Of a DNA stretch of 64,000 nt, positions 1-64,000 are shown piece by piece (position 1 is the first letter of the stretch; each line of letters starts with the position of its first letter). Under the pieces are notes generated by a model. The model ran no database searches and was not told the origin of the DNA. It saw only the letters and a program-made list of their open reading frames with translations. A program made the translations under genes and the position numbers. Source of the stretch: Ferrimonas futtsuensis DSM 18154 (GTDB taxonomy: Bacteria > Pseudomonadota > Gammaproteobacteria > Enterobacterales > Shewanellaceae); assembly GCF_000422645.1 (NCBI RefSeq), contig NZ_AUGL01000002.1, positions 1-64,000 on the forward strand, in the 5' to 3' direction.

Positions 1-238
1 CATGTTGTGCTGGGATGAGCTTTACCTGGTAACCAGCCTGCTGAAGCCGCCTTCCCCAATAGTGAGAACGAGCACAAGACTCCATGGCCACCAGCGTACC
101 CGTTGGAAATTCAAGGAGTGTGTGAAGCAGCTTTTCTCTTTTGATCTTGCGGTTCCAAAGGATGGAGCCATCCTCCAGCAGAACGCAAACCTGAAAAACA
201 CTCTTGGCTAAATCAATTCCAATGGCTTTAATAGACAT
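1..238 (-). CDS. IS110-family transposase, N-terminal part (cut by window edge)
   Basis: Reading leftward from an ATG at 236-238, the complement encodes about 79 residues beginning MSIKAIGIDLAKSVFQV. GIDLAK with its Asp is the first acidic motif of the RuvC-like DEDD domain of IS110-family transposases, which use a bridge RNA to recombine element and target DNA. A second typical segment, VAMESCARSHYWGRRL, follows near residue 50. The rest of the gene lies outside the window. The start is followed, on the outer side, by an imperfect inverted repeat (about 239-249 with 305-316), and a REP-like hairpin begins at 322, so the element appears to end between these. The short upstream region would fit the IS1111 subgroup, but I cannot decide the subgroup from this fragment. 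Confidence 0.85.
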   Translation of the reverse strand, partial: MSIKAIGIDLAKSVFQVCVLLEDGSILWNRKIKREKLLHTLLEFPTGTLVAMESCARSHYWGRRLQQAGYQVKLIPAQH

Positions 239-321
239 GATGGACGCTCCTCTCTGAATTATGTTGTGCAACTTAATTCTGGCGCATTTGACGCCGTATC
301 GTAGGGGGGCGTCCATCACAT
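239..321. mobile_element. Probable left-end non-coding region of the IS110-family element
   Basis: This is the stretch between the transposase start and the first REP-like hairpin. TGGACGCTCC near 240 is mirrored by GGGGCGTCCA near 307-316 with one mismatch, as expected for a subterminal inverted repeat. Other copies of the hairpin in this window are usually preceded by AAAGA or AAAGC before CACTGG. Here that sequence is replaced by GTCCATCACAT, which suggests the element border lies at about 321/322. Confidence 0.5.
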
Positions 322-552
322 CACTGGATTCCGGCCTGCGCCGGAAAGACGATTGTGCGTGAGGGCCAGTTGATCACTATGTAGTAGTTTCCGTTGCTGG
401 CCGCAATTTCGAACGGAGTCAGCTCAGAGCACTGTGGTTCCCCCTAGCACGGTCACTCCGGCGAAGGCCGGAGCCCAGCGTCTTAGCTTGCATAAGGCTA
501 AACCAAAGGACAGGCACTGGCTCCCGGCCTTAGCCGGGAAGACGATTGTGCA
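322..552. repeat. REP-like hairpin repeats next to the IS110 element
   Basis: Three copies lie here: a forward-type hairpin (CACTGGAtyCCGGC..GCCGGaAAGACGATTGTGCG) at 322-360, a reverse-type hairpin (GCACrGTCACTCCGGCG..GCCGGAGCCCAGCGTCTT) at 447-485, and a forward-type copy at 515-552. The reverse type is a diverged reverse complement of the forward type, so neighbouring copies face each other. The stretch from 361 to 644 holds only these repeats and I see no gene in it. Confidence 0.8.
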
Positions 553-644
553 GGTAGTGAGTGAGGTTCTTTGTTGCTGGGCTCGGTGCGGTCGGTCTGT
601 GTCTTCTTTAGATCAGTTGCTATTCGCTCAGTACTTTTTGCCGA

Positions 645-2042
645 TTATGCCGGCGTGTTGTGCCGCTTGCTGTGCCGCATCAGTGAGGCCAGCTCAACCT
701 TTACCCCGGGCATGGTGCGCTTCAGGCAGTTGGCCAGTCCCTTTTGAGCCACGGGCGAGCCGTGGACCAGCCTGATGCAGGCTGGGGGCAGCGCCATGCC
801 GGAGACAAACCTTAACAGGTCTGGTTGGTCGGCGTGGGCGGAGAAGCCACTCAGGCTGTGAATCTTGGCACTCACCTGAACCAGTTCATCGTCGAAAGTC
901 ACTTTTCCCGGGCCGGTAAGCTGTTGCAGCTTGTGTCCCGGAGTACCAGGCGCCTGATAACCCACAAACAGGATGTCGGTGCGCTCATCGCCCGCCAGGG
1001 CCTTGAGGTAGTTGACGATGCGTCCGCCGCTGCACATGCCGCTGGCGGCCAGTACGATGGCGGGCTCTCCGCTGTGACTCAGCCGGTTGACCAGCGCCTG
1101 GTGCTGTTGATGCTCCTCGATGGTAATCAGTTGGTCGAAGTCCAGCGGATGACGGCCTCGGCTGACGCGACCTTTGGCTTCGCTGTCCCACAAGTTCTGC
1201 AGGTGACGGTAACTTTGGGTGATGCGTGCGGCCAGGGGGGAGTCAACCACGATGGGCACCTTGGCCAGTGCGCTTTCACCGAGCATCTGGAACAGCAACT
1301 CCTCCAGCTCATAGAGGAGTTCTTGGGTCCGGCCAATGCTGAAGGCGGGGATCAGGGTAGTGCCGCCGTTCCCCAGGGTGGATTCCAATATGGCGCGCAG
1401 TTTGTTGCTGCGCTCCGCCCGGTGCTCATGGCGACGGTTGCCATAGGTGGTTTCCAGCACCAGAAGGTCGGCCATCTCTGGTGGGTCGGGGTCGGGTAGC
1501 AGAGGGGTATTGTAACAGCCCAGATCACCACTGAAGGCCACCCGGCGATGGCTGTCCATGGCGATCTCGACCACGGCTGAGCCAAGAATGTGGCCTGCGG
1601 GGCGCAGCCTCACCATGCCAGGCGCTTTGCCCGGTATCGCATGCCACTGGTGGTAGGGCAGTGGTTTGAGCCGGCGCTGAATCAATTCGAGAAAGCGCTC
1701 TCTCAGATCGCGGTTGCGGGTAAAGCCCAGCTTGATGGCGTCTTCCAGTATCAGAGGCATAAGGTGAGTACTGGCTTCACTGCAGAAGATGGGGCCATCG
1801 AACCCGGCGGCCATCAGGTAGGGGATGCGGCCAATGTGGTCGATGTGACAGTGGGTGACGATCAGCGCCTCCACCCCGTCGAGGCTGAAGTCTATCTCCA
1901 GACCTTTAGGGTGACGGCGCTGTAGGTCTTCCCCCTGGAACAGGCCGCAGTCCACCAATACTGAGTGGTCTGAGTCGAGCCACAGCTGATGACAGGAGCC
2001 GGTGACGCCAGAGGCGGCGCCGTGATGCAGCAGTTTGATCAT
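645..2042 (-). CDS. Metallo-beta-lactamase fold, beta-CASP RNA-exonuclease-like protein
   Basis: A 465-residue protein of the metallo-beta-lactamase superfamily with a beta-CASP insertion, the architecture of RNA-processing nucleases related to CPSF-73 and RNase J. The zinc motif HCHIDH is at residues 64-69 after the usual N-terminal strands. A further His-containing segment (GHILGSA) lies near 150, and PAFSIGRTQELL near 240 begins the CASP region. SGFSAHAD near 400 and a late VHGSP supply the C-terminal motifs. The length is normal for the family. It stands alone between repeat arrays, so context says nothing about its RNA target. RNA nuclease activity is inferred from family; the fold assignment is secure. 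Confidence 0.85.
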   Translation of the reverse strand: MIKLLHHGAASGVTGSCHQLWLDSDHSVLVDCGLFQGEDLQRRHPKGLEIDFSLDGVEALIVTHCHIDHIGRIPYLMAAGFDGPIFCSEASTHLMPLILEDAIKLGFTRNRDLRERFLELIQRRLKPLPYHQWHAIPGKAPGMVRLRPAGHILGSAVVEIAMDSHRRVAFSGDLGCYNTPLLPDPDPPEMADLLVLETTYGNRRHEHRAERSNKLRAILESTLGNGGTTLIPAFSIGRTQELLYELEELLFQMLGESALAKVPIVVDSPLAARITQSYRHLQNLWDSEAKGRVSRGRHPLDFDQLITIEEHQQHQALVNRLSHSGEPAIVLAASGMCSGGRIVNYLKALAGDERTDILFVGYQAPGTPGHKLQQLTGPGKVTFDDELVQVSAKIHSLSGFSAHADQPDLLRFVSGMALPPACIRLVHGSPVAQKGLANCLKRTMPGVKVELASLMRHSKRHNTPA

Positions 2043-2159
2043 TGGATAAATCCTTTTATCCCCTACCTGTTTTAACCCTAGCAGCCTTTAGGCTGTTGGG
2101 TGGGGAAATTCAGGGGGTATTCCGGTTCAGAGGTGGTTGTGAGTTGAAGGGCTCAAAGA

Positions 2160-2841
2160 CACTGGATCCCGGCGTGCGCCGGGATGACGATTGTGCGCGT
2201 GGGGCGGCGGAGTGCTTTGTTGCAGCCCCTGTGCAGTCGATGAGTGTTGAATTCAAAGACACTGGGCCCTGACGTTCGTCAGGGAGACGATTGTGCGTTT
2301 GGGCCGGGTAGTGCTTCGTTGCTGGTGGTGACGGAGCTGATTGATACAGAGAAGCAAGACACTGGATCCCGGCGTGCGCCGGGATGACATTGTGCGTGTG
2401 GGGCGGGGAGCGCTTTGTTGCTGGTAGTGACGGGACTGATTGATACAGAGAAGCAAGGCACTGGATCCCGGCCTGCGCCGAGAAGACATTGTGCGTGTGG
2501 GGCGGGAAGTGCTGCGTTGCTGGCATCCGTGCAGTCGGTGAGTGTCGTTTCAAAGACACTGGGCCCTGACGTGCGTCAGGGAGACGATTGTGCGGGTGAG
2601 GCGGTGAGTACTTCGTTGCTGGTAGTGACGGGGCTGATTGATACAGAGTAGCAAGACACTGGATCCCGGCGTGCGCCGGGATGACATTGTGCGTGTGGGC
2701 TGTTGAGTGCGCTGTAGTTGACGGTGGTGCTTGCTGAGAGCTACGTCCATGGGTTTGTTAGCATTCGTATTTGGTGAACTCAATCCACTGTTGTTCCCCC
2801 TAGCACAGTCACTCCGGCGAACGCCGGAGCCCAGCGTCTTT
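2160..2841. repeat. Tandem array of six forward REP-like units (about 100-bp period) plus one reverse unit
   Basis: Forward-type hairpins begin at about 2160, 2260, 2360, 2459, 2557 and 2657, a regular step of about 98-100 bases, with related spacer sequence such as GGTAGTGACGGGACTGATTG in several units. A reverse-type hairpin follows at 2803-2841. Units at 2260 and 2557 carry CCCTGAC..GTCAGGG in place of CCCGGC..GCCGGG, so both stem arms changed together. No credible gene lies in 2043-2959; the short frames here are made of repeat sequence. Confidence 0.85.
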
Positions 2842-2959
2842 GCTTGCACTTGCGAAAGACACTGACACCTGAACCCTCCTCGGAAAACCAAACAGGAAAT
2901 CCCTCGTAAAAAGGAGGATAATGTGCGCGCGGTCAACAGTTTGGGTATAGGAAGATTTA

Positions 2960-4747
2960 ATGCGGCGATACGGTTCGGTAGTCCACTATAAAAGCGTCAA
3001 CTTTGGCGTGCTCAAGTCGCTGTTTCCCTACCTGCTGGAATTTCGCACCATTTTAGGCCTCTCCCTGGCCTGTCTGATAGCCGCCAAGGTCGCCAGCGTT
3101 GGCCTGCCCTTTATCCTGAAACACATTGTCGACAATCTCGATGGCGTTGGCGAGATGGCCAATGTGACCGCTATTCCCTTGGCATTGCTGCTGGCCTACG
3201 GTTTGGTGCGCTTCTCCAACGTGCTGTTCGGCGAGCTGCGCGACACCCTGTTTGGTCGCATTACCGAGCGCGCCATGCGTCGGGTGGGTCTCAAGGTGTT
3301 CCGTCACCTGCACAACCTGGACCTGGCTTTCCACCTGGAGCGTCGTACCGGCGGCGTGTCCCGTGATATCGAGCGGGGCACCAATGGCATCAGCTTCCTG
3401 ATGCGTTTCATGGTATTCAACATTGTTCCCACCCTGCTGGAGATTGCTCTGGTGGTCGGCCTGCTGTGGTGGAACTACCATGTGGGCTATGCCCTGATTG
3501 TGCTGCTGGCGGTGGTGGCTTACATCGGCTTCTCGGTGGTGGCCACTGAGTGGCGCACCGATTTTGTCCGCCAGGTGAACGAGGCGGAATCCCAGAGCAG
3601 CACCCGTGCGGTGGACAGTCTGCTGAACTTCGAGACGGTGAAGTACTTCACCAACGAGGAGCATGAAAGCCATCACTACGACAAGGAGCTGGAGCTGTGG
3701 GAAAGCGCCCGGCGCCGTAACCGTCTCTCTCTGTTTGCCCTAAACGGGGGGCAGGCGCTGATCATTGCTCTGGCGATGACCGCGGCCATGGTGCTGGCGG
3801 CCTCGGATGTGGTCGACGGTGACATGACCCTGGGTGACTTCGTGCTGATCAACAGCTTTATGATGCAGATTTTCATGCCGCTCAACTTCCTCGGCTTTGT
3901 CTATCGGGAGATGAAGGGATCGTTGGCCAACATCGAGAAGATGTTTGATCTTCTGGGCCGTAAGCCGCTGGTGGAGGATAGGTCTGATGCCAGCCAGCTG
4001 GCGGTCACCGACGGCGTCATCGAGTTTGATGATGTTCATTTCCATTACCACCCAGAGCGCCCTATCCTCAAAGGGGTCAGTTTTCGGGTTGAGCCCAGGC
4101 AGAAGGTGGCCATCGTTGGCAGCAGTGGCGCTGGTAAGTCCACCCTGTTTAAGCTGCTGTTCCGTTTCTACGAGGTCAGTGGCGGGGCAATTCGGGTGGA
4201 TGGCCAGGCCATCGATTCGGTGACTCAAACCTCGTTGCGTCGGGCCATCGGCGTAGTGCCTCAGGATACGGTGCTGTTTAACACCTCCATCTTTGAGAAC
4301 ATTCGCTACGGCAAGGTGGATGCCACCGATGAACAGGTGTGGGACGCCATCAAGCTGGCTCACCTGGACCAGTTCATTGCCCGCCTGCCGGACGGGGAGC
4401 AGACCCTGGTGGGTGAGCGTGGCCTGAAACTCTCCGGCGGCGAGAAGCAGCGGGTGGCCATCGCCCGGGCGATTCTGAAGCACCCGCCCATCATGGTGTT
4501 CGACGAGGCCACCTCATCTCTGGACAGCCACTCCGAGCAGCACATCCTTACCGCCCTGTCTGAGATTGCCCGCGAGCAGACCACCCTGGTGATTGCCCAC
4601 CGCCTCTCCACCGTGGTGGACGCGGATAAGATCCTGGTACTGGATCAAGGCGAGATCGTGGAGCAGGGCAGCCATCAAGAGCTACTGGCCAAAGAGGGCC
4701 ACTACGCCGCCCTATGGCGAGTGCAGCAGCAGGAGCGGTCGGCTTAA
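2960..4747 (+). CDS. Atm1-type ABC exporter (fused permease and ATPase)
   Basis: A 595-residue half-transporter with an N-terminal six-helix membrane domain (roughly residues 20-310) and a C-terminal nucleotide-binding domain. Walker A is GSSGAGKST near residue 383, the Q-loop region VVPQDTVLFN near 431, the signature LSGGEKQR near 491, Walker B IMVFDEATS near 512, and the H-loop IAHRLST near 547. The membrane region with ERRTGGVSRDIERGT near residue 130 resembles the Atm1/ABCB7 group, which exports glutathione-linked metal or sulfur species. The ATG at 2960 has AGGAAG just upstream. It is monocistronic, flanked on both sides by REP-like repeats. The exact substrate cannot be read from sequence. 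Confidence 0.88.
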   Translation: MRRYGSVVHYKSVNFGVLKSLFPYLLEFRTILGLSLACLIAAKVASVGLPFILKHIVDNLDGVGEMANVTAIPLALLLAYGLVRFSNVLFGELRDTLFGRITERAMRRVGLKVFRHLHNLDLAFHLERRTGGVSRDIERGTNGISFLMRFMVFNIVPTLLEIALVVGLLWWNYHVGYALIVLLAVVAYIGFSVVATEWRTDFVRQVNEAESQSSTRAVDSLLNFETVKYFTNEEHESHHYDKELELWESARRRNRLSLFALNGGQALIIALAMTAAMVLAASDVVDGDMTLGDFVLINSFMMQIFMPLNFLGFVYREMKGSLANIEKMFDLLGRKPLVEDRSDASQLAVTDGVIEFDDVHFHYHPERPILKGVSFRVEPRQKVAIVGSSGAGKSTLFKLLFRFYEVSGGAIRVDGQAIDSVTQTSLRRAIGVVPQDTVLFNTSIFENIRYGKVDATDEQVWDAIKLAHLDQFIARLPDGEQTLVGERGLKLSGGEKQRVAIARAILKHPPIMVFDEATSSLDSHSEQHILTALSEIAREQTTLVIAHRLSTVVDADKILVLDQGEIVEQGSHQELLAKEGHYAALWRVQQQERSA

Positions 4748-4755
4748 GCTAAAGA

Positions 4756-5175
4756 CACTGGAACCCGGCGTGCGCCGGGAAGACATTGTGCGATGAATTA
4801 AGCTAAGTGCTTCGTAGCGGCCGGTATATGTTGCTGCAGGTTCGTACGCCGATGATGCAAAGCACTGTGCTCTCCCCTCGCACAGTCACTCCGGCGCACG
4901 CCGGAGCCCAGCGTCTTAGCTCGCAGATTGTTTGAATGCTCCTCTGAGCCCTATCTATTCGAAACAGTTTTTGAAAGACACTGGATCCCGGCGTGCGCCG
5001 GGAAGACGATTGTGCGTGTGGGTTGTTGCGTGCGTTGTAGCTGGCGGTGGTGATTGCTGAGAGTCACTTCTATGGGTTTGTTGATTTGGCGAGCAGGTTC
5101 GTACTTAGTCAATTCAATCCACAGCGGCTCCCTCTAGCACAGTCACTCCGGCGCAGGCCGGAGCCCAGCGTCTTT
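4756..5175. repeat. REP-like repeat cluster, alternating orientations
   Basis: Forward hairpin 4756-4792, reverse hairpin 4880-4918, forward 4979-5016 and reverse 5137-5175. They form two forward-reverse pairs with inner spacings of roughly 90-120 bases. The reverse copies are preceded by a C-rich tract ending in TAGCACAG or TCGCACAG. Nothing else is apparent in 4748-5334. Confidence 0.8.
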
Positions 5176-5334
5176 GGTCGCACTTTGCCCAGCAATTCTT
5201 AGAATGATTTAACGGAAGCCTGGGTTTGGCTATTTCGAATTGCGTTGAGGATGGGGGGGCGGTTTCGGGTAAGTGACCGCTCGCTCAGCGAGTGCTCGGT
5301 GCTGCGCAAGGGAGGCCACAAGCAGGGTGTGGCC

Positions 5335-5366
5335 CAAAACAAAACGGGGCCGTTTGGGCCCCGTTG
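5335..5366 (-). terminator. Rho-independent terminator for the DUF2750 gene
   Basis: AACGGGGCC at 5343-5351 pairs with GGCCCCGTT at 5357-5365. On the minus strand the stem is followed by a T-rich tract (TTGTTTTG), placed just after the stop codon of the 5372-5743 gene. Confidence 0.75.
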
Positions 5367-5371
5367 TTGTG

Positions 5372-5743
5372 TTACTCGGCGGTCAGTTCGCCGGCCAGCT
5401 CTTCCGGGGACATCACTTCCCCTTCGCCTGCGCGGGTAGGCACCAGGGCCACGTCGAAGCCGTCCTGAGTCATGCCGGGTACCCACTTGGCCAGGAAGTC
5501 GTCCAGCGGAATGCCCATGGCGCGACAGCCCTGATACTCTTCGGTGGCCCAGCCTTCGGCCAGATCCTCATCATGCCACAGCAGCAGGCATTGCTCTTCA
5601 CCGGTGTCCACCAGTACGCAGCCCTGATCGTTGGCCAGGGTCCACACCACCTTGTTCTCCTGCACCTGGACGACAAACTGGTCAAAGCGCTCTTTGCTGG
5701 TCAGACGATAGAAGTCGTTAATCTGTTCTTCAGTCAGGGACAT
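5372..5743 (-). CDS. DUF2750 domain protein
   Basis: A 123-residue soluble acidic protein. It opens MSLTEEQINDFYRLTSKERF and contains the family-type segment VVWTLANDQGCVLVDTGEEQ, followed by LLLWHDEDLAEGWA near residue 55. This matches the small DUF2750 family of gammaproteobacteria, whose role is unknown to me. It is a single gene with its own terminator, divergently oriented from the nitronate monooxygenase gene. No signal peptide or membrane segment is visible. Confidence 0.8.
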   Translation of the reverse strand: MSLTEEQINDFYRLTSKERFDQFVVQVQENKVVWTLANDQGCVLVDTGEEQCLLLWHDEDLAEGWATEEYQGCRAMGIPLDDFLAKWVPGMTQDGFDVALVPTRAGEGEVMSPEELAGELTAE

Positions 5744-5897
5744 GGGCTGGGTCTCGATAATGGAATAGGGCGCGGATTATAACAGTTGCCGGGTTCCATA
5801 ACCAAAGAGAACCCTTCGATAAGTATGAAGGTCGACTAATTTGCCCGGTTAGCCGAGCTTGGTAACAATATGGGCGAGTGTTTTTGGAGAACGCACT

Positions 5898-6881
5898 ATG
5901 TCACTGCCAAGTCTGCTGCAGAAGACCCTGCAGCTTCCGGCCGTTGCCGCCCCTATGTTTCTGGCGTCCGGCCCGGATTTGGTGATCGAAACCTGTAAGA
6001 GTGGGGTTGTAGGCAGTTTCCCCGCCCTGAACCAGCGCACCAGCGAGGGTTTTGAGCAGTGGTTGATCACCATCAACGAAGCCCTGGCCAAGCATGGCTA
6101 TGGGGCTGGCGCCAGGGTGGCCCCCTACGCGGTCAATCTGATTGTCCATCAATCCAACCCCAGACTGGAAGCGGATCTGGAGCTGTGCATCAAGCACAAG
6201 GTGCCCATCGTCATCACCTCTCTCGGGGCGGTGCCGGAACTGGTGGAGCGGGTGCATGAGTATGGTGGCCTGGTGTTCCATGACGTCACCACGGTGCGCC
6301 ATGCCCGCAAGGCCGCGTCGGCCGGTGTGGATGGGCTTATCCTGGTGGCCTCTGGCGCCGGCGGTCATGCGGGTACCATGAGCCCCTTCGCTTTGCTGGC
6401 GGAGGTGCGCCAGCTGTTCCAGGGCACCCTCTTGCTGGCGGGCAGCCTTTCCAGTGGCCGGGATATTGCCGCCGCCCTGCAGATGGGCGCCGATCTGGCC
6501 TACATGGGCACCCGCTTCATCAATACCCAGGAGTCCACCGCCGATGTGGGCCACAAGAAGATGATCCAGTGCGCCAGCGCCGCGGACATCCTCTACACCC
6601 CGAACATCTCCGGGGTGGCGGCCAACTTCCTGCGGGAGAGCATCGTCAATGCCGGGCTGGACCCGGACGCCCTGGCGCCCAAGACCGACCTCGACTTCGG
6701 TCAGGAGCTGACTCCCGGGGAGAAGCAGGGCGGGGCCTGGTCGAAGATCTGGTCCGCCGGCCAGGGGGTAGGCGCCATTAAGGACATCCCCACGGTGGCC
6801 AACCTGGTGCAGCAGCTTAAAGTCGAATACAAGGAGGCGGTGCTTGACCATCACGAGATGGCCAAGGTCTACCTCAAGTAG
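5898..6881 (+). CDS. Nitronate monooxygenase (2-nitropropane dioxygenase family)
   Basis: A 327-residue flavoprotein-type TIM barrel. The segment AAPMFLASGPDLVIETCKSG near residue 15 and the glycine-rich GLILVASGAGGHAG near 150-165 (FMN phosphate region with the conserved His) identify the nitronate monooxygenase/NPD family, which oxidises alkyl nitronates using FMN and oxygen. The later segment AGSLSSGRDIAAALQMGADL completes the phosphate site. I start at the ATG at 5898 because GGAG lies just upstream; an in-frame start at 5859 would add 13 residues with no counterpart in the family. Natural substrate is unknown; detoxification is the usual assumption. Confidence 0.85.
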   Translation: MSLPSLLQKTLQLPAVAAPMFLASGPDLVIETCKSGVVGSFPALNQRTSEGFEQWLITINEALAKHGYGAGARVAPYAVNLIVHQSNPRLEADLELCIKHKVPIVITSLGAVPELVERVHEYGGLVFHDVTTVRHARKAASAGVDGLILVASGAGGHAGTMSPFALLAEVRQLFQGTLLLAGSLSSGRDIAAALQMGADLAYMGTRFINTQESTADVGHKKMIQCASAADILYTPNISGVAANFLRESIVNAGLDPDALAPKTDLDFGQELTPGEKQGGAWSKIWSAGQGVGAIKDIPTVANLVQQLKVEYKEAVLDHHEMAKVYLK

Positions 6882-6925
6882 TTCTCAGTCGCTGAGTACC
6901 GGCAGCTTGCTGATTCGGATATGAA

Positions 6926-6950
6926 TAGGGCTCCTTCGGGAGCCCTTGTT
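6926..6950 (+). terminator. Terminator after nitronate monooxygenase
   Basis: AGGGCTCC-TTCG-GGAGCCCT forms a stem with a UUCG-type tetraloop, followed by a short T-rich stretch. Confidence 0.7.
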
Positions 6951-7048
6951 GATCATGGTGTGTCGGTGGAGGGGGGGGGCTATATGGCAGGCCACGTCTG
7001 CCAGACATTCTTTGGATTAGCCAGGTTTGGGGATCAGGGTGGTAAGGA

Positions 7049-7411
7049 TCAGGCTGTCTGGCTGCTGGGATTCAGCTGATGGCACTGGGCCAGCAGTTGT
7101 TCCACTTCGTTGCGCAGGGTTTTCACCTCCTGCAGCCAGGTGTGGCTGGTAGCCAGGGGCAGCAGCTTGTGTTCATGGGCCTGTTCGATGTGTGCCTGAA
7201 GCTCTCCCAGGGCTCCATTGGCGGCATTGAGGCTGGACTCACACAGCGGTTTGGTTTCGTAGCAGTTGGCCAGGTGGCTGGAAACGGCAATCACCGTTTT
7301 GGAGAGGCGCTGCCCCAGATCAGTATGGAGCTGATTGACCAGATCGTTGTGCACGCTGATCACCAACTGGCAGCTGCGCTCCCATACCCCTAACAGTTGC
7401 AGTCGTTGCAT
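7049..7411 (-). CDS. Four-helix-bundle protein (23S rRNA intervening-sequence protein family)
   Basis: A 120-residue all-helical protein. LGVWERSCQLVISVHNDL near residue 7, VIAVSSHLANCYET near 41, and ANGALGELQAHIEQAHEHKL near 63 follow the three hallmark helices of the S23/four-helix-bundle family, first seen as proteins encoded in intervening sequences of 23S rRNA genes. Here it stands alone on the chromosome next to a REP-like array. Function is unknown; homologues are thought to bind nucleic acid as oligomers. The family assignment rests on this pattern of conserved segments. Confidence 0.7.
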   Translation of the reverse strand: MQRLQLLGVWERSCQLVISVHNDLVNQLHTDLGQRLSKTVIAVSSHLANCYETKPLCESSLNAANGALGELQAHIEQAHEHKLLPLATSHTWLQEVKTLRNEVEQLLAQCHQLNPSSQTA

Positions 7412-7561
7412 GGTTTATCCCCTATTTCCAGTGCCTTCAAGGATCAGTGTAGACAAGGACAGGACAATGCCAGTGAAAGATGGGGCACATACAAGTCAGG
7501 CTGAATCTTATTGTTTAAAGCGCTTATGGTTGGCTTTGTATCGCCAGTGTAGGTTCAAAGC

Positions 7562-8385
7562 CACTGGATCCCGGCCTTCGCCGGGAAGACGATTGTGCGT
7601 GAGGGTTGGGGAGTGCGTTGTTGCTGGCGGCTGTGCGTGCTGAGAGATTGCTTGTTGAATCAAGGAAGCGTGTTTAGCTGAGCTTGCAGGTTCGCACAGA
7701 ACCGATGCAACACAGCGGCGCTCCCCATAGCACAGTCACTCCGGCGGAGGCCGGAGCCCAGCGTCTTTGTTCTTGAGGACTCAGCGGAGTTCTAAAGCCA
7801 CTGGATCCCGGCCTTCGCCGGGAAGACGATTGTGCGTGAGGGTTGGGGAGTGCGTTGTTGCTGGCGGCTGTGCGTGCAGAGAGATTGCTCGATGAAGCAA
7901 GGATACGTGTCTAGCTAAACTTACAGATTCGTACAGAGCTTAAGCAATCCAGCGGCGCTCCCCTTAGCACAGTCACTCCGGCAGAGGCCGGAGCCCAGTG
8001 TCTTTGATTTTCGGATTGTGAGTTTCATCTCTGGAAGGTCCACACAGGGCCGGTTCAACACAGCGGCGCTCCCCTTAGCACAGTCACTCCGGCGGAGGCC
8101 GGAGCCCAGTGTCTTTGCCCTCGAGGACTCTGCGGAGTTTGAAAGCCACTGGATCCCGGCCTTCGCCGGGAAGACGATTGTGCGTGTGGGTTGGAGAGTG
8201 CGTTGTTACTGGCGGCTGTGCGTTCTGAAAGATAGGTTATTCGAATGCATGGGTTAGCCGGAGGAGTGGTAAGGCTCGCATAAGCAGGGAGTGTCGTATC
8301 CGCCAGGTTCGCACATAGCCAAAACAACCCAGCGGCGCTCCCCTTAGCACAGTCACTCCGGCGAACGCCGGAGCCCAGCGTCTTT
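7562..8385. repeat. REP-like repeat array with about 240-bp composite unit
   Basis: Forward hairpins at 7562-7599, 7799-7836 and 8147-8184; reverse hairpins at 7730-7768, 7967-8005, 8078-8117 and 8347-8385. Each composite unit reads forward hairpin, about 130 bases of similar spacer (GGAGTGCGTTGTTGCTGGCG and GCAGGTTCGCACA), C-rich tract, then reverse hairpin. The first two units repeat with a step of about 237 bases. I see no gene in 7412-8431. Confidence 0.85.
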
Positions 8386-8431
8386 ATGCTCGATACACTG
8401 AGCGCCCCTTCAAACGCCAGAATCAGAAAAA

Positions 8432-8458
8432 CAAAAGGGCCCCGCAGGGCCCTTTGTC
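8432..8458 (-). terminator. Terminator for the dicarboxylate/glutamate symporter gene
   Basis: ACAAAAGGGCCC-CGCA-GGGCCCTTTTGT-like hairpin ends just beyond the stop codon of the minus-strand gene. The A-rich left flank gives the U-tract on the minus strand. Confidence 0.75.
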
Positions 8459-8472
8459 ACTCTAACTGGCGA

Positions 8473-9780
8473 TTACGCGTTGTCAGACTTGCGGTCACCC
8501 ATCAGGTCGGCACCGGCCAGGGGATCGTGGTACACATCGGCCTCGAACTCACCTTCGGACTTGGCCACAATCACGGTCACGGCGGCATCACCGGTGACGT
8601 TCACCGCGGTGCGCACCATATCCAGCAGGCGGTCCACACCCAGGATCAGGGCGATGCCCTCAACAGGCAGACCCACCTGGTTCAGTACCATGGCCAGCAT
8701 TATCAGGCCTACGCCAGGAACGCCGGCGGTGCCGATGGAGGCCAGGGTGGCGGTGATGATCACCATCACGTAGTCTCCCAGCGTCAGATCAATGCCAAAC
8801 ACCTGGGCGATAAACACGGTGGCCACACCCTGCATGATGGCGGTACCGTCCATGTTGATGGTGGCACCCAGAGGCAGGGAGAAGGAGCTGATGTTGTTGT
8901 GCACGCCCAGACGGTAGTTGGCGTTCTCAATGGTCACCGGCAGGGTCGCGTTGGAGCTGGCGGTGGAGAACGCGAACAGCTGAACACTGCGCATCTTCTT
9001 CAGGAAAGTGATGGGGCTCAGGCCGGTGGTCACCTTCAGCAGAGTGGGGTAGGTCACCAGGCCGTGGATGAACAGCACCGCCAGCACCAGGAAGAAGTAC
9101 TTGATCACACTGCCGAAGGTTTCCAGACCCAGGGTCAGCGCCAGCTTGGCCATCAGGGCGAACACGCCGTAGGGAGCCAGCTGCATCAGGATGGTTACCA
9201 GCTTCATCACCACTTCGTTGATGTCTTCGAAGAAGTTACGCACCCGGGCGCCACGCTCGCCGCTCTGGCTGATGGCCACACCGAAGATGATGGCGAAGAC
9301 GATGATCTGCAGCATGGAGCCTTTGGCCATGGCGTCGATGGGGTTGCTGGGGACAATGTTCACCAGCACCTGGCTCAGCGGCGGCGCTGCCTTGGCATCA
9401 AAGGCCAGACCTTCGGCCGCCAGGGAGGCGTTGCCAGGCTGCACGATGATGGCTGCGGTGATCGCCAGGGTGATGGCGATGGCGGTGGTGGTCAGGTAGA
9501 ACGCCAGGGTTTTCCCCCCAAGGCGGCCCAGCTTGCCCGGATCGGACAGGGAGGCGGTACCACACACCAGGGATACAAACACCAGGGGCACCACCAGCAT
9601 CTTCAGCGAGGAAACGAAGATGTTTCCGATGACGCTGAACAGGCCGTCCACCAGGTAGGTTTCCACCAGCTCACTGCCTGGGAACAGGATCCGCAACAAT
9701 CCGCCGATGGCAATACCGGCGAACATGCCAATTAGAATTTTGGCAGTCAGACCCATTTTCTTTTGCATTTTTTCAGACAT
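8473..9780 (-). CDS. Dicarboxylate/amino acid:cation symporter (DAACS family)
   Basis: A 435-residue inner-membrane sodium- or proton-coupled carrier of the GltP/DctA fold. The serine-rich re-entrant loop TASSNATLPVTIENAN lies near residue 270, the NMDGTAIMQG motif near 310, and the second hairpin with GTAGVPGVGLIMLA near 355. The late segment LDMVRTAVNVTGDAAVT near 395 contains the Asp/Arg/Thr positions that contact acidic substrates. Whether it carries glutamate, aspartate, succinate or another acid cannot be settled. A good Shine-Dalgarno (AAGGAAG) precedes the ATG. It is transcribed alone, ending at the 8432-8458 hairpin. Confidence 0.88.
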   Translation of the reverse strand: MSEKMQKKMGLTAKILIGMFAGIAIGGLLRILFPGSELVETYLVDGLFSVIGNIFVSSLKMLVVPLVFVSLVCGTASLSDPGKLGRLGGKTLAFYLTTTAIAITLAITAAIIVQPGNASLAAEGLAFDAKAAPPLSQVLVNIVPSNPIDAMAKGSMLQIIVFAIIFGVAISQSGERGARVRNFFEDINEVVMKLVTILMQLAPYGVFALMAKLALTLGLETFGSVIKYFFLVLAVLFIHGLVTYPTLLKVTTGLSPITFLKKMRSVQLFAFSTASSNATLPVTIENANYRLGVHNNISSFSLPLGATINMDGTAIMQGVATVFIAQVFGIDLTLGDYVMVIITATLASIGTAGVPGVGLIMLAMVLNQVGLPVEGIALILGVDRLLDMVRTAVNVTGDAAVTVIVAKSEGEFEADVYHDPLAGADLMGDRKSDNA

Positions 9781-9996
9781 GCAACTTCCTTCATTCGGTT
9801 CTCTTTTTTATTTGCGGCCTAAGCCTAGCAGGAACTTTGCAGGGGAAAAAAGGGGGTAAATGTAGAAATCTGCAATCACAATGGATTGATATTGCTTTGA
9901 TGATGATTCGAAGTGGCGAACTCGTTGTGAGTGATTAGTCTTAAGGTTGTTGGGATGCTAAGGAGTGGTGTCCCCGGTGTGACAGGGAGTCCCATC

Positions 9997-12900
9997 ATGG
10001 ATTTTGTCATTCGTCAGATTTTTGTCTCTTTTTTTCTGATTTTGTTGGTGAGTTGCGGAGGTGGCGATGGCCTCGAGGAGGGCAGTGCAGAGGATTTCCC
10101 TGCCACGTATGCCCTGAGTTTGCAACTGCTTAATAGGTCGGGGCAACAGGTTGAGCAGTTTTTTTCCGGTGACACGCTGCAACTGGTTGCTCGTCTGAGC
10201 TCCGATGGTGCAAGCATTGCCTCCCGCGATCTCAGCATTGAGATCAGCGGCTCCAGAATGGAATCTGCCCTGACTTACCAGGTGTCGACCAATGCCGCAG
10301 GGGAGGCCCGGGTCACCCTGGCCGCGGGGAGTCTCAAGGGGCAGGGTGAGGTTCGCGGCCATTACGGCACCCAGGTCCAGGCCAGCATCCCCTTCGATGC
10401 CCAGACACTGAATCTCGACCTGACCCTCACCGACACCCTGGGTCAGCCACTGCAGACCCTGTCTCCTACCCAGCCCGGTCAGCTCAGAGCTCACCTTAGC
10501 GACGACGGTCATCCCATGGCCGATACCCTGGTGAGCTTCACCCTGGGCGAGGTGGGGGCGATGACCCCCTCACTGGGTACGGCCCTGACCGACGCCGGCG
10601 GCATCGCCAGTGTCACCCTGCTGGCGGGCAGCGAGGCCGGTGCGGGATTGGTGCATGGCGCCGTCAGCATCGATGGCATTGTGCTGAGCCGTTCGCTGGC
10701 CTTTGCCACCCTGGGAGAGGAGAGTTCAGGTGAGACCGCTGGCGGGGAGCAGTTGCAGTTGTCGCTGGTGAGCAGCCAGAGTGGCGTGGCGACCAGCCAG
10801 GTTTCCGCTGCGGACCCCGGACTGGTCCAGGTGCAGCTGCTCGATGCGTCTCAGCAACCGGTGGCGGGTCGGGTGGTGAGCTTCAGCACCACCCTGGGTC
10901 AGTTTCTGCCCGCCAGTGCCACGGCCCTGACTGACAGCAGTGGCCGCGCCAGTATCTTGCTGAAGGCGGGCAGTGTGCAGGGGGCGGCCGAGGTGGAGGC
11001 CAGTTTCGATTCGGTGATCAGCCGCCTGGGTTTTGTCACCCTGGGGGATGAGATTGACCCCAGTTCAGTGGTGCCGGAGATCGCCCTGGCCCTGTACGAC
11101 TGCAATGGGGCCACGGGCTGGGATCGCAGTGCCCGAAACTTCGAGGTGTGTCAGCCCACCTCCAACATCACCAATACCCAGCCCGGGGTGATCGCCATTA
11201 CCCTGACTCAGAGCGGCAGTGATCAACCCCTGGCGCAGAGGCTGGTGAGTGCAACCACCACCCTGGGTGCCATCAGCCCGGCTGCGGGCACCGCCATCAC
11301 CGATGCTCAGGGGCGGGCACTGCTGGATCTCTACACCAATGGCGATCTTGGGGCAGGGGAACTGACGGTAGGCATCGCCAACCAGTCGCAGCAGCTGGCC
11401 TTCGAAGTGGGCAGGGTGAGTGTCAGCCTGTCGGTGAGCAACTCGTTGGACAGTCAGACCCTGCCGGCCGGTGGCAGCGCCATCATCCGGGTGGAAACCT
11501 TGAACCCGGATGGCTCCCTGGCGGTGGATCAGCCGCTTGAGCTGGAACTCGGTTCCCAGTGCGCGGCGGCCGGGCTGGCGGTGATCGACTCCCCGGTGAC
11601 CACTGTGGCCGGGGTGGGGCTGGCCACCTATCTGGCACAGGGGTGCCAGGGGGAGGACAGGATCAGTGTCAGCGCCCAGACTGGTGGCAGCACCGTCGTC
11701 GGTCAGACTCAGGTGCAGGTGGCGGACGCGGCCATCGGCTCCCTGCAGTTTGTCTCCGTCGACCCCGGACTGCTGGCGTTAAAAGGCAGTGGAGGCATTC
11801 AGGGGGTGGGAATTCGCTCCGAGACTGCCCTGGTCAGCTTCCGGCTGCGGGACCAATCCGGTGCACCGGCCACCCAGGAGAAGGTGTGTTTCGAACTCTC
11901 CACAGAGGTTGGCGGACTGACCCTAAGCCCCCGGCCACTGGCTCAGGACCTGACCGATTGCCCCAATGTGCCGGAGGGGACCTCGAATCTCAGCCGGTTC
12001 GCGGTGGGCTACTCCAACAGTGAGGGGCTGGTGTCGGTGACCGTCGGTGCCGGCGATGTGCCGACTCAGGTGAAGGTGTTTGCGGTGTGGGCCGGCAGCG
12101 ACAGCGGCGGCCACCCGGCGGTGGTCTCAAACCTCTCCGATGCCCTGGTGGTGACCACGGGATTGGCGGACGACAACAGCCTCTCCCTGAGCGCAACCCT
12201 GCTCAACCCCGAGGCCTGGGCGTTTGACGGTGAGCAGGTGTTGCTGACCATGATGGCGGCGGACCACTTCAATAATCCGGTCCCGGACGGCACCATGGTG
12301 GTGTTTACCACCGAAGGCGGCGCTATCGACGCCAGTTGTGAAACCGGCCCCAAGGATGATCGCCCCAACCCCAACGGCGCCTGCCAAGCAGCCTGGCGCA
12401 GCCAGAATCCACGGCCCTTTGAGTCTGTGACCGTCAGCTGCCCCGACGCCTCACTGCCTCCCTGCTTGGGGGCCACCATGGCCGATCACGTCAGTGGTCA
12501 GGGCTCCATCATCGCCGAGCCCAGGCCCGGACGAGCCTCGGTGATGGTGCGGCTGATTGGTGAAGAGAGCTTTGTGGACCTCAATGGCAACGGCGTGTTT
12601 GACGGTACGCCGGAGAGCTTTGTCGACCGCACCGAAGCGTTTCGCGATGACAATGAGGATGGCCATTACCGCAGTTACAGCGCTGATGGCCTGAGCGTCA
12701 GTGGCGCGGTGCCGGCCGGAGCCGTGGAGGAGGAGTTTTTCGACTTCGACAGCGATGGTCAGTTTGATGGGGTGGACGGTCTCTACACCGGCTTGCTCTG
12801 CCATGGGGATGCGGCGGCTCAGTGTGTGGACACCGGCCAGGATTCCCAGCAAGCCCAGCTGATGCTGTGGCGTAACCTGACCCTGGTGATGTCCGGCAGC

Positions 12901-13254
12901 GTCCCCTTTGGCAAACTGCGTCAGGTGGGCAGCGGTGGGGCGCTGCAGAGTGTCAGTCAGCTGGATCTGGTGAGTAACGCCAGTCAGTCGGTGCTGCTGT
13001 TTCTCTCCGATGAGAACAACAACCCACTCCCCTATGGCACCACCATCACCGCCTCCACCTCCAACGGTGAGCTGGTGGGGGTGACCGAATACAGTGTAGG
13101 CAGCACCAACAGCATGATTCCCATGGCTTTTGGCTTTACCGTCGAGCAGGAGACCAGCCCCAATGACCGCACTCTGGGCAGCCTGTTTATCACGGTCACC
13201 ACCCCCAAGGGCAGCCCTGCCGCCTTTTCGGTGTCGGTGCTGGATGGGGGGTAA
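9997..13254 (+). CDS. Large lipoprotein with repeated bacterial Ig-like (Big_1/invasin-type) domains
   Basis: 1085 residues from the ATG at 9997, chosen because AGGGAG lies 7 bases upstream and the protein then opens with a short signal sequence and lipobox LLVSC (Cys near residue 19). An upstream in-frame GTG at 9931 would bury that signal. At least four tandem beta-sandwich repeats follow, each with the pattern PVAGRVVSFSTTLG... then TALTDSSGRASILL, typical of Big_1 domains of intimin/invasin proteins. The C-terminal third has two Asp-rich segments (DLNGNGVFDG, FDFDSDGQFDG) that look like calcium-binding loops. It is probably outer-membrane anchored and facing outward. No beta-barrel or secretion domain is present, and no neighbour hints at a partner. 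Confidence 0.75.
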   Translation: MDFVIRQIFVSFFLILLVSCGGGDGLEEGSAEDFPATYALSLQLLNRSGQQVEQFFSGDTLQLVARLSSDGASIASRDLSIEISGSRMESALTYQVSTNAAGEARVTLAAGSLKGQGEVRGHYGTQVQASIPFDAQTLNLDLTLTDTLGQPLQTLSPTQPGQLRAHLSDDGHPMADTLVSFTLGEVGAMTPSLGTALTDAGGIASVTLLAGSEAGAGLVHGAVSIDGIVLSRSLAFATLGEESSGETAGGEQLQLSLVSSQSGVATSQVSAADPGLVQVQLLDASQQPVAGRVVSFSTTLGQFLPASATALTDSSGRASILLKAGSVQGAAEVEASFDSVISRLGFVTLGDEIDPSSVVPEIALALYDCNGATGWDRSARNFEVCQPTSNITNTQPGVIAITLTQSGSDQPLAQRLVSATTTLGAISPAAGTAITDAQGRALLDLYTNGDLGAGELTVGIANQSQQLAFEVGRVSVSLSVSNSLDSQTLPAGGSAIIRVETLNPDGSLAVDQPLELELGSQCAAAGLAVIDSPVTTVAGVGLATYLAQGCQGEDRISVSAQTGGSTVVGQTQVQVADAAIGSLQFVSVDPGLLALKGSGGIQGVGIRSETALVSFRLRDQSGAPATQEKVCFELSTEVGGLTLSPRPLAQDLTDCPNVPEGTSNLSRFAVGYSNSEGLVSVTVGAGDVPTQVKVFAVWAGSDSGGHPAVVSNLSDALVVTTGLADDNSLSLSATLLNPEAWAFDGEQVLLTMMAADHFNNPVPDGTMVVFTTEGGAIDASCETGPKDDRPNPNGACQAAWRSQNPRPFESVTVSCPDASLPPCLGATMADHVSGQGSIIAEPRPGRASVMVRLIGEESFVDLNGNGVFDGTPESFVDRTEAFRDDNEDGHYRSYSADGLSVSGAVPAGAVEEEFFDFDSDGQFDGVDGLYTGLLCHGDAAAQCVDTGQDSQQAQLMLWRNLTLVMSGSVPFGKLRQVGSGGALQSVSQLDLVSNASQSVLLFLSDENNNPLPYGTTITASTSNGELVGVTEYSVGSTNSMIPMAFGFTVEQETSPNDRTLGSLFITVTTPKGSPAAFSVSVLDGG

Positions 13255-13409
13255 TTGGACGTAGCTATATATAGTGGGACTAAGGGCAAAAAGTGCCCGG
13301 AAAGTTTGAGCTGCATCGGGAGGGGAACCTCCCGACGTGGGCCCGGGCTTACGCAATTGGGGCTGGCAGGTTCGCAGCTAGTCGATGCAATCCGCAGGAG
13401 CCCCCTCTC

Positions 13410-14036
13410 GCACAGTCACTCCGGCGAAGGCGGTCGCCCAGCGACTTAGCTCGCAGGAATTGGGAATGTTGTATCTGGCAGATTCGCACAGAGCTGGCTC
13501 AGCCCAGCGGCGCTCCCCTTTGCACAGTCACTCCGGCGTACGCCGGAGCCCAGCGTCTTTGATTCTTGGGGTTTTTGCGGAGGTTGAAAGCCACTGGATC
13601 CCGGCGTGCGCCGGGAAGACGATTGTGCGTGTGGGCCGGGGAGCGCGTTGTTGCTGACGAATGTACGTGCTGGGAGGTGGGTTATTGAATCAAGGGGAGC
13701 TGTTTAGCTGAAGTTGCAGGTTCGCATGATGCTTGAGCAATCCTGCGGCGCTCCCCTTTGCACAGTCACTCCGGCGTACGCCGGAGCCCAGCGTCTTTGA
13801 TTCTTGGGGTTTTTGCGGAGGTTGAAAGCCACTGGATCCCGGCGTGCGCCGGGAAGACGATTGTGCGTGTGGGCCGGGGAGCGCGTTGTTGCTGACGAAT
13901 GTACGTGCTGGGAGGTGGGTTATTGAATCAAGGGGAGCTGTTTAGCTGAAGTTGCAGGTTCGCATGATGCTTGAGCAATCCTGCAGAGCTCCCCCTCGCA
14001 CAGTCACTCCGGCGAATGCCGGAGCCCAGCGTCTTT
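13410..14036. repeat. REP-like repeat array after the Ig-repeat lipoprotein gene
   Basis: Reverse-type hairpins at 13410-13448 (degenerate), 13522-13560, 13760-13798 and 13998-14036; forward-type hairpins at 13592-13629 and 13830-13867. A separate short stem (CGGGAGG..CCTCCCG near 13317-13334) without a T-tract lies just after the lipoprotein gene. No gene is visible in 13255-14117. Confidence 0.85.
13507..13982. repeat. Perfect 238-bp tandem duplication inside the REP-like array
   Basis: Bases 13507-13744 are repeated at 13745-13982, with no difference that I can find by reading. Each copy holds one reverse hairpin and one forward hairpin, so the duplication unit is one composite repeat. 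Confidence 0.9.
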
Positions 14037-14117
14037 AAGCCGCAGAGTATAGATACTCCATGGGAGCCCGTTTTCGCTCGCCTATTAGTTAAACCCCTCA
14101 GTTTTCTAAGTCCCCAA

Positions 14118-14146
14118 ACCAAAAAGGAGAGCGCTGGCTCTCCTTC
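14118..14146 (-). terminator. Terminator for dusC
   Basis: GGAGAGC and GCTCTCC form the stem at about 14126-14142. The AAAAA tract on its left becomes the U-tract when read on the minus strand, just after the dusC stop. Confidence 0.75.
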
Positions 14147-14167
14147 TCTTTAGATATATGGTGCGAC

Positions 14168-15145
14168 CTAAAACACTGGCTCGCCCCGTTGCTCAAGCTC
14201 GAAAGCTCTCTCCTGCTCCCGCTTGAGCAACTCCACAATGGCATCGACGCAGCGCAGCACTCTCAGCTCCACGAAGAAGGGCTCTGCCTGGGGGTATTGC
14301 ATCAGGATATAGCGCAGCCACTGCTTAACGCGGTTGGGGAAGTAGATGGACTTCTCGCCGCCAATCTCCCGCTCGGCATAATCGGCCATCAGGGCCGCCA
14401 CCTGGGACCAGGAGTAGGCGGATTCGGTGCCGCGCACCACGTTGGCCAGGTTGGGCACCGCCAGGGCGCCGCGGCCCAGCATGATGTCTTCACACCCACT
14501 CTGCTGCTGACAGGCCAGGGCATCGGCGCGGTTCCAGATCTCGCCGTTGGCGATCACCGGTATGGTCAGGGCTTTGGCGATGGGGGCGATGGCAGGCCAG
14601 TCGATGCGCTCGGCCCGGTAGCCATCCTCCTTGGTGCGAGCGTGAATCACCAGCTCCGCGGCACCGCCGGATGCGGCGGCATCGGCGATCTCCATCGCCC
14701 GATCGCCGCTGTCCCAGCCCAGGCGAACCTTGGCGGTGACCGGCAGGTGTGCCGGGACGGCTGCGCGCACCTGACTGACCACCTGATGGATCTGCTCGGG
14801 GGTTTTCAGCATCACCGCGCCGCCATTGGAGCGGTTCACCGATTTGGCGGGGCAACCGAAGTTAAGATCGATGCCGGGTGACCCCAGCTCGGCAGCAATC
14901 GCGGCATTTTCGGCCATCCATTGTGGGTGTTGGCCCAGCAGCTGAACCCGCACCGGGGTGCCAGCCAGGGTCTTTCCCCCCTGATCCAGTTCAGGACAGA
15001 GACGACGAAACACTTTTTCCGGCAGCCGTTGTTCCACCACCCGGACAAACTCGGTGACGCACAAATCGTAATTGTTTATCTCTGTGAACACTTGCCGCAT
15101 CAGGGGATCCATCACCCCTTCCATCGGCGCCAGAATCACTCTCAT
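14168..15145 (-). CDS. dusC: tRNA-dihydrouridine(16) synthase DusC
   Basis: A 325-residue FMN-dependent enzyme that reduces uridine to dihydrouridine in tRNA. It opens MRVILAPMEGVMDPLMR, the FMN-binding start shared by Dus enzymes, with LNFGCPAKSVNRSNGGA near residue 94 supplying the catalytic Cys. KVRLGWDSGD near 140, IHARTKEDGYRAERIDW near 167, and the ANGEIWN phosphate loop near 196 follow. The short N-terminus and the EDGYRAE segment fit the DusC (U16) subgroup better than DusA or DusB. It is monocistronic, with its own terminator, and divergent from the hvfA-like gene. Confidence 0.9.
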   Translation of the reverse strand: MRVILAPMEGVMDPLMRQVFTEINNYDLCVTEFVRVVEQRLPEKVFRRLCPELDQGGKTLAGTPVRVQLLGQHPQWMAENAAIAAELGSPGIDLNFGCPAKSVNRSNGGAVMLKTPEQIHQVVSQVRAAVPAHLPVTAKVRLGWDSGDRAMEIADAAASGGAAELVIHARTKEDGYRAERIDWPAIAPIAKALTIPVIANGEIWNRADALACQQQSGCEDIMLGRGALAVPNLANVVRGTESAYSWSQVAALMADYAEREIGGEKSIYFPNRVKQWLRYILMQYPQAEPFFVELRVLRCVDAIVELLKREQERAFELEQRGEPVF

Positions 15146-15282
15146 AGCCCGCCAAACCCACTGTTATCAAGGCGCGACAGTGTACCAGCACCTTGGTGTT
15201 GCATCATCCCTAACAGGATAAAACCGTCTTGAAAACCGGCAAGATCAAAAAAAGTTGTTATATTGTGAAATAGATCCTGAGG

Positions 15283-15311
15283 TCGCTGGGTCTATTCTCG
15301 TAAGCCAGCGA
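15283..15311 (+). promoter_or_regulatory. Hairpin in the hvfA leader region
   Basis: TCGCTGG at 15283-15289 is mirrored by CCAGCGA at 15305-15311, upstream of the precursor gene. It could be a leader-RNA hairpin or an operator. No recognisable copper or iron regulator box was found in 15146-15370. Confidence 0.35.
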
Positions 15312-15370
15312 ACTACGGCGCTGGGTTAACAATGGTTTAAAAATCGAAGATATAGAGAAGGAAGCTTAAG

Positions 15371-15907
15371 ATGAACACTATGAAGAAAACCACTGTTGCT
15401 GCAGCTTTGGGTCTGTGTGTAGCTGGCGTATCCATGGGCGCTGCTGCGGCCGATGCCAACCCCTTTGCCGCTCAGGAACTGACAGCCGGTTACCAGCTGG
15501 ACGGTGATAAGCACAAAGAGGGCAAGTGCGGCGAAGGTAAGTGCGGCGGCGAAGCCAAGGGTAAAGAGGGCAAGTGCGGCGAAGGTAAGTGCGGCGGCGA
15601 GTCCAAGGCCAAGGGTAAAGAGGGCAAGTGCGGCGAAGGTAAGTGCGGCGGCGAGTCCAAGGCCAAAGAGGGCAAGTGCGGCGAAGGTAAGTGCGGTGGC
15701 GAAGCCAAGGGTAAAGAGGGCAAGTGCGGCGAAGGTAAGTGCGGCGGCGAGTCCAAGGCCAAGGGTAAAGAGGGCAAGTGCGGCGAAGGTAAGTGCGGCG
15801 GCGAGTCCAAGGCCAAAGAGGGCAAGTGCGGCGAAGGTAAGTGCGGCGGCGAGTCCAAGTCCAAAGAGGGCAAGTGTGGCGAAGGTAAGTGCGGTGGCGC
15901 TGCCTAA
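15371..15907 (+). CDS. hvfA: HvfA-like RiPP precursor with 16 EGKCG motifs
   Basis: A 178-residue secreted precursor. Residues 1-28 form a signal peptide (MNTMKKTTVAAALGLC.., small-residue cleavage region AAAADA). A short leader to residue 48 contains NPFAAQELTAGYQLDGDKH. Residues 49-178 are eight units of KEGKCGEGKCGGE joined by AKG, SKAKG, SKA or SKS linkers, giving 16 EGKCG pentapeptides and 16 core cysteines. EGKCG is the motif reported for HvfA-type precursors, in which a multinuclear iron oxidase turns Cys into oxazolone/thioamide pairs that bind copper. Neighbouring genes encode that enzyme pair. AAGGAA lies 7 bases before the ATG. Copper binding and modification here are inferred from family and context. 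Confidence 0.85.
   Translation: MNTMKKTTVAAALGLCVAGVSMGAAAADANPFAAQELTAGYQLDGDKHKEGKCGEGKCGGEAKGKEGKCGEGKCGGESKAKGKEGKCGEGKCGGESKAKEGKCGEGKCGGEAKGKEGKCGEGKCGGESKAKGKEGKCGEGKCGGESKAKEGKCGEGKCGGESKSKEGKCGEGKCGGAA
15515..15814 (+). repeat. Two 150-bp higher-order repeats within hvfA
   Basis: Repeat units 1-3 (16, 18 and 16 codons; 15515-15664) recur as units 4-6 (15665-15814) with the same linker order. The DNA is nearly identical, with one synonymous GGC/GGT change seen in the first unit. Units 7 and 8 follow. This points to recent internal duplication or conversion. Confidence 0.85.
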
Positions 15908-15934
15908 GGTCCCAGCCTGAGTAATCCTCTATGC

Positions 15935-15956
15935 AAGGCTGGCGTTTGCCAGCCTT
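15935..15956 (+). terminator. Hairpin after hvfA, possible attenuator
   Basis: AAGGCTGGC-GTTT-GCCAGCCTT is a perfect 9-bp stem shortly after the hvfA stop. It lacks a strong T-tract, so it may only partly terminate, leaving more precursor than enzyme mRNA, or may stabilise the 3' end. Confidence 0.6.
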
Positions 15957-15961
15957 GTCAT

Positions 15962-16206
15962 TAGGGTCTGTAGACCTTCGCTGATTGCTTTTGCGCCAGA
16001 AGTACTTTGATGTGTTGATGACTATCGAGTTTAGCGAAGGCATCTTGATGATGCGAGCGATACTGGCGCCCTGCGGGGCTGGACTGACGACGACCACTCT
16101 GTGTCGCTCGATTTTGACGTAGGGCCACTATGCCTGCAATCGAGCTCCGTGATTGCTCGCCGTCATCCTCAGCCAAAAATTTACCACCGAAGATCAACAG
16201 ACCCTA
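15962..16206. mobile_element. MITE-like element with 23-bp terminal inverted repeats
   Basis: The left end TAGGGTCTGTAGACCTTCG (from 15962) matches the reverse complement of the right end, TAGGGTCTGTTGATCTTCG (ending 16206), with few mismatches over about 23 bases. TA at both outer ends could be a target duplication. The 245-bp interior carries one open minus-strand frame without recognisable transposase motifs. The size and structure fit a non-autonomous element; IS5- or IS630-like elements use TA-type targets, but I cannot name the parent. It separates hvfA from hvfB. Confidence 0.65.
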
Positions 16207-16279
16207 GGCGAAGAAAACCAGATTCATATGGATTAATGTTGCAGCCAGCCTTAATCCATAGGATCAGAAGGAGAGCAGT

Positions 16280-17110
16280 ATGATTTCAGGGGCCGGACTC
16301 GGTTTAAAGCGTGAGATGGTGGATGAGTTTATCCAGGATGGGGTACCGCCCTCGGTCAACTTTCTGGAGGTGGCACCGGAAAACTGGATGAAGGTACCGC
16401 CCAAACTGGCGCGCAAGTTCAAAGCCCTGACGGAGCAGTACCCCTTCGTCTGCCACGGCCTCTCCCTCTCCATCGGGGCTCCGGCGCCTCTGGATGTGGG
16501 GTTCGTCAAACAGGTGAAGTTGTTTCTCGATGCCTATGGCATTGACCTCTACTCCGAGCATTTAAGCTACTGCTCCGGCAATGCCCACATGTACGATCTG
16601 ATGCCCATCCCCTTCACTGAGGAAGCGGTCACTCACGTGGCAGAGCGCATCCGCACCGTGCAGGAGATCATCGAGCGCCCTCTGATCATCGAGAACGTCT
16701 CCTATTATGCCGAACCCGGTGCCACCATGGATGAGGTGAGCTTCATCAATGCGGTGCTGGCGGAGAGCGACTGCAAACTGCTGCTGGATGTGAACAACAT
16801 CTACGTCAACAGCATCAACCACAAGTATGACGCCGATGCCTTCCTGGAGGGGATCGATGGTAGCCGCACCGCTTACTATCACGTGGCGGGTCACTATCGA
16901 CAGGCCGATGACTTCGTGGTGGATACCCATGGTGCGCCGGTGATCGATCCGGTGTGGCGCCTGCTGCAGCGGGCCTATGAGCTTCATGGTCTCCACCCCA
17001 CCTTGCTGGAGCGGGACTTCAACCTGCCCCAGACGCGCGAGTTGGTCGCCGAAATCGACCGTATTCACCTGCTTGCCGACCAGGTCAGAGGGGTCAAGGA
17101 GAGCGCATGA
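16280..17110 (+). CDS. hvfB: DUF692 multinuclear non-heme iron oxidase (HvfB/BufB-like)
   Basis: A 276-residue TIM-barrel enzyme of the DUF692/MNIO family, which modifies Cys (and some other residues) of RiPP precursors. It opens GAGLGLKREM; NFLEVAPENW near residue 27, His59 in CHGLSLSIG, SEHLSY near 92, IENVSYYAEPG near 138, LLLDVNNIYVN near 168, HVAGHYRQADDF near 195 and LLERDFN near 244 supply the expected His/Glu/Asp/Asn iron ligands. All key segments are present and the length is normal. The ATG at 16280 follows AGGAGAGC. It overlaps the next gene by four bases (ATGA), so the two are translationally coupled. The precursor it modifies is presumably the upstream EGKCG protein. Confidence 0.9.
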   Translation: MISGAGLGLKREMVDEFIQDGVPPSVNFLEVAPENWMKVPPKLARKFKALTEQYPFVCHGLSLSIGAPAPLDVGFVKQVKLFLDAYGIDLYSEHLSYCSGNAHMYDLMPIPFTEEAVTHVAERIRTVQEIIERPLIIENVSYYAEPGATMDEVSFINAVLAESDCKLLLDVNNIYVNSINHKYDADAFLEGIDGSRTAYYHVAGHYRQADDFVVDTHGAPVIDPVWRLLQRAYELHGLHPTLLERDFNLPQTRELVAEIDRIHLLADQVRGVKESA

Positions 17111-17850
17111 TCGATTTCAAATCCCGCCAACAGGCCTTCATGGCGCACATTCGCGACCCGAATAATCCGGTGCCGGAGGGAATTCCGAAGGAGCGGATGG
17201 CGGTGTACCGCGAACTGATGCTCAATAACATCGGTAATTTCGTGGACAGCGGCTTTCCGGTACTCAAGTCTCTGTACCAGGAGGCGGACTGGGCGCAGCT
17301 GCGGGAAGCGTTTTTCGCTGCCCACGACAGCCACTCTCCGCTGTTTGTGGACATTGCCGCCGAGTTTCTGCTGTTCCTGCAGGGCTGGCAACACCGCCAC
17401 TGCGACCCTCACTATCTGGAAGCCCTGGCCGCCTACGAATACCTGGAGCTGAAGCTGGATGTGATGCCCGAAGCCCTGCACCAACAACCGCTGTCGGTAA
17501 ACGACGATCTCTATCAGGTGCCGCTGCTGCTCAACCAGGTGGTGGAGATAGGCGAGTACGACTACCCGGTCCATCAGGTGTCCGAATACAACCGGGATGT
17601 GGATCCAGCGCACACCCTGCTGCTGGTGTACCGCAACCTGGATCTGGATATCGCCTTTATGGCGATCAACCCCATGACCCAGGCTCTTCTGGCGAAGTTG
17701 GATGCCACTCAACCGACCTCCACCGAGGCGCTTATCCTGTCGATGCAGGGGCAGTTTCCTCAATTTGACCCGCAAGTGATCGAGCAGGGCGTGATCCAGA
17801 TCCTGGGGCAGATGGCGCGCACTGGGGTGGTGGTCAAATCTCGTTCATGA
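17107..17850 (+). CDS. hvfC: DUF2063 partner protein (HvfC/BufC-like)
   Basis: A 247-residue protein beginning MIDFKSRQQAFMAHIRDP and continuing with MAVYRELMLNNIGNFVDSGF, the helical N-terminal segment of DUF2063 proteins. These partners pair with DUF692 oxidases and are needed to recognise the precursor leader. FFAAHDSHSPLFVDIAAEFL near residue 80 is also typical. The start overlaps the hvfB stop. No terminator is evident after the stop, though the 150 bases that follow include no gene. Its role as recognition partner is known for the family and inferred here. Confidence 0.88.
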   Translation: MIDFKSRQQAFMAHIRDPNNPVPEGIPKERMAVYRELMLNNIGNFVDSGFPVLKSLYQEADWAQLREAFFAAHDSHSPLFVDIAAEFLLFLQGWQHRHCDPHYLEALAAYEYLELKLDVMPEALHQQPLSVNDDLYQVPLLLNQVVEIGEYDYPVHQVSEYNRDVDPAHTLLLVYRNLDLDIAFMAINPMTQALLAKLDATQPTSTEALILSMQGQFPQFDPQVIEQGVIQILGQMARTGVVVKSRS

Positions 17851-18009
17851 ATTGAGAGTGCACGCGAGAGTGTGATTGATTTGGCGGGAAACTGTTTCAA
17901 ACATAATCCAATTTCGCCGAATCTGCTTGTTTGGTTGTGATCTCAAGCACACCATCCTGGGTGCGGGTTACGTAGACTGCGCTCAGGAATTCGGAGTCGG
18001 GTGTGGATT

Positions 18010-18405
18010 ATGACCAAACACATTTTAGTGGTGGACGATAACCCCGGCAGCCGGGCGAGGATCCAGGAGGTCCTGACGGCGGCAGGGATGTCAGTGGTGA
18101 CAGCAGACAATGGCATGCAGGCGCTGCTTGCGGCCAAGAGTACCAAGTTCGACGGTGTGGTGACCGATCAGGTGATGCCCATGATGGATGGCTGTCACCT
18201 GTGCCGCATGCTTCGCGAGATCCCTGCGTTTAAGCAGGTGCCCATCATCCTGTTAACTACCGAGGCCGGGCCGGCCTTTCAGGAGGAGATGGAGGAGTGC
18301 GGAGTACCGGTTTGGATGGAAAAACCACTTACGGAACAAAAGCTCGCATTAATTGCGGCGGAAATGTTACATCCGTCTGTTGCAACCAAAACTAAAGCTG
18401 CTTAA
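18010..18405 (+). CDS. Single-domain response regulator (CheY-like)
   Basis: A 131-residue receiver domain with no output domain. The acidic pair is VVDDN near residue 8, the phospho-acceptor Asp is in DGVVTDQVMPMMDG near residue 53, the switch Thr in ILLTTEAG, and the conserved Lys in WMEKPL near 105. It resembles stand-alone receivers used in chemotaxis or twitching. No kinase gene is adjacent, so the partner is unknown. The start is uncertain: a GTG at 18001 has GGAG four bases before it and would add MWI, while the ATG at 18010 gives the usual receiver N-terminus MTKHILVVDD. Confidence 0.85.
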   Translation: MTKHILVVDDNPGSRARIQEVLTAAGMSVVTADNGMQALLAAKSTKFDGVVTDQVMPMMDGCHLCRMLREIPAFKQVPIILLTTEAGPAFQEEMEECGVPVWMEKPLTEQKLALIAAEMLHPSVATKTKAA

Positions 18406-18431
18406 GCTATAGCCGAAAAAGGTAGTAGTCA

Positions 18432-18480
18432 TAAAAGGCCCATCTGCTGAACCTTATTTCAGCGCAGTGGGCTTTTTTGT
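18432..18480 (+). terminator. Terminator after the CheY-like gene
   Basis: AAAAGGCCCA pairs across an inner CTGCTGAA/TTCAGCGCAG stem with TGGGCTTTTTT, followed by a further T-rich run. Confidence 0.85.
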
Positions 18481-18527
18481 TGTTTTTTTGCCGTCGCATC
18501 TGCGGCGAAATGGTAAGCCCTTTAACC

Positions 18528-19073
18528 ATGAACCAAGATAAACTGACGCTGATCAAAAACAGCATCAAAACCGTTCCAGATTACCCAAAGCCAGGCATCA
18601 TGTTCCGTGATGTGACCTCCCTGATGGAGAATGCCGAGGCCTACAACGCGTCTATCGACCTGTTCGTCGAGCAGTTCCGTGATTGTGGCATCACCAAGAT
18701 CGTCGGCACCGAAGCGCGCGGCTTCCTGTTTGGTGCGCCTCTGGCCATCGCTATGGGTGTGGGTTTTGTTCCTGTACGTAAGCCGGGCAAACTGCCTCGC
18801 AAGACCATCGGCCAGTCCTATGAGCTGGAATATGGTCAGGACACCCTGGAACTGCACGTTGATGCCATTGAAGCCGGTGACAAGGTCCTGGTAGTGGACG
18901 ACCTGCTGGCCACCGGTGGCACCATCGAAGCCACCGTGAAGCTGATCCGCTCCCTGGGCGGCGAAGTGGAACACTCCGCTTTTGTTATCTCCCTGCCTGA
19001 CCTGGGCGGTGAACAGAAGCTGGAAGCGCTGGGCCTGACCATCACCAAACTCTGCGAGTTTGACGGAGATTGA
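18528..19073 (+). CDS. apt: Adenine phosphoribosyltransferase
   Basis: A 181-residue purine-salvage enzyme that makes AMP from adenine and [18 protein letters not shown] near residue 25, [13 protein letters not shown] near 62, [14 protein letters not shown] near 80, and the PRPP motif [16 protein letters not shown] near 123 are all intact. I start at the ATG at 18528, which aligns with the usual Apt N-terminus (about ten residues before KNSIK). Earlier in-frame starts would overlap the preceding terminator. It lies upstream of dnaX with a terminator between. Confidence 0.93.
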
Positions 19074-19086
19074 TGGTCGACTAGCT

Positions 19087-19113
19087 AAGCCGGGCGATGT
19101 GCCCGGCTTTTTT
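19087..19113 (+). terminator. Terminator after apt
   Basis: AAGCCGGGC-GATGT-GCCCGGCTT followed by TTTTT. Confidence 0.88.
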
Positions 19114-19185
19114 GTACCTGGGTTCCCGTGATAGCATCAACCTCTTAACGAAGCATCGCCTTCGAAGGATTTTACGGGACATACC

Positions 19186-21591
19186 ATGGCTTATCAGGTT
19201 CTGGCGCGTAAGTGGCGCCCGGCCAGTTTTAAAGAGGTGGTTGGTCAGCAACATGTGCTTAAGGCACTGACCAACGCCCTGGAGCAGGACCGCCTGCACC
19301 ACGCATACCTTTTCACCGGCACCCGCGGGGTGGGCAAGACCAGTATCGCCCGTCTGTTCGCTAAAGGGCTGAATTGCGAACAGGGGGTGACCGCCAACCC
19401 CTGCGGCCGGTGTGCCGCCTGCCAGGAGATCGCCCAGGGTCGGTTTGTCGACCTGATGGAGATCGATGCTGCCTCTCGCACCAAGGTGGACGACACCCGC
19501 GAGATTCTGGACAACGTCCAGTATCAGCCGGTGCGTGGTCGCTTCAAGGTGTATCTCATCGATGAGGTACACATGCTGTCCCGACACAGTTTCAACGCGC
19601 TGCTCAAGACCCTTGAGGAGCCGCCTCCGCACGTCAAGTTCCTGCTGGCCACCACGGATCCGCAAAAGCTGCCGGTGACCGTACTTTCCCGCTGCCTGCA
19701 GTTCAACCTCAAGAGTTTGCCTGCCGAGCGCATCGCCGAGCACCTGAGCCGGGTGTTGCAGGCGGAGTCCGTGCCCTTTGTGCCCGAAGCCATCAACTTG
19801 CTGGCCAAGGCCGCAGGGGGCAGTGTCCGAGATGCCATGAGCCTGACCGATCAGGCCATTGCCCACGGTAATGGCGACCTGGCCCTGGCCGAGGTTCAGT
19901 CGATGCTGGGCACCCTGGATGCCAGCTACAGCCTGCGCCTGCTGCAGGCCCTGGTGGCCGGAGATCTGGCGGCCATGATGGCCACCCTGGAGGAGATCGA
20001 TCAGTTTGCACCGGACTACGACGATCTGCTGAAGCAGCTGCTGGAGTTGCTCCACGCGCTGGCGATGACCCAGTTCTCTGTGAATGCGGCCCGGTTGCAG
20101 GAGCAGGGAGCAGCACTGCTGCCCCTGGCCAGCCGTCTCAGCCGTGAACAGGTGCAGCTGTGGTACCAGATGTTGGCAGAGGGACGCCGGGATCTGGCCC
20201 TGGCGCCGGATCCGCGCAGCGGCCTGGAGATGACCCTGCTGCGTACCCTGGCTTTCTCTCCGGTCACCGAGGTGCCGCCTCTGTCACCGGCATTGACCGA
20301 GCAGCCCGCAGCCATGGCTCCTCAGGCGCCCGTGACTCAGGTTGCGCCCCAGCCTCAGCTTGCGGCTCAGCCCGCCCAGGTGGGCAGCAGCGATCCGGAT
20401 GTGTTGGCTGCCGAGCAGCAGATGTTGCTGGACCAGGCGGACCAGCTTCGTGGTGCGCCGGTGGCAGAGGTCGAGCCCCAGCCGCCGGTGGAGGCCGAGC
20501 AGCCCGGTTTCGCGCCGCTGGAGGAACCCCCTCAGCCGAGCGAACCGCCACAGGCCGAGCCCCCGGCGGTGGAAGCCCCTCAGCCAGTGTCTGAGCCAGC
20601 GCCCGAGCAGCAGAGTGTTCAGCCGCCACAGAGTGGCGCCGTCCCTGAGGTCGCGCCGGCCCAGGCACCGGCTGCGGCCAGCGGTCCCATGAGCCTGGTG
20701 GAGCGCGCCCTGGCCAACCGCGAGCGGCTGAGCAATATGGGACAGGCCGAGGAGCAGGAATCAAAAAAGCCGGCGCCCCTGGTGAGCGCGGCTCCCAGGG
20801 GAGGCAAGACCGCTAGCCCCACTGCCGAGCAGGCAGAGCCTGTCACACAAGAGCCGCCCGCGGCTGACGCTGAGCACCGGAGCCGTTCTGATTCCTCGCA
20901 GGCACAGCCGGTTGTGAAGGCGCCGCAGCCGGTTCAGCAGCAGTGTGTTCCGGAGTCCATTCCTCTGGAGGCGTACGGCGACTATGGCAGCGTGTCTCAG
21001 CCGGAGGAGACGGCGCCTTGCCACGAAGCGGTGGTGACCCAGCCCAAGGTTGAACAGGCGCCCGCTCAGCCGAAGATTGAGACCGTGGCTCCGCCGCAGC
21101 CTCCTGAGACGCCCGTGCGGTCGCCAGCAGCAGAAGCCGAGGCTCCACAAGCCGAGGCACCGGTGTCACCATCGCCGCAGGCCAGTGACGGCCCGACCCC
21201 GTCCGGCAACCCGGAGGATCTGGCCTGGTACCAGGCGATTTTTGATCTGGGTGTGGCTGCCCGGTCCAGGCAACTGGCGATCAACTCACTGATGCACAGG
21301 GAAGAGAACCGGGTCACCCTGTTGCTCAAGCCCGAGCAGCGCCACCTGATGCACAAGAGTGTGATGGGGCAGATCCAGGAGAAAATGGTGGCCCTGTGGC
21401 AGCAACCCATCGAGCTGGAAGTGGAGATCGGCGAGCAGCCAGGACGGGAAACCCCGCTGGAGATTCGTCGTCGCCTGCACCGTGAGCGGCTGGCCCAGGC
21501 CAAGGTCACTCTGTTGGGGGACCCCAGTGTCAGCTGGCTGATGGAAGAATTTGATGCACAACTCATCGATGAATCGATCAGTTATAAATAA
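19186..21591 (+). CDS. dnaX: DNA polymerase III tau subunit (with gamma by frameshift)
   Basis: An 801-residue clamp-loader subunit. The AAA+ module begins MAYQVLARKWRPASFKEVVG, with Walker A GTRGVGKTS near residue 45, a four-Cys zinc site (C..CGRCAAC) at about 64-79, Walker B YLIDEVHMLS near 125 and sensor/arginine-finger VLSRCLQF near 166. A very long Pro/Gln/Ala-rich linker (about 365-670) leads to the tau C-terminal domain that binds the polymerase alpha subunit and helicase. A programmed -1 frameshift signal at 20749-20801 would give a shorter gamma form of about 543 residues. It lies upstream of ybaB and recR, the usual order. Confidence 0.95.
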   Translation: MAYQVLARKWRPASFKEVVGQQHVLKALTNALEQDRLHHAYLFTGTRGVGKTSIARLFAKGLNCEQGVTANPCGRCAACQEIAQGRFVDLMEIDAASRTKVDDTREILDNVQYQPVRGRFKVYLIDEVHMLSRHSFNALLKTLEEPPPHVKFLLATTDPQKLPVTVLSRCLQFNLKSLPAERIAEHLSRVLQAESVPFVPEAINLLAKAAGGSVRDAMSLTDQAIAHGNGDLALAEVQSMLGTLDASYSLRLLQALVAGDLAAMMATLEEIDQFAPDYDDLLKQLLELLHALAMTQFSVNAARLQEQGAALLPLASRLSREQVQLWYQMLAEGRRDLALAPDPRSGLEMTLLRTLAFSPVTEVPPLSPALTEQPAAMAPQAPVTQVAPQPQLAAQPAQVGSSDPDVLAAEQQMLLDQADQLRGAPVAEVEPQPPVEAEQPGFAPLEEPPQPSEPPQAEPPAVEAPQPVSEPAPEQQSVQPPQSGAVPEVAPAQAPAAASGPMSLVERALANRERLSNMGQAEEQESKKPAPLVSAAPRGGKTASPTAEQAEPVTQEPPAADAEHRSRSDSSQAQPVVKAPQPVQQQCVPESIPLEAYGDYGSVSQPEETAPCHEAVVTQPKVEQAPAQPKIETVAPPQPPETPVRSPAAEAEAPQAEAPVSPSPQASDGPTPSGNPEDLAWYQAIFDLGVAARSRQLAINSLMHREENRVTLLLKPEQRHLMHKSVMGQIQEKMVALWQQPIELEVEIGEQPGRETPLEIRRRLHRERLAQAKVTLLGDPSVSWLMEEFDAQLIDESISYK
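20749..20816 (+). promoter_or_regulatory. Programmed -1 ribosomal frameshift signal in dnaX
   Basis: The slippery heptamer A AAA AAG occupies 20763-20769 in the right phase (TCA AAA AAG in the zero frame). Six bases later a 7-bp stem starts: CCCCTGG at 20776-20782 with CCAGGGG at 20795-20801. A Shine-Dalgarno-like GAGGAG lies at 20749-20754, eight bases upstream. After slipping, the -1 frame reads about 15 codons to TAG at 20814-20816. The three elements match the layout of the Escherichia coli dnaX signal. Confidence 0.88.
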
Positions 21592-21825
21592 ACTTAGCTA
21601 ACGGGTACGAATCCGTTAACATACGGCCCTTAATACCAGCGTCATTAAGTAAGTGGTCAACCTAGGGCGCCGGAGAAATTGTTTCAATCAAGGCGAGGGG
21701 CGCAACTGCTGGTTTTTCTAACAGTAAGCCCCGCAACGTAGAGTGGAGCAATTTATACAAGCCATAGTGATCAAGTATTTAGTGAAGTTGGTATCGAGCT
21801 CCAATCATTAAAGAGAGAACCGAAT

Positions 21826-22155
21826 ATGTTTGGTAAAGGTGGTATGGGCAACCTGATGAAGCAGGCCCAGCAGATGCAAGAGAAGATGCAAGCGGCTCAG
21901 GCTGAGATCGCTGCCATGGAAGTGACCGGTGAAGCGGGCGCGGGCATGGTCAAGGTCACCATGACCGGTAGCCACAGCGTTCGCCGCGTCGAGATCGACC
22001 CCTCCCTGATGGAGGATGAGGTTGAGATGCTGGAAGATCTGATCGCCGCAGCCTGCAACGACGCCGCCCGTCGTGTGGAGGAGACCTCCAAAGAGAAGAT
22101 GGCTGCCCTGACCGGCGGCATGGGTCTGCCCCCTGGCTTTAAGATGCCCTTCTAA
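21826..22155 (+). CDS. ybaB: YbaB/EbfC family nucleoid-associated protein
   Basis: A 109-residue DNA-binding protein. It opens [22 protein letters not shown], then the central [21 protein letters not shown] and a C-terminal helix with [16 protein letters not shown], the complete YbaB/EbfC pattern. Homologues bind DNA as dimers and coat the nucleoid. The stop codon shares a base with the recR start (TAATG), so the two are coupled. The 234 bases before it hold no gene that I can see. Confidence 0.93.
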
Positions 22156-22754
22156 TGAAGTTCAGTCCCCTGGTCGATGACCTGATCAAAAGCCTGCAGT
22201 GCCTGCCTGGTGTGGGTCCCCGTTCGGCGCAGAGGATGACATTCCAGTTGCTGGAGCGGGACAGGGCTGCCGGCCACAAGCTGGGTGAGGCTCTGTCCAA
22301 GGCGATGGCGGACGTGGGCCACTGTGGCCGTTGTCGCACCTTCACCGAGGAGTCTCTGTGTCCGGTGTGCGCCAACCCCAAGCGGGGCGCGTCCGGTCAG
22401 GTGTGCGTGGTGGAGTCGCCGGCCGACGTCCTGGCCATCGAGACCAGCGGCCAGTATGACGGCCGCTACTTTGTGCTGATGGGGCACTTGTCGCCCCTGG
22501 ATGGACTGGGTCCGGATGAGATTGGCCTGGATAAGCTGGAAGCGCTGATCCGCGAGGAGGCGCCTAAGGAGCTGATCCTGGCCACCAACCCCACGGTTGA
22601 GGGGGAGGCCACCGCTCAGTACATTGCCGATATGTGCAAAGGCAGCGGCATCCGCGTCAGCCGCATTGCCCATGGTGTTCCCGTGGGTGGCGAACTGGAG
22701 TATGTGGATGGCACCACTCTGGCCCTGTCGTTAAGCGGGCGCAGAGAGCTGTAG
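22155..22754 (+). CDS. recR: Recombination protein RecR
   Basis: A 199-residue component of the RecFOR pathway, which loads RecA at gaps. A helix-hairpin-helix ([15 protein letters not shown], near residue 13), a four-Cys zinc finger (CGRCRTF...CPVCANP, about 57-74) and a Toprim domain ([14 protein letters not shown] near 82; [12 protein letters not shown] near 145) are all present. It overlaps the ybaB stop by one base. Transcription likely ends at the hairpin 22801-22828. Confidence 0.95.
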
Positions 22755-22800
22755 AGTACTGACACAGGTTTCAGCCTTATCTGACAGTAACTGCATAAAT

Positions 22801-22828
22801 AATCCCGCCCTTTGTGGCGGGATTTTTA
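22801..22828 (+). terminator. Terminator after recR
   Basis: AATCCCGCC-CTTTGT-GGCGGGATT followed by TTTATT. Confidence 0.88.
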
Positions 22829-22942
22829 TTCGGCAACTACACTCTTGGGCACACAGAGAGACCTCTACTAACACGTTAAAACTATGGGCTGCATAGACAG
22901 CTCCCCATGCCGGACGCATGGGAATAATATGGATTCGGGGTA

Positions 22943-23773
22943 ATGGACGACGACCTACTTTTTGACCTGATCGAGCAGGCCTACGACAGTGCCATCGATG
23001 GCCAGTGGAACGACCTGCTGGATCGCATCTCTCCCGCCTTTGGCGGCTCCAAAGTCTTCCTTTCTGCCACCCGTGAACCTGATCAGGGGCAGCATATGAT
23101 CTGTATCACCCATGGTCTCGAGGACTTGCTCCAGGGCTACATGAGGCAGATCCATCTTGATCCCTGTTTTCAGGTGGTGATGCAACGCCCAGACGAGGCC
23201 CTGTGCATGAGTGACAGGATAAAGCCGCGCCTGGAAGCCAGCCCTGTCTATCGCTGGTACCGGGAGATGGAGGCGGATCATGCCATTGGTCGGGTCTATC
23301 CCGTCAAGGAGCTGTCGGCCCTGTTTGCCATGAACCGGACAGCCCGCCAGCGTCAATACAATGCCGGTGAGCAGGCGGGCTTCAGCGTCCTCTCATCCCA
23401 TGTGGGAGGGGCGGTGCGCACCGCCCGGGCATTGGCGGACCAGGTGCATCAGAGGCTGTGTCAGTGGCAGGCGGACAAAGTGAACAACGATGCCGCCCTG
23501 GCCATAGTGCGAGCCGATGGCAGTCCGGTGTTTATGAGCCGTGCCATGGAGGCGTTGCTGGAGAGTGACGGACCGCTGCGCTGGTACCGGGGCTGCCTCA
23601 AGCTTAAGGACCCCTGGCACGATTTGATCCTGGCCCGGGCCCATCTTCTGGCAGTGAACACCAGGGTGACCCGTCGCTTCGGCAGCTCCATTCCTGTGGG
23701 CGAACGCCGCATGCAGGTGATCCCCCTGTCCGCGTCCGTCTATGAGAACGCCAGCCTGTGGCTGATCTCCTAG
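22943..23773 (+). CDS. LuxR-type sensory region protein lacking a DNA-binding domain
   Basis: A 276-residue protein opening MDDDLLFDLIEQAYDSAIDGQWNDLL, close to the N-terminal pattern of a family of roughly 370-residue LuxR-related regulators with a PAS-like sensor and C-terminal helix-turn-helix. The middle (AIVRADGSPVFMSRAMEALL near 190; LKLKDPWHDL near 220) also fits that family's second sensor segment. The frame stops at TAG right after ENASLWLIS, where the linker to the HTH would begin, and none of the three forward frames after it shows an HTH of that type. The protein may be a truncated relic or a stand-alone sensor. The likely start is the ATG at 22943, preceded by GGGGTA. Confidence 0.6.
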   Translation: MDDDLLFDLIEQAYDSAIDGQWNDLLDRISPAFGGSKVFLSATREPDQGQHMICITHGLEDLLQGYMRQIHLDPCFQVVMQRPDEALCMSDRIKPRLEASPVYRWYREMEADHAIGRVYPVKELSALFAMNRTARQRQYNAGEQAGFSVLSSHVGGAVRTARALADQVHQRLCQWQADKVNNDAALAIVRADGSPVFMSRAMEALLESDGPLRWYRGCLKLKDPWHDLILARAHLLAVNTRVTRRFGSSIPVGERRMQVIPLSASVYENASLWLIS

Positions 23774-23893
23774 GGTAACTCCAAACGCAGTGCGTCTCCC
23801 CCACTGCCGCCGGAGGAACCCTGGCTGGAGACGGCCCCTTGGGGACAGAAAGGCGAGGCAACAGCCCTCAGCACGCAGCTCCTCTGATACCAG

Positions 23894-23932
23894 GCACAAT
23901 CGTCGTCCCGGCCTCCGCCGGCCCCCGTCTTT
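23894..23932. repeat. Degenerate solitary REP-like hairpin
   Basis: GCACAATCGTCGTCCCGGCC followed by TCCGCCGGCCCCCGTCTTTT matches the reverse complement of the forward-type repeat with changes in one arm. It lies between the LuxR-like gene and htpG; the rest of 23774-23997 shows nothing clear. Confidence 0.6.
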
Positions 23933-23997
23933 TCGACAAGAATTGCCGCAAAAATGGTCATCAGGGCTCAAGCCCCCCTAAAATTCTTCGGTGAGTG

Positions 23998-24025
23998 GTT
24001 GAAATCATTGAGGGCGACCCCATCT
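23998..24025 (+). promoter_or_regulatory. Sigma-32 (heat-shock) promoter of htpG
   Basis: TTGAAA at 23999-24004 and CCCCATCT at 24018-24025, separated by 13 bases, match the sigma-32 consensus (CTTGAAA, 13-15 bases, CCCCATnT). The start codon of htpG is 45 bases downstream. Confidence 0.8.
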
Positions 24026-24069
24026 GAGAAAGAGAACAGATTCAATTAGACTGCCAGGAGAAATAGAGC

Positions 24070-25977
24070 ATGTCCGTGCAACAGGAAACCCATGGTTTTC
24101 AGACCGAAGTGTCCCAGCTTCTGAAGCTGATGACCCACTCTCTGTATTCCAACAAGGAAATCTTCTTGCGCGAGCTGGTGTCCAACGCCGCCGACGCCGC
24201 CGATAAACTGCGCTACCGGGCCCTGTCCGACGCTGACCTCTACCAGGGTGACGGTGAACTGCGGGTGCGCCTGAGCGTCGACACCGACGCCGGTACCCTG
24301 ACCATCAGCGACAATGGCATCGGCATGACCCGCGACGAGGTGATTGAGCACCTGGGCACCATCGCCAAGTCCGGCACCGCCGATTTCTTCTCCCAGCTCT
24401 CCGGTGACGCCGCCAAAGACTCCCAGTTGATTGGCCAGTTTGGCGTGGGCTTCTACTCCGCCTTCATCGTGGCCGATAAGGTGACCGTACGCTCCCGCGC
24501 CGCCGGCTTCGATGCCGATGCCGGGGTCCAGTGGGAGTCCGCCGGTGAGGGTGACTTCACCGTGGCCAACATCGAGAAGGCCCAGCGCGGTACCGACATC
24601 ATCCTGCACCTGCGGGATGAGGAGAAGGAGTTCCTGGATGAGTGGCGCCTGAAGTCCATCATCGGCAAATACTCCGATCACATCTCCATCCCGGTCGAGA
24701 TGTGGCAGGAGGGTGAGCCCGAGCGTGAGCAGGATGGCGAGACCCTCCCTGCCACCGAGGGCCAGTGGACTGCGGTTAACAAGGCCACCGCCCTGTGGAC
24801 CCGCAGCAAGTCCGACATCTCCGACGAGGAGTATCAGGAGTTCTACAAACACGTCGCCCACGATTTTGAGGATCCCCTGGCCTGGGTACACAACAAGGTT
24901 GAGGGCAAGCAGGAGTACACCTCGCTGCTGTACATTCCCGGCCGCGCCCCCTTTGATCTGTGGAACCGTGAGCGTCAGCAGGGACTCAAGCTCTATGTAC
25001 AGCGGGTGTTCATCATGGACGACGCCGAGCAGTTCATGCCTCAGTACCTGCGTTTCGTCAAAGGCTTGCTGGACTCCAACGATCTGCCTCTGAACGTCTC
25101 CCGTGAGATCCTGCAGGACAACAAGGTGACCCAGAGCCTGCGCACCGCCCTGACCAAGCGGGTGCTGACCATGCTGGAGCGCATGGCCTCCAACGATGCC
25201 GACAAGTATCAGAAGTTCTGGGGCGAGTTTGGCAACGTGCTGAAAGAGGGGCCTGCCGAGGACCACGGCAACAAGGAGAAGATCGCCAAGCTGCTGCGCT
25301 TTGCCTCGACTCACACTGACTCCAGTGCCGAGACCGTCTCCCTGGAGGAGTACCTGAGCCGTGCCATCGAAGGCCAGGAGAAGATCTACTACATCGTTGC
25401 CGACAGCTATCAGGCAGCCAAGAACAGCCCCCACCTGGAACTGCTGCGCAAGAAGGGCATCGAGGTGCTGCTGATGTCCGAGCGCATCGATGAGTGGCTG
25501 ATGAGCCACCTCACCGAGTTCGACGGCAAGCAGCTCATCTCCGTGACCCAGGGCGATCTGCAGCTGCCCGAGTCTGACGAGGAGAAGGCCGAGGCCGAGA
25601 AGCAGGCTCAGGAGCACGAAGCGCTGCTGACCCGCTTCAAGGAGTCTCTGGGTGACAAGGTGAAGGAGGTGAAGATCTCCCAGCGCCTGACCGACTCCCC
25701 CTCCTGCATCGTGACCTCTGACCAGGACATGTCCAGCCAGATGGTGAAGATGATGAAGGCGATGGGCCAGGAGGTGCCAGAGGTGAAGCCGGTGTTCGAA
25801 CTGAACCTGGAGCATCCGCTGGTGGCCAAGCTGGAGCAGGAGCAGGATGAGGAGCGCTTCGGCAAGTGGGCCGAACTGCTGCTGTCCCAGGCGATGCTGG
25901 CCGAGCGCGGCAGCCTGGAGGATCCCTCTCAGTTCGTGGCACAGATGAACAGCCTGTGGCTGGAACTGTCCAAGTAA
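24070..25977 (+). CDS. htpG: HSP90-family chaperone HtpG
   Basis: A 635-residue ATP-dependent chaperone. The GHKL ATPase domain has [18 protein letters not shown] near residue 26, [14 protein letters not shown] near 77, [11 protein letters not shown] near 97 and [11 protein letters not shown] near 121. The middle domain ([12 protein letters not shown] near 338) and C-terminal dimerisation domain complete it. A sigma-32 type promoter lies upstream and cnoX follows 47 bases after the stop, so the two stress genes may be co-transcribed. Confidence 0.96.
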
Positions 25978-26024
25978 TACCCTAACCCGGGCCGGAGCCA
26001 GCCTCCGGCCCCACAGGACCCTAT

Positions 26025-26879
26025 ATGCAACAGCAAGCACAGATCCTCGAAGCGAACGCCCAGAACATTCAGCAGCTGGTGGACCAGTCCATGGACCGGC
26101 CTGTGGTGCTGAACTTCTTCTCTGCCCAGGCTCCGGAGTGTCAGCCGGTGACGGCGCTGCTGACCCGTCTGGCCACCGAGCGTGCCGGTCAGTTCATCCT
26201 GGCCAACGTCAACTGTGATACCCAGATGGAGCTGGCGGGCTACTTCCGCATCCAGGCGCTGCCGACCGTTCTGGTGCTCAGCAAGGGCCAGAGTGTCGAT
26301 GGCTTCGCCGGACCCCAGCCGGACGCCATGGTGGAGCAGATGCTGGAGAAGCACCTGCCCAAGCTGTGGCAACTGAAACTGGAGCAGGCTAAAGTCCTGG
26401 CGGAGCAGAAGTTGTGGGATGAGGCACTGCCGCTGCTGCGCGATGCCCTGGCCCTGGAGGAGAACAGCGAGCTCAAGCTGGCCCTGGCGGAAGCCTATCT
26501 GCAACTGGGGCGTCCCGGTGAAGCAGAGGTGCTGCTGGAGACCATCCCCATGGCGGATCAGGACAGCCAGTACCGGGTGCTGATGGCCCAGCTGGAGCTG
26601 GCCCAGCAGGCGGCGGACACCCCGGAGATCCGCGCACTGCAGACCAAGCTCGAGGCCAATCCGGATCAGCCGGAGGTGGTGGTCGAACTGGCGGTGGCCC
26701 TGAATCAGGCGGGGCGCCAGGAGGAGTCTCTGGAGGCGCTGTTTGCCCTGCTCAAGGGCAACATGACCGCCGCCGACGGCGAAGCCCGGCGCGTCTTTAT
26801 GGACATTGTGAACGCATTGGGGCAGGGCGACCCTGTGGCCAACCAATACCGCAGAAAATTGTACAGCCTGTTGTATTAG
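26025..26879 (+). CDS. cnoX: Thioredoxin-like co-chaperone CnoX (YbbN)
   Basis: A 284-residue protein with an N-terminal thioredoxin fold (about 1-110) and a C-terminal TPR-type helical region (about 115-284). The thioredoxin active site is FFSAQAPECQPV; the first Cys of CXXC is replaced (APEC), so it cannot work as a normal dithiol reductase, in keeping with CnoX/YbbN proteins that act as holdases and hand clients to GroEL or DnaK. LPTVLVLSKGQSVDGFAG near 78 is the usual cis-Pro segment. It follows htpG closely. Confidence 0.9.
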   Translation: MQQQAQILEANAQNIQQLVDQSMDRPVVLNFFSAQAPECQPVTALLTRLATERAGQFILANVNCDTQMELAGYFRIQALPTVLVLSKGQSVDGFAGPQPDAMVEQMLEKHLPKLWQLKLEQAKVLAEQKLWDEALPLLRDALALEENSELKLALAEAYLQLGRPGEAEVLLETIPMADQDSQYRVLMAQLELAQQAADTPEIRALQTKLEANPDQPEVVVELAVALNQAGRQEESLEALFALLKGNMTAADGEARRVFMDIVNALGQGDPVANQYRRKLYSLLY

Positions 26880-26903
26880 TGCTGCAAAACCGTCAAAATC
26901 GTG

Positions 26904-26925
26904 AAGCCGAGCCTACGCTCGGCTT
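26904..26925 (+). terminator. Hairpin after cnoX
   Basis: AAGCCGAGC-CTAC-GCTCGGCTT forms a 9-bp stem. The downstream T-tract is weak, but the position fits a terminator for htpG-cnoX. Confidence 0.6.
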
Positions 26926-26926
26926 A

Positions 26927-26988
26927 TTAGGGTCTGTTGTTCTTTGGTGAGGCAGCAAAACTGCTCAGCAAAGAGAAACAGTCCCTAA
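26927..26988. repeat. 62-bp palindromic element with MITE-like ends
   Basis: TTAGGGTCTGTTGTTCTTTG at 26927-26946 is mirrored at 26969-26988 with three mismatches, and the interior (GCAG..CTGC) also pairs. Its end sequence TAGGGTCTGTTG matches the terminal repeats of the element at 15962-16206, so it may be a minimal relative. The remainder of 26989-27183 shows no gene. Confidence 0.6.
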
Positions 26989-27171
26989 GATTTGCCCCTA
27001 ATAATAACCCTACCACTGATTGCCAGTGCGGTTATGGCATTAAAGTTAATGAATTTTGACCATCAGTGAACTATATCGCGCTGAATTAACCAAAAGTCTA
27101 CCTTAACTGCCCTTCACATCCACCTTGGGCTGTGCCAAGATCGCCGGATCAGAAGTCAAGAGAAATAGTGA

Positions 27172-27828
<657 letters not shown>

Positions 27829-27866
27829 GCTGCCGCCGACGGAAACACAAAATGTGATTCTTTTCG

Positions 27867-27893
27867 AAAAGCCCGCGAACAGCGGGCTTTTTT
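27867..27893 (+). terminator. Terminator after adk
   Basis: AAAAGCCCGC-GAACA-GCGGGCTTTTTT. Confidence 0.9.
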
Positions 27894-27977
27894 CGTTGTC
27901 TATTCAGGCAATTGTTAAACCAAACTCTGCAGTCTCACGTATACTGGCGTCAGGCCAATTTTGGATAGGTTTCATTG

Positions 27978-28964
27978 ATGGACAAGAGCACTACTGGCGT
28001 TCTGCTGGTTAACCTGGGGACGCCCGATGCCCCGACTCCCAGCGCGGTTCGCGCCTTCCTCAAGCAGTTTCTCAGCGATCCCCGTGTGGTGGATCTGCCC
28101 CGCTGGCAGTGGTGGCCCATCCTCAACGGCATCGTGCTGACCTTCCGCCCCAAGAAAGTGGCCAAAGCGTATCAGAAGGTGTGGCAGGAGCAGGGATCGC
28201 CACTGATGGTGATCTCTCTGGAGCAGCAGAAGGCATTGGAAGCCAGGCTGCAGCAGGATATGGGCATCAAGGTGCCGGTGGCCCTGGGGATGACCTATGG
28301 TTCTCCGTCCCTCAGCGACGGTCTGGAGAGCCTCAAGGCTCAGGGGTGCGACAAGGTGGTGGTGCTGCCACTGTTTCCCCAGTACTCCTGCTCCACCACC
28401 GGCGCGGTATTCGATGGCCTGGCGGCGGAGTTTGCCCGGATGCGCACGATTCCCCACACCCGATTGGTGCGTGATTACCACGACCACCCCGCCTACATCA
28501 GTGCCCTGGCCGGCAGCATACTGGAGCACTGGAATAAGAAGGGGCGCGGTCAGAAGCTGCTGCTCTCCTTCCACGGGGTGCCAAAGCGCTTCGTGGATGA
28601 GGGGGACATCTATCAGAGCCAGTGTCTGCGCACCGCCGAACTGGTGGCGGAGCGCCTGGGGCTGTCCCGGGGGCAGTGGATGGCCTGCTTCCAGAGCCGT
28701 TTCGGCAAGGAGGAGTGGCTGACTCCCTACACGGATGAAACTCTGGAAGCCCTGCCGAAACAGGGGGTGACCGCCATCGACATCATTACCCCGGCCTTCT
28801 CCGTGGACTGTCTGGAGACCCTGGAGGAGATCGCCATCGAGGGCAAACAGGAGTTTATGGAGGCCGGCGGCAAGGCGTACCAGTTTATTCCTTGTCTCAA
28901 TGCGGAGCCGGATCACATCCAGATGATGTCTGAGTTGATCCAGGCCGAGATGCAGAACTGGTAA
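27978..28964 (+). CDS. hemH: Ferrochelatase
   Basis: A 328-residue enzyme that inserts ferrous iron into protoporphyrin IX, the last step of protoheme synthesis. GVLLVNLGTPDAPTPSAVRAF at the N-terminus, LPLFPQYSCSTTGAVFD near 130, LLSFHGVPKRFVDEGD near 196 with the catalytic His, FQSRFGKEEWLTPYTDE near 238 and PAFSVDCLETLEE near 274 are all intact. The ATG at 27978 is preferred over the TTG just before it. It is adjacent to adk, an order common in this group. Confidence 0.95.
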   Translation: MDKSTTGVLLVNLGTPDAPTPSAVRAFLKQFLSDPRVVDLPRWQWWPILNGIVLTFRPKKVAKAYQKVWQEQGSPLMVISLEQQKALEARLQQDMGIKVPVALGMTYGSPSLSDGLESLKAQGCDKVVVLPLFPQYSCSTTGAVFDGLAAEFARMRTIPHTRLVRDYHDHPAYISALAGSILEHWNKKGRGQKLLLSFHGVPKRFVDEGDIYQSQCLRTAELVAERLGLSRGQWMACFQSRFGKEEWLTPYTDETLEALPKQGVTAIDIITPAFSVDCLETLEEIAIEGKQEFMEAGGKAYQFIPCLNAEPDHIQMMSELIQAEMQNW

Positions 28965-29110
28965 TCCCTACCGGCAACTGCTAGAATCCCGCGCCAATCC
29001 GGGCCCGTAACGGGTCCGGCAGGGTCACCCCGCCAGGGAGCGCAATGGCGCAAGGCGGGGTCTACACTAGCAAGGATGTTTCGCTCCTTTTCTGCCATGG
29101 TTACCGCCCA

Positions 29111-30412
29111 ATGAAATTCCCTGGCCAACGCAAGTCAAAGCACTATTTTCCTGTCGATGCCCGTGATCCGCTGACCAATGAACTGAATCCGGTCATTCGT
29201 CCAAAGAACATCCACATTACCGGTATCGATCAGACCCTGGTGGACATTGAAGCCAAGGTCGACGACGACTTTATCGCCCGCCACGGACTGCGCAAAGGCA
29301 ACTCCATGCTGATCGACGACGCCGCCGCTCACGCCCTCTACGAGGAGCTTAAGGGCAAGGCGCTGGTCACCAACGAGTTTGCCGGCGGCACCATCGGCAA
29401 TACCCTGCACAACTACTCCACTCTGGCGGATGACCGCTCGGTGCTGTTTGGGGTGATGAGCCGCAACATCCTGATTGGCAGCTACGCCTACCGTTACCTC
29501 AGCGCCACCTCCAGCCGGGTGGATCTGAATCACCTGGAGCCGGTGGACGGCCCCATTGGGCGTTGCTTTACCCTGATCAGCCAGTGCGGTGAGCGGACCT
29601 TCGCCATCTCCAAGGGCGCCATGGATAAGCTGACCCCGGGTTTCATCGACAAGACCCTGGTGCAGAGCGGCGCCGCCCTGGTGCTGACCGCCTACCTGAT
29701 GCGTGCCGGTGATGATCCCATTACCGATGCCGCCATGACCGCCATCGCCTACGCCAAAGAGGTTGGCGTGCCTGTGGTACTGACCCTGGGCACCCGCTTC
29801 CTCATTGAAGAGGACCCCCAGTGGTGGCAGCAGTTCATCAATGACCATGTGGACGTACTGGCGATGAACGAGGAGGAGGCGGAAGCCCTGACCGGTAAGC
29901 GCGATATCCTGCTGGCCTGTGAACAGACCCTGGAGTGGTGTGACCTGGTGCTGTGCACCGCGGGTCCTGCCGGCCTGTACATGGCCGGTTACTCCAGCGA
30001 CGAGGTGAAGCGCCCCACCAGCCACACCCTGCTGCCAGGCTCCATCCCCGAGTTCAACCAGTACGAGTTCTCCCGCCCCATGCGCAAAGAGGACTGCGAG
30101 CAGCCGCTGAAGGTGTTCTCCCACATCGCTCCCTTTATGGGCGGCCCGGAGAAGATCCGCAACACCAACGGTGCCGGTGACGGCGCCCTGTCGGCCCTGC
30201 TGCACGACATGGCGGCCAATTTCTACCACAAGAAGAACCTGCCCACCTCCAGCAAGCATCGTTATGATGGGCTGTGTTACTCCTCCTTCTCTCAGATCTG
30301 CAAGTACGCCAACCGGGTGAGCTACGAGGTGCTGGCCCAGCACTCTCCGCGACTGTCCAGGGCGTTGCCTGAGCGAGAGGACAGCCTGGAAGAGGCCTAC
30401 TGGGAGCGTTAA
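29111..30412 (+). CDS. gsk: Inosine-guanosine kinase
   Basis: A 433-residue PfkB-type nucleoside kinase for purine salvage. The start at 29111 gives MKFPGQRKSKHYFPVDARDP, closely matching the known Gsk N-terminus; the longer frame from 29045 adds unrelated residues. GIDQTLVDIEAKVDD near 36, FAGGTIGNTLHNYS near 93, VDGPIGRCFTL, and the PfkB signature NTNGAGDGALSALLHD near 352 with the catalytic Asp are present. A terminator follows at 30431. Confidence 0.94.
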   Translation: MKFPGQRKSKHYFPVDARDPLTNELNPVIRPKNIHITGIDQTLVDIEAKVDDDFIARHGLRKGNSMLIDDAAAHALYEELKGKALVTNEFAGGTIGNTLHNYSTLADDRSVLFGVMSRNILIGSYAYRYLSATSSRVDLNHLEPVDGPIGRCFTLISQCGERTFAISKGAMDKLTPGFIDKTLVQSGAALVLTAYLMRAGDDPITDAAMTAIAYAKEVGVPVVLTLGTRFLIEEDPQWWQQFINDHVDVLAMNEEEAEALTGKRDILLACEQTLEWCDLVLCTAGPAGLYMAGYSSDEVKRPTSHTLLPGSIPEFNQYEFSRPMRKEDCEQPLKVFSHIAPFMGGPEKIRNTNGAGDGALSALLHDMAANFYHKKNLPTSSKHRYDGLCYSSFSQICKYANRVSYEVLAQHSPRLSRALPEREDSLEEAYWER

Positions 30413-30430
30413 TCCGTTTCCTGCATCAAC

Positions 30431-30459
30431 AAAAGCCCGGCTTGTGCCGGGTTTTTTTA
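30431..30459 (+). terminator. Terminator after gsk
   Basis: AAAAGCCCGGC-TTGT-GCCGGGTTTTTTT. Confidence 0.88.
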
Positions 30460-30527
30460 TGGATCAACCCTGGGATAAGCAATCTGTGTTTTCAAGTCAT
30501 GCTGGGGCTGATGACAGGACGCACTCT

Positions 30528-32072
30528 TCATAGCTCATCAAGGCCGTTTAGGTAATTCTCGGCCTGAGCCAGCACCGCTTGCTGCTGATCCGGATCCATA
30601 CCGAACCAGTGACGGTAGATCATCCCCATCCTGGGGTGGTGAGCGAAGCGTTCGCTGTGACGGTTGATAAAATGCCAGTAGAGGCTGTTGTAGGGACAGG
30701 CGTTGTCACCCACTTTGGCTTTGGGGTCGTAGGCGCACTGGCGACAATGGTTACCCATCTTGTTGAGGTAGTTGGCACTGGCGGCATAGGGCTTGGTGGC
30801 CAGTACGCCGCCGTCGGCGTATTGACTCATTCCCCTGGTATTGGGCAGTTCGACCCACTGGAAGGCGTCGACGTAGATCCCCAGGTACCACTGGTCCACC
30901 TCATCCGGGGCGATGCCCGCCAGCAGACAGAAGGTGCCGGTGACCATCAGTCGTTGGATGTGATGGGCGTAGCCGTAGTCCAGCGACTGGCCGATGGCCT
31001 GGGACAGGCATCGCATCCGGGTCTCGCCGTTCCAGAACCAGGAGGGTAGGGGCCGGTGGGCCTCCAGCTCGTTCAGGCGCTCGTAGTCGGGCATCTTGCT
31101 CCAGTAGATCCCCCTGACATACTCCCGCCAGCCGAGAATCTGACGGACAAACCCCTCGACCTGAGTCAGTGCCACCTCTTGCGGGTGATGTTCATGGGCG
31201 GCGATGGCCGCCCGGATCACCTCCATGGGGTGGAGCATCTTGGTGTTGAGGGCGAAGGAGAGTCGGGCGTGATACAGGGTCCAGGCGTAGGGGCCGCTCT
31301 CCGTCAGGGCGTCCTGAAACTGACCAAAGTGCGGCAGCAGAAAGCGGCAGAAGTGCTGAAGCTGCTGCAATGCCTGCAGTCGGGTTACCGGCCAGATCAG
31401 CTGCTCAGGGCAGCGCCCCAGGGTCTCTACGCCGTGGCGCTCTATCCGTATAAGAGCGGCGCGGCAGTCATTGGCAAACAGGCAGGGGCTGGGGACCGCC
31501 AGGGCTTCCATATCGCTGATGGGGTTTCGGTTTCGGGCATCGTAGTTCCAGTGCCCGCCCTTGGGCTGGTCTCCATCCATCAACAGATCCTGCTCCCGAC
31601 GCATCCGGCGGTAGAAGGTTTCCATCTTCATCGGACGGTCTGCGGGAAAGTAGTCGCCGAGCACCGAACGGGGCAGCAGGAAGTGTTCGCTCTCGACAGA
31701 CTCGACCTCGATTCCCGGCAGGCACATCTGTGCCAGTTGCTGCTCCAGACGAAACTCATCGGGAGACTGATACTGCAGCCTGGTGATCTCGTGGAGGGCA
31801 CAGTGGTGCATCAGCAATTGGGGCAGGGAGTCGAATCTCTGGGTTTCGTCCAGGGTCAGGTGCAGCACCTGGTGGCCCTGGGCTCGCAGGTGACGGGCAA
31901 AGGCCTCCATGGCCAGGAAGATGGCGGCCACTTTCTGCAGGTGATGGCGGACGTAGCCGGTCTCCTGCTTCAGTTCGGCCATCAGATAGAGGCAGTTGGG
32001 GTCGACCTGCTCGAACCAGGAGTGGTGAGTATTGAGTTGATCCCCGAGGATCAGCCTGAGGGTGGAGGTCAT
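30528..32072 (-). CDS. Iron-sulfur cryptochrome/(6-4) photolyase-type protein
   Basis: A 514-residue member of the cryptochrome/photolyase-related family (FeS-BCP, prokaryotic 6-4 photolyases). It opens LRLILGDQLNTHHSWFEQVD, the family start. GHWNYDARNRNP near residue 168 is typical, and FAD-region segments include WREYVRGIYW near 320 and LMVTGTFCLLAGI near 378. NTRGMSQYADGG near 408 and cysteines in GNHCRQCAYDPKAKVGDNAC near 445, plus one earlier Cys, would hold the 4Fe-4S cluster. It overlaps the cryDASH gene by four bases, so both are one light-response/DNA repair operon. Repair activity is known for the family, inferred here. Confidence 0.88.
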   Translation of the reverse strand: MTSTLRLILGDQLNTHHSWFEQVDPNCLYLMAELKQETGYVRHHLQKVAAIFLAMEAFARHLRAQGHQVLHLTLDETQRFDSLPQLLMHHCALHEITRLQYQSPDEFRLEQQLAQMCLPGIEVESVESEHFLLPRSVLGDYFPADRPMKMETFYRRMRREQDLLMDGDQPKGGHWNYDARNRNPISDMEALAVPSPCLFANDCRAALIRIERHGVETLGRCPEQLIWPVTRLQALQQLQHFCRFLLPHFGQFQDALTESGPYAWTLYHARLSFALNTKMLHPMEVIRAAIAAHEHHPQEVALTQVEGFVRQILGWREYVRGIYWSKMPDYERLNELEAHRPLPSWFWNGETRMRCLSQAIGQSLDYGYAHHIQRLMVTGTFCLLAGIAPDEVDQWYLGIYVDAFQWVELPNTRGMSQYADGGVLATKPYAASANYLNKMGNHCRQCAYDPKAKVGDNACPYNSLYWHFINRHSERFAHHPRMGMIYRHWFGMDPDQQQAVLAQAENYLNGLDEL

Positions 32073-33361
32073 GACGCCTCCCCCGGCCAGTCAACGGGGC
32101 TTTCCGTGAGCGCCACAGGGGTGTCGCCTCGCCACTTGTGGGTGTAATGCCCTTTGGGGTCGTGCAACTGGCTCTGTTTGTTCAGATCAAAATGGCGTCC
32201 CCCACGGGGATCGGCGCCGACACCGGCGATGTACTGCCAGTTTCCCCAGTTGCTGCCGACGTCGTAGTCGATAAGCTGCTGCTCGAAGTAGGCGGCGCCG
32301 CAGCGCCAGTCCAGTTGCAGTTCATTCACCAGAGCGCTGGCCACCAGCTGACGGCCTCGATTGGAGAGGTAGCCGGTCTCGTTGAGTTCATGCATGCAGG
32401 CGTTGACCAGCGGGTAGGGGGTGCTGCCCTGGCACCACTGGCTGAACCGGGTCGGGTAGAAGCTGGTGAGCGGTCGTTTCTGACCGATGCCACTCACCTG
32501 GAACAGCCGTCGGCCCCATTTCAGGGCGTACCACTGGAAATACTCCCGCCATAACAGCTCCCGTTTCAGCCACTCTGTGGAGGCGTTGGCGCCCCAATTC
32601 TGTTCGTAGTGACACAGCGCCTGCCAGATGCGGCGGGGCGAGAGGCACCCTGCGGCCAGCCAGGGAGACCACTTGGCGGAGTTCTGCCATCCCTCCAGGT
32701 CGTTGCGGGTTTCCTTGTAGTGCCCGGGGGCCGGACCGTCCAGATAGTGAGCCAGCTGCCTCTGCCCCTGCGATTCGCCGCCAATAAAGGGCCGGAGTCT
32801 GTGCTGGCGGATGTGGGGCCAGGGGGTCACCTCCGGTGGTGAGCCGGGCAGGCGCTGGGGGACAGGAAGCGGTGTTTTGACCTCTATGGGCAGCAGGGCG
32901 CGGCGAAACGCGCTGTAGCTGGAGGGAAGCCTGTCTATGTCAAAGGGAAGCTGCTCCAGCTGGAACAGGGTGTGACCATCAACATATTCCAGAGTGAGGC
33001 CGGGATGGCGGCGAGTGAGGTGCCAGCTCAGTGCCTGTTCGTCGCTGGCCAGGGGGCGCTGCCTGACCAGGTGAGTGACCCTGTGGCGTTCAATCAACCG
33101 TGACAGGGCCGGAATGGCCGGCTGTCGAATCAGCACCAGTTGTTGTCCCAGCCTGGTCAGTGCGTCGTGCAACTCCTGGCGGGCCTGGTGTAGAAAGTGC
33201 TGGCGACGGTGACCAATTCTGTTTAGGCCGTAGGGGCCAGGCTGGCCCAGAGGGTCTCCCAGGGCGACGCACAGCATCTGCCCACCGAGTTGAGTGGCCC
33301 TGGCCAGCAACGGATTGTCATCCAGCCTCAAATTGTGTTCAAACAGCACCAAAATAGTCAT
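32069..33361 (-). CDS. DASH-type cryptochrome/photolyase
   Basis: A 430-residue flavoprotein. MTILVLFEHNLRLDDNPLL begins the alpha/beta antenna domain. The FAD domain has WLAAGCLSPRRIWQAL near 235, LLWREYFQWYALKWG near 268, LNETGYLSNRGRQLVASALVNEL near 330, and DVGSNWGNWQYIAGVGADPRGGRHF near 370. The last two are hallmarks of the DASH group, which repairs cyclobutane dimers mainly in single-stranded DNA. The stop overlaps the start of the next photolyase-like gene (ATGA). It is divergent from a DUF3313 lipoprotein gene. Confidence 0.9.
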   Translation of the reverse strand: MTILVLFEHNLRLDDNPLLARATQLGGQMLCVALGDPLGQPGPYGLNRIGHRRQHFLHQARQELHDALTRLGQQLVLIRQPAIPALSRLIERHRVTHLVRQRPLASDEQALSWHLTRRHPGLTLEYVDGHTLFQLEQLPFDIDRLPSSYSAFRRALLPIEVKTPLPVPQRLPGSPPEVTPWPHIRQHRLRPFIGGESQGQRQLAHYLDGPAPGHYKETRNDLEGWQNSAKWSPWLAAGCLSPRRIWQALCHYEQNWGANASTEWLKRELLWREYFQWYALKWGRRLFQVSGIGQKRPLTSFYPTRFSQWCQGSTPYPLVNACMHELNETGYLSNRGRQLVASALVNELQLDWRCGAAYFEQQLIDYDVGSNWGNWQYIAGVGADPRGGRHFDLNKQSQLHDPKGHYTHKWRGDTPVALTESPVDWPGEAS

Positions 33362-33428
33362 TTAAGTTTCACTGCTCTTGCCAATTAAGTAAGATTGCGG
33401 CTCTTCTCTGTCTGTCTACGGTGACTCC

Positions 33429-34091
33429 ATGAAACGGATCCTTCCTATGCTATTGACCACAATCCTGCTGGGTTGTGCCGCAACACCCGAAAATAATGGT
33501 CATGCCCTGTTCCAGGGGTTCGATGATTTCCGCCCCGGTCCACCTGGTGGTGTCGATCTGGTGTGGGCGGGTAAAGGGATCAATTCCATGGAAACTTTCA
33601 GAGACAAACTGAAAAACTACAACAAAATCAAGTTGGACCAGGTGTGGGTGGTGGTGGATGAAGACTATCCACTGGATGACGAGCAGGTGGCGGAATTGAC
33701 CGAGTATCTGACCCAGGCGTTGTTAGAGCGTCTTGAGGGTCGATTCACCCAGGTGGAGACGGCGGACGCCCAGACTCTGAGGCTGAGCCTGGCCCTGACC
33801 AATATCGAAACCCCGAACCCCATATTGGCGGTAACCAGCACCCTGTTGCCTGTGGGCCTGGGGATCTCGACCCTGTCCAAGGTGGTGACCGGTGAGCACA
33901 CCAATGTGGGTGAGGGCACGGTGGAACTGCTGGTGAGGGACGGTGCCACAGGACAACCCTTGGTGGCCGCCATCGACCGGCGTCAGGGGGACAAGGATCT
34001 GGACAACCTGGTGGACCCCATTGCCGGCATCAAAGGGGCCATCGACTGGTGGATCGAAAGATTGGGGCAAACCTTTCGAGAAAGTAACTGA
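33429..34091 (+). CDS. DUF3313 family lipoprotein
   Basis: A 220-residue lipoprotein with signal peptide MKRILPMLLTTILLGC and lipobox LLGC (Cys16). The mature part contains KIKLDQVWVVVDEDYPLDDEQV near 72 and a hydrophobic ILAVTSTLLPVGLGISTLSKV near 135, in line with DUF3313. The late ELLVRDGATGQPLVAAIDRRQG resembles the conserved second half of that domain. Function is unknown; related proteins are outer-membrane-associated. Confidence 0.78.
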   Translation: MKRILPMLLTTILLGCAATPENNGHALFQGFDDFRPGPPGGVDLVWAGKGINSMETFRDKLKNYNKIKLDQVWVVVDEDYPLDDEQVAELTEYLTQALLERLEGRFTQVETADAQTLRLSLALTNIETPNPILAVTSTLLPVGLGISTLSKVVTGEHTNVGEGTVELLVRDGATGQPLVAAIDRRQGDKDLDNLVDPIAGIKGAIDWWIERLGQTFRESN

Positions 34092-34238
34092 AATACAACA
34101 AGGAAATTAAATTAGATACAGGTCGGGCTTTTCTTGTAACAGCAACGTTATATACTGGCTGGGTTTTAGGGGATCGGTATATGCGCATTCGTGTCTCTTG
34201 CTGGTCTGTTTCTTAGTCGAATTCTGAGAGTGGTCGGA

Positions 34239-35618
34239 ATGAAAGAAGTTGCCTTCCGTTGGGTGGATAAATGGCTTATCCACCTGAACCTGAGAGAGAA
34301 ATTTTACCTCCTGTTCCTGCTTCCCCTGATTACCCTGTTGTTTGCCGGCTGGGTCCTGACCCACCAATCCAACCAGTCACAGAAACTGGACAGTCTGCAA
34401 CAGCAACAACTGGTGTCCCAACTGCTGAGTGCCAGCTCGGTGTCTGCCGATGAGGCCCGGACTCTGCTTAAGGAGAGCGGTTTGCGGGTCGAGGGGCAGG
34501 GCAGCAACTACCAGGTGGTGGCGGACACTCAGCCCGGACTGCTCAGCCAGGTCTCCGGCTGGCAGTGGGTCCTGCTGGGCACCCTGCTGCTGCTGAGCCT
34601 GATGACCAGTTACTACATCATGACCTTTATTGGCGGAGCCATGTTCAGTACCTATAAGGCACTGAATAACCTGGCCGACGGTGACCTGGTACAGCGACTC
34701 AATTACTTCCCGGTACGGGATGAGTTCAGTCTGCTGGCGATCACCATCGACAAGGTGACCGAGCGCGAGCAGCAGTTGGTGCTGGAGATGAAGAACGCCG
34801 CGTCTCTGCTGACCAATATTGGCGATGAACTGGCGGCCATGAGTCAACAGTCCGAGGTGCTGGCGGAAGACCAGCAGTCTCAGATCGACGGCCTTGCCGG
34901 TGCCAGTGTGGAGATGGAAGCCTCGATTCGAGAGGTGGCCGCCCACTCCGAAGACTCCTCCACCCTGACCCAGGACGCGGCTCAGGCCTCCAGCCAGGGG
35001 CAGCAGAAGGTGGACCAGACCCGTGGTGCCATCGCCAGCCTGGCCGAGGAGATTGAACAGGCTCAGCGTGCCGTCACCGATCTGGATGCCAGTACCGTCG
35101 AGATTGGTAAGGTATTGACCACCATTAATGCCATCAGTGAGCAGACCAACCTGCTGGCGCTCAATGCCGCCATTGAGGCCGCCCGTGCCGGAGAGCAGGG
35201 CCGGGGCTTCGCCGTGGTGGCTGATGAGGTTCGCACTCTGGCCAGCAGCACTCAGCAGGCGACCGTGGAGATCCAGGGGATGGTGGAAGGGCTGCAGAAC
35301 CACAGTAAAGGTCTGCTGCAGGTGACCGAGAGCACGGTGAACAATGCCCACCAGAGCCAGGCGTTGATGGCTGCGGTCCATGGTGAGATTGAGCAGATCA
35401 GCGGCCTGAACGTCACCATCTCCGATCGCAGCGCCGAGATCGCCGCCGCGGCGACCCAGCAGGGCAGTGTGGCCGCCGAAATCGCTGCCAGCCTGGAGCG
35501 GGTGCGTACCCAGTCCCATGAAGTGGTGGGGATGATTCGCGACAGTGCCTCCAATGTGGAGCGTATTGCCCAGCAGGCGACGGTGATTGAGGGCTTGGTA
35601 AAAGACCTCAAGGCCTAG
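34239..35618 (+). CDS. Methyl-accepting chemotaxis protein
   Basis: A 459-residue chemoreceptor from the ATG at 34239, preceded by GAGAG at 8 bases; an upstream start at 34191 would add a 16-residue hydrophobic stretch of doubtful value. Two membrane segments (about 20-40 and 110-135) enclose a small periplasmic loop of about 70 residues, so the sensory domain is minimal. HAMP-like sequence then leads to the signalling domain with the hairpin tip [20 protein letters not shown] near 300 and [15 protein letters not shown] near 325. The ligand is unknown. A terminator follows at 35635. Confidence 0.92.
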
Positions 35619-35634
35619 GCCTGTCTGTCGAAGC

Positions 35635-35660
35635 AGAGCCGCCGCAAGGCGGCTTTTTTG
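35635..35660 (+). terminator. Terminator after the chemoreceptor gene
   Basis: AGCCGCC-GCAA-GGCGGCTTTTTTG. Confidence 0.88.
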
Positions 35661-35727
35661 TGTCTGGCCCCAGAGGCAACATCTGATACCATAGGTGTTA
35701 ATGAACTGAGTTTAAAAAGGAAATGTC

Positions 35728-36690
35728 ATGCTATCCCTGCTGATGCTGGCGGCAGCCCCCCAGATGAGCGATATGGATGCCTGTTTGTTGAGTGCGGTAA
35801 AAGAGGCCAAGGGTGACGTTACCGTTGCCGAGTTGAGGGTCATCTGTGAGGAGAAGCTGAATCCCGGGCGAGAGCTTCACGACAGTGCCCTGGAGCACCG
35901 CATCGCCGAGGAGCGCATCAGTAACGCCTCCGACTTCAGCCTGACGGCTCACAAAAATAACTACATCCTGCCCTTCAGTTACAACCAGACGCCCAATCAG
36001 GCCCCCTTCGACCCGGATGAGCTGCCGCTGCAGCATATGGAGATGAAGTTCCAGTTCAGTTTCAAGATGCCCCTGACGGTGCCCCTGCTGAATGAGAGCG
36101 GCCGGCTGTTCTTTGCCTACACCAACCAGAGCTGGTGGCAGGCCTACAACAGCGATTACTCGGCGCCCTTCAGGGAGACTAACCACGAACCTGAGTTGTT
36201 CTGGGTGCAGCGAGCCGGCTGGCAGTTGGGTGAGTGGCAGGTGCCGTTCTGGGGGCTGGGGATCAACCACCAGTCCAACGGTCAAAATGGCGAGAAAAGC
36301 CGCTCCTGGAACCGCATCATCGGCACCCTGGTGTTTGAGAAGGATGAGTGGACCGTGCTGTCCAAAGCCTGGTACCGATTGCCAGAGGTTGAGAAGGAGT
36401 CTCCGGAAGACTCCAAGGGGGACGACAACCCGGACATCCTCGATTACCTGGGCTATGGCGAACTCGGCGTGGTCTACAAGTATGAGGATCATACCTTCAG
36501 TGGCCTGTTCCGCAATAACCTGGACTTCGATGACAATCGTGGAGCGGTGGAGCTGGGTTGGAGCTTCCCCATCGGCAACAAGGTGCGGGGATATGTGCAG
36601 TATTTTTACGGTTATGGCGAAAGTCTCATCGACTACAACGTCCGCTCCAACCGTATCGGCATCGGGCTGGAGATGACCCCCATCCTCTAG
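35728..36690 (+). CDS. pldA: Outer-membrane phospholipase A
   Basis: A 320-residue OMPLA protein, a beta-barrel that hydrolyses phospholipids appearing in the outer leaflet. The catalytic His/Ser lie in GINHQSNGQNGEKSRSWNR (about residues 178-196), with the Asn in SRSWNR completing the triad, and ELFWVQRAGW and YVQYFYGYGESLIDYN near the end are typical barrel strands. The signal peptide is unusually short and lacks basic residues (MLSLLMLAAAPQ), although AAAAAGGAAATGTC just upstream gives a good ribosome site for this ATG. Calcium and dimerisation would activate it, as known for the family. Confidence 0.93.
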   Translation: MLSLLMLAAAPQMSDMDACLLSAVKEAKGDVTVAELRVICEEKLNPGRELHDSALEHRIAEERISNASDFSLTAHKNNYILPFSYNQTPNQAPFDPDELPLQHMEMKFQFSFKMPLTVPLLNESGRLFFAYTNQSWWQAYNSDYSAPFRETNHEPELFWVQRAGWQLGEWQVPFWGLGINHQSNGQNGEKSRSWNRIIGTLVFEKDEWTVLSKAWYRLPEVEKESPEDSKGDDNPDILDYLGYGELGVVYKYEDHTFSGLFRNNLDFDDNRGAVELGWSFPIGNKVRGYVQYFYGYGESLIDYNVRSNRIGIGLEMTPIL

Positions 36691-36703
36691 CAGCGTCACA
36701 CAG

Positions 36704-36732
36704 GCAAAGCCGCCCCGGATGGGCGGCTTTGT
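36704..36732. terminator. Bidirectional terminator between pldA and creD
   Basis: AAAGCCGCCC-CGGAT-GGGCGGCTTT lies between two convergent stops and has A/T tracts on both sides. Confidence 0.8.
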
Positions 36733-36736
36733 TGTC

Positions 36737-38056
36737 TCAGTCCCCCTGCGAGGGCGCAGTGGCGGTTTTGCCATACCAGTTGACCTTTCGGGTCATCATC
36801 ATCAGCAGGCTCAGCACCGCGAAACAGAGTATGGAGCCCATTAGCAGGGCGTAGCTTTCCGCCTGGAGCAGGCCGAACAGCAGGCCATAGAGCAGCACCA
36901 GGCAGAATGAGAACAGGGTACCCTGGCGGTTGCCCAGAATTCCGGCCACATAGCTGCCCAAGAGGGCGACAGAGGCCAGGGAGGCGGCCGCATAAGCCAG
37001 GTTGAAGCCGATGTGCTCGCTCAGGGAGAGCAGCAGCAGGTAAAACAGGGCCAGGGCCAGCCCCACAAAGCTGTACTGAATGGGGTGAATGGGCCGGGAT
37101 TGCAGCAGCTCCAGCAGGAAGAAGGTGGCGAACACCAGGGCGATGACCAGTACGGCGTAGTTGATGGCCCGGTGGGACTTCAGATAGTGGTCCACAGGGT
37201 CGATCAGTCTTACGCCCATCTGCCTCCCGTGCAAGGCGCTGCATTGGCCACTGTTCTCCAGGCAATTCAGCATCAATGGTTCGATGTTGGTGGAGAAGTT
37301 ATTGGTCTTCCACTGGGCGGTGAAGCCGGTATCACCGACCGAGGAGGCCACCGGCAGGTAATCGCCGACAAAGCTGGGGTGGGGCCAGGGGGAGTTGAGG
37401 CTCAGGGAAGACAGCTCCCCCACCGGGGTGACCTTCAGGGACTCCATGCCGCCCAGGGTCAGGTTCAACGAGAAAGGGACAGGCTGGGTGATGTCCAGAG
37501 TGGCCAGGGGCAGCTCGGTACCGATCCCCTGAGGCCAGGACCTCAGGCCGGTGCCTGGTTTCATGGCCAGTTTCTGGCCGCCCAGGCTAAGGGGGCTGAG
37601 GTCGCCGATGCCACGGCTGTCGCTGATGGCCATCACCAGAGACACTGACTGAATGTCATCGCTGGCCAGGGTGCTTAGCCAGGAGAGATCGAACTGCCCC
37701 TGAATCTGGGCATCGGCCTGATAGAGGCGGGCGGTGTAGATCCCCCGGTATTTTTCGTGGGTGAGCATCTGGGCATCCAGCTGGAAGCGTTTGGGCAGAA
37801 TCAGTTTTTGTCTGGCCAGAGGGCGGCCGCGCGTGTCCCGTTCTTTGGGGTCCAGATAACGAATGTGGACCAGGGGCCCCATCAATTGCTGTTCGCCGGC
37901 GCTGCTGCTGGCGATTTCGTCTCGCACCTCCTGCTGTCGTTGGGCCCGTTCGCTGGAGATGCCACTGATCAGGTTCAGGGGGATCTGCAGCAAGATAAAC
38001 AGCAGCACTATGTAGCCAAATTTGGTGCTGATGTTGTTTTTAAAGATCGATTTCAT
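36737..38056 (-). CDS. creD: Inner membrane protein CreD
   Basis: A 439-residue membrane protein of the CreD/CET family. One N-terminal helix (YIVLLFILLQIPLNLISGI) is followed by a large periplasmic domain with GEQQLMGPLVHIRYL near 53 and VDHYLKSHRAINYAVLVIALVF near 288. Five or so C-terminal helices then complete it. In other bacteria creD is the main target of the CreBC two-component system and affects envelope stress and beta-lactam response. It is the last gene of the creB-creC-creD operon. I did not find a TTCAC direct-repeat cre tag in the 70 bases upstream. Confidence 0.9.
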   Translation of the reverse strand: MKSIFKNNISTKFGYIVLLFILLQIPLNLISGISSERAQRQQEVRDEIASSSAGEQQLMGPLVHIRYLDPKERDTRGRPLARQKLILPKRFQLDAQMLTHEKYRGIYTARLYQADAQIQGQFDLSWLSTLASDDIQSVSLVMAISDSRGIGDLSPLSLGGQKLAMKPGTGLRSWPQGIGTELPLATLDITQPVPFSLNLTLGGMESLKVTPVGELSSLSLNSPWPHPSFVGDYLPVASSVGDTGFTAQWKTNNFSTNIEPLMLNCLENSGQCSALHGRQMGVRLIDPVDHYLKSHRAINYAVLVIALVFATFFLLELLQSRPIHPIQYSFVGLALALFYLLLLSLSEHIGFNLAYAAASLASVALLGSYVAGILGNRQGTLFSFCLVLLYGLLFGLLQAESYALLMGSILCFAVLSLLMMMTRKVNWYGKTATAPSQGD

Positions 38057-38126
38057 CTCTGCTCTCCTTGTTTTTTTCCACTTTAACGGGGGAAGTTGGA
38101 GAGAGAGTGGAGCCAGTATGGAGAGT

Positions 38127-39569
38127 TTATGGAGTTGGGAAAATCAGGCTGACGCGGACCCCGCCCTCCACGTTTTCTATGGCCAGATCGGCACCATGAA
38201 GCTTGGCCACCTGGGCGACAAAGTTCAGCCCCAGTCCGGTGTTCTTCTGACCATGCTCTCTGGGCAGGGAGAAGAAGCGCTCAGTCAGTCTGGGCAGGGC
38301 ATAGTCGGGGATGGCCGGCCCCTGATTGAACAGCGAGACTCGCCATGAATGTTGCTCTCGTGTGGCCTGCCATTTCAGCAAGCCTCGCTGAGGAACAAAC
38401 GCCAGGGCGTTGTCCATCAGGTTGAACAGGGCCTGGCGCAACAGGAAGGGATCGCCTCGCAGTTGGGCGTCGTCCGGTATGTCGACTTCAAGATTCAGCT
38501 GCCCTTGCTCAAGTCGGGCAGAGGCGCTCTGAATCACAGGCTTTAGCAGTTCACCCAGCGCCAGAGTCTGGCGCTGGTCCAGCTGGGGCATTGTTTCCAG
38601 CTTGGCCAGTTCCAACAGCCTCTCCACCAGTTGCTGCATCCGGGTACTCTCCCGCTCGATGTTGCCGGCAAACTTCAGCCGTTTCGCTTCCGGCAGCGGG
38701 GATTGCAGAATCTCGCCGGCGCCGCGAATGGCCGACAACGGGCTCTTGAGCTCATGGGTCAGGGTCTGAACATACTCCTCCACATACTGCTTGCCATCGA
38801 GCTGGGTGCGCAGGGTCTCCAGGGCATTGCTCAGGGCGCCGAACTCGAAAAACATCCGAAAGCGGGGTTTGTCCGCCTTCTCGCCTCGTCCCATCTGCCG
38901 GGCGTAGTGCTCGAGCCGACTCAGGGCGGTGTTGATGCGCCAGGAGACCAGGGCGCCCGCCAGCAGCACCAGTGTGGTCATCAGCACCAGCCAGAGCAGC
39001 ACCTTGCGTTTGGACAGGTCGATGAAGGGCTGGACTGAACGGTTGGCCTTGGCCACGGTGACACTGCCGATGATCTCTGTGCCGTCATAGATGGGGGCGG
39101 CCACATGCATCACGGTGGAGAGGGGATCGTCCGGGTCCAGGGCGGTACTGCGGGCACCGTACTGACCGCGCAGGGTCAGGTAGACGTCATTCCACTGGGA
39201 GAAGTCGGCACCGATGTCCTGCTGCCAGGAGTCGGCGACCACCTGGCCGTTGCGGTCGGTGACATAGATGCGGTGGCTGATGGATTTTTTGCCGAACTCC
39301 CAGATACGGGCCTTGGGCTGGCGGAGGCCATAGGCGGCGATCAGCTCGGCAAAGCGGCTCTGGCCCAGCTCGCCCTGGCTCATCTCCTCGGCGGCCAGCA
39401 CCGCCAACAGGTTGGCGACGTCCACCAGGGTCTCTTCGGTGGCCTGGCGCACCGTCGGTTTGAGCTCCTGGATCACCGATTTGGTGACCAGGTAGCCGGT
39501 GAGGGCCACGGGCAGCAGAAACAGCAGAAACAGGCGCAGACCCAGGGGGATTCTTGGCCAGCGTCTCAT
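38127..39569 (-). CDS. creC: Sensor histidine kinase CreC
   Basis: A 480-residue membrane kinase. Helix one (LRLFLLFLLPVALTGYLVT) and helix two (VLLWLVLMTTLVLLAGALV, near 190) enclose a sensor domain of about 160 residues. HAMP follows, then the H-box LTHELKSPLSAIRGAGE near 268 with the phospho-His. The ATPase has LFNLMDNALAFV (N-box) near 386 and KNTGLGLNFVAQVAK (G-box) near 440. It phosphorylates CreB. The gene starts 22 bases after creB. Confidence 0.92.
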   Translation of the reverse strand: MRRWPRIPLGLRLFLLFLLPVALTGYLVTKSVIQELKPTVRQATEETLVDVANLLAVLAAEEMSQGELGQSRFAELIAAYGLRQPKARIWEFGKKSISHRIYVTDRNGQVVADSWQQDIGADFSQWNDVYLTLRGQYGARSTALDPDDPLSTVMHVAAPIYDGTEIIGSVTVAKANRSVQPFIDLSKRKVLLWLVLMTTLVLLAGALVSWRINTALSRLEHYARQMGRGEKADKPRFRMFFEFGALSNALETLRTQLDGKQYVEEYVQTLTHELKSPLSAIRGAGEILQSPLPEAKRLKFAGNIERESTRMQQLVERLLELAKLETMPQLDQRQTLALGELLKPVIQSASARLEQGQLNLEVDIPDDAQLRGDPFLLRQALFNLMDNALAFVPQRGLLKWQATREQHSWRVSLFNQGPAIPDYALPRLTERFFSLPREHGQKNTGLGLNFVAQVAKLHGADLAIENVEGGVRVSLIFPTP

Positions 39570-39591
39570 CGGTTTGCCTCAATGGGGATCA

Positions 39592-40260
39592 TCAGTGTTC
39601 ATTCCTGATGCTGTAGAGGTAGCCAAAGCCCCTCTTGGTGCGGACTCGTCCCTCCAGGCCAAAGGGTTTGAGCTTGGCACGAATCGCCTTAATGTGGGAG
39701 TCGATGTTGCGCTCGTAGGCCGCCTCCGCCGGCATCTGCGCCGCGTCCATCAGCTGCTCTCGACTCAGCACCCGCTCGACCGACTCAACCAGTTTGTGGA
39801 AGATTCGATACTCCACCATGGTCAGGCTAAGCGGCGTTTCCCGCCTCCAGTAGTCGTAGTTCTCTGCGCGGAGATCATCGGACATTTCCGCCTGGTCTGG
39901 CTGGGGCCTGGCCCGTAATCGGAGTTTGACTCTGGCCAGGACTTCTCTGGGGCTGAAGGGCTTGGTGACATAATCATCGGCACCGATCTCCAAACCCACC
40001 ACCCTGTCTATCTCATCGCTTCGAGCGGTGAGGAAGATAATGGGCAGGGTGGAAAAGGAGCGGATCTGCTTGCACAGTTCAAAACCACTCATGTCCGGCA
40101 GCCCGACGTCCAGCACCACCAGATCCGCGGCGCCCTGCCGTATGGCGGTCAGCCCCTGCTGGGCAGTGGTGTGCCACAGGGTTTGGAACCCCTCCATCTC
40201 CAGCACATGAATCAGGGTGTCGGCGATGGCGGGCTCATCTTCGATAATCAGAATTTTCAA
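39592..40260 (-). CDS. creB: Response regulator CreB
   Basis: A 222-residue OmpR/PhoB-type regulator. The receiver has IIEDEPAIADTL, phospho-Asp in DLVVLDVGLPDMSGFELC near residue 53, and KPFSPREVLARVKLRLR near 104. The winged helix carries LTMVEYRIFHKLVE near 150 and RTKRGFGYLY at the end. It heads the creBCD operon. creA, which precedes creB in enteric bacteria, is absent; upstream is a divergent DUF3943 gene. Confidence 0.92.
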   Translation of the reverse strand: MKILIIEDEPAIADTLIHVLEMEGFQTLWHTTAQQGLTAIRQGAADLVVLDVGLPDMSGFELCKQIRSFSTLPIIFLTARSDEIDRVVGLEIGADDYVTKPFSPREVLARVKLRLRARPQPDQAEMSDDLRAENYDYWRRETPLSLTMVEYRIFHKLVESVERVLSREQLMDAAQMPAEAAYERNIDSHIKAIRAKLKPFGLEGRVRTKRGFGYLYSIRNEH

Positions 40261-40443
40261 GGTGTTACTCTTTATTCGATCTGTTCAGGGATTATACTCA
40301 TTTATTGGGGGAATTCGGCAACCGGACGTGCTGCGCCCATGGTTCTCATAGATCGTTGGAAGGAATATTCGACGGCTCGTTCAGCTAACATTCTGATTTG
40401 TAATCTACAATCGGCTTCATTTTTGCCAGGGAGAGGATGAGAG

Positions 40444-41754
40444 ATGAGACTTTGCAGTGTTGCGCTGGCGTTGATGCTGGCCGGTGGTGCCTGGGCCGAT
40501 GACGAGGTGGAGCGCAGCCCCATCACCAACAGTCGCTGGGAGGAGCTCTCTCTGGCGCCAGACGTGTACGATGATCCCTACGGCGTGTCTCTGTTCAGTG
40601 CCCCCAATGGTGAGGACAAGGCCCGGCTCTGGTCTCAGACCAAGTCGCTGATGGCCTACGGGGTGGGGGTCGCCGGGGTGATAGCCCTGCTGCCTGAGGA
40701 TATCTCCAACTGGGAAACCAGCGATGATAGGCTGCTGTCCAAATGGTGGGAAAATGTCTCAGAAGGCCCGGTGTGGGACCGGGATGTCTGGCACATCAAT
40801 TACATCGGCCACCCCTATTTTGGCGGCGTCTATTACCAGGTGGCCCGCAAGTCCGGATACCGCCAATGGGACGCCTTCGTCTACTCCTTCCTGATGTCCA
40901 CCTTTTACTGGGAATACGGTCTGGAGGCGTTCGCCGAGGTGCCCTCCATTCAGGATATTGTGGTGACCCCGGTGCTGGGCTGGGTCTACGGCGAATGGGC
41001 TTTCCACAAGGAGCAGGAGATCTGGGCCAATGGCGGCAAGGTGTGGGGGTCTGAAGGCTGGGGCAGCACCGCGCTGTTCTTCCTGGACCCGGTGGACAGC
41101 ATCGGCCGCGGCGTCAACAGCCTGGTGGGGCGGCAGCTGATCAAGGCGGGCACCGGCTACATGACCCTGAGTGAAGTGCCCATGCACAATGGGGAGACCG
41201 ACACCCAGGTTCAACTGCACATGAGATACAGCTTTGGCGCCGGTGAACAGGCGTTGAGGCCACCCAGGACCGGCCAGATGCCCAGCGACGATCCCATAGA
41301 CACCGGCATCGTTGGCCTGAGTCTGGGCACCGTCTGGGTGGCGCCGGACAGCAACTGGGGGGTGGAGGGCGGCTCGGCAACGGTGATGACTCTGGGGCTC
41401 TACTTTTCGCCCAGCTTTTCTACCCGCCTGAGCTACGCCCGGGGTGATCTGGATGAGAAAGGCAGCGGCAAGCAACTGACCTACGAAAACTACAGCTGGG
41501 ATTCCCAGTACTACTGGCATGGGGCGAGTGATCTTAGGCCCTTTGTCACCGGAGGTATAGGTGAAGCCCTAAGGGACCAGGACCGGGACAGGAAGACCTT
41601 CCAGGTCAATGCCGGTGTCGGATTGCACTGGCGATGGCATCGGAACTGGGCGCTGCAGGGGCAGTGGCGTGCATTTCACAGCACCCGCTTCTCCACCACA
41701 GATACCCTGACGGAGCTGCAACTGGTCTACCGCTTCGGCGGCGGAGAACGATAA
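40444..41754 (+). CDS. DUF3943 family protein, secreted
   Basis: A 436-residue protein with a clear signal peptide (MRLCSVALALMLAGGAWA, cleavage before DDEVE). The N-terminal half has WHINYIGHPYFGGVYYQVAR near 115 and YWEYGLEAFAEVPSIQDIVVTPVLG near 158, the core of DUF3943. The C-terminal 180 residues read as alternating amphipathic strands ending in RFGGGER, as in a small outer-membrane beta-barrel. Function is unknown. It is divergent from creB. Confidence 0.78.
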   Translation: MRLCSVALALMLAGGAWADDEVERSPITNSRWEELSLAPDVYDDPYGVSLFSAPNGEDKARLWSQTKSLMAYGVGVAGVIALLPEDISNWETSDDRLLSKWWENVSEGPVWDRDVWHINYIGHPYFGGVYYQVARKSGYRQWDAFVYSFLMSTFYWEYGLEAFAEVPSIQDIVVTPVLGWVYGEWAFHKEQEIWANGGKVWGSEGWGSTALFFLDPVDSIGRGVNSLVGRQLIKAGTGYMTLSEVPMHNGETDTQVQLHMRYSFGAGEQALRPPRTGQMPSDDPIDTGIVGLSLGTVWVAPDSNWGVEGGSATVMTLGLYFSPSFSTRLSYARGDLDEKGSGKQLTYENYSWDSQYYWHGASDLRPFVTGGIGEALRDQDRDRKTFQVNAGVGLHWRWHRNWALQGQWRAFHSTRFSTTDTLTELQLVYRFGGGER

Positions 41755-41783
41755 GAAAAAGCCCGGCGACTGCCGGGCTTTCT
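41753..41783. terminator. Terminator between DUF3943 and DUF3010 genes
   Basis: AAAAAGCCCGGC-GACT-GCCGGGCTTTCT between two convergent genes. Confidence 0.8.
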
Positions 41784-41835
41784 ACTCAGCGCATTTGATG
41801 TCAGCTCAATGACCCGCTGATTCACGCCGCTGCTG

Positions 41836-42261
41836 TTATTTGGCGTTGAGGTACGCGAAGCCTGTGGTGAAGGCCGCTTCCTGGAACTGCTTGAGTCCCA
41901 CGTCCTTGGTGCTGACCTCCAGGGGAGTGCGCTTGAGGCTCTCTTTGATGGCGGTGTTGGTCACCAGCTGGGCATCGACGCCGTCAATCAGCTGAATCGC
42001 CGCTTCCATCTTGAAGCCTGCCGCACTGCCGGCAAACTTGCCTTTGGTGGGGCGTTCGCGAATCACCACCTTATCCACCTGATAGTCACTCAGCAGCTTG
42101 GCAAACTCGCTCTGAAAGGCGTGCAGTGCCTTGGTGCCCTGGGTGTCGGTCAGGGTCAGTTTGCGGGCACGGCAATCGGGAACGTTAAACAGTCCCTTTT
42201 CCAGTGCCAGGATGCAGATAATGGCTTCGTTGCTCTTCAGTTCTACGGCGCAGATTCTCAT
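41836..42261 (-). CDS. DUF3010 family protein
   Basis: A 141-residue soluble protein starting MRICAVELKSNEAIICIL, followed by DKVVIRERPTKGKFAGSAAGFKME near 75 and IKESLKRTPLEVS near 108. This pattern identifies DUF3010, an RNase H/RuvC-like fold family of unknown role found in gammaproteobacteria. The ATG at 42261 is chosen because GAGGA sits just upstream and overlaps the stop of the preceding EAL gene. A start at 42318 would lie inside that gene. The two genes are likely translationally coupled. Confidence 0.8.
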   Translation of the reverse strand: MRICAVELKSNEAIICILALEKGLFNVPDCRARKLTLTDTQGTKALHAFQSEFAKLLSDYQVDKVVIRERPTKGKFAGSAAGFKMEAAIQLIDGVDAQLVTNTAIKESLKRTPLEVSTKDVGLKQFQEAAFTTGFAYLNAK

Positions 42262-42268
42262 GGATTCC

Positions 42269-43855
42269 TCAGGTGTCCCCAGTGATGGCTCGATCGGCGG
42301 CCAGTATAGTGGATTCAACGGCGCTGCGGGAGGGGATTTCTTGCGTGCCCTCCCTCTTTGGGGAAGAAATGATCAGGGGGCCGGGGCGGGCAAACAGGAA
42401 TCCCTGCATCCGGGTGATGCCGCGATCCAGCAGGTAGAGCCGCTGCTCCTCGGTTTCCACCCCTTCGGCAATCACCTCAATCTCCAGCCGGTTGGCCAGC
42501 TGAAGGATGGAATCCAGCACCGGCTGGGGATCCCGGCGATGCTTTATCGCCTGGATAAAGCTGCGGTCCACCTTCAGGTAATCAGGTTGGAACACCTTGA
42601 GGCTGGCCAGGCCGTTGTGGCCGGTGCCGAAGTCGTCGATGGCGACCTTAAAGCCGCGCTGGCGGATGTTGTACAGGGTTCGCTGAAAGGGACGGGAGTG
42701 GAAGTCCAGCACCTCGCGCTCGGTGATCTCCACCACCATCTGCCAGGGCTCGATGCCGATCTGACGGCTCAGGTGCTCCAGAAAGTCCCCCAGGCTGCGG
42801 TTTTCAGAGAGCAGCTGCTGACCCGCCAGGTTGATGCTCAGATAGCCGTGCTGGGAGGGCTGGTACTGGCATTGGGGGGCCAGCTCATAGAGCAGGCGGT
42901 CCAGCTGCTGGTGGTACTCCAGCATGGGGATAAACTCATCCGGTGGGACCTCACCCAGTTGTGGGTGGCTCCAACGCGCCAGCATCTCGTGGCCCAGCAC
43001 TCTTTTGTCACGGCCGTCCACTATGGGTTGGAACACCGGGTAGATCTCCCGGTTGCTGAAGGTGTCCAGCAGGTCTTCCGGGTGCAGTCCCTGGTAGCTG
43101 CGCCAGTAAAGCAGCAGCATGGTCACCAGGATGGAAAATATCAACGTCAGCGGCAGACCCAGGGACAGATCCCGCTTCAGCGACAGAGTCAGGTGCTGGG
43201 GGGCCAGCGACAGCCTGATGGAGAGTGGGCCGCGTCGTTCACTGTAGTGCTGTGACAGCCAGTCCTGTTTCGCTTCCCCCAGGGCAACAATGGTTTGCTC
43301 CTTGAATTTCAGGGTGATCCTGGCGTTGCTGAGCAGTTCGGGCTCAGGAAACAGCAGCTCCATCATGCGTCGGCTCTTGGTGATGCCAAACAGGTAGCGG
43401 CTGTCGCCAAGATGCAGCGCAATCATCTGGTAGGACTGGAGGTGATGGCTGACGTTCTTCATCCAGGTGGGGCCTTCCCCTTCAAGCAACATTTTGAAGG
43501 CGGTGGAAGGAGCGATGATCAGGTCTTCATCGCGGCAGAACCCCTCTTCATCACTCATGGTGGCGAGGTAATCAAAGAAGTGGGAGAGCTCGGCCTGGCG
43601 TTTGAGTTCCAGCTCTGAGGAGGCATCGCACACCCCCCAGGGGATGTGTCCGGCCAGCTGTTTCAGTTCCTGTTCACTCTGGGTGTAGTAGGCGTCGAAC
43701 AGGGACAGGCCGAGACTCAGGCGGGAGTTGATGTTGTTGGTGTGGGTCATCAGGCTCAGGCAAAGGCTGAACAGCACGCCCACCAGCAGGCAGATGGAGA
43801 AGTATCGCCACCCCAGTCGGATAAAGCGTCCAAGCTGCCACCTGAATTTGCTCAT
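42269..43855 (-). CDS. CSS-domain EAL phosphodiesterase (PdeC-like)
   Basis: A 528-residue cyclic-di-GMP phosphodiesterase. Two membrane helices (about 15-38 and 235-255) flank a periplasmic CSS domain with Cys residues in WGVCDASSELEL near 73 and GFCRDEDL near 107, positions that form a redox-sensitive disulfide in PdeC-type enzymes. The cytoplasmic EAL domain begins YPVFQPIVDGRDKRVLGHEMLARW (variant EML). ITERE, DDFGTGHNGLASL, LKVDRSFI and IAEGVETEEQ retain all metal- and substrate-binding residues, so it should be active. It is co-transcribed with the DUF3010 gene. A paralogue lies at 50648-52168. Confidence 0.9.
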   Translation of the reverse strand: MSKFRWQLGRFIRLGWRYFSICLLVGVLFSLCLSLMTHTNNINSRLSLGLSLFDAYYTQSEQELKQLAGHIPWGVCDASSELELKRQAELSHFFDYLATMSDEEGFCRDEDLIIAPSTAFKMLLEGEGPTWMKNVSHHLQSYQMIALHLGDSRYLFGITKSRRMMELLFPEPELLSNARITLKFKEQTIVALGEAKQDWLSQHYSERRGPLSIRLSLAPQHLTLSLKRDLSLGLPLTLIFSILVTMLLLYWRSYQGLHPEDLLDTFSNREIYPVFQPIVDGRDKRVLGHEMLARWSHPQLGEVPPDEFIPMLEYHQQLDRLLYELAPQCQYQPSQHGYLSINLAGQQLLSENRSLGDFLEHLSRQIGIEPWQMVVEITEREVLDFHSRPFQRTLYNIRQRGFKVAIDDFGTGHNGLASLKVFQPDYLKVDRSFIQAIKHRRDPQPVLDSILQLANRLEIEVIAEGVETEEQRLYLLDRGITRMQGFLFARPGPLIISSPKREGTQEIPSRSAVESTILAADRAITGDT

Positions 43856-44261
43856 AAACAGGCTGTAATCCCTGATTGGCCCCGGAAGATGGCAATCAAC
43901 TTATCACACTTTGTCTTTAAAAAACTGAACGGATACAGATATGTGGGCAAAATGTAAACGGTTTTGGCGGAATTTTACTGAAGGCCGAACCTCCCTCGGG
44001 ATACCGGTAATTCATACCACAGGCAGTTAACATGCTCTGGCTCACAGCTATCGAGAGTTCGCAAAGCCCGTCACGCCGGGGATGACTCGGATTCATCACT
44101 TTGAATTACCTTTCCAAATGACATCCATTCTTATTGCTATAGTTGCTGGACAAAGTTCACGAATGCGATTCATGGTTAATGTCGCATTTTAACGGCTCGT
44201 TAAATAAATAACCTTTCCCTTTGTAGTGGAAATTTGGACCTTCGCCCTATCTCAAAAGGAA

Positions 44262-44277
44262 TACCACCTAAGGGGTA
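44262..44277 (+). promoter_or_regulatory. Candidate NarP/NarL 7-2-7 site upstream of napD
   Basis: TACCACC-TA-AGGGGTA has the heptamer arrangement bound by NarP. The right half is a perfect TACCCCT when read on the other strand; the left half has two deviations. It lies 38 bases before napD. The rest of 43856-44314 is AT-rich and shows no gene; no clear FNR or CRP box was found. Confidence 0.5.
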
Positions 44278-44314
44278 TGGTTAGGCTGAGGCCAAAAAAA
44301 CAACATTTAAATCA

Positions 44315-44590
44315 ATGAAGCGCAAAACGACACAGGTGAAGACCTTGAGTGAGACGGTGCATATAAGTGGTTTGGTGGTGAGCTGCACGGCGGAGCTAGA
44401 AGGGGCGGTGATTCCGGCCCTGACCGAGATCCCCGGTTGTGAGCTGCACACCAAGACAGACGACGGCAAATTGGTGGTGACCCTGGAGCGAGACAGCCAG
44501 GCCAGCACCAGCGAAGCCATTGAAGCGATATCGGCCATCGAAGGGGTGATGAATACCGCTTTGGCCTATCACAGGGTAGAACAACTCTAA
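44315..44590 (+). CDS. napD: Nitrate reductase assembly chaperone NapD
   Basis: A 91-residue chaperone that binds the Tat signal of NapA and holds it until cofactor insertion is done. [22 protein letters not shown] near 15 and [20 protein letters not shown] near 39 match the ferredoxin-like NapD fold. No good Shine-Dalgarno precedes the ATG at 44315, which may mean low translation or a different start. It is directly upstream of napA with a 17-base gap. Confidence 0.9.
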
Positions 44591-44607
44591 TATATCAAGA
44601 GGATGAT

Positions 44608-47091
44608 ATGAGCTTGAACAGACGCGAGTTTATCAAAGCCAATGCCGCAGTGGCCGCCGCCACCGCCGCGGGTGCCATCTTGCCTGTGTCCACCGTCAAT
44701 GCGGCACAGGGCAAGGACGATCTGGAGTGGGGCAAAGCGCCTTGCCGTTTCTGTGGTGTGGGTTGTTCCATCATGGTGGGCACCAAGGACAACCAGGTGA
44801 TCGCCACCCGCGGTAACCCAGACTCCCCTGTGAACAAAGGCATGGCCTGTGCCAAGGGCTACTACCTGTCCAAGATCATGTATGGCAAGGATCGCCTGAC
44901 CACGCCTCTGCTGCGTATGAAGGGCGGCCAGTACGCCAAAGATGGTGAGCTGACTCCGGTATCCTGGGATCGCGCCTATGAGATCATGGCCGAGAAGTGG
45001 AAAGCCTCTCTGAAGAAGAAAGGCCCAAGCTCTGTCGGTATGTTCGGTTCCGGTCAATGGACCGTCTGGGAAGGCTACGCCGCCGTTAAGATGATGAAGG
45101 CGGGTTTCCGTTCCAACAACATCGATCCTAACGCCCGTCACTGTATGGCCTCTGCCGTAGTGGGCTTCCTGCGCGCCTTCGGCATCGATGAGCCCATGGG
45201 CTGTTACGATGACATCGAGCACGCCGATGACTTCGTCATGTGGGGCTCCAACGCCGCCGAAGCACACCCCATCCTGTGGAACCGCGTCACCGACCGTCGT
45301 CTGGGCCATCCAGGTGCCAAGATCCACGCCATCTCCACCTATCGTAACCGCTGTTTCGACATTGCGGACAACGGCCTGATCTTCAAACCTCAGACCGACC
45401 TGATCCTGCTGAACTACATCGCCAACTACATCATTGAGAATGGCGCGGTAAACAAGGACTTCGTCAACAAGCACACCAAGTTCGCCATGGCCACCACCGA
45501 CATCGGTTACGGCCTGCGTCCCGATCACCCACGTGAGAAGGAAGCCAAGAACCAGAAGTCTGCGAAGAAGATGACCCCCATCAGCTTCGACGAGTACGCC
45601 AAGTTCCTGAGCACCTACACCCTGGAGTACACCGTTGAGCAGACCGGTGTCGACGCCGACGCTCTGGTGGCCATCGCCAAGGCCTACGCCGATCCCAAGC
45701 GTAAGGTGATGAGCATGTGGTGTATGGGGGCCAACCAGCACGTCCGTGGTGTGTGGGTGAACAACTCCATCTACAACATCCACCTGCTGACCGGCAAGAT
45801 CTCCGAGCCCGGCAACAGCCCATTCTCCCTGACCGGTCAGCCTTCCGCCTGTGGTACTGCCCGTGAAGTGGGTACCTTCGCCCACCGTCTGCCTGCAGAC
45901 ATGGTGGTGATGAAGAAGCCTCACCGCGACATCACCGAGAAGCGCTGGGCCGTGCCGGAAGGCACCATCCCTGCCAAGCCTGGCTACCACGCCGTGCTGC
46001 AGAGCCGAATGCTCAAAGATGGCAAGCTCAACTGCTACTGGACTCAGGTCACCAACAACCTGCAGGCCGGTCCCAACATTAACGAAGAGACTCTGCCTGG
46101 TTTCCTGAATCCGGAGAACTTCATCGTGGTGTCCGACGCCTACATGACCGTGACCGCCTCCATGGCCGATCTGGTGCTGCCTACCGCCATGTGGGTGGAG
46201 AAAGAGGGCGCCTACGGTAACGCCGAGCGTCGCGGCCAGTACTGGCACCAGCTGGTTAAGCCGGTTCCCGGCGCCCGCTCCGACGTGCTGCAGGTGGTTG
46301 AGTTCTCCAAGTACTTCAAGATGGAAGAGGTCTGGCCTGAAGAGCTGCTGGCTCAAAAGCCTGAGTACCGCGGCAAGACCATGTTCGACGTGCTGTTCGG
46401 TAACGGCGTGGTGGACAAGTTCCCCGTGTCCGACTGTAAGGGCAAGCACAACGACGAGTCCGAGGCGCTGGGCTTCTACCTGCAGAAGGGCCTGTTCGAG
46501 GAGTACGCCGCCTTTACCCGGGGTCACAAGCACGACCTGGGCGAGTTCGACGAGTACTTCGGCGAAGGGATGCGCTGGCCTGTGATTGACGGCAAAGAGA
46601 CCCTGTGGCGCTTCAAGGAGGGTCTGGATCCTCTGGTTAAGCCCGGCACCGGTTTCGAGTTCTACGGCAAGCCTGACGGCAAGGCGATGATCATCGCCAA
46701 CCCCTATGAGGGTCCGGCCGAGGAGCTGACCGAGCAGTACGACATGTGGCTGTGTACCGGCCGCGTGCTGGAGCACTGGCACACCGGCACCATGACCGGC
46801 CGCGTCGACGAACTGAACAAGGCCTACCCTAACGCCAAGATCTACATGAGCGACAAGGACGCAGCCAAGCGCGGCCTCAAGCGCGGTGACGAGGTGATGG
46901 TCAGCAGCCCACGTGGTGCCGTGCGCACCCGCATCGAGACCAAGGGTCGTTACGAGATGCCGGAAGGCGTGGTGTTTATGCCCTTCTGTGACGCTCGCCA
47001 GCTGGTGAACAAGCTGCTGCTGGATGCCACCGACCCCATGTCCAAAGAGACCGACTTCAAGAAGTGTCCGGTTCAGGTAGTCAAGGCTTAA
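44608..47091 (+). CDS. napA: Periplasmic nitrate reductase catalytic subunit NapA
   Basis: An 827-residue molybdenum bis-MGD enzyme reducing nitrate to nitrite in the periplasm. The Tat signal [19 protein letters not shown] opens the protein. Cys46, Cys49, Cys53 and Cys81 ([15 protein letters not shown]) bind the 4Fe-4S cluster, and the Cys in [13 protein letters not shown] near 178 is the molybdenum ligand. [15 protein letters not shown] near 212 and [14 protein letters not shown] near 371 are pterin contacts typical of Nap rather than formate dehydrogenase. The length is normal for Nap. It sits between napD and napB. Confidence 0.96.
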
Positions 47092-47103
47092 TCGATTAGG
47101 GAA

Positions 47104-47122
47104 GGGGCCGCCAGGCGGCCCC
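47104..47122 (+). promoter_or_regulatory. Intercistronic hairpin between napA and napB
   Basis: GGGGCCG-CCAGG-CGGCCCC lies just after the napA stop and before the napB ribosome site, with no T-tract. It probably protects the upstream mRNA or tunes the ratio of the two subunits rather than ending transcription. Confidence 0.5.
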
Positions 47123-47135
47123 TATGGAGAGACCA

Positions 47136-47519
47136 ATGAAAGCAAAAATTCTTATGGTAGCAGCGGCCCTGATGGTGGCCGGATGTCAAATGAATGCCGC
47201 CGAGGAGGCTCAGAACACCGCTGAGTCCCGCCGCGGAGAGGCTGCGGTAAACACCCAGCTGCCCGCCGCGCCCATCGCCAACTATCCCAAGAAACAGGTT
47301 GTGGATGAGGTGTTTGCCGGCCAGCCGCCGCTGATCCCTCACAAGGCGACCTACCCAATCACCCTGAAGCGCAATGGCTGCATGAGCTGCCACAAGCCCA
47401 AGAAGCAAACCCTGCCTGTCAGCCACACCGACAACGGCAAGGTGAAGGGCCAGCTGTATCAGTGTAAAGCTTGCCATGTGCCTCAGGCCGATAACGTTGG
47501 CGCCCTCGCCAACCAGTAA
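47136..47519 (+). CDS. napB: Diheme cytochrome subunit NapB, with lipobox-like signal
   Basis: A 127-residue periplasmic cytochrome c that passes electrons to NapA. Two heme sites, CMSCH and CKACH, sit in the C-terminal half, and KQVVDEVFAGQPPLIPHKATYP precedes them as in other NapB proteins. The ATG at 47136 is chosen because GGAGAG is five bases upstream; the earlier ATG at 47124 lies within that ribosome site. The signal sequence MKAKILMVAAALMVAGCQM ends in VAGC, which fits a lipoprotein signal and would tether the subunit. napC, napF and napGH are not next to it. Confidence 0.9.
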   Translation: MKAKILMVAAALMVAGCQMNAAEEAQNTAESRRGEAAVNTQLPAAPIANYPKKQVVDEVFAGQPPLIPHKATYPITLKRNGCMSCHKPKKQTLPVSHTDNGKVKGQLYQCKACHVPQADNVGALANQ

Positions 47520-47538
47520 CACCAAAAAATAATAAAGA

Positions 47539-47558
47539 CGGGGCGGCCCACCGCCCCG
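47539..47558 (+). terminator. Hairpin between napB and the porin gene
   Basis: CGGGGCGG-CCCA-CCGCCCCG followed by CACTTTG; a weak T-tract suggests partial termination or mRNA stabilisation. Confidence 0.5.
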
Positions 47559-47583
47559 CACTTTGTCAAAACAGGAGACGACA

Positions 47584-48768
47584 ATGAAACTACGCTACCT
47601 GGCCACCGTAACTGCCCTGGCCCTTTCCTCTGCCGCTGTGGCTGCCGAGCCCGCGTCCATCGCCGATGCGGTTGCTGACGGCTCCGTAAAACTGGATGCC
47701 CGTCTGCGCTATGAAAATGTCAGCCAGGACAACGCTCTGAAAGACGCCGATGCCCTGACTCTGCGCACCCGCCTGACCCTGGAGACCGCCGCTTATCAGG
47801 GCTTCTCCGTTCTGGTTGAGTTCGAAGACTCCCGCGACGCCTTCGGCATCAACGACTACAACGACGCTCTGGGCAGCAAGCCCGAGTACTCCGTGATTGC
47901 CGATCCCAACACCACAGAGCTGGATCAGGCCTTCCTGCGCTATCAGCGCGGCATGTTCAAGGGCACCCTGGGTCGTCAGGTGGTGACCATGGACAACCAC
48001 CGTTTCGTTGGCCACGTTGGCTGGCGTCAGGATCGCCAGACCTTCGACGCGGTCAACCTGATGCTGACCCCCGCCAAGGACCTGTCCCTGAACTACGTCT
48101 ACATCAACCAGCGTAACCGCATCTTCGCCGAAGAGCGTGACGTGGACTCCAAGGATCACCTGATCAACCTGGGCTACAAGACTGGTTTCGGTAAGCTGAC
48201 CGCCTACGCCTACCTGCTGGAAGTGGACAACGACACCACCAACGGCATCGACACCTATGGTGTTCGTTTCGCCGGTGGTGCCAAGCTGGCCAACACCCCG
48301 GTTAAGTACCAGCTGGAGTACGCCACTCAGGAAAACAAGGCCAACGACTTCGAGGCCGACTACTACCTGATCGAGGGTGCCGCCACCTTCGGCGTTGTGA
48401 CCGCCAAGCTGGGTTACGAAGTTCTGGGTTCCGACAGCGGCCAGTACGGCTTCTCCACCCCTCTGGCGACCCTGCACAAGTTCAACGGTTGGGCTGACCA
48501 GTTCCTGGGCACCCCGGATGCCGGTCTGGTTGACCTGTACGCCGGCGTATCCGGTAAGGCTCTGGGTGGCAAGTTCGCTGCCGTCTACCACGATTTCAGC
48601 GCCGACGAGAGCGTCGCCGCCGATGACTTCGGAAGTGAAATCGACCTGAGCTACACCACCAAGGTGGCCAAGAACTACACCCTGGGTGTGAAGTACGCCA
48701 TGTACGACGCCGGTGACATCAAGGTGGACACCGACAAGCTGTGGCTGTGGGCCAGCGCCAGCTTCTAA
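47584..48768 (+). CDS. Outer-membrane porin
   Basis: A 394-residue beta-barrel protein with signal peptide MKLRYLATVTALALSSAAVAA. The mature part starts with GSVKLDARLRYENVSQDNAL and shows regular alternating strands, ending in the terminal aromatic motif LWLWASASF typical of porins. Related proteins are annotated as alginate-export or OprD-like porins. The ATG at 47584 has AGGAGA at a good distance. It follows napB by 64 bases with an intervening hairpin, so it may be expressed with nap, perhaps letting nitrate or another anion cross the outer membrane; that role is my inference. Confidence 0.8.
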   Translation: MKLRYLATVTALALSSAAVAAEPASIADAVADGSVKLDARLRYENVSQDNALKDADALTLRTRLTLETAAYQGFSVLVEFEDSRDAFGINDYNDALGSKPEYSVIADPNTTELDQAFLRYQRGMFKGTLGRQVVTMDNHRFVGHVGWRQDRQTFDAVNLMLTPAKDLSLNYVYINQRNRIFAEERDVDSKDHLINLGYKTGFGKLTAYAYLLEVDNDTTNGIDTYGVRFAGGAKLANTPVKYQLEYATQENKANDFEADYYLIEGAATFGVVTAKLGYEVLGSDSGQYGFSTPLATLHKFNGWADQFLGTPDAGLVDLYAGVSGKALGGKFAAVYHDFSADESVAADDFGSEIDLSYTTKVAKNYTLGVKYAMYDAGDIKVDTDKLWLWASASF

Positions 48769-48868
48769 ACATCCTGCCCCTGTCATGGAGCATGAGGGCG
48801 TGAGGTTCCAATAGGCTGTTGTCTGGGAACAACGCGCCCCGGGTCACCTGGGCGGGTGGCCAAAGCTA

Positions 48869-48897
48869 AGGAGGACTCGAATGAGTCCTCCTTTTTT
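48869..48897 (+). terminator. Terminator after the porin gene
   Basis: AGGAGGACTC-GAAT-GAGTCCTCCTTTTTT. Confidence 0.88.
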
Positions 48898-48920
48898 GTG
48901 CCGTTTGTCGGGGTGGGGCT

Positions 48921-49513
48921 TTACCCCTGCTTGGAGAGAACCTCCTCAAACAGGACCTGCATCAGTTTGCTGCCGTTTGATGAGCTCCAGTCCTGCGCCA
49001 GTTCTGCGTTGAGCTGGTTGGTGGTGGTCAGGGTGACGCCATGAGATTCCAGCGCCGTAAGGCGGTTTCGTCTGCCAGGGTGCTGGGAGAGCCTGAACCA
49101 TCCACCACGACCTGGACCTTGTATCCCTGCTGGACGGCGGTGATGGCCGGATAGACCACGCAGACGTCCGTGGTAATGCCGGCGATGATGAGGTTCTTGC
49201 GTCCGGTGGCGGTTACCGCCCCGGCAAACTGCGGATCCCTCATGGCGTCGACAACGCCCTGTCGCTGGATGCGGCTGGCGTAAGCTTCCGGCACGGCGGC
49301 GATCAGTTCTTCAAACAGCGGTCCCTGAATCTGATCCTCCTGGCTGGAGGTGAGGATCAGCGGCATCGCCGTTTCCTTGGCGGCACGGGCCAGGGCCAGG
49401 GTATGGCGTTTGATCTCGGCAAGGTCGTTGGACTGGACCCAGTTCATGGTGCCGACCTGGTGGTCGATCAGCAGCATGGCGGCGTTGTCTGGGGAGAAGA
49501 GATTGGCTGTCAT
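48921..49513 (-). pseudogene. Isochorismatase-family hydrolase (YcaC-like), frameshifted
   Basis: Starting at the ATG at 49513 (strong AGGAGG upstream), the frame reads MTANLFSPDNAAMLLIDHQVG, then NWVQSNDLAEIKRHTLALA, the catalytic region with GITTDVCVVYPAITA near 118, and VVVDGSGSPSTLADETALRR. It then shifts and stops at 49028. In another frame the expected C-terminus continues as ESHGVTLTTTNQLNAELAQD and on to a TAA at 48921-48923. The total of 593 bases is one short of a whole number of codons. One missing base near 49050-49056 (GGCGCTGG where GGCGCCTGG is expected) explains it. All catalytic residues precede the break. It is either a real recent mutation or an assembly error. Confidence 0.85.
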
Positions 49514-49679
49514 TGTAAACCTCCTAGGGTGGGGGATGTCTGGATTGATTCGGGGCCTGATGAAGACGTTGAATCTCATGCCGGCCAGAGCCATCCGGTT
49601 CAACATTCGTCTCATGGGGGCTTCCGTTAACCGAGAGTGGACTCAGTGTAGTGAACTCCGTGCACCTTTATTAGATGGT

Positions 49680-49697
49680 ATAGTTGAAGTTGACTAT
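49680..49697. promoter_or_regulatory. Candidate LysR operator in the divergent intergenic region
   Basis: ATAGT-TGAAGTTG-ACTAT is an inverted repeat with a T-rich/A-rich core like a LysR-type T-N11-A box, 24 bases before the LysR gene and facing the isochorismatase gene start. Confidence 0.5.
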
Positions 49698-49720
49698 CCC
49701 ATTTTTGTTGGTAATTACGG

Positions 49721-50614
49721 ATGGATCTGAATCAGGTCAGAGTCTTTGTTCGGGTGGCTGAGGCCGGCAGTTTTGTGGGGGCGGCTCGGTCTTTGGGGAT
49801 GCCGCCGACGTCAGTCAGTCGGAAAGTTCAGCAATTGGAGGCCGACCTGGGGGTAAGGCTGCTCAACCGCAGCACCCGCAAGTTGTCCCTCACCGATGTG
49901 GGTCAGCGCTACTTTCAGCATTGTCAGCATAACCTTAGTGGCCTGGAGGAAGCCGGCCTGCTCGTTCTTCAATCCCAAATGAAACCCACAGGAACCATAC
50001 GCATCACCGCGCCTCTCGACTTTGCTCTGATGTTTGTTCAACCCTGGGTCAGTGCCTTTCTTGCCCGCCACCCGCAGGTGAATGTGGAGCTTGAGATCAG
50101 TGACCACCAGGTCGATCTCATCGAAGAGAGGATCGACATCGCCTTCCGCTCCGGAATTCTTAAGGATTCCAGCCTGGTGGCGCGTCGTTTGATGACGAAG
50201 TCCGTGGTTTGCTGCGCCAGTCCCGAGTATCTGGCCCAGCATCCGGCACCCCGTTATCCGCACGACCTTGCCCAGCATCAGTGCGTGCTCTGGGGAAGGT
50301 CGTTGCAAGGCCACACCTGGCAGTTTAAGGAGCAGGGAAAGGTGGTCGGGGTGCCCGTGACAGGGCGGTACTCGGCAGACACCCAACACCTGTTGATTGA
50401 GGCTGCACTCGCCGGACTGGGGGTTGCCAAACTGCCTTTTCTGCTGATTAAGCCCTATCTGGAGCAGGGCCAGCTTCGGCCGCTGCTCCGGGAGTACGAA
50501 GCACCGGCAGGCAACATGTACCTTATCCATCAGTCGCATCGCCATGTGAGCCAGGCGGTTCGGTTATTTGTCGATTATGTGGTGGAGCAGATGCCCAAGC
50601 CAGCTCCCGGCTAA
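49721..50614 (+). CDS. LysR-family transcriptional regulator
   Basis: A 297-residue regulator. The winged HTH at residues 1-60 reads MDLNQVRVFVRVAEAGSFVGAARSLGMPPTSVSRKVQQLE, followed by the linker helix and a substrate-binding domain (TGTIRITAPLDFALMFVQPW near 89; RIDIAFRSGILKDSSLVARR near 135). It is closest in style to the CrgA/AaeR group, in which YRRYP is replaced and ligands are often small aromatics or quinone-like compounds. It is divergent from the broken isochorismatase gene, the usual target arrangement. Confidence 0.9.
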   Translation: MDLNQVRVFVRVAEAGSFVGAARSLGMPPTSVSRKVQQLEADLGVRLLNRSTRKLSLTDVGQRYFQHCQHNLSGLEEAGLLVLQSQMKPTGTIRITAPLDFALMFVQPWVSAFLARHPQVNVELEISDHQVDLIEERIDIAFRSGILKDSSLVARRLMTKSVVCCASPEYLAQHPAPRYPHDLAQHQCVLWGRSLQGHTWQFKEQGKVVGVPVTGRYSADTQHLLIEAALAGLGVAKLPFLLIKPYLEQGQLRPLLREYEAPAGNMYLIHQSHRHVSQAVRLFVDYVVEQMPKPAPG

Positions 50615-50647
50615 TTGGCGGAGTTGACCGGTTAGCGCTTTTCGCCC

Positions 50648-52168
50648 TCAGGCGATGGCGGGCTGTGGCGGGCGGCAACTGTCATGCCAGTGGGCCGGCC
50701 GGCCAAACAGGTAGCCCTGCATACTGGTGACGCCCCGATCCAGCAGAAACAGGCGTTGGGCGTCGGTTTCCACTCCCTCGGCGATCACCTCGACGTCCAT
50801 CTTCCTGGCCAGCTGGATGATGGCATCGAGCACCGGTTTCTGGATCGCTTCGCCGCTGACGGTGTGCACATAGCTCTTGTCTATTTTGATCACATCCGGT
50901 GAGAAGGTGCGCAGGCAGGCGATGCCGTTGTGGCCGGTACCGAAGTCATCGAACGCCAGCTTGAAGCCCGCCTGACCCAAGATGGCCAGGGTGTCCTGCA
51001 GTTGGGGGCAGTCGTAATCCAGGGCATGGCGCTCGGTGATCTCCACCATCAGCCTGTCCGGACCTATCTCCAGACGATGGCAGATCTCCAGCAGGAAGCT
51101 CAGGGGATCCCTCAGCCCCTGGGTCAGCTGCTCTCCAGACAGGTTGATGCTCAGATAGGCGGTGCTGGGCAGCTTGCCGCGGGCCTGATCCGCCAGGGAG
51201 AGAAGCAACCTGTCCAGCAGACCATGCTGCTCCATCATGGGAATAAAGGTATCCGGGGTGATCTTGCCCAGTGTCGGGTGGGTCCAACGGGCCATCATCT
51301 CAAACCCCTTTACCCTGCCGTTGCCCCCATGGACTATGGGTTGGAACACCGGGGCGATCTCGCCGCGACGCAGTGCCGTGATCAGGTCATCCAGCAGCAC
51401 GCCCTGATGGCTGCTGCGTTGAATCATCAGCACCGGCAGGATGAAACCCAGGGTCAGGGAGAGCGGCAGGCTGTAGGTCAGCCAGCGGCGCCAGTGGTCG
51501 CCACTGAACAGCAGCGCCATCATCTCGGCGCGGACCTGACCCTGAACCTGGCTGGTTTGCAGGCTGAGCCAGGGGACCTGGGTCAGACTGTCTCTGGCAT
51601 AAAACAGCCGTTGGCCAACCTGGATCTCAATGCGTCGGACAAAGTCCCGGTCCCTGGGGGTGACCAGTCGGTCCAGCAGGTGGGAGGATTTGGCCATGCC
51701 GATCAGGTAGTGTCCAGGCCTCTGTTCCAGTACGAACAACTGATAGGGTGTCAGGGTGCTGTCATCGAAGGAGAGCCACAGAGGCCCCGGGTGGGTTGAG
51801 ATCAACTGACCGACCTGAACCGGATAGAGGGGGTTGGTGGCACTGCGGCAATAGCCTCCCTGGTTGCTCAGGTAGGCAAAGTGATCGAACACATCTGAGT
51901 GGATGGCCGCTTCGGTGAGACGAAACTCCGTGGTGGCGTCGCAGACGCCTGGGGCCAGCTCATGGCCCAGGACGGTCAGGGCGTCAATGCCCCGATTCAG
52001 GTAGTTGCCTGTGGCGGCGACCACCTCTTCAGTCCTGCTATCCAATCGTTCACTTAGGGCCAAACTGCCCGCCAAGATGACACTCAGCAGACAGATCAAC
52101 TGAATCAGAATAAACCATCGCCATCCATGACGTATGTAGCGTCCGAGCTGCCATCTTATTTGAATCAT
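50648..52168 (-). CDS. Second CSS-domain EAL phosphodiesterase (PdeC-like)
   Basis: A 506-residue paralogue of the 42269-43855 protein. The ATG at 52168 gives MIQIRWQLGRYIRHGWRWF, matching the other protein's N-terminus; an earlier start at 52228 adds residues with no counterpart. The periplasmic CSS domain keeps two cysteines (PGVCDATTEFRL near 77; GGYCRSATN near 107). The EAL domain has APVFQPIVHGGNGRVKGFEM (variant EMM, first Glu kept), ITERHALDY, DDFGTGHNGIACL, IKIDKSYV and IAEGVETDAQ, so catalysis is probably intact. It stands alone between LysR and asnB. Confidence 0.88.
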   Translation of the reverse strand: MIQIRWQLGRYIRHGWRWFILIQLICLLSVILAGSLALSERLDSRTEEVVAATGNYLNRGIDALTVLGHELAPGVCDATTEFRLTEAAIHSDVFDHFAYLSNQGGYCRSATNPLYPVQVGQLISTHPGPLWLSFDDSTLTPYQLFVLEQRPGHYLIGMAKSSHLLDRLVTPRDRDFVRRIEIQVGQRLFYARDSLTQVPWLSLQTSQVQGQVRAEMMALLFSGDHWRRWLTYSLPLSLTLGFILPVLMIQRSSHQGVLLDDLITALRRGEIAPVFQPIVHGGNGRVKGFEMMARWTHPTLGKITPDTFIPMMEQHGLLDRLLLSLADQARGKLPSTAYLSINLSGEQLTQGLRDPLSFLLEICHRLEIGPDRLMVEITERHALDYDCPQLQDTLAILGQAGFKLAFDDFGTGHNGIACLRTFSPDVIKIDKSYVHTVSGEAIQKPVLDAIIQLARKMDVEVIAEGVETDAQRLFLLDRGVTSMQGYLFGRPAHWHDSCRPPQPAIA

Positions 52169-52367
52169 TATGGTCCTGGCACAGGCAGAAACTGGTGAGA
52201 TCCCAAAAAAGTGACAAAAATGTAGCAAAATCCCGGCCCCCTTTAAACCACTGAACCGGGCATTTCCGGGCGTTTACCCAGGTATTCCGGGCAAGGTATT
52301 GAAATGTTGGTTATTAAAAATTTTGCGTTGAATGGGCAGGTTCGAGGGGATTTTTGTTCTGGTAGGT

Positions 52368-52392
52368 AAAAAAAAGGGGGCCGAAGCCCCCA
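52368..52392 (-). terminator. Terminator after asnB
   Basis: AAAAAAAAGGGGG-CCGAAG-CCCCC: on the minus strand a GGGGGC-TTCGG-CCCCC stem followed by a long T run. Confidence 0.88.
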
Positions 52393-52397
52393 AGTGA

Positions 52398-54062
52398 CTA
52401 GTAAGCGTCTTTATGTACGTTGGCTACGGCGCGACCCGAGGGGTCGGCCATGGCGGAAAAGCTCTTGTCCCAGGCCAGGGCCTCGGGAGTAGAGCAGGCG
52501 ACGGACTTGCCGCCGGGTACGCAGCGGGCACAGGCCTCGCCGGGGAAATGCTGCTCGAACAGGGTGCGGTAGAAATACCCCTCTTTGGTGTCCGGGGTGT
52601 TGACCGGGAAGCGGAAGTGGGCGTTCTGCAGATCCTGGTCGCTCACCTGGGCATCGGCGTGCTCCTTGAGGGTGTCGATCCACGAGTAGCCGACACCGTC
52701 GCTGAACTGCTCCTTCTGACGCCAGGCGACGGACTCGGGCAGGTAGTGGGCAAAGGCTTCCCGCAGAATCTGCTTCTCGATGCGCCCGCCGGTGATGGTC
52801 TTGGCGGCGGGGTTCTGGCGCATCGCCACATCCACAAACTCCTTGTCCAGGAAGGGCACCCGGGCTTCGATGCCCCAGGCGGCCATCGCCTTGTTGGCGC
52901 GCAGGCAGTCGAACTGGTGCAGTTTGTGAATCTTGCGCACCAGCTCCTCGTGGAACGCCTGGGCACTGGGGGCCTTATGGAAGTAGAGGTAGCCGCCGAA
53001 CAGTTCGTCGGCCCCTTCGCCAGAGAGCACCATCTTGATCCCCATGGCTTTGATCTTTCTTGCCATCAGGTACATGGGGGTGGAGGCGCGGATGGTGGTG
53101 ACGTCGTAGGTTTCCAGGTGATAGATGACGTCGGTCAGGGCATCTATCCCCTCCTGAATGGTGAAGGTGACCTGGTGGTGAACCGTGCCGATGTGGGATG
53201 CCACCTCGGCGGCGGCGGCCAGATCCGGAGAGCCCTCCAGGCCGACGGCGAAGGAGTGCAGTTGCGGCCACCAGGCGGGGCTGGCCTCATCCTCCTCGAT
53301 GCGGCGGGCGGCGTATTTCTTTGCCAGGGCCGAGGTGATGGAGGAATCCAGGCCGCCGGAGAGCAGGACGCCGTAGGGCACGTCTGACATCAGCTGGCGC
53401 TTCACCGCCTCTTCCAGGGCCTGGCGCAGGGTGGCGCTGTCCGCCGGGTTGCCTGCCACCGCACCATGCTGCTGCCAGTCCCGCTGATAGTAGGCAACCG
53501 GCTCATCCAGCCAGCTTGCCTGATAGCGCCCGGGAAGGAACTCCTCCACCTGACGACACTGGGGCACCAAGGCCTTCATCTCTGAGGCTACGTAGAAGTT
53601 GCCCGAGGCGTCGAAGCCGGTGTAGAGGGGGATAATGCCGATGTGGTCCCGACCGATGAGGTAGCGTCCTTTGGCCTTGTCCCACAGTACGAAGGCAAAG
53701 ATGCCGTTGAGGCGGTCGAGGAACTGTTCGCCATACTTGCGGTAGAGGGCGAGGATCACCTCACAGTCGGAGCCGGTGAGGAACTCATACTCCTCCTCCA
53801 GCTCCTGGCGCAGCTCTCTGTGGTTGTAGATCTCGCCATTGACCGCCAGCACCAGATCACCCTCTTTGCTGTACAGGGGCTGGGCGCCATTGTCGATGTC
53901 GACGATGGCCAAACGCTCGTGGACCAGGATCGCCTGGTCATCACAGTAGATGCCGGACCAGTCCGGGCCGCGGTGACGCATCTTTTTTGACTGGCTCAGT
54001 GCCAGAGTACGCAATTCGGAGGCTGGAGTCTTAAGGTCCAGGATACCAAAGATACTGCACAT
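52398..54062 (-). CDS. asnB: Asparagine synthase B (glutamine-hydrolysing)
   Basis: A 554-residue enzyme that makes asparagine from aspartate, ATP and glutamine. The class II glutaminase starts MCSIFGILDLK with the catalytic Cys2; RGPDWSGIY near 32 and LAVNGEIYNHREL near 72 bind glutamine. The synthetase half has the PP-loop YGVLLSGGLDSSI near 228 and LSGEGADELFGGYLYF near 344. Length and motifs are those of enteric AsnB. A terminator follows directly. Confidence 0.95.
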   Translation of the reverse strand: MCSIFGILDLKTPASELRTLALSQSKKMRHRGPDWSGIYCDDQAILVHERLAIVDIDNGAQPLYSKEGDLVLAVNGEIYNHRELRQELEEEYEFLTGSDCEVILALYRKYGEQFLDRLNGIFAFVLWDKAKGRYLIGRDHIGIIPLYTGFDASGNFYVASEMKALVPQCRQVEEFLPGRYQASWLDEPVAYYQRDWQQHGAVAGNPADSATLRQALEEAVKRQLMSDVPYGVLLSGGLDSSITSALAKKYAARRIEEDEASPAWWPQLHSFAVGLEGSPDLAAAAEVASHIGTVHHQVTFTIQEGIDALTDVIYHLETYDVTTIRASTPMYLMARKIKAMGIKMVLSGEGADELFGGYLYFHKAPSAQAFHEELVRKIHKLHQFDCLRANKAMAAWGIEARVPFLDKEFVDVAMRQNPAAKTITGGRIEKQILREAFAHYLPESVAWRQKEQFSDGVGYSWIDTLKEHADAQVSDQDLQNAHFRFPVNTPDTKEGYFYRTLFEQHFPGEACARCVPGGKSVACSTPEALAWDKSFSAMADPSGRAVANVHKDAY

Positions 54063-54167
54063 TGTTGGTTCACTCCGTGGTGGGTACAGGGTCAGGCTCA
54101 GACCACATTGCCACTCTTTGGCGCGTTTGCCAACTGCATGTATAGTCAGTGTAAATGAATTGATAAT

Positions 54168-54191
54168 CGGCCGCGCCGGTCGGCGCGGCCG
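54168..54191 (-). terminator. GC-rich hairpin after the Spo0M-like gene
   Basis: CGGCCGCGCC-GGTC-GGCGCGGCCG is a perfect 10-bp stem between the asnB start region and the Spo0M-like stop. The T-tract on the minus strand (ATTATCAATTC) is imperfect. Confidence 0.65.
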
Positions 54192-54198
54192 TGAAGGA

Positions 54199-54939
54199 TC
54201 AACCTATGGTGCGCTTCAGCTGCTCCAACAGGGCAGGCTGGGAGGTGCTGTCGTCCCAGCTCAGGCTCTTGTAGCTGTCACCGCGGAAGGCCCTGTCCAC
54301 CTCAATCAGGGCGTTCATGCGACTGCCCTGGGGGACGAAGGACACCTCCACTTCCCGCACGCCGAACAGGTTCATGCCGCCGGGAACAAACTCCAGTTCC
54401 TGGTAGGCGCCGCTCTGGGAGCTGAAGCCGGCACCGTTGAGGTGACCACGTTCCACGTCCGCCTTATGCAGCTGATAGCCCGCCTGCTCCATGGCGGCCA
54501 GCAGGGTGTCCATCGCCGGGGAGGGGGCGACGGCCAGCATGTCCCGGTCGGTGGGGTCGATGGCCAGGTCCACCTCGAGGCCGGTCTGCAGCCACACCTT
54601 GCTCTGATTGCGGCGGCCGCCCACTGTGGTGATGGGGGTTTCCGGGTGAAGCACGCCCTCGAACGGCAGTTCATAGGTCTGGCCCGCTTCGATGGTCATC
54701 TTTTCACTCAGGCGCCAGTTCTCCAGGGCCACGTGCTGGTAGACGGTGGAGTCGTCCACCTCGGCCTTGGCTTCGGTCACCAGGGTCAGAGACAGGCCGG
54801 AGATCTCCTGGTCGACGTCGCCCCCCTTGATCACTATGGTGGCGGAGAACGGGTGGCCGGGCATCATCACATCCTGATGCAGCTGGGTGTCCACCTTGGC
54901 GGCGCCGATACCCACGGACGCCAGCAGTTTCTTAAACAT
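54199..54939 (-). CDS. Spo0M-family (sporulation control-like) protein
   Basis: A 246-residue protein beginning MFKKLLASVGIGAAKVDTQLHQ, followed by an arrestin-like beta-sandwich (GHPFSATIVIKGGDVDQEIS near 28; HPETPITTVGGRRNQSKVWLQTGLEVD near 96) and VPGGMNLFGVREVEVSF near 185. This is the Spo0M pattern. The family is named after a Bacillus sporulation gene, but it is widespread in non-spore-formers, where its role is not established. It starts just after the M28 peptidase gene on the same strand (41-base gap), so the two may be co-transcribed. Confidence 0.85.
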   Translation of the reverse strand: MFKKLLASVGIGAAKVDTQLHQDVMMPGHPFSATIVIKGGDVDQEISGLSLTLVTEAKAEVDDSTVYQHVALENWRLSEKMTIEAGQTYELPFEGVLHPETPITTVGGRRNQSKVWLQTGLEVDLAIDPTDRDMLAVAPSPAMDTLLAAMEQAGYQLHKADVERGHLNGAGFSSQSGAYQELEFVPGGMNLFGVREVEVSFVPQGSRMNALIEVDRAFRGDSYKSLSWDDSTSQPALLEQLKRTIG

Positions 54940-54980
54940 GGTTCTTCCTCATTGTCAGCCGCCGTCGTTGGCGGCCCTGT

Positions 54981-56567
54981 TTAACTGGCCGGGCGCAGAG
55001 AGTGGAACTCGCTGCCCTGGTTGAATCCGGGCCAATGGTCGCTGTTGGCCAGTGCGCTGCCGGCCCGGTAGAACACCTCGATATCCTCCAGGGCACCGGA
55101 GAGGTTCCAGTGCTCCCGGTAGATGTCACAGGCGTTGTGATAGCACCCCTTCATCTCCGTGCGCATTTCGGTTCGGTACTGAGCCAGGGCATCACTCTTG
55201 GGGGTGGCGCCGCCTCCGGCAAACACCGCAGGTACCCCCTCCTTCACAAAGGAGAAGTGGTCCGAGCGGAAAAATCCCCCGGCTTCAGGGGAGCGCTCCG
55301 GCGCCAGCACACGCTGTTGACCGGCCGCCGCTGTGCCAAGGTAATCATCCAGCTGGGATTGCCCCAGGCCAACGACGGTGAACTCTTTCACTGCCCCATA
55401 GACGTTGGTGGAGTCCAGGTTGAACACCCCGGCGGTTTTCTTCAGAGATTCGGTGGGGTTGGCCACGTAGTAGCGGGAGCCGAGCAGTCCCTGCTCCTCT
55501 CCGGTGACGGCGATAAACTGCACGGAACGCTGTGGTGGCCTGGGGGCCATGGCAAACTGGCGGGCGATCTCCAGGATACCGGCTACGCCAGTGGCGTTGT
55601 CCAGGGCCCCGTTGTAGATGGTCTCTCCGTCGCTGCCAAGGTGATCCCAGTGGGCGGTGTAGCTTACCACCTCATCGGGACGCTCGCTGCCGGTGAGCTT
55701 GGCCACCACGTTGTGGCTGGTGGCGTACTCCACGGTCTGATTCAGCCTGGCGTCGGCGCGGGCATTCAGGGAGAGGTTTCCCGGCGTCCGGGCCGCCCGG
55801 GCCGTCAGAGCGTCCAGGTTCTTACCTTCAGCCGCCAGTAGCCTGTCTGCCACTTCCTTCTGAATCCATCCCTCCATCATCGGGTGGGGGTCGGTGCTGC
55901 CGGCCAGATCCAGTTGCGGACCGGTCCAGCTGTTGGCGACCACGGACCAGGGGTAGGAGGCGGGTTCGGTATCGTGAATAATCAGGGCCGCGGCGGCGCC
56001 CTTGCGGCCTGCTTCGGCGAACTTGTAATCCCAGCGGCCATAGTAGGTCATGGTGTTGCCCTTGAAATGGATGGGGTCGCCTGTGGCAAAACCCGGGTCG
56101 TTCACCAGAATCAGCACGGTCTTGCCGGTGACATCCAGCCCCTGATAGTCATTCCAGCCATACTCGGGAGCATCGATGCCGTAGCCGACAAACACGATGT
56201 CGCTGTTGGACAGGGTCTGGCTGGGGGTGTCATGGAAGCTGTTGAGCACCGCCTGGTCCGGCAGGGAGAGCGACTGGCCCCCCAGGCTCAGCTCGGTGCC
56301 GGGCTTTGTGGTGTAGGTGACCATGGGCACCGGCTGCAGGTAGGAGTCGCCGTTGCCCGGTTCCAGGCCCATGGCACGAAACTGTTTCTCCAGGAAGGCC
56401 AGGGTCAGGGTCTCCCCCTCTGTGGTGGGCTGGCGGCCCTGATAGCGGTCTGAGGCCAGCTCCTTGATGTCGGCGCGGAACCTGGATTCGTCGATGCCCG
56501 TCTGCTGGGGCGGGATCTGGCTGCAGGCGCCAAGCAGCAGGGCTGACGCCAGTAGGGTTAATCTCAT
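54981..56567 (-). CDS. M28-family metallopeptidase lipoprotein
   Basis: A 528-residue peptidase with lipoprotein signal MRLTLLASALLLGACSQ (Cys15). A PA-type insert (about 130-250) interrupts the peptidase fold. The zinc-binding residues appear in SYTAHWDHLG near 304, NGALDNATGVAGILE near 321, VTGEEQGLLGSRYY near 355 (the catalytic Glu pair), and VFNLDSTNVYG near 384. A late SDHFSFVKEGVPAVFAGG near 427 supplies the final His. The set is complete for a di-zinc aminopeptidase facing the periplasm or outside. Substrate is unknown. Confidence 0.9.
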   Translation of the reverse strand: MRLTLLASALLLGACSQIPPQQTGIDESRFRADIKELASDRYQGRQPTTEGETLTLAFLEKQFRAMGLEPGNGDSYLQPVPMVTYTTKPGTELSLGGQSLSLPDQAVLNSFHDTPSQTLSNSDIVFVGYGIDAPEYGWNDYQGLDVTGKTVLILVNDPGFATGDPIHFKGNTMTYYGRWDYKFAEAGRKGAAAALIIHDTEPASYPWSVVANSWTGPQLDLAGSTDPHPMMEGWIQKEVADRLLAAEGKNLDALTARAARTPGNLSLNARADARLNQTVEYATSHNVVAKLTGSERPDEVVSYTAHWDHLGSDGETIYNGALDNATGVAGILEIARQFAMAPRPPQRSVQFIAVTGEEQGLLGSRYYVANPTESLKKTAGVFNLDSTNVYGAVKEFTVVGLGQSQLDDYLGTAAAGQQRVLAPERSPEAGGFFRSDHFSFVKEGVPAVFAGGGATPKSDALAQYRTEMRTEMKGCYHNACDIYREHWNLSGALEDIEVFYRAGSALANSDHWPGFNQGSEFHSLRPAS

Positions 56568-56702
56568 TTCCTTCTTCCCTTATCATTATTCATGGACTGA
56601 ATCTGCCGTTCAGTTGGTCCGAGCCTATCATCGCCTCAGTTGTCTGTACCGACAAGGGTGATTTGTAAGGAATTCTGTATGGCGAGCCGACGGTTTATCC
56701 GA

Positions 56703-56730
56703 TAAAAAAGGCGGCCACCTGGCCGCCTCT
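56703..56730 (-). terminator. Terminator after the nagD-like gene
   Basis: AAAAAAGGCGGCCA-CC-TGGCCGCCTCTTC: the A-run on the left becomes the T-tract for the minus-strand gene. Confidence 0.8.
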
Positions 56731-56750
56731 TCGGGATACTGCCTACTGGC

Positions 56751-57509
56751 TCACACCACATCAATCTCGGCGACGCAGGGAAAGATGTGGGTGGGTCTGA
56801 AGGGGTGGGTGTCCAGCTCCTCGATGCCGGTGACACCGGAGAGCACCAGGATGCTCTCCAGCCCCGCCTGAACCCCGGCTTTAATGTCGGTGTTCATGTT
56901 GTCACCCACAATCACCGTATCGCCGGAGTGGCTGCCCAGGTGGTCCAGGGCACTGCGGACGATCCAGGAGGAGGGCTTGCCCACATAGAAGGGGGTCTTA
57001 CCGGTGATCCTTTCGATGGGCGCGCACAGGGCGGAGCAGGCCGGACTGAATGAGGGGCCATGGGTGTCCGGGTTGGTGGCAATAAAGCGGGCACCGTTGG
57101 CCACAAAGTTGGCGGCCCGGTGGATCATGTCCCAGTTAAAGGAGCGGGTTTCACCCACCACCACAAAATCGGGATCGATGTCGGTGATGGTGAAGCCCGC
57201 CTGGTACAGCTCGTGGGTCAGTGCCCCCTCACCGATGACATAGGCCTTGTTGCCGCTCTGGTGTCTGAGGAAATGGGCGGTGGCCATGGCGGAGGTGTAG
57301 AACGCAGAGTCCGGCAGGTGAATGCCTGAATTTCCCAGGCGGTTGGCCAGGTCCTTGGCGGTCTGGGCCGGATTGTTGGTGAGCAGCACCAGCGGATTCC
57401 CCTGCTCCTGAAGCCGCTTGATGAAGCGGTCGGCGCCGGGGATCAGCTGGTTGTCGTGCATCAGCACGCCGTCGATGTCACAGATAACGCTCTTTAACTC
57501 AGTCGCCAT
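56751..57509 (-). CDS. nagD: NagD-like HAD phosphatase (nucleotide phosphatase)
   Basis: A 252-residue HAD-superfamily phosphatase. Motif I is CDIDGVLMHDN near residue 10 (nucleophile Asp in DID), motif II VLLTNNPAQT near 40, and motifs III/IV GKPSSWIVRSAL near 175 and GDNMNTDIKAG near 203. The cap type is that of NagD, which hydrolyses nucleoside monophosphates. The ATG at 57509 is chosen since the protein then begins MATELKSVICDIDG; an earlier start at 57572 would overlap purN's end. It lies 7 bases after purN, so it joins the purMN operon. Confidence 0.85.
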   Translation of the reverse strand: MATELKSVICDIDGVLMHDNQLIPGADRFIKRLQEQGNPLVLLTNNPAQTAKDLANRLGNSGIHLPDSAFYTSAMATAHFLRHQSGNKAYVIGEGALTHELYQAGFTITDIDPDFVVVGETRSFNWDMIHRAANFVANGARFIATNPDTHGPSFSPACSALCAPIERITGKTPFYVGKPSSWIVRSALDHLGSHSGDTVIVGDNMNTDIKAGVQAGLESILVLSGVTGIEELDTHPFRPTHIFPCVAEIDVV

Positions 57510-57516
57510 GTATGGC

Positions 57517-58167
57517 TCACTCCTCGCTGGCGTACCCCTGTTCGGGTAACAGATGACCATCCAGAAGGGCACCCTGGTCGTTCATGGCCAGGCGCCCCTC
57601 ACAAAACCACTTGACCACCAATGGATAGATGCGGTGCTCCTGGGTATGCACCCGTTGAGTCAGCGCCTCTATGGTGTCCTCTTCAAACACCGGCACCTTG
57701 GCCTGCAGGATCACCGGTCCTCCGTCGAGCTCTTCGGTGACGAAGTGGACCGAGCAGCCGTGCTCGCTGTCCCCGGCGTCCAGGGCCCGCTGGTGGGTGT
57801 TGAGGCCTGTGTACTTGGGCAGCAGGGAGGGGTGGATGTTGAGCATCTTCCCTGCAAACTTCTGCACCAGGCCGGGGCTCAGAATTCGCATAAAGCCTGC
57901 CAGTACCACCAGGTCCGCATTGAGGGCATCCAGTTTGGCGGCCAGGCGGGCGTCGTAGGCCTCACGGCTCTCCCCCTTTTCCGCGGCCAGGGTGATCCCT
58001 TCGATGCCGGCATTGGCGGCGCGGGTCAGGCCATAGGCCTCGCCCTTGTTGCTGATGACGCCGACGATCTGGCCCGGGACCAGACCTTCGGCGCAGGCAT
58101 CGATGATCGCCTGGAGGTTGCTGCCGCTGCCGGAGATGACAACGGCGATTCGGGTCTGCTGTGCCAT
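57517..58167 (-). CDS. purN: Phosphoribosylglycinamide formyltransferase
   Basis: A 216-residue enzyme that formylates GAR in purine synthesis using 10-formyl-THF. VVISGSGSNLQAII near 9, VLAGFMRILSPGLVQKFAGKMLNIHPSLLPKYTG (about 90-120) with the catalytic Asn/His, and GCSVHFVTEELDGGPVILQ near 137 are intact. It follows purM by one base. Confidence 0.95.
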   Translation of the reverse strand: MAQQTRIAVVISGSGSNLQAIIDACAEGLVPGQIVGVISNKGEAYGLTRAANAGIEGITLAAEKGESREAYDARLAAKLDALNADLVVLAGFMRILSPGLVQKFAGKMLNIHPSLLPKYTGLNTHQRALDAGDSEHGCSVHFVTEELDGGPVILQAKVPVFEEDTIEALTQRVHTQEHRIYPLVVKWFCEGRLAMNDQGALLDGHLLPEQGYASEE

Positions 58168-58168
58168 C

Positions 58169-59206
58169 TTAAGCGATCACCACCTGGGGTTGGTCGCCGG
58201 TGCGGGCTTCGATGTTGCCCAGCAGCCAGGCGCTTTCCCCTTCGCTGTTCAACAGGGCCACGGCGGCCTCGGCTTCGGACTGAGGCAGGGCGATCACCAG
58301 ACCGACGCCACAGTTGAAGGTGCGGTACATCTCGTGCTGGTCGATGTTGCCTACCTGTTGCAGCCAGTTGAACACTTCGGGCCACTGCCAGGAGTTGCCA
58401 TCGATCACCGCCTGGGCATCGTCAGGCAGGACTCGGGGGATATTCTCCCAGAAGCCGCCACCGGTAATGTGGGAGATGGCGTGGACCTTATGCTGCTCCA
58501 GCAGTTTCAGTACTGGCTTGACGTAGATGCGGGTCGGGGCCAGCAGGGTCTGGATCAGCGGCTGACCATTGATGGTCTGCTCTTCGGGGCTTTCCACCCG
58601 CTCCAGCACCTTGCGGATCAGCGAGTAGCCGTTGGAGTGAGGACCACTGGAACCCAGGGCGATCAGGGCATCACCCGGGGCCACCAGGCTGCCGTCGATG
58701 ACGTCGGACTCTTCGACCACGCCGACGCAGAAGCCAGCCAGGTCGTAATCTTCCCCTTCGTACATGCCGGGCATCTCGGCGGTCTCACCGCCGATGAGGG
58801 CGCAGCCAGCCTGCTCACAACCATCGGCGATGCCGGACACCACCTGGGTGGCGGTGTCCACGGAGAGCTTGCCGGTGGCGTAGTAATCCAGGAAGAACAG
58901 TGGTTCGGCACCCTGGACAATCAGATCGTTGACGCACATCGCCACCAGATCCACACCAACGGTGCCATGACCGTTGTAGTCCATGGCCAGGCGAAGTTTG
59001 GTGCCGACACCGTCGGTGCCGGAGACCAGCAGGGGCTTCTTATACTTCTCGGGCAGAGCGCACAGGGCGCCAAAGCCGCCCAGGCCGCCGCGCACTTCCG
59101 GGCGATGGGTACGCTTTACCGCAGACTTGATGTTGTCTACCAGGGCGTTACCGGCATCGATGTCGACACCGGCGTCTTTGTAGCTGAGGGAATCGGCTTT
59201 GTTCAC
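58169..59206 (-). CDS. purM: Phosphoribosylformylglycinamidine cyclo-ligase
   Basis: A 345-residue AIR synthetase. I start at the GTG at 59206, which gives [20 protein letters not shown], matching known PurM N-termini, with GAGG upstream. A longer frame from 59275 adds 23 unrelated residues. [12 protein letters not shown] near 46, [15 protein letters not shown] near 63, and [13 protein letters not shown] near 250 are conserved. It is the first gene of purM-purN-nagD and is divergent from upp. I saw no convincing PurR box in the intergenic region. Confidence 0.95.
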
Positions 59207-59466
59207 AGAGGCCTCGTTGTTTTTGTAGGGATTTTTATAGTGTTGATGTTCTGGCGCGCATTTTACCAGTTGCACACTGTGTGCCCAAGTTTTTCTCTGT
59301 GATGGGGGTTCATGGGGCGTAAACCGGTTGAAAACTCTTCACTTGAGCCCTTGTGCTGTGATCTGTCTCCCGTCATGGTGTGGCTGGCAGCACACTCTCT
59401 TCCCAAGTGTGGGGATTCACGCTATGATTCCGCTGTTTACCTGTAGCCTACCATTCGGAGAATAAG

Positions 59467-60093
59467 ATGAAAGTCACTGAGGTCAAGCACCCGCTGATTC
59501 AACATAAACTGGGCTTGATGCGTGAAGCTGATGTCAGCACTAAGCGCTTCCGTGAGCTGGCGAAAGAGGTTGCCGCTCTGCTGACCTATGAAGCGACCTC
59601 CGATTTTGAGACCGAGTCTGTGGAGATCGATGGCTGGAACGGTCCTATCACCGTTAACCAGATTAAGGGTAAGAAAGTGACCGTGGTGCCTATCCTGCGT
59701 GCAGGCCTGGGCATGATGGATGGTGTTCTGGAGCACATCCCCGCCGCCAAGGTGTCCGTTGTGGGCATCTACCGTGATGAAGAGACCCTGGAGCCAGTAC
59801 CTTACTTTGAGAAGCTGGTGTCCAACATTGATGAGCGTATCGCCCTGGTGGTGGATCCGATGCTGGCCACCGGTGGTTCCATGATCTCTACCCTGGATCT
59901 GCTGAAGAAGCGCGGCTGTACCAGCATCAAGGTTCTGGTTCTGGTTGCGGCTCCCGAGGGCCTGAAGGCGCTGGAGGAGGCTCACCCAGATATCGAACTG
60001 TTCACCGCTTCCGTGGATGAGTGCCTCAACGACAAGGGCTACATTCTCCCGGGATTGGGTGATGCCGGGGACAAGATCTTCGGAACCAAGTGA
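59467..60093 (+). CDS. upp: Uracil phosphoribosyltransferase
   Basis: A 208-residue pyrimidine-salvage enzyme making UMP from uracil and [24 protein letters not shown] opens it, followed by [16 protein letters not shown] near 77, [18 protein letters not shown] (PRPP loop, about 130-147) and [22 protein letters not shown] at the end. It is followed by the uracil permease gene after a terminator hairpin. Confidence 0.96.
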
Positions 60094-60100
60094 TTTCAGA

Positions 60101-60127
60101 GACGGCGCCATCGGCGCCGTTTTTTTG
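60101..60127 (+). terminator. Terminator between upp and uraA
   Basis: GACGGCGCC-AT-GGCGCCGT with a long T tract (TTTTTTTG). Confidence 0.85.
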
Positions 60128-60227
60128 AATCCCGTGAAAGCCGGGCGGGGCCGTGCCCCAGCTTTCGACCCTACATCGGCGCCCAGATGCCGATTACATA
60201 ATTACGATAAATAACAACGAGGTTAAC

Positions 60228-61490
60228 ATGCAGCAGCAAGCTGTTACCGCCGGGGCTGCGCCTGTCCCGGCTACCTGGCGGCAGGTGGTCGCCGGTACCC
60301 AGATGCTTTTCGTGGCTTTCGGTGCCCTGGTTCTGGTTCCCCTCCTTACCGGTCTGAATGTCAACGTTGCCCTGTTCACCGCCGGTGTCGGCACCCTGCT
60401 GTTCCAGCTGGTGACCAAGCGTTCGGTTCCCGTATTCCTGGCCTCCTCCTTTGCCTTCATTGCCCCTATCTCCTATGGCGTGGCCCAGTGGGGCGTCTCC
60501 GCCACCATGGGCGGCCTGATGGCGGCTGGCGTGGTGTATGTGGTGCTGTCTCAGGTGGCCCGTGCCGGTGGCATGGAAGCGATCAACAAGTTGCTGCCGC
60601 CCGTGGTAGTGGGTCCGGTGATCATGGTGATTGGTCTGACTCTGGCCCCTGTGGCGGTGAACATGGCCCTGGGGATGCAAGGGGACAATCAGGCTTATGA
60701 GACCGGGCTGGCTCTGTCCATCGCCCTGCCCACCCTGATTACCGCCCTGGTGGTCGCGGTGATGGGTAAGGGGATGCTGCGTCTGCTGCCGATTCTGTCT
60801 GCGGTGGTGGTGGGCTACAGCCTCTCCTGGTTTGCCGGCATCATCGACTTCAGCGGCGTGGCCGCTGCCCCCTGGTTTGCCATTCCGGATTTCACTGCGC
60901 CGAGCTTCCACTGGGAGGCGATTCTGTTCCTGATCCCCGTGGCCATTGCCCCGGCGGTGGAGCACATCGGTGACATGCTGGCCATCAGCAATGTGACTGG
61001 CAAAAACTACGTGAAGAAGCCCGGCCTGCACCGTACCCTGCTGGGTGATGGTGTGGCGACCATGGCTGCTGCTAGCCTGGGCGGACCACCAAACACCACC
61101 TACTCTGAGGTGACCGGTGCGGTGATGCTGACTCGCAACTACGATCCCAAGGTGATGACCTGGGCGGCGGTGAGCGCCATCCTGTTGGCCATGGTGGGTA
61201 AGTTCGGTGCCATCCTGGCCACGGTGCCCACCGTGGTGATGGGCGGCATCATGATCCTGCTGTTCGGCTCCATTGCCGCAGTGGGCATGAGCTCCATGAT
61301 CAACAACAAGGTGGACGTGTCCGAGCCCCGCAATCTGGTGATTGTGGCGGTGACCCTGGTGTTCGGCATCGGTGGCATGACCATCAAGATGGGCGAGTTT
61401 ACCCTGCAGGGCATCGCCCTGTGTGCGGTGGTGGCCATCCTGCTGAACCTGGTGCTGCCCAAAAACTTCGGTCACGAAGACGAGGCCTGA
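60228..61490 (+). CDS. uraA: Uracil permease (NCS2 family)
   Basis: A 420-residue inner-membrane uracil:proton symporter with about 14 helices. VVAGTQMLFVAFGALVLVPLL near 20, SFAFIAPISYGVAQWGVSA near 74, and the signature helix segment LIPVAIAPAVEHIGDMLAISN near 240, with Glu contacting the base, are present. GDGVATMAAASLGGPPNTTYSE near 275 completes the second half-site. The ATG at 60228 has CGAGG upstream. It lies 134 bases after upp, sharing its pathway. Confidence 0.93.
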   Translation: MQQQAVTAGAAPVPATWRQVVAGTQMLFVAFGALVLVPLLTGLNVNVALFTAGVGTLLFQLVTKRSVPVFLASSFAFIAPISYGVAQWGVSATMGGLMAAGVVYVVLSQVARAGGMEAINKLLPPVVVGPVIMVIGLTLAPVAVNMALGMQGDNQAYETGLALSIALPTLITALVVAVMGKGMLRLLPILSAVVVGYSLSWFAGIIDFSGVAAAPWFAIPDFTAPSFHWEAILFLIPVAIAPAVEHIGDMLAISNVTGKNYVKKPGLHRTLLGDGVATMAAASLGGPPNTTYSEVTGAVMLTRNYDPKVMTWAAVSAILLAMVGKFGAILATVPTVVMGGIMILLFGSIAAVGMSSMINNKVDVSEPRNLVIVAVTLVFGIGGMTIKMGEFTLQGIALCAVVAILLNLVLPKNFGHEDEA

Positions 61491-61510
61491 TAGCCGGCTC
61501 ATCTGACGAA

Positions 61511-61540
61511 CAAGAGGACTCATTGAGTCCTCTTTTTTTT
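61511..61540. terminator. Terminator after uraA
   Basis: AAGAGGACTC-ATT-GAGTCCTCTTTTTTTT lies at convergent gene ends; its T-tract serves the plus strand. Confidence 0.85.
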
Positions 61541-61988
61541 ATCCGGCCTTGCCTTCGGCCTCATTCTTCCTGGCATCGGCCAGTTTGGTGTTGGCCTGAT
61601 TGAGCTCGGCGGTGATGTTCATGATCTCATTGCGCTTGGCGTCCAGCAGTTTCTGCTTGGCCTCGGGGTCCATCTCCTTGCCCTTGATCTCCTGCAACTG
61701 CTCCTTGGCCTGCTCCAAACGCTCCTTGATCAGCTTGATGGCCTGTTTGATTCGCTCGATGGCGGGGGATTCCTTCTTCTCCGCCTCCTTGCTCTCTCCC
61801 GTGGTGGCCTGCTCGCCAGCCAGTTTTTGCCTGGCCTCCTGGGAGATGTTGACGGTGATGCGGTTCTCTTTCGGGCTGGAGACGTTGTCCTTGGGAGCGG
61901 TGGTGCCGGCGTCGGTGGCGGGCAGGACTTCCCGGCCCTGGGAGGTGGCCAGGGTGATGTTGCTGCCCTGATGTTGAGAGATCTGCAT
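61539..61988 (-). CDS. Small coiled-coil protein of unknown function
   Basis: A 149-residue hydrophilic protein, chosen to start at the ATG at 61988 because AGGAG lies just upstream; the longer frame from 62033 has no site. Residues 1-65 are low in structure (MQISQHQGSNITLATSQGRE). Residues 66-140 form one long charged helix rich in Glu, Lys and Gln (IKERLEQAKEQLQEIKGKEM) likely to coil. I do not recognise a family with confidence; FlxA-like proteins have a similar layout. It is 1.3 kb from a flagellin gene and convergent with uraA. Confidence 0.65.
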   Translation of the reverse strand: MQISQHQGSNITLATSQGREVLPATDAGTTAPKDNVSSPKENRITVNISQEARQKLAGEQATTGESKEAEKKESPAIERIKQAIKLIKERLEQAKEQLQEIKGKEMDPEAKQKLLDAKRNEIMNITAELNQANTKLADARKNEAEGKAG

Positions 61989-62110
61989 GGAGAGCTCCTG
62001 TTGGCGGTCTGATAGTGGGTGTATCGGCAGCATATAGAATCACTTGAGAGTGATTCCGGGAGATAACGCAAATAAATCAGTAAGTAAAAGTAAGCATTCT
62101 TAGGGGGGAG

Positions 62111-62140
62111 GGGCCCCGACCAGGGAAAGAGTCGGGGCGT
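62111..62140 (-). terminator. GC-rich hairpin after the Crp-like gene
   Basis: GCCCCGAC at 62113-62120 pairs with GTCGGGGC at 62131-62138, just beyond the stop codon of the minus-strand gene. No T-tract follows on the minus strand. Confidence 0.55.
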
Positions 62141-62147
62141 CGCAGGG

Positions 62148-62885
62148 TTAATTGGGGCACTTCAAATATTGAATGTAGTAATTGAGATGGCGGATATCCA
62201 CCAGGGAGACCAGGGCGTCCAGATCCTCGATGGCTAAAGTCCCGTATCTCTTTCTAATCATCTCCTGGCCAATCAACTCTTTTATGACCGAGATGCAATA
62301 TTGTTTGGTGACACCGGAAAAACTGGCGATGTCGTCATATTTTAACGGCGCACTGCGAAATTCAATTTCGTGGCCATAAAGAAAGATGATCACCAGGCAC
62401 ATAATAATGTGCTGCTTTTTATCCAGCAGGCTGCTCATCACCGACCAGTCGCGGGTGGCGGCGTTGCTGATCTCGTAACGCCGCAGGCAGAACTCAAACA
62501 GGGCTTCTGACTTGCTGGCCAGTTTGTGCAGACAGTTTCCTGGAACGGCTCTGATCACCGTGGAGTCCAGGGCCACATAGCTTTTGTTGAGCCAGGGGTT
62601 GTTGCCGTTGGGAGCATGACTGGTGAGCAGGGTCTTGGGCAGCCAGATGCCCGTCACTTTGCTCAATTCAGCCGGATAGTCCACCACCTCTTTGAGCACC
62701 CCTCTCTCTACGTAATTGAGGGCCGCCTCCTGAAAGCTGGGCAGGAAGCAGTCTCCTTTTCTTAGCTCTATTAAACCGCTGTGATTCAGGATTTCGGACG
62801 CGAGGAGGGAGTCGAGGCCGTTTCTTATCAGGAGATCCGTCAGGGAGTCCGGCGGTGGGGACCACGAAAAGCTGGGGTTCTTCAT
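62148..62885 (-). CDS. Crp/Fnr-type transcriptional regulator, divergent
   Basis: A 245-residue protein with the size and order of Crp-family regulators. An N-terminal beta-roll-like region (LIELRKGDCFLPSFQEAALNYVERG near 38) lacks the standard cAMP-binding PGE..GE motif. A dimer helix (SNAATRDWSVMSSLLDKKQHI near 138) and a C-terminal winged helix (YDDIASFSGVTKQYCISVIKEL near 182; IRKRYGTLAIEDLDALV near 208) follow. It has no Fnr-like Cys cluster, so its ligand is unknown. The ATG at 62885 is tentative; a TTG at 62921 is also in frame. It faces away from the flagellin gene across 426 bases. Confidence 0.7.
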   Translation of the reverse strand: MKNPSFSWSPPPDSLTDLLIRNGLDSLLASEILNHSGLIELRKGDCFLPSFQEAALNYVERGVLKEVVDYPAELSKVTGIWLPKTLLTSHAPNGNNPWLNKSYVALDSTVIRAVPGNCLHKLASKSEALFEFCLRRYEISNAATRDWSVMSSLLDKKQHIIMCLVIIFLYGHEIEFRSAPLKYDDIASFSGVTKQYCISVIKELIGQEMIRKRYGTLAIEDLDALVSLVDIRHLNYYIQYLKCPN

Positions 62886-63158
62886 CGATGTTGTCTGCTC
62901 AACCTTGATTATTTTCTGCAACCCCAGGGCGCTACAACCGGGTCACAATGTCAATTATTGTCGTCAAAGTCTTCACGTGAAGTGTCGTGGGAATCGAAAG
63001 GATCCCATCGAAGCCACTCTTTTTGAGGCTTTCTTAAACAGAGTGGAACCTTAAAGGGACGTGGGTAAAAAAAATGTAAACGTTCACTTCGTGGCGGGTG
63101 GTCAATAAGTACTTCTACCATGGTCCGAAATCGAGGGTATCACATCCGCTCGTGTTTG

Positions 63159-63180
63159 AATGGTAAACGGGTTTACCATT
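63159..63180. promoter_or_regulatory. Perfect 22-bp palindrome, candidate operator
   Basis: AATGGTAAAC-GG-GTTTACCATT is a perfect 10-bp inverted repeat with a 2-bp centre, between the divergent Crp-like and flagellin genes, about 66 bases upstream of the sigma-28 promoter. It could be the binding site of the Crp-like protein or another dimeric regulator. The rest of 62886-63245 shows no gene. Confidence 0.65.
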
Positions 63181-63245
63181 TGCGGCATATTCAGCCAATT
63201 TATTTTAAGTTTGTTACATCGCGCTCAAAAGTGTCAGTTTGTGTA

Positions 63246-63272
63246 TAAAGTCACTATTGAGTGCGCCGATAC
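63246..63272 (+). promoter_or_regulatory. Sigma-28 (FliA) promoter of the flagellin gene
   Basis: TAAAGTCA at 63246-63253 and GCCGATAC at 63265-63272 with 11 bases between match the sigma-28 consensus (TAAAGTTT, N11, GCCGATAA). The start codon lies 40 bases further on. Confidence 0.88.
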
Positions 63273-63311
63273 CCAAGACAAGTTCGAGTACAAACTTGGT
63301 AAGGGGGTGTC

Positions 63312-64000
63312 GTGCGAATAGCCACCAATACGACATCGATGTTCACCAGCCAGTTGCTGCAGCGCAGTAGCAGTGGCGTGGCAGCGTCGATGGAGAGGAT
63401 GTCGTCTGGGCTGAGGATTAATTCGGCCAAGGATGACGCTGCCGGGTTGCAGATCACCAACAGGCTAACGTCCCAAATTAACGGATTGAATGTCGCCATC
63501 AAGAATGCATCTGACGCCATCTCTATGGCGCAAACTGCAGAGGGTGCCGTTCAGGAGGTGACCGAATCTCTGTTTCGAATCCGCGACCTGAGTCTGCAGG
63601 CTGCCAATGGTTCAAACAGTGATGAGGACAGGCAGGCGCTCCAGAAAGAGGCGGCAGCGCTGCTGGAGGAGATTGACCGCACCAATACCACCACCTCTTT
63701 TGGTGGCAATAGGTTATTCAAGGAAACCGACGCTTCCCGGGTAGACCCCATCGAGAGGGAGATTGTCAGTAAGCTTGCCAACAGCTGGCTGAAAGAGTCT
63801 GAGGAGTTGATTAAGGACAAGCTGGGAATTGATGGCAAGAACACCACGCTGAAGATCGACCTCGAACACATGGACGGTCCCGGCGGAACGGCGGCAAGTG
63901 TCTCCTCTCTGGTGGCGGGCAGTACCGCCTACAATCAGGTGATGACCATTGACCTGGATGACTTCGGTGCTGGGGCAGGAGGTGGCAGCCTGGAACTGGA
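63312..64000 (+). CDS. Flagellin, 5' part, with putative flagellinolysin peptidase insert (cut by window edge)
   Basis: The open frame from a GTG at 63312 (AAGGGGG just upstream) runs to the window end, about 229 residues. Residues 1-145 are a standard flagellin D0/D1 N-terminus: [57 protein letters not shown] and [20 protein letters not shown]. From about residue 148 the sequence changes to [20 protein letters not shown], then [14 protein letters not shown] and [12 protein letters not shown]. This resembles the start of the gluzincin domain inserted in flagellinolysins, the proteolytic flagellins. Any HExxH zinc motif would lie beyond the window, so peptidase activity is a hypothesis. Its sigma-28 promoter suggests late flagellar expression. 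Confidence 0.85.

Follow-up and report, generated by a model that had tools for sequence, protein, structure and literature searches.

The gene that runs off the right-hand edge of the window, by which we mean the whole stretch of 64,000 nucleotides of Ferrimonas futtsuensis DSM 18154 analysed here (contig NZ_AUGL01000002.1, positions 1 to 64,000), is, as judged from its sequence, a flagellinolysin, that is, a flagellin with a zinc metallopeptidase in its middle. Because a zinc protease lies inside a flagellin, the host flagellum probably bears protein-cutting enzymes. The open frame begins with GTG and reaches the window end without a stop; on the host genome contig the gene extends on the forward strand from 63312 to position 65108, and its product comprises 598 residues. 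A preliminary description made from the letters alone had proposed a possible flagellinolysin of gammaproteobacterial origin with a GTG start and a sigma-28 promoter of its own, and each of these proposals was borne out by the sequence, the host being a Ferrimonas and the start and promoter lying as listed in Table 1.

The domain order was established with profile searches. Within the fragment, residues 3-139 gave a Pfam Flagellin_N score of 132.6 bits against a cut-off of 26.6, in agreement with the normal flagellin N-terminal domain that had been read to about residue 145, and the protein segments quoted at that stage were found in the translation as written. Residues 110-219 of the 229 in view scored 99.3 bits (E 3.2e-28) with the NCBIfam equivalog model NF033876, short of its cut-off of 205 for a whole protein, as is to be expected where the window edge cuts the gene. 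For the whole protein, residues 110-530 scored 288.9 bits against that cut-off with the entire profile covered, and Flagellin_C was found above its Pfam cut-off at residues 513-598 in addition to Flagellin_N, so that both the search against flagellinolysin sequences and the look for a C-terminal D1/D0 part, as initially advised, gave positive results. The catalytic motif had been described as out of view: HEMVH (residues 235-239, contig 64014-64028) starts 14 bases past the window edge. It is followed by WFKEGSAE (residues 255-262), which contains the expected downstream glutamate, Glu258 (E258-G259-S260-A261), and then by the flagellin C-terminal part, all beyond the window. An ordinary flagellin carrying a chance HExxH was ruled out by the NF033876 score, the invariant catalytic residues and the dN/dS values given below.

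Table 1. Features of the flagellinolysin gene within the window (positions in nucleotides of the window)
Feature	Position	Strand	Remark
Sigma-28 (FliA)-type promoter, TAAA-N15-GCCGATAC	63246..63272	+	11/12 consensus letters; 66 bases before GTG
Flagellinolysin, first 229 of 598 residues	63312..64000	+	Rest of gene outside window
Flagellin N-terminal D0/D1 part, residues 3-139	63318..63728	+	Pfam Flagellin_N
Peptidase part begins, from about residue 146	63747..64000	+	Remainder beyond window
DLDD, residues 214-217	63951..63962	+	Candidate calcium-site aspartate, assignment inferred

In an alignment of full-length relatives (A1), H235, E236, H239, E258, G259, A261 and E262 were invariant in all 39 sequences, an invariance that is partly a selection effect because the rows had been picked for having the motif. 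A1 comprised 39 of 40 reference sequences; L195, with a broken frame, was omitted, L197 and L202 had been removed beforehand as duplicates of other rows, and L190, L191, L155, L158 and the G265 protein were absent from it. A second alignment (A2) contained 33 rows, with L154, L023, L193, L201, L203 and L207 omitted. Because the published layout of FliA(H) from Clostridium haemolyticum consists of His233, Glu234, His237, Glu262 and Ala265 in the part of the paper drawn on here (PMC5595980), Glu258 is the likely counterpart of the third ligand and Ala261 that of the basement residue. Asp214 was kept in 34 and Asp217 in 32 of the 39 rows of A1, and these two positions probably include the counterpart of Asp206 of FliA(H), a reported calcium ligand (PMC5595980).

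The peptidase part resembles known families only distantly. With Pfam, both Peptidase_MA_2 (21.1 bits, cut-off 32.4, against the window's protein) and Peptidase_M9 (PF01752; 15.9 bits, cut-off 26, against its peptidase part) remained below their cut-offs, which sets the protein apart from members of M9, the family of the bacterial collagenase catalytic domain, while sharing with them a distant likeness near HExxH and the Glu that follows it; at E 0.1 or better, M9 was matched by 30 of the 33 peptidase parts, with a best value of 1.5e-6. The full-length predicted structure has a flagellin fold and a well-modelled peptidase region; when it was compared with solved structures, flagellins were among the matches listed and no peptidase was among them. 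Single-sequence folding of the peptidase part alone gave a pLDDT of 38.8, a phmmer search of PDB sequences with this part returned nothing at E 1, and a profile search of PDB sequences returned weak M1 and collagenase matches mixed with unrelated ones. The window's genome also encodes a separate, clear M9 collagenase-type protein (L140:5497-7257 on C22, 269.2 bits), and frames similar to it were found at five other Ferrimonas loci (L015-L019).

The promoter is shared by relatives of the gene. Among 19 hand-picked loci, several of them closely related, 17 scored 11 or 12 of 12 and 18 scored at least 10, the lowest case named being L149 with a score of 9; in upstream stretches shuffled by single letters, 14 of 3800 reached 11 and 194 of 3800 reached 10 or more. 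The same elements, TAAA-N15-GCCGATAC, precede the start of the host polar flagellin gene by 105 bases, and the host lateral-like flagellin gene has a score of 10. The flagellinolysin gene is most likely transcribed by the flagellar sigma factor. Reading the genes by eye, we found two flagellar clusters in the host genome, a polar-type one that includes FliC and a lateral-like one, so that either filament might take up the protein. Over its N-terminal part the protein shares 61% identity with the polar flagellin and 42% with the lateral-like one, which makes the polar filament appear the likelier home; the last 20 residues are nearly alike in flagellinolysin and polar flagellin. Like polar FliC (C19:41199-42659), the flagellinolysin has D0/D1 ends and these promoter elements, whereas the middle of FliC consists of Flagellin_IN motifs without any Pfam peptidase match. 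In Ferrimonas the flagellinolysin gene sits apart from the flagellar clusters, as reported for Hylemonella gracilis (PMC7643111). At the Colwellia locus L022 it lies inside a flagellar cluster, by a FleQ-like regulator, FliS and a weak FliT match, and L028, judged from its reading frames, resembles that arrangement.

Flagellinolysins were sought in genomes around the host. Matches above the NF033876 cut-off were found in 5 of 14 genomes of the genus, in 5 of 152 of the family (all five Ferrimonas, with none in the other 138), in 10 of 394 sampled genomes of the order, in 7 of 369 of the class and in 6 of 398 of the phylum, the window's genome being counted each time, and in none of 14 control genomes. 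Of the 80 loci listed by a protein search of genome contigs, nine have a peptidase match at E 1e-5, and many of the others contain ordinary flagellins; an earlier motif filter had caught seven of these nine, and the two that it missed (L066 and L067) are in no tree. Spread by plasmid was rejected, since a tblastn search of 72,556 plasmid records with residues of the peptidase part yielded three records, all from Bacillus velezensis and at 27% identity.

Within the genus the gene occupies a recurrent position. It is flanked by uraA and a DUF2066 gene in G000, G012, G005 and G009, and lies near a contig edge with different genes downstream in G001. In the nine non-carriers uraA and the DUF2066 gene adjoin, with a gap of 2 and 4 kilobases in two of them and of up to about 320 bases in seven. 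A midpoint-rooted tree built from three proteins encoded nearby (for one genome without uraA) united G008 with the five carriers in a single clade (100/100) and grouped G008 with G000 and G012 (97/99), so that the carrier state needs two changes. The slot in G008 is short, contains no flagellinolysin gene and retains a decayed piece of a coiled neighbour gene. Because the tree places G008 among the carriers and its slot keeps this piece, the simplest account is that the gene was gained in a common ancestor and probably lost in the closely related G008. Strong purifying selection acts on the peptidase part, whose Nei-Gojobori dN/dS values in two species pairs are 0.036 and 0.039 (dS 0.82 and 0.71); the N-terminal part gave 0.019 and 0.058, the C-terminal part 0.024 and 0.025, and the linker 0.043 and 0.113.

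Three further genes were noted in the vicinity. The coiled neighbour (61539-62033, minus strand) encodes a coiled-looking protein of 164 residues with no Pfam match above cut-off and no NCBIfam match; it adjoins the flagellinolysin gene in G000, G012 and G005, is in pieces in G009 and G008 and lies on another contig in G001. Because of the piece in G008, which lacks flagellinolysin, and the separate location in G001, its role as an obligate partner is not supported. A divergent Crp-like protein (62148-62921, minus strand; PF13545, 24.9 bits, cut-off 27) has its gene here in just two of the five carriers, G000 and G012, so that the case for a dedicated regulator is weak; elsewhere in the genus, matches to it reach 30% identity at most. 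A protein with a PKD match and a YHELAH motif (L006:7277-9199, minus strand; contig 67277-69199) was found at 10 of 15 loci compared; of the other five loci, L108, L112, L113 and L136 are short or situated elsewhere, and L145 has none.

Comparison of the aligned sequences revealed a subfamily. Between the peptidase and the C-terminal core, 20 of the 39 sequences, the window's protein included, carry an extra segment of at least 15 residues, and these 20 formed one clade (100/100) in a 39-row peptidase tree from which the segment had been excluded. In the window's protein it includes SGDDDNDGGDF (residues about 431-441), continues to about residue 460 and is mostly acidic; the DDD run is absent from some of the 20. 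That the Ferrimonas-Colwellia branch represents a distinct two-part flagellinolysin, in which this conserved, mostly acidic segment works as a hinge or docking element that responds to calcium, is a tentative idea that we consider unlikely, and the segment may simply space the peptidase head. In the tree of flagellin cores the extra-segment label needs two changes because L196 groups with L198 and L207 (98/97). L196 and these two loci (genus g569) stand together in the core tree and apart in the peptidase tree, and we observed that their flagellinolysins have related ends and peptidases of different clades, and that next after each comes a flagellin about 270 residues long. The peptidase may have been exchanged within a flagellin, which we treat as a lead because core identity amounts to only 55-61%.

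Several unusual forms of the protein were encountered. L148:7608-8783 (G265) codes for a 391-residue peptidase of the flagellinolysin type in which no flagellin ends could be detected, in a genome with five other Flagellin_N matches; this protease appears either to have departed from the flagellum or never to have joined it. With the G265 protein as query, 24 of 246 genomes matched, and a flagellin N-terminal part was present in 19 of the 20 loci listed; G265 being the one case among these 20, we rejected the stand-alone peptidase as a common form. L190 had no flagellin C-terminal match, and in L191 and L195 the flagellin ends are split between different frames. At L155:514-3795 (G572), a 1094-residue flagellin frame has long extra stretches flanking a flagellinolysin-type peptidase, and at L158 (G1133) apparent insertion-sequence genes, recognised by eye, break up the flagellinolysin gene before and after the peptidase. 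In Pseudoalteromonas sp. NBT06-2 (L066:7977 onward), a Ferrimonas-like frame of 269 residues comprises a flagellin N-terminal part and HEMVH and ends soon after.

A recent origin within Ferrimonas, by insertion of a peptidase into its own polar flagellin, might be read from the 61% N-terminal identity and the nearly identical last 20 residues. We regard it as very improbable, because the core tree gave it no support: this tree, made with a quick method from 94 of 192 candidate rows (at most six ordinary flagellins per genus outside Ferrimonas, near-copies dropped) and containing several long branches, set the five Ferrimonas flagellinolysins (clade 100) outside 22 Ferrimonas polar flagellin rows (99). 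Its support for joining the Colwellia-type cores to those of Ferrimonas is low (63); in the peptidase tree the Ferrimonas peptidases join Colwellia-type flagellinolysins at 100/100. We also regard as very improbable a dead or vestigial peptidase in what would be merely a structural flagellin variant. Broken relatives do exist (the interrupted gene of G1133, the frames of L191 and L195, the short frame of L066) and G008 has probably lost the gene, but the catalytic residues are intact and invariant throughout A1, whose rows were picked for the motif, and the low dN/dS of the peptidase part argues against decay.

The protein could also be a flagellinolysin by descent that works mainly as a secreted protease, released via the flagellar apparatus or with its head clipped off. 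Both release routes were raised in a 2020 paper, which also observed self-cleavage of the recombinant domain (PMC7643111), and G265 provides a relative of the peptidase lacking detectable flagellin ends. However, both flagellin ends are complete in the window's protein and about as conserved as the peptidase, and the C. haemolyticum protein was located in filaments (PMC5595980), which makes us consider a mainly secreted role quite improbable.

We hold it to be very likely that the gene encodes a flagellinolysin that would act as a minor subunit of the polar filament, with the peptidase facing outward and cutting proteins near the cell. Direct analysis showed the domain order, the invariant catalytic residues, the flagellin fold of the model, the promoter match and the purifying selection. 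In the proposed sequence of events, the flagellar sigma factor would transcribe the gene, the flagellar type III machine would export the product, and the protein would take its place in the polar filament, not the lateral one, with its D0/D1 helices in the filament core and the peptidase pointing outwards. Zinc would be held by His235, His239 and Glu258, water would be activated by Glu236, and a putative calcium site nearby would steady the cleft, so that the filament could cut proteins or peptides close to the cell, most likely for feeding on proteins or for loosening matrix. An outer-membrane sheath, if present on the flagellum, would hide the enzyme.

Flagellinolysins, those of Gammaproteobacteria included, have been known since 2017, when Eckhard et al. 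listed 86 such flagellins from 74 species, commonest in Firmicutes, Beta- and Gammaproteobacteria, and showed proteolytic activity for C. haemolyticum (PMC5595980). In 2020, Eckhard et al. reported that the H. gracilis enzyme is active and zinc- and calcium-dependent, with an inactivated Pseudoalteromonas tunicata flagellinolysin serving as substrate (PMC7643111). The window's protein shares with these proteins (NF033876; FliA(H), HgrFlaMP, PtuFlaMP) a peptidase bearing HExxH and EGxA set between flagellin ends, and differs from half of the aligned flagellinolysins in its extra segment, in a 39-row comparison that FliA(H), HgrFlaMP and PtuFlaMP lie outside. Neither Ferrimonas nor Colwellia is named in the main texts of PMC5595980 and PMC7643111, as far as the parts drawn on here extend and leaving aside the species list in the 2017 supplement; in the parts of PMC12153261 and PMC7821379 that were covered, the term 'proteolytic flagellin' is confined to the reference lists, and the publications found that mention both Ferrimonas and flagellin concern other subjects by their titles. 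Somewhat new is the subfamily with the extra segment behind the peptidase, and this branch provides a natural comparison among flagellinolysins. In these marine bacteria a proteolytic flagellin is kept under strong selection, with a flagellar promoter yet apart from the flagellar genes, and culturable carriers such as Ferrimonas sediminum and F. aestuarii would permit testing of the purpose of a flagellar protease, a question that the two published enzyme studies left unanswered.
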